Shown: piece by piece, positions 1 through 10,727 of the stretch | Position numbering within the stretch: the stretch's first letter is position 1 | Layout: each line of letters starts with the position of its first letter | Assembly: GCA_021839785.1 (NCBI GenBank) | Contig: JAKCAB010000717.1 | Location: 1 to 10,727, forward strand | Length of the DNA stretch: 10,727 bases | Source: a bacterium | GTDB lineage: Bacteria; Verrucomicrobiota; Verrucomicrobiae; Limisphaerales; J093 | Direction of reading: 5' to 3' | The notes under the pieces: model-generated | What the model saw: the letters and a program-made list of their open reading frames with translations, nothing else | Database searches by the model: none | What the model was told of the DNA's origin: nothing | Position numbers and translations under genes: made by a program

Positions 1-158
1 ACGTGCACGTGGCGGCGCTGGAGAGCCGGCTGCAGGAAAAACTCGGCACGAAGGTCACGCTGCGCTACCGTCAGGGCCGGGGCGCGTTGGAGGTGAAGTT
101 TTTCACCGACGAGGAACTGGAACGGATTTTGGAATTGTTGGGCGTGAACGCGGAGTGA
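1..158 (+). CDS. parB: ParB/Spo0J chromosome-partition protein, C-terminal fragment
   Basis: Only the last 51 complete codons are present (frame begins at base 3, TGA at 156-158); the start lies outside the window. The translation has the pattern ALESRLQEKLGTKV, a short basic glycine turn, then EVKFFTDEELERILELLG. This is the usual end of ParB proteins: the small C-terminal dimerisation domain, with a helix, two strands and the closing 'F-(S/T)-x-E-E-L-x-R-(I/L)-L-x-L-L' helix. In the family this domain holds the ParB dimer together and binds DNA non-specifically, while the missing N-terminal part binds parS and CTP. The protein acts in the cytoplasm on origin-proximal DNA, so the window may lie near a parS or origin region, although no origin feature is visible here. 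The next gene starts 34 bases later on the same strand. The call rests on a short stretch but the pattern is characteristic. Confidence 0.83.
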   Translation, partial: VHVAALESRLQEKLGTKVTLRYRQGRGALEVKFFTDEELERILELLGVNAE

Positions 159-192
159 AGGTGGCGAAGGTCGCGCCGAGCGGATTTACCCT

Positions 193-1320
193 ATGACGAT
201 ATCGCAAGCGAAACGGAACGAGTGCGCGGAACGGCTGCTGGCCAAGGCCGACAAGGTCTCGCAACTGACGGCGTTCGTGGGCCTGGATGGCTTCGTGGAC
301 GAAATCCTCCACGTGGTGGACAAGCGCGAAGACGCCGAGAAGTACGCGCGTTTGCCGAAAATGGCGCAGTGGGCGAAACGCATCGACGACGCGGCGGGCC
401 GCAGCACGAACATCGAGTTGGTGAGCCAGATGACCAAGCTCGGCGGCAACGGCCCGATCATGGCCAACGCGCTCGCCAGCCTGGGCATGAAGGTCGGCTA
501 CCTGGGCGTGCTGGGCTACCCGAACCTGCACCCGGTCTTCGCCGAATTTGCCCGGCGCGCGGAGGTGCATTCGATCGCCGAACCGGGCTACACGGACGCG
601 GTCGAGTTCGAGGACGGCAAGGTCATGCTCGGCAAACACCAATCGCTCAAGCAAATGAACTGGGAGAACATCCGGTCGCGTTTCGGCGTGGACAAGCTTG
701 CCGCCCGGCTCGACCAGGCGCAACTCGTCGGGTTCGTAAACTGGACGATGCTCCCGTACATGAGCGGCATCTGGGAGGCGATCCAAAAGGAACTTTGCCC
801 AAAGCTTGCCGGCCCGCGACGACAGCTCTTCGTGGACCTTGCCGATCCGGAGAAACGCCTCACGTCGGATGTCCGACACGCGCTGGACTTGGTGGTACGC
901 TTTGGCCAGTGGTTCGACGTGACGCTCGGCCTGAACGAAAAGGAGTTGCACGAGGTCGCCAAGGCGCTGGACATCGACCGCGCTGCGCCGACGCCGGAGG
1001 CGCTCACCGAACTGGCCCGGCAGATTCACCAGCGGGTGCCGGTCCAGACGTTGGTGGTGCACCCGGTTTCGTTCGCCCTCGCGCTTTCCAAGAACGGCCC
1101 GGCCATCACGAGCGGCCCGGTCACCCACACGCCGCTCATCACCACTGGCGCGGGCGATCACTTCAACTCCGGCTTCTGTCTGGGCAAATTGCTCGGCTTG
1201 GACAACCTGGACGCCCTGCTCGCGGGCGTCACCACCAGCGGTTTCTACGTGCGCACCGCCAAGAGTCCGGGCGTCGCCGATCTGGCCGGCTTGCTCCGCG
1301 ACGAATCGGTGACTTATTGA
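193..1320 (+). CDS. PfkB-family carbohydrate kinase
   Basis: This 375-residue protein shows the two hallmarks of the ribokinase/PfkB fold. The N-terminal substrate-side region has GLDGFVDEI (residues 30-38) and a glycine motif GGNGPIMANALASLG (84-98) followed by V-G-Y-L-G-V-L-G, matching PfkB signature 1. The C-terminal nucleotide and catalytic motif is TTGAGDHFNSGF (317-328), in which Asp322 would be the catalytic base. The usual first Asp of DTxGAGD is replaced by Ile316. Family members phosphorylate a sugar or nucleoside hydroxyl with ATP in the cytoplasm; the substrate cannot be read from the sequence. At 375 residues it is longer than a typical ribokinase (about 300), with extra sequence in the middle (roughly 140-230). 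The ATG at 193 is the first good start after parB; no clear Shine-Dalgarno precedes it. It is followed 28 bases later by def, so the two may be co-transcribed. Confidence 0.85.
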   Translation: MTISQAKRNECAERLLAKADKVSQLTAFVGLDGFVDEILHVVDKREDAEKYARLPKMAQWAKRIDDAAGRSTNIELVSQMTKLGGNGPIMANALASLGMKVGYLGVLGYPNLHPVFAEFARRAEVHSIAEPGYTDAVEFEDGKVMLGKHQSLKQMNWENIRSRFGVDKLAARLDQAQLVGFVNWTMLPYMSGIWEAIQKELCPKLAGPRRQLFVDLADPEKRLTSDVRHALDLVVRFGQWFDVTLGLNEKELHEVAKALDIDRAAPTPEALTELARQIHQRVPVQTLVVHPVSFALALSKNGPAITSGPVTHTPLITTGAGDHFNSGFCLGKLLGLDNLDALLAGVTTSGFYVRTAKSPGVADLAGLLRDESVTY

Positions 1321-1348
1321 GCGGCGACCCGACCAGCGTTATTCCGTC

Positions 1349-1927
1349 ATGGTTCTTGAAATCGTACAATACGGCCACCCGGCTTTGCGTCAGCCCGGCG
1401 TGCGCATCGAACAAGTGGACGGCTCGATCCGCCAGTTCGCCGCCGACTTGCTCGACACGATGCACGACGCGCAAGGCGTGGGCCTGGCAGCCCAGCAGGT
1501 CGGACGCCCCTTGCAGGTCTTTGTGATCGACGTGCGCGGCATCAAAGACCGGCCCTCCACCTTGGAGCGCGACGGCCAGGCCGCCGATCCCCTGACCGCG
1601 ATGCCGATGGTCCTGATCAACCCGGAGGTCACCCCCGTCGGGCCACCGGCCAGCGGACCGGAAGGTTGCCTGAGTTTCCCCGAACTCTACGGCGACATCA
1701 CGCGGCCGGAGTTGGTGGACGTGAAGGCCCTGAACGAAAAGGGGGAAACCGTCAGCTTCCGCTGCGGCGGCCTGCTCGCGCGCGCCATCCAGCACGAGTT
1801 GGATCACCTCAAGGGCATCCTGTTCATCGACCGGATGACCGCCGCCCGGCGACGCGAAATCCAGCCGGAGTTGGACGCCCTCATGGCCGAGACCAAGGCC
1901 GCGCTTCAGCCGAAAAAGAAGAAGTAA
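1349..1927 (+). CDS. def: Peptide deformylase
   Basis: This 192-residue protein removes the formyl group from the N-terminal Met of nascent proteins at the ribosome exit. All three family motifs are intact: motif 1 GVGLAAQQ (residues 43-50), motif 2 EGCLS (105-109) and motif 3 QHELDHLKG (148-156). Cys107, His149 and His153 are the metal ligands and Glu150 is the catalytic acid/base. The start MVLEIVQYGHPALR is typical of bacterial deformylases and supports ATG 1349, although no Shine-Dalgarno is seen upstream. The stretch between motifs 1 and 2 (about 63-103) is somewhat long, and the protein ends in a lysine-rich tail (KPKKKK-like, 188-192). It follows the PfkB gene by 28 bases rather than sitting beside fmt, its common partner in many bacteria. 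The identification is essentially certain. Confidence 0.97.
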   Translation: MVLEIVQYGHPALRQPGVRIEQVDGSIRQFAADLLDTMHDAQGVGLAAQQVGRPLQVFVIDVRGIKDRPSTLERDGQAADPLTAMPMVLINPEVTPVGPPASGPEGCLSFPELYGDITRPELVDVKALNEKGETVSFRCGGLLARAIQHELDHLKGILFIDRMTAARRREIQPELDALMAETKAALQPKKKK

Positions 1928-1983
1928 GCCTCCCCGGCGCTTCGTCGGACCGCACCGCTCCCGACGCGACTCCAGTTTCCGGC

Positions 1984-2012
1984 TTGACGAACCCGCATTC
2001 CGCATCTATCAA
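1984..2012 (+). promoter_or_regulatory. Candidate sigma-70-type promoter of the efflux operon
   Basis: TTGACG (1984-1989) and TATCAA (2007-2012) are separated by 17 bases, a good match to -35 and -10 elements with ideal spacing. The -10 box touches the left arm of the inverted repeat that begins at 2012, so the predicted transcription start (about 2018-2020) lies inside the repeat. It is the only sizeable gap (124 bases) ahead of the TetR gene, and the local base composition becomes clearly AT-rich here. The assignment comes from sequence matching only. Confidence 0.55.
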
Positions 2013-2038
2013 ACGTTCGTTTAGTTTTAACGAACGTT
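2012..2038 (+). promoter_or_regulatory. Inverted-repeat operator, probable TetR-family binding site
   Basis: AACGTTCGTT (2012-2021) and AACGAACGTT (2029-2038) are exact reverse complements separated by 7 bases. Each arm also contains the small palindrome AACGTT, and arm centres are 17 bases apart. The element ends 13 bases before the TetR start codon and overlaps the -10 box and predicted transcription start. This is the classical position for an autorepressing TetR operator. The likely ligand is the product of the gene at 2052, with binding shutting off regulator, adaptor and pump together until an inducer releases it. The repeat is seen directly; the binding partner is inferred. Confidence 0.75.
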
Positions 2039-2051
2039 CAGTTACACGCCG

Positions 2052-2741
2052 ATGGCCAAAGAAATCGACCGCAGGACCCGGATCCTCGAAGCCGCCGAGC
2101 GCGCCTTTGCCGAATACGGCTTTGCCGGGGCGTCGCTGCGGCACATCGTGCTCGAGGCGCAGGTCAACCTCGCCACGGTCTATTACTACTTCGAGTCCAA
2201 GGAAGGCCTGATGGCGGCGGTCTTCGAGCGCCGGTTCGGCCCGCTCCGCCAGGAACACCTGGATTTGCTCGCCCGCCGGAAACGCGAGGCCAAAGGCGGC
2301 GTGCTGTCGGTGGAGCAAATCCTCGAAACCATGCTGGTCCCGCCGCTGCGATTGGCCGGGACCGCCTCGGCCAAAAACCGCGCCAACATGCGTTTGATCG
2401 GCCGCATGGTGACCGATCCCAACCCGCAGACGCAGGAGCTGCTGCGCCGCCAGCACGAGCGCGTCCGGGCAGCGTTCCTGGAGGAACTTCACCGCTGCTT
2501 GCCCGACCTGCCCTGGCCCGATCTGCAGTGGCGCTTCGAGTTTTTCTGGGGCGCGGTGGCGTTCATTTTGTGCAACCCCGGCAAGATCGAGAAAGCCACC
2601 AAAGGCGTCTGCAATCCGGCCGACCCGCGGCTGGTGCTGGCCCAAATGAAGGCGTGCTTCGCCGCCGGCTTCCGCGCTCCGGCGGCGGCCGTGAACGAGG
2701 CCTCAACGCTGCTGTCCGCCAACGAGACCGTCGCCGCCTGA
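2052..2741 (+). CDS. TetR/AcrR-family transcriptional regulator
   Basis: This 229-residue protein has a standard TetR N-terminal DNA-binding domain. RTRILEAAERAFAEYGFAGASLRHIV (8-33) is helix 1 plus the start of the helix-turn-helix, and VNLATVYYYFESKEGLM (38-54) is the recognition helix and helix 4 with the conserved 'YYYF-x-S-K-E-x-L' pattern. The C-terminal part (about 60-215) is all-helical and is the presumed inducer pocket and dimer interface; it is too variable to name a ligand. The ATG at 2052 lies just after the inverted repeat at 2012-2038. The adaptor gene begins 64 bases after its stop and in the same direction. Local repressors of RND pumps in this family (AcrR, MexZ, TtgR and similar) respond to toxic pump substrates, so this is most likely the local repressor of the downstream pump and of itself. 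Confidence 0.92.
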   Translation: MAKEIDRRTRILEAAERAFAEYGFAGASLRHIVLEAQVNLATVYYYFESKEGLMAAVFERRFGPLRQEHLDLLARRKREAKGGVLSVEQILETMLVPPLRLAGTASAKNRANMRLIGRMVTDPNPQTQELLRRQHERVRAAFLEELHRCLPDLPWPDLQWRFEFFWGAVAFILCNPGKIEKATKGVCNPADPRLVLAQMKACFAAGFRAPAAAVNEASTLLSANETVAA

Positions 2742-2805
2742 ACCGCTTCTTTTTGGATCACCGTTGCGAGGGCCGGCAGAGGACCGACTGGGACTATTAT
2801 TCTTT

Positions 2806-3978
2806 ATGCAAAAAACGTCAGTCTCGTCTTTGCTCGCCGTGCTGGCCACTGTCGGTCTCACGGCCTGTCATCGATCGCAGCCGCCCCCGGCCATGCCACC
2901 GCCGAAAGTGACGACCGCGCTGCCGCAGACCGCCACGGTCACGAACTGGGACGAATACCCCGGCCACCTCGAGGCGGTGGAGTCGGTTGAAGTCCGCCCA
3001 CGCGTGTCCGGTTACATCGACTCGATCCACTTCCAGGATGGCGCGGAGGTGAAGGCGGGCGATCTGCTGTTCGTCATCGACCCGCGCCCGTTTCAGGCCG
3101 AATTGGACCGTGCCAGCGCCGAGCGGCAGGCCGCCGAGACGCGGCTCGATCTGGCTAAAAACGATCTGGAGCGCGCCGAGACTCTCCGCGGCACGCGCGC
3201 GATCTCGGTCGAGGAACTCGACAGTCGCAACAAGACCTTCCGCGAGGCCCAGGCCGCGTTGACCGCCGCCAAGGCCGCGGAAGCGGTCGCGAAACTCAAC
3301 CTGGACTACACCCGCGTCACCGCGCCCATCGCTGGCCGCATCGGGCGCCGTCTTGTGACCGCGGGCAACCTCGTCCAGGGCGGCGGCATGATGCCCGGCA
3401 CCTTGCTCGCCACCTTGGTGAGCCTGGATCCGATTTACTGTTACTTCGATGCGGACGAAGCCGCCTTCCTGCGTTATCGCCGGAATGGAGAAGCCGCCGA
3501 GGCCGCCGGAACCAAGGCGAAGAAACTCGACTGCGAACTGGCCCTGGTGGGCGAGACCGGCTTTCCGCACCGCGGCCAGGTGGACTTCTTCGACAACGCC
3601 GTGAATCCCCAGACCGGCACGATCCGGATGCGCGGCGTGTTTGCGAACACCGACCGCGCGCTGGTGCCGGGGATGTTTGCCACCGTGCGCGTCCCCGCCG
3701 GCCCACCCGTTACCGGTCTGCTCGTGCCGGCGGTGGCGATCGGTTCGGATCAAGGCCACAAGTTCGTTTTGACGGTCAACGACGGGGGAATCGTCGAAGC
3801 CAAGCCCGTCCAGGTGGGGCGCCAGGAAGGCGCCATGCGCCTGGTCACCGCCGGCTTGACCGGCAAGGAAGCGGTGATCGTCAACGGGCTGATGATGGCG
3901 CGGCCAGGCGGCAAGGTGCAGGTCGTGAACGAAGCCGCGCCGCCCGCGGCGGAGGCGGCGGCAACGGCGGCAAAATGA
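2806..3978 (+). CDS. RND efflux periplasmic adaptor subunit (membrane fusion protein), lipoprotein
   Basis: This is an adaptor of the AcrA/MexA/MdtA type that bridges an RND pump and an outer-membrane channel. From ATG 2806 it is 390 residues. The N-terminus is a lipoprotein signal: K3, a hydrophobic run, then the lipobox LTAC with Cys21 as lipid attachment site. A proline-rich linker (26-33) follows. Next are the first half of the lipoyl-like domain (VRPRVSGYIDSIHFQDGAEV, 63-82), a charged alanine/leucine/glutamate coiled-coil hairpin (about 95-165), the second lipoyl half (DYTRVTAPIAGRIG, 167-180), the beta-barrel (about 208-300, with GTIRMRG at 271-277) and a membrane-proximal domain (about 300-375). 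The reading frame stays open upstream to a TTG at 2764, but that would put 14 polar residues before the signal, so 2806 is preferred. The residue after Cys21 is His, so there is no Asp+2 inner-membrane retention signal. The pump gene starts 31 bases after its stop. Confidence 0.94.
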   Translation: MQKTSVSSLLAVLATVGLTACHRSQPPPAMPPPKVTTALPQTATVTNWDEYPGHLEAVESVEVRPRVSGYIDSIHFQDGAEVKAGDLLFVIDPRPFQAELDRASAERQAAETRLDLAKNDLERAETLRGTRAISVEELDSRNKTFREAQAALTAAKAAEAVAKLNLDYTRVTAPIAGRIGRRLVTAGNLVQGGGMMPGTLLATLVSLDPIYCYFDADEAAFLRYRRNGEAAEAAGTKAKKLDCELALVGETGFPHRGQVDFFDNAVNPQTGTIRMRGVFANTDRALVPGMFATVRVPAGPPVTGLLVPAVAIGSDQGHKFVLTVNDGGIVEAKPVQVGRQEGAMRLVTAGLTGKEAVIVNGLMMARPGGKVQVVNEAAPPAAEAAATAAK

Positions 3979-4009
3979 ACCCCGGCTGAAACCTTCAACG
4001 CGCGCTGCC

Positions 4010-7000
4010 GTGAAATTCTCCCATTTCTTCATCCGCCGCCCGATTTTCGCCGCGGTGCTGGCGATCATCACCGTGGTGCTGGGCCTGGCGGCACTGCTCA
4101 CCCTGCCCATCGCCCAATACCCGGAAGTCACGCCACCGACCGTGTTCGTGATGGCGAATTACCCCGGCGCGAGCGCCGAGACGGTGGCCTCGACCGTGGC
4201 CACGCCGTTGGAGCAGGAAATCAACGGCGTGGAGAACATGCTGTACATGTCCTCGTCGTGCAGCAGCGACGGCCAGTTGCGCATCGCCATCACCTTTCAA
4301 ACCGGGACGGACCTGGACATGGCGCAGGTGCAGGTGCAAAACCGCGTTTCGACCGCGCTGCCGCGGTTGCCCGAGGAAGTGCGCCGGCTGGGCGTCATCA
4401 CCATGAAGCGCTCGCCCAGCATCACGGTGCTGGTCCAACTGGTCTCCCCGACCGGCAAGTACGACGACCTTTACATGGGCAACTATGCCTTCCTACACGT
4501 GAAGGACCGGCTGGCCCGCCTGCCGGGCGTGGGCGACGTGCGCATTTTCGGCGTGAGCGAATACGCGATGCGGATCTGGATCGACCCCAACCAGGCGTCG
4601 GCCCGCGACCTGACCGCGTCGGACATCGTCGCCGCCATCCGCGAGCAAAACGTGCAGGTGGCCGCCGGCGTGTTTGGCCAGCCGCCGCAACCGCCGGGGA
4701 ACTTGTTCCAGCTCACGGCCCAGACCCAGGGTCGCTTCTCCACGCCAGAAGAATTCGGCGCCATCATCCTCAAGACCGGCGATTACGGTCAGGTCACCCG
4801 CTTGCGCGACGTCGCCCGCATCGAGTTGGGCGCCAACGACTATAACATCCGCGATTACCTCGACGGCCACCCCTCCGTGGTCATGGGCATTTTCCAGTTG
4901 CCCGGCTCGAACGCCATCGCCACGCGCGACGTGGTGGAAAAGGCGATGCAGGAAATGTCGAAAGACTTCCCGCCCGGCCTGGAATACCGCACCGAGTTCG
5001 ACACCACGATCTTCATCCGCGAGTCGATCCACGAGGTCGTGAAAACGCTCCTCGAAGCGATGGTCCTGGTCGTGCTCGTGGTCGTGCTTTTCCTGCAAAA
5101 CTGGCGGGCGTCGATCATCCCCTTGCTGGCCGTGCCGGTGTCGCTGATCGGCACGTTCGCGGTGATGGCCTTGCTGGGCTTTTCGCTAAACAACCTGTCG
5201 ATGTTCGGCCTCGTGCTGGCCATCGGCATCGTCGTGGACGACGCCATCGTGGTGGTGGAAAACGTGGAGCGCAACATCGCCCTCGGCCTGTCGCCGGTCG
5301 CGGCCACCCAAAAGGCGATGGAGGAAGTGAGCGGCGCGGTGATCGCCATCGCGCTGGTGCTCGCCGCCGTGTTCATTCCCACCGCGTTTCTGAGCGGCCT
5401 GACCGGCGCGTTCTACCGGCAGTTCGCGCTGACCATTGCGGTCTCGACGCTGATCTCGGCGTTCAACTCGCTGACGCTCAGCCCGGCGCTTTCGGCGCTG
5501 TTGCTCCAGCCGCACCACGAAAAGAAGGACTTCATCGGCCGGCTGATTCACTACTCGGTGGGCTGGATTTTCACCGGCTTCAATCGTGTGTTCGAAGGCA
5601 GCCGGTCGGCGTACGCCAAGGTCTTGGGCCGGCTTTTGCGGCACTGCGGTTTGGGGCTGGTTTTGTACGCGGGCTTGATCACACTCACCTGGTTCAGCTT
5701 CCGCCAGGTGCCGATCGGTTTCGTGCCCCCGCAGGACAAAGGATACTTGATCGCCTACGTCCAGTTGCCTGACGGCGCGTCGCTCGAACGCACCAAAGCC
5801 GTCAGCGACCGGATGCAGCAGATCATGCTGAACACGCCCGGCATCGACCACGTAATCCAGATCGTCGGGCTGTCGTTCGTCACTCTGGGCAACCAGGCCA
5901 ACGCCGCCAGCTTCTTCGTCACGCTCAAGCCGTTCGACGAACGCGTCAAAGCCGGCCTCTCTGCCAACGCGGTCGTGGCCGATCTGCGCCGGCGCATGGC
6001 TGGCATTCAAGACGGCTTCATCGGCGTGTTCGGGCCGCCGCCCGTGGACGGCTTGGGATTGGTCGGCGGGTTCAAACTCCAGGTCCAGGATCGCAACCAG
6101 CTAGGCTTCCCGGCGCTCCAGGCCGCGACCCTGCAACTCATGGCCGCCGCCAACCAGGACAAGCGCATTGCCGGCGCGCTCACCACCTTTCGCGCCCGCG
6201 TGCCGCAGGTTTATCTCGAAGTGGACCGCGAGAAGGCCAAGACCATGAAGGTGCCGTTGAATTCGGTCTGGGACACACTCCAGATCTATCTCGGCTCGCT
6301 GTACGTGAATGACTTCAACGCCTTCGGCCGGCCGTACCGCGTCACCGCCCAGGCGGACGCGCCCTTCCGCGCCAAGGCGAGCGACGTGGCCAATCTCAAG
6401 ACCCGCAACGCGGCCGGCGAAATGGTGCCGCTGGGCACGATCATGAACGTCCGGGATGTCTCCGCGCCCGTGTCGGTGGCGCATTACAACATGTATCCCA
6501 CGGCAGAAATCACCGGCGCCACCGCGCCGGGCGTGAGCACCGGCGACGCCATCCGCATCATGGACGACTTGGCCGCGCGCGTGTTGCCGCCCGGCATGGG
6601 CATCGAGTGGACCGAAATCAGCCTGCTCGAACTGCTCGCCGGCAACACCGCCGTGTTCATTTTTCCGTTCTGCGTGTTGATGGTGTTCCTCGTGCTGGCC
6701 GCGCAATACGAGAGTTGGTCGTTGCCGCTGGCCATCATCCTCATCGTGCCGCTCTGTCTGTTGTTCGCGATCCTCGGCACCTGGGCGCGCGGATTCGACA
6801 ACAACCTGTTCACCCAGATCGGCCTCGTCGCCTTGATGGGCTTGGCCTGCAAGAACGCGATCCTGATCGTGGAGTTCGCCAAGCAGATTCAGGACACCGG
6901 CAAGCCGCGGGTCGAGGCCGCCATCGAGGCCAGCCGCCTGCGCCTGCGGCCGATCTTGATGACCTCGTTCGCGTTCGCCTTCGGCGTGCTGCCGATGATG

Positions 7001-8662
7001 CTCTCGAAAGGCGCCGGCGCCGAGATGCGGCAGGCCATCGGCACCGCGGTGTTTTGGGGCATGTTGGGCGTGACGTTCTTCGGCATCTTCCTGACGCCGG
7101 TGTTTTACGTCGTGATCCGCAGTGTGCTCGAAAGGTGGAAGAAGCCCGCGGCCAACTCCGCATTGCCGGGCGCGCAGATCGCCGGGGCGACGACCCTGGT
7201 GCTCCTGGCGGGCCTGGGCTCCACGCTGTTTTTGAGCGGCTGCGCGGTGGGACCAAACTATCACCCGCCGCAAACCAAGGTGGATTCCGCCTTTGCCAAC
7301 GCCGGTCAAACCAACCTGACCACGGCGGCGACCGAGACGAACTGGTGGCACGGCTTCAACGACGAAACGCTCGACCGCCTCGTCACCCGCGCCATTGTCA
7401 CCAACCAGGATTTGCGCATTGCCACGGCACGCGTCCGCGAAGCGCGGGCGCTCCGCACTGGCACCGTGTTGCAGGCGTTCCCGATCGTCCAAGCCAGCGC
7501 CGGTTACAACAAAAGCGTGCTGAGCGAAGACGCCACGCATGGATTGCCGCGGGACCAGCGCGAAAACGAGTTGTATAACGCCGGCTTTGACGCCACCTGG
7601 GAGATCGACGTTTTCGGCCGCGTCCGCCGCTCGATCGAGGCCAGCACCGCGGACCTGGTCGCGATGGAGGAATACCGCCGCGACGTGCTGGTGAGTCTGA
7701 TTGCCGAGATTGCCCGGAACTACGTCGAATTGCGCGGCGGCCAGAACGAACTCGAGGTTGCCCGCCAAAACGCGGAGAACCAACGTGAGACGCTCGACAT
7801 CACGGAGGCCAAGCTCAAGGCTGGACGCGCCACCGACCTCGACGTTGCCCGCGCGCGTTCGCAATTGAACGCAACGCTGGCGCTGATCCCGCCGCTGGAG
7901 GCGAACGTCAAACGCACCATTTACCGTTTGGGCGTGCTCATCGGCGAACCGCCCACCACGCTCGACGCGGAATTGTCCGCCGCCGCGCCAATACCGGCCG
8001 CGCCGGCGGTGGTGGCGATTGGCGATCCGGCGTCGTTGCTCCGCCGCCGGCCGGACATTCGCACCGCCGAGCGCGCCCTCGCGGCAGCCACGGCTCGCAT
8101 CGGCGTGGAAACGGCCGACCTGTTCCCGCGAGTCACCTTCAATGGCCGGGTGGCGTTTGAAGCCAGCGAAATCTCCGGTTTCGGTGGCGGCTCGGACACC
8201 TACTCGTTTGGACCGCGCATTTCCTGGGCCGCGCTCGACCTCGGCCGCGTGCGCGCCCGCATCCAGGCCGCAAACGCCCGCGCCGACGCCCAGCTCGCCG
8301 CTTACGAAAAAACGGTGCTGACGGCGCTCGAAGAGACCGAAGGCGCGCTGGTCGATTACGGCCGCGCGCAAGCCCGGCGGGACTACCTCCTCGCGTCGGC
8401 GCAAGCCGCGGACCAGGCCGTGGCGCTCGCCCGCCAGCGTTACGAAAGCGGCATCGACAATTTCCTCACCGTGCTCGATGCCCAGCGCACGCAGTTGTCG
8501 GTGCAGGAACAACTGGCCTTGAGCCAGACCCGCGCCGCCACCGCGTTGGTGGCCGTGTACAAGGCGCTGGGCGGCGGTTGGGAAATCGAGCAAGCGTCCA
8601 CGGCACCCAAGTCAAACGAGCCCGCCAAAACCACTGCCCCTGCCCCGCTCGCTCAACGCTGA
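4010..8662 (+). CDS. RND efflux pump (HAE1 type) fused in frame to a NodT-type outer-membrane channel lipoprotein
   Basis: This is a single 1550-codon frame, against about 1030-1060 residues for an RND permease and about 470 for a NodT channel. Residues 1-1045 are a complete AcrB-like pump: TM1 after MKFSHFFIRRPIF, periplasmic porter domains, and TM4 motif VVDDAIVVVENVERN with Asp410/Asp411. Lys948 (LACKNAILIVEF) and Arg978/Thr985 (RLRPILMTS) complete the proton relay equivalent to AcrB D407, D408, K940, R971 and T978. TM12 ends near VFYVVIRSV (1031-1039). After the basic linker ERWKK comes a hydrophobic stretch (about 1057-1075) ending in lipobox LSGC, Cys1078. Residues 1078-1550 are a complete channel: AVGPNY after the Cys, WEIDVFGR (1197-1204), GRATDLDV (about 1272-1279), LLRRRPDIR (1343-1351) and GIDNFLTVLDAQRTQL (1481-1496). 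These are the two OEP repeats that trimerise into the outer-membrane barrel and tunnel. Start is GTG 4010, in the standard RND N-terminal context. With the adaptor it forms a full envelope drug-efflux system driven by proton import. The substrate is unknown. Confidence 0.93.
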   Translation: MKFSHFFIRRPIFAAVLAIITVVLGLAALLTLPIAQYPEVTPPTVFVMANYPGASAETVASTVATPLEQEINGVENMLYMSSSCSSDGQLRIAITFQTGTDLDMAQVQVQNRVSTALPRLPEEVRRLGVITMKRSPSITVLVQLVSPTGKYDDLYMGNYAFLHVKDRLARLPGVGDVRIFGVSEYAMRIWIDPNQASARDLTASDIVAAIREQNVQVAAGVFGQPPQPPGNLFQLTAQTQGRFSTPEEFGAIILKTGDYGQVTRLRDVARIELGANDYNIRDYLDGHPSVVMGIFQLPGSNAIATRDVVEKAMQEMSKDFPPGLEYRTEFDTTIFIRESIHEVVKTLLEAMVLVVLVVVLFLQNWRASIIPLLAVPVSLIGTFAVMALLGFSLNNLSMFGLVLAIGIVVDDAIVVVENVERNIALGLSPVAATQKAMEEVSGAVIAIALVLAAVFIPTAFLSGLTGAFYRQFALTIAVSTLISAFNSLTLSPALSALLLQPHHEKKDFIGRLIHYSVGWIFTGFNRVFEGSRSAYAKVLGRLLRHCGLGLVLYAGLITLTWFSFRQVPIGFVPPQDKGYLIAYVQLPDGASLERTKAVSDRMQQIMLNTPGIDHVIQIVGLSFVTLGNQANAASFFVTLKPFDERVKAGLSANAVVADLRRRMAGIQDGFIGVFGPPPVDGLGLVGGFKLQVQDRNQLGFPALQAATLQLMAAANQDKRIAGALTTFRARVPQVYLEVDREKAKTMKVPLNSVWDTLQIYLGSLYVNDFNAFGRPYRVTAQADAPFRAKASDVANLKTRNAAGEMVPLGTIMNVRDVSAPVSVAHYNMYPTAEITGATAPGVSTGDAIRIMDDLAARVLPPGMGIEWTEISLLELLAGNTAVFIFPFCVLMVFLVLAAQYESWSLPLAIILIVPLCLLFAILGTWARGFDNNLFTQIGLVALMGLACKNAILIVEFAKQIQDTGKPRVEAAIEASRLRLRPILMTSFAFAFGVLPMMLSKGAGAEMRQAIGTAVFWGMLGVTFFGIFLTPVFYVVIRSVLERWKKPAANSALPGAQIAGATTLVLLAGLGSTLFLSGCAVGPNYHPPQTKVDSAFANAGQTNLTTAATETNWWHGFNDETLDRLVTRAIVTNQDLRIATARVREARALRTGTVLQAFPIVQASAGYNKSVLSEDATHGLPRDQRENELYNAGFDATWEIDVFGRVRRSIEASTADLVAMEEYRRDVLVSLIAEIARNYVELRGGQNELEVARQNAENQRETLDITEAKLKAGRATDLDVARARSQLNATLALIPPLEANVKRTIYRLGVLIGEPPTTLDAELSAAAPIPAAPAVVAIGDPASLLRRRPDIRTAERALAAATARIGVETADLFPRVTFNGRVAFEASEISGFGGGSDTYSFGPRISWAALDLGRVRARIQAANARADAQLAAYEKTVLTALEETEGALVDYGRAQARRDYLLASAQAADQAVALARQRYESGIDNFLTVLDAQRTQLSVQEQLALSQTRAATALVAVYKALGGGWEIEQASTAPKSNEPAKTTAPAPLAQR
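7124..7243 (+). other. Internal lipoprotein-signal segment at the pump/channel junction
   Basis: These codons (residues 1039-1078 of the fusion) run from a GTG at 7124 through the basic cluster ERWKK and a neutral linker to a hydrophobic stretch closing with LSGC (Cys codon 7241-7243). This reproduces the n-region, h-region and lipobox of a lipoprotein signal. An RND pump leaves its C-terminus in the cytoplasm, so the segment would insert N-in and present the lipobox to the periplasm. Lipidation at Cys1078 and cleavage before it by signal peptidase II are therefore topologically possible. The +2 residue is Ala, compatible with sorting to the outer membrane. GTG 7124 could alternatively act as an internal start, but no Shine-Dalgarno precedes it. 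Processing is inferred; the motif is seen. Confidence 0.7.
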
Positions 8663-8689
8663 ATCGGCTCACTCTACCGGTAATGGAGC

Positions 8690-8706
8690 GCGACCGTCCC
8701 GGTCGC
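8690..8706. repeat. GC-rich hairpin 1 in the spacer after the pump gene
   Basis: GCGACCG (8690-8696) and CGGTCGC (8700-8706) are exact reverse complements with a 3-base loop. The element starts 28 bases after the pump/channel stop codon. No T-run follows it, so it is not a canonical intrinsic terminator, though it could stabilise the 3' end of the efflux mRNA. Together with the next hairpin it resembles the short palindromic units found dispersed in many bacterial genomes; that part is inference. Confidence 0.55.
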
Positions 8707-8708
8707 TG

Positions 8709-8729
8709 CCACCGGCGTCCCTCCGGTGG
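8709..8729. repeat. GC-rich hairpin 2 in the spacer after the pump gene
   Basis: CCACCGG (8709-8715) and CCGGTGG (8723-8729) are exact reverse complements separated by 7 bases. It sits only 2 bases after hairpin 1, giving two tandem stem-loops. Again there is no following T-run. The rest of the spacer up to about 8916 shows no further clear site on the + strand. The minus strand is the open stretch described separately. Confidence 0.5.
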
Positions 8730-8916
8730 ACCCGGTGCATACCCAGGCCGGATTTTCAGCGACCAAGTGCCACTGTGCCAACGCCGGAAGCGTGTACGTC
8801 GCTTTGAGGTTGCCACAAATTGGGCACCGCGCATAAACGGCGTTGTGTCCAACACCGCAACGAATGCGCCATTGGTCCGAGTCTGCCTGGTGCGCTCACA
8901 TCTGGATGCGCTCCCC

Positions 8917-9426
8917 GTGTTTGTGCTGCCTGCCGGGTTTGAGATTCGGCTGTACCGGCCCGGCGACCGCGACCGCTGGGTTGAAATCGTCAGTGCCGCG
9001 GACTCTTTCCAGACGATCTCCGCCGCGACACACGAAGCGGCTTTTGGCCACGGCGCACAAGCACTCGCCGAACGTCAGTTTTTCCTCGCTGCGCCCGACG
9101 GACAACTCGTCGGCACGGCTACGGTGTGGCGCGGCGAAAGCGGGCGCTGGCAGGGCTGGGGGCGCGTGCATTGGCTGGCGATCCTGCCCGCCTGGCAAGG
9201 CCGCGGACTCGGCAAAGTCTTGCTTTCGGCCACGCTCCAGCGCCTGCGCGAACTTGGCCACACACGCGCCTACCTGACCACCGAAACCGTCCGCCTGGCC
9301 GCGATCCGGCTTTATCTGCGGTCTGGCTTCACACCCGACTTTGCCACCGCCGCCGACCAAGCCGCGTGGCGCGACTTGCGGAGCCGCGGCGTTCCGGTTC
9401 AAATCCCCGCCGAACAAACAACCTAA
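8917..9426 (+). CDS. GNAT-family N-acetyltransferase
   Basis: From GTG 8917 the protein is 169 residues, the normal size of a single-domain GNAT. Family signs are the N-terminal strand FEIRLYRPGDRDRWVEI (8-24), the acetyl-CoA pyrophosphate loop QGRGLG (94-99) at the end of strand 4 (WLAILPAW, 86-93), and motif B AIRLYLRSGF (129-138). Such enzymes transfer acetyl from acetyl-CoA to an amine on a small molecule or protein in the cytoplasm; the acceptor is not predictable. The start is uncertain. The frame is open far upstream, even into the pump gene, but the upstream part (RDRPGRCHRRPSG and similar) is the spacer and not protein-like. GTG 8890 and GTG 8923 are alternatives to 8917, and none has a Shine-Dalgarno. 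It stops 5 bases before the next gene, suggesting co-transcription. Confidence 0.8.
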   Translation: MFVLPAGFEIRLYRPGDRDRWVEIVSAADSFQTISAATHEAAFGHGAQALAERQFFLAAPDGQLVGTATVWRGESGRWQGWGRVHWLAILPAWQGRGLGKVLLSATLQRLRELGHTRAYLTTETVRLAAIRLYLRSGFTPDFATAADQAAWRDLRSRGVPVQIPAEQTT

Positions 9427-9431
9427 CCAAC

Positions 9432-10229
9432 ATGAAGGACCTTTCCGGCCTCCGCATCACGTACCTCGGCGACTGGGTGTTTTACACCGGCCCGAGTTTC
9501 ATCGAGAGCCCGTTCGAGAACATGGCCAAGGACTGCTCGCTGCATTTCCTCGGCAAGCCAGTCACCCAGGCGCTCGAAGCGGCCGGCGCCCGCGTGGAGG
9601 CGCGCAGCAACTGGGACCTCTACCACCAGTCGCCGACCGACTTCGAACGCATGGTCAACGACAGCGACGCGTTGATCGTGAGCGACGTCGAGGCGCGCTG
9701 CTTTCATCTCAGCCCGCAGTTCTTCGACCGCAGCCTTTATGGCAAACAGATCGTGACCTTCCCGGACCGGCTCAAATTGCTCACCCGCGCGATCGAGGCG
9801 GGCAAAGGATTGATTTACATGGGCGGCTGGCTGGGCTTTTCGGGCTACATGGAAAAAGGCGGCTGGCGACGCTGCCCGATTGCCGATTGGCTCCCGTTCA
9901 CTTGCCTGGCCGGCGACGACCTCATGGAAAGCTCGGAAGGTTTCGGCATCGACGTGGCCGATCCCGCGCACCCAATTCTCGAAGGTCTGCCGGTCGAAAC
10001 GATCCCGCCCATGTTGGGCTACAACGAATTTGTGGCGAAGCCGGATTTGCGCGTGGTCTGGCGCGTGCGCGAAACGGGTCACCCCTTGCTGGGCACCTGC
10101 TACAAAGGCCACGGCCGGATGGTGGTCTATGGCTCCGATCCAGTCCCGCACTGGGGCCTCAACTTCATGCTTTGGGAAGGCTACGCGGCCTTCTGGCAAA
10201 ACCTGGCCCACTGGGCCGCGAGCCGGTGA
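9432..10229 (+). CDS. GATase1-like protein (PF07090-type putative glutamine amidotransferase)
   Basis: This 265-residue protein has the class I glutamine-amidotransferase-like (flavodoxin-like) layout: strand LRITYLGD (7-14), 'SDALIVSDVEA' (78-88), and the elbow-like turn GLIYMGGWLGFSGY (126-139). It continues with ADPAHPILEGLP (176-187) and a C-terminal MVVYGSDPVPHWG (230-242). The AHPILEGLP and D-P-x-P-H-W-G elements and the overall order fit the family once called DUF1355 and typified by Salmonella STM3548. No Cys sits at the elbow where true amidotransferases keep their nucleophile (GGWLG here), so enzymatic amide transfer is doubtful and the role is unknown. There is no signal peptide, so it is cytoplasmic. 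ATG 9432 lies 5 bases after the acetyltransferase stop. The next gene encodes a ThuA domain, which has the same fold superfamily, hinting at a functional pair in carbohydrate use. Confidence 0.8.
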   Translation: MKDLSGLRITYLGDWVFYTGPSFIESPFENMAKDCSLHFLGKPVTQALEAAGARVEARSNWDLYHQSPTDFERMVNDSDALIVSDVEARCFHLSPQFFDRSLYGKQIVTFPDRLKLLTRAIEAGKGLIYMGGWLGFSGYMEKGGWRRCPIADWLPFTCLAGDDLMESSEGFGIDVADPAHPILEGLPVETIPPMLGYNEFVAKPDLRVVWRVRETGHPLLGTCYKGHGRMVVYGSDPVPHWGLNFMLWEGYAAFWQNLAHWAASR

Positions 10230-10247
10230 ACTGCGGCCCAAGGCGCA

Positions 10248-10263
10248 CCGGCTTCCAAGCCGG
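10248..10263. repeat. Perfect hairpin after the GATase1-like gene
   Basis: CCGGCTT (10248-10254) and AAGCCGG (10257-10263) are exact reverse complements with a 2-base loop, 18 bases after the stop codon at 10229. Flanking GCAC (10245-10248) and GTGC (10267-10270) could extend the pairing if bases bulge. No T-run follows. It may act as an mRNA 3' end structure or be another dispersed palindromic unit. The remaining spacer to 10387 is GC-rich, apart from a T-rich stretch at about 10338-10348, and shows no convincing gene or promoter. Confidence 0.5.
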
Positions 10264-10387
10264 CTTGTGCTGGGCGCAGGGCGGGAAGCCAATCACAGAC
10301 CGGCGCTCGGCGCGGTTCTGGGCGGGCACGGGTGCTCCGTTTTTCTTTGCCGGGGAACTCGGTTCTTTGGGAACCTGCGGCCACCGC

Positions 10388-10727
10388 ATGAAGACGACGA
10401 AGTCAGCCTTTAAGGCCCTTACCTTGAGCTTTGCCATTTTGAGCCTGGCACCGCGACCGACGTTTGCCGCCGACGGCCTGAAGCCCATCCCCGAGGCCGA
10501 ACTGCAGAAGATCGAGGCAGCGGTGCCGGCCAAGGCGCTGGCCGCTCCGCTCAAGCCGCGCAAGCTGCTCCTGTTCTGCCTGAACGTCGGCTACGGCGGG
10601 CATCCCTCGGCGGAGTACGCGAACCATGCCTTCACGCTGATGGGCGAAAAGACGGGCGCCTTCCAGGCCGTGGTCAGCCGCGATCCGGAGGTGTTCCGGC
10701 GCGAGAGTATGAAACAGTTCGACGCCG
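10388..10727 (+). CDS. Secreted ThuA-domain protein (trehalose-utilisation-like), N-terminal fragment
   Basis: The window holds the first 113 codons and the frame runs off the end. The N-terminus is a Sec signal peptide: MKTTKSAFK (basic), a hydrophobic run LTLSFAILSL, then PTFAAD with likely cleavage at about residue 27-28. After a short linker the ThuA-like start appears: KPRKLLLFCLNVGYGGHPS (about 56-74), then ANHAFTLMGEKTGAF and VVSRDPEVF, ending in MKQFDA. This matches the opening strand and first helix of ThuA domains, which have a class I glutamine-amidotransferase-like fold and are associated with sugar use. Secreted copies are abundant in Verrucomicrobiota and Planctomycetota. The biochemical activity of the domain is not established. 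ATG 10388 is chosen because it begins directly with the signal peptide; no Shine-Dalgarno is visible. Confidence 0.85.
   Translation, partial: MKTTKSAFKALTLSFAILSLAPRPTFAADGLKPIPEAELQKIEAAVPAKALAAPLKPRKLLLFCLNVGYGGHPSAEYANHAFTLMGEKTGAFQAVVSRDPEVFRRESMKQFDA

Follow-up and report, generated by a model that had tools for sequence, protein, structure and literature searches.

A single gene in the window (the whole stretch of 10,727 nucleotides that was analysed) encodes an RND efflux pump and an outer-membrane channel in one uninterrupted frame. The fusion is real and conserved and is not an assembly error. The two halves are joined by a hydrophobic segment that ends in a conserved lipobox, and judging from the sequences we consider it quite probable that the product is a polyprotein, co-translated at a ratio of 1:1 and cut by LspA at Cys1078, after which pump and channel would be separate proteins. 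An earlier note on this DNA had interpreted the gene as a pump and a channel working as one polypeptide across the periplasm. This interpretation was half right: the fusion stands, and the covalent trans-envelope machine is not supported by the junction, which combines a linker with a hydrophobic segment and a canonical lipobox (LSGC).

The fused gene and its operon

The fused gene (4010..8662, forward strand, stop codon included) has a GTG start and runs for 1550 codons with no internal stop, from the RND N-terminus through the channel. Its RND pump half (4010..7129, residues 1-1040) is matched over the full length of the Pfam model ACR_tran (residues 3-1037, profile positions 1-1021 of 1021) and scores above the cut-offs of RND_permease_1 (NCBIfam: NF000282, 1404 bits, cut-off 1250) and TIGR00915 (1187 bits, cut-off 940). 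The residues D410, D411, K948, R978 and T985, which the earlier note had named, are all found in this half; we take them to form the proton relay, as do the Asp-Asp pair of TM4, the Lys of TM10 and the Arg and Thr of TM11 in AcrB. With these residues and a full-length profile match over the cut-off, the pump half qualifies as a HAE1 RND permease, and the solved structures nearest to it are RND efflux pumps.

After the pump half and TM12 the chain has a basic end (ERWKK), and then a 17-residue linker, variable among relatives (7130..7195, residues 1041-1062 for both together). Then come the hydrophobic segment of the internal signal peptide (7196..7240, residues 1063-1077), which lies inside the 13th hydrophobic segment of the chain, and the lipobox L-S-G-C (7232..7243, residues 1075-1078). 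Lipidation is predicted at Cys1078 (codon 7241-7243), with a cut by SPase II immediately before it. The predicted mature NodT/OprN-type outer-membrane factor (OMF) spans 7241..8659 (residues 1078-1550). The NodT-type part, complete, occupies residues 1072-1523. The outer_NodT model (NCBIfam: TIGR01845) scores 342.8 bits (cut-off 210) over profile positions 4-460 of 460, and the Pfam OEP model matches two stretches. With both OEP repeats and the lipobox directly before Cys1 of the predicted mature chain, this half has the sequence features of a NodT/OprN OMF lipoprotein. Its nearest solved structure is OprN, both by sequence (3.7e-102) and by fold (Foldseek). For the OMF half we obtained an AlphaFold model of middling quality (mean pLDDT 72.9, TM about 0.5 to OprN), which was used solely as a fold check. 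Both halves are thus complete, as the earlier note had suggested.

Upstream of the fusion, on the same strand, lies the gene of a MexE/OqxA-like RND periplasmic adaptor (2806..3978, TIGR01730: 271.5 bits, cut-off 94.9). Its listed open reading frame opens at a TTG at 2764, and the ATG at 2806 gives a lipoprotein-type N-terminus (MQKTSVSSLLAVLATVGLTAC, ...VGLTAC), which makes 2806 the likelier start. The N-terminus of the adaptor counterpart at another fused locus, L001 (MQKSSVSSLLAVLAAVGLTAC), matches that of the window, and we take the adaptor for a probable lipoprotein with its start at 2806. Neither the best-scoring adaptor model, RND-peri-MexE (351.9 bits, cut-off 714), nor the OqxA model (301.7 bits, cut-off 835) reaches its cut-off, indicating that the adaptor is a relative of those named systems and not identical to them. 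A TetR-family regulator (TetR_N and TetR_C_30 domains; 2052..2741, forward strand) is encoded upstream of the operon. A related TetR gene is found upstream in 12 of the 13 fused loci with upstream DNA; it is absent in L004, and locus L014 is cut.

By its sequence, the operon appears to be a MexEF-OprN-type system with the pump and channel genes in one frame. MexEF-OprN of Pseudomonas and OqxAB are the nearest known systems, and the order adaptor-pump-channel, with the genes side by side, is shared with them. The best model for the pump is RND_permease_1, followed by OqxB, whose cut-off it does not reach; the adaptor scores best against the MexE model, and among solved structures the OMF is nearest to OprN. 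In MexEF-OprN pump and channel are separate genes, whereas here they form a single frame with a TetR-type regulator upstream. The efflux machine is therefore encoded by only two structural genes, adaptor and fusion, in agreement with the earlier note.

Further genes in the window code for a prokaryotic ketohexokinase-like sugar kinase (193-1320), a peptide deformylase (1349-1927), a GATase1-like protein (9126-10229) and a GNAT acetyltransferase. The open reading frame of the latter (8578-9426) is listed as opening within the 3' end of the fusion. As the acetyltransferase match covers residues 164-251, the true start of this frame probably lies after 8662.

A signal peptide at the junction

The first reading of the DNA had missed the signal peptide at the junction (7120-7250), where a cationic stretch and a linker precede a hydrophobic segment and then the lipobox. 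The end of TM12 (TPVFYVVIRSVLERWKK) is followed by 17 variable residues, the hydrophobic stretch and LFLSGC-AVGPNY. We examined the conservation of this region in two sets of fused proteins. Set 1 comprises the window protein and the 120 listed matches of a search with the channel half (121 sequences). Set 2 is drawn from a second fused family and comprises its 120 listed proteins.

None of the 121 sequences of set 1 lacks the Cys, and position -1 is Gly in 119 of them and Ala in two. This count rests on an anchor that does not require the Cys, as the zero entropy at the Cys is built in by the anchor of the entropy calculation. The linker columns have entropies of 2.5-3.3 bits (-36 to -21), and the Leu core (-14 to -12) is conserved with 1.1-1.3 bits. 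Set 2 has linker entropies of 2.3-3.5 bits (-31 to -17), again with a conserved hydrophobic core, and its lipobox is mostly F-G-G-C. The internal Cys is present in all 120 set 2 proteins, in 111 by script and in nine by reading the aligned rows: the script anchored 117 proteins, six of which had no Cys within the positions scanned, and these six and the three unanchored proteins were read by eye. As a control we searched for lipobox-like motifs after other hydrophobic segments (before residue 900, in proteins of 1400 aa or more), and only 1 of 1044 such segments in set 1 had one (set 2: 7 of 1113). Loci differ in whether the Cys is encoded by TGC or TGT, so it is the amino acid and not the codon that is conserved.

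Cys1078 aligns with residue 1 of the solved mature chains of OprN, OprM, OprJ, CusC, MtrE and CmeC, and 9 of 15 structure matches begin exactly at 21->1. The conserved Cys, the rarity of the motif elsewhere and the alignment to mature residue 1 together argue that the segment at the junction is a type II signal peptide belonging to the channel itself, in which the basic C-terminal tail of the pump appears to replace the n-region. The conservation of the Cys is in part due to common ancestry with stand-alone OMFs.

Asn at position -2 of a lipobox is unusual for lipoproteins. It is found in 55 of the 121 set 1 sequences; the window has Ser. None of ten candidate stand-alone lipoproteins from 19 related loci has Asn at -2, and several of these candidates resemble adaptors. 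LspA (Pfam: PF01252) was matched in 15 of the 16 fusion-bearing genomes searched; the genome of locus L011 (G005) gave no LspA match, and its assembly may be incomplete. The LspA match in the genome of L001 (G001:C20:16967-17392) lies within an open frame of 559 aa, and that in genome G596 within one of 333 aa. The long frame exceeds a normal LspA and may be just open sequence or another fusion.

Recurrence of pump-channel fusions

The earlier note had proposed a database search for single proteins that span RND and OEP. Our search with the channel half found 358 proteins at E <= 1e-10 among 7993 scored candidates, with a length filter that lets only proteins of about 850 aa or more through, so that these matches have the size of pump plus channel. 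Among the 120 listed matches, 110 are 1518-1551 aa long and ten are shorter (929-1403 aa), eight of which sit on contigs under 7 kb. A protein from another assembly (P0002) also has 1550 aa and is identical to the window protein at 1533 of 1550 residues. On a further contig, locus L001 is fused too, with 98% identity to the window in the RND half and 90% in the OMF half. In GTDB genomes 52 loci were returned, of which 14 (L001-L011, L014, L015 and L034) are fused, based on stop-to-stop frames that contain both halves; L014 and L034 end at the limits of the available DNA. The fusion is thus kept in several genomes. The nearest relatives are fused and less close ones have overlapping or adjacent genes, so the pattern that the note had named as speaking against a fusion, with all close relatives having two separate genes, was not observed.

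The source names of the listed set 1 matches are mostly Verrucomicrobiota, with one Candidatus Acidoferrum, and most fused GTDB loci bear the label Verrucomicrobia or just 'bacterium', L011 that of Lentisphaerae. In both sets the source annotation mostly follows the pump half ('multidrug efflux pump', 'efflux RND transporter permease subunit'). Some members carry the JGI annotation 'HAE1 family protein/NodT family OMF', which names both halves, so the architecture has already been annotated. In the literature searched, which was of limited coverage, we found no description of natural RND-OMF fusions, and passages of a review on efflux (PMC8277102) make no mention of them.

Among 387 genomes searched in the phylum group, 48 contain a match at E <= 1e-80, with 58 matches in total. 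Thirteen of these matches lie in frames of 1497-1668 aa, all 13 without a stop between the pump end and the channel; L063 and L076 are also fused, as short pieces. Eleven of the 13 long-frame fusions form a second family with another RND lineage, whose named members come from Kiritimatiellales, Pontiellaceae, Tichowtungia and Desulfobacter. These HAE1-NodT fusions, for example of Tichowtungia aerotolerans and Desulfobacter postgatei, have the same architecture as the window protein, including the internal lipobox Cys, and differ in branching elsewhere in the RND tree, where unfused relatives fall both within the group and next to it. The two halves of L011 (L011:2785-7482) appear from their sequences to have different histories: its channel is 62% identical to that of the window, its pump, from another RND lineage, only 42%. 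An unfused relative in genome G322 has a pump 64% identical to that of L011 over 289 residues and a channel that groups with the L011 channel.

For the Desulfobacterota group we searched 198 genomes, scoring the top two candidates of each (E <= 1e-200), and obtained seven full-length rows. L136 and L137 are fused and have lipoboxes. The other five were rejected as fusions, as a stop lies between the halves: L133, L134, L138 and L139 have two frames, and in L135 the pump frame ends. The 'open_frame_aa' value from the whole-genome searches can read through such a stop. Two more loci of this group, L140 (G691:C4) and L141 (G654:C20), have RND matches in frames of 1481 and 1309 aa.

Another separate RND-OMF fusion is L091 (G007:C34:167500-178000), from a Pedosphaera-labelled MAG. 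It has the hydrophobic segment without a Cys, indicating that a fused gene can persist without a lipobox. Its sequence has VTA|G or SQA|W, either of which may be an SPase I site.

Fusions of another kind, CusA/CzcA-TolC, are frequent in Bacteroidota. They are mostly about 1440-1520 aa long and likewise have the RND part and then OEP/TolC in a single frame, and their junction also contains a signal peptide; an example from Parabacteroides distasonis carries the name CusA/CzcA family transporter only. They differ from the window protein in their heavy-metal-type RND, which is about 24% identical to the window RND half (L095), and in having an SPase I-type site before Gln where the window has a lipobox. 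A protein search gave 3224 matches at E <= 1e-5 among 7989 scored candidates, and near-identical proteins of the Parabacteroides type make up most of the 120 listed. At the genome level we found 97 matches, spread over 72 of 198 genomes. A hand count places 83 of these matches in frames of 1330-1523 aa and the other 14 in short ones of 411-450 aa. Of the 30 best-scoring loci, 27 are fused, with 23 distinct junctions. All 27 fused loci have small-x-small|Gln within about 30 residues after a hydrophobic segment, compared with 5 of 82 other segments. This matches the Q-rule for signal peptidase I, with a cut before Gln in Bacteroidota, as it is given in passages of PMC5837995.

An RND tree with 41 fused and 24 unfused rows (65 in total) requires at least seven changes between fused and unfused over starred branches, which are to be taken with some caution as all trees are 'quick' IQ-TREE trees with SH-aLRT only. 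Fusions arose or were lost repeatedly, gains and losses being indistinguishable on this tree. The partial L012 was left out of it and L143 has stray N-terminal letters. An earlier RND tree used pieces over 600 aa only and omitted L095, the loci from L103 on and 16 named loci, which are duplicates, short pieces or distant paralogues. In the OMF comparison 17 unfused rows were omitted, and some rows are one locus fetched twice.

Unfused relatives point to a possible origin of the fusion. Of the 17 unfused loci examined, 15 have their nearest OMF start codon inside the pump end or no more than about 10 bases away from it; in L017 and L028 the arrangement of pump and channel is less clear or more distant. 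At L133, L134, L138 and L139 of the Desulfobacterota group, pump and channel are in one frame with a single stop codon between them. Loss of such a stop would probably give the observed architecture, signal peptide included.

One chain or two proteins

An assembly or sequencing error, in which a stop or frameshift between two genes was missed, has practically no chance of accounting for the fusion. It is true that the genes of unfused relatives overlap or sit one in-frame stop apart, so that a single error could mimic a fusion. Independent assemblies carry the same fusion, however: P0002 has the same 1550-aa frame, L001 is fused, and 110 of the 120 listed proteins are 1518-1551 aa long. A channel made separately by internal initiation, with the fused product as a minor or accidental read-through, is improbable. 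Within the fused frame of P0121, a Met has been retained along with an ordinary and complete signal peptide (MKIIAPFLLLLFVSGC), and the OMF start at or near the pump end in most unfused loci would also fit this explanation. We scanned for start codons upstream of the Cys in the window and 30 fused entries (31 entries, 27 distinct loci; L091 has no anchor). No position of an in-frame ATG, GTG or TTG is conserved among the 31 entries, and a Shine-Dalgarno-like motif is found in only two, L006 and L014, 15 and 8 codons before the Cys. The window has five such codons in the 44 codons scanned, none of them with a Shine-Dalgarno-like motif, and L007 and L011 have none at all across the 42 codons preceding the Cys, so that at these two loci translation continuing from the pump seems to be the only way to make the signal.

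The chain might also stay uncut, in which case TM13 would remain in the inner membrane, still connected to the channel, and pump and channel would act as a single covalent trimer across the periplasm. The continuous frame and the completeness of both halves agree with this, as does the persistence of L091 without a lipobox Cys, and we regard it as unlikely, if slightly less so than internal initiation. In OprM-like proteins a lipid on mature residue 1 anchors the chain to the outer membrane. The hydrophobic segment stops at just this residue of the OMF, leaving no linker and no spare chain to span the distance from the inner to the outer membrane. An uncut chain also offers no reason for the Cys in 241 of 241 listed sequences of the two fused sets, nor for the SPase I-type site before Gln at 27 of 27 Bacteroidota junctions.

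The favoured reading is thus a single precursor in which the cytoplasmic C-terminus of the HAE1 pump is continuous with the type II signal of its own OMF. The 12 RND helices would insert first. The hydrophobic segment of the signal would then insert as the 13th helix, and the channel would be sent via Sec into the periplasm. Lgt would put diacylglycerol on Cys1078, and LspA would subsequently cut before it. The pump would keep the spent signal as its 13th helix and stay in the inner membrane, and the channel would be released as a normal lipoprotein to the outer membrane, where it would trimerise and rejoin the pump through the separate adaptor, as in MexEF-OprN. In RND efflux a pump trimer stands on a channel trimer, which fits the 1:1 synthesis from the fusion; the fixed 1:1 ratio proposed in the earlier note is supported at the level of translation.

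A comparable precursor is FbcH of Bradyrhizobium, the cytochrome b/c1 precursor, in which a polytopic inner-membrane protein and an exported protein are joined by an internal signal and separated by a signal-peptidase cut. The window protein likewise has a cleavable-type signal peptide between two complete proteins. FbcH belongs to a respiratory complex and is cut by SPase I, whereas the window protein is an efflux pump with a lipobox, and its second product would be destined for the outer membrane.

We moderately favour the more general view that the pump-channel fusions of diderm bacteria are a recurrent class of polyproteins, in which the RND pump would serve as insertion anchor for its own channel. 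The two would be separated by the housekeeping signal peptidase, LspA in Verrucomicrobiota, Kiritimatiellales and Desulfobacter or SPase I in Bacteroidota, with the spent signal staying behind as a 13th helix. The cut site would be selected because a single chain sets the stoichiometry and the site of delivery while function needs two proteins.

Should the chain be cut at the internal signal, simple tests would be possible in cultured species (Tichowtungia, Desulfobacter), and such sequences should not be modelled as one rigid machine. The fusion would be a natural device for 1:1 expression and could account for 'missing' outer-membrane factors beside some pumps. At the protein level, cutting would leave intact the textbook rule that pump and channel are separate, and the genes would follow a polyprotein logic that is rarely noted in bacteria.
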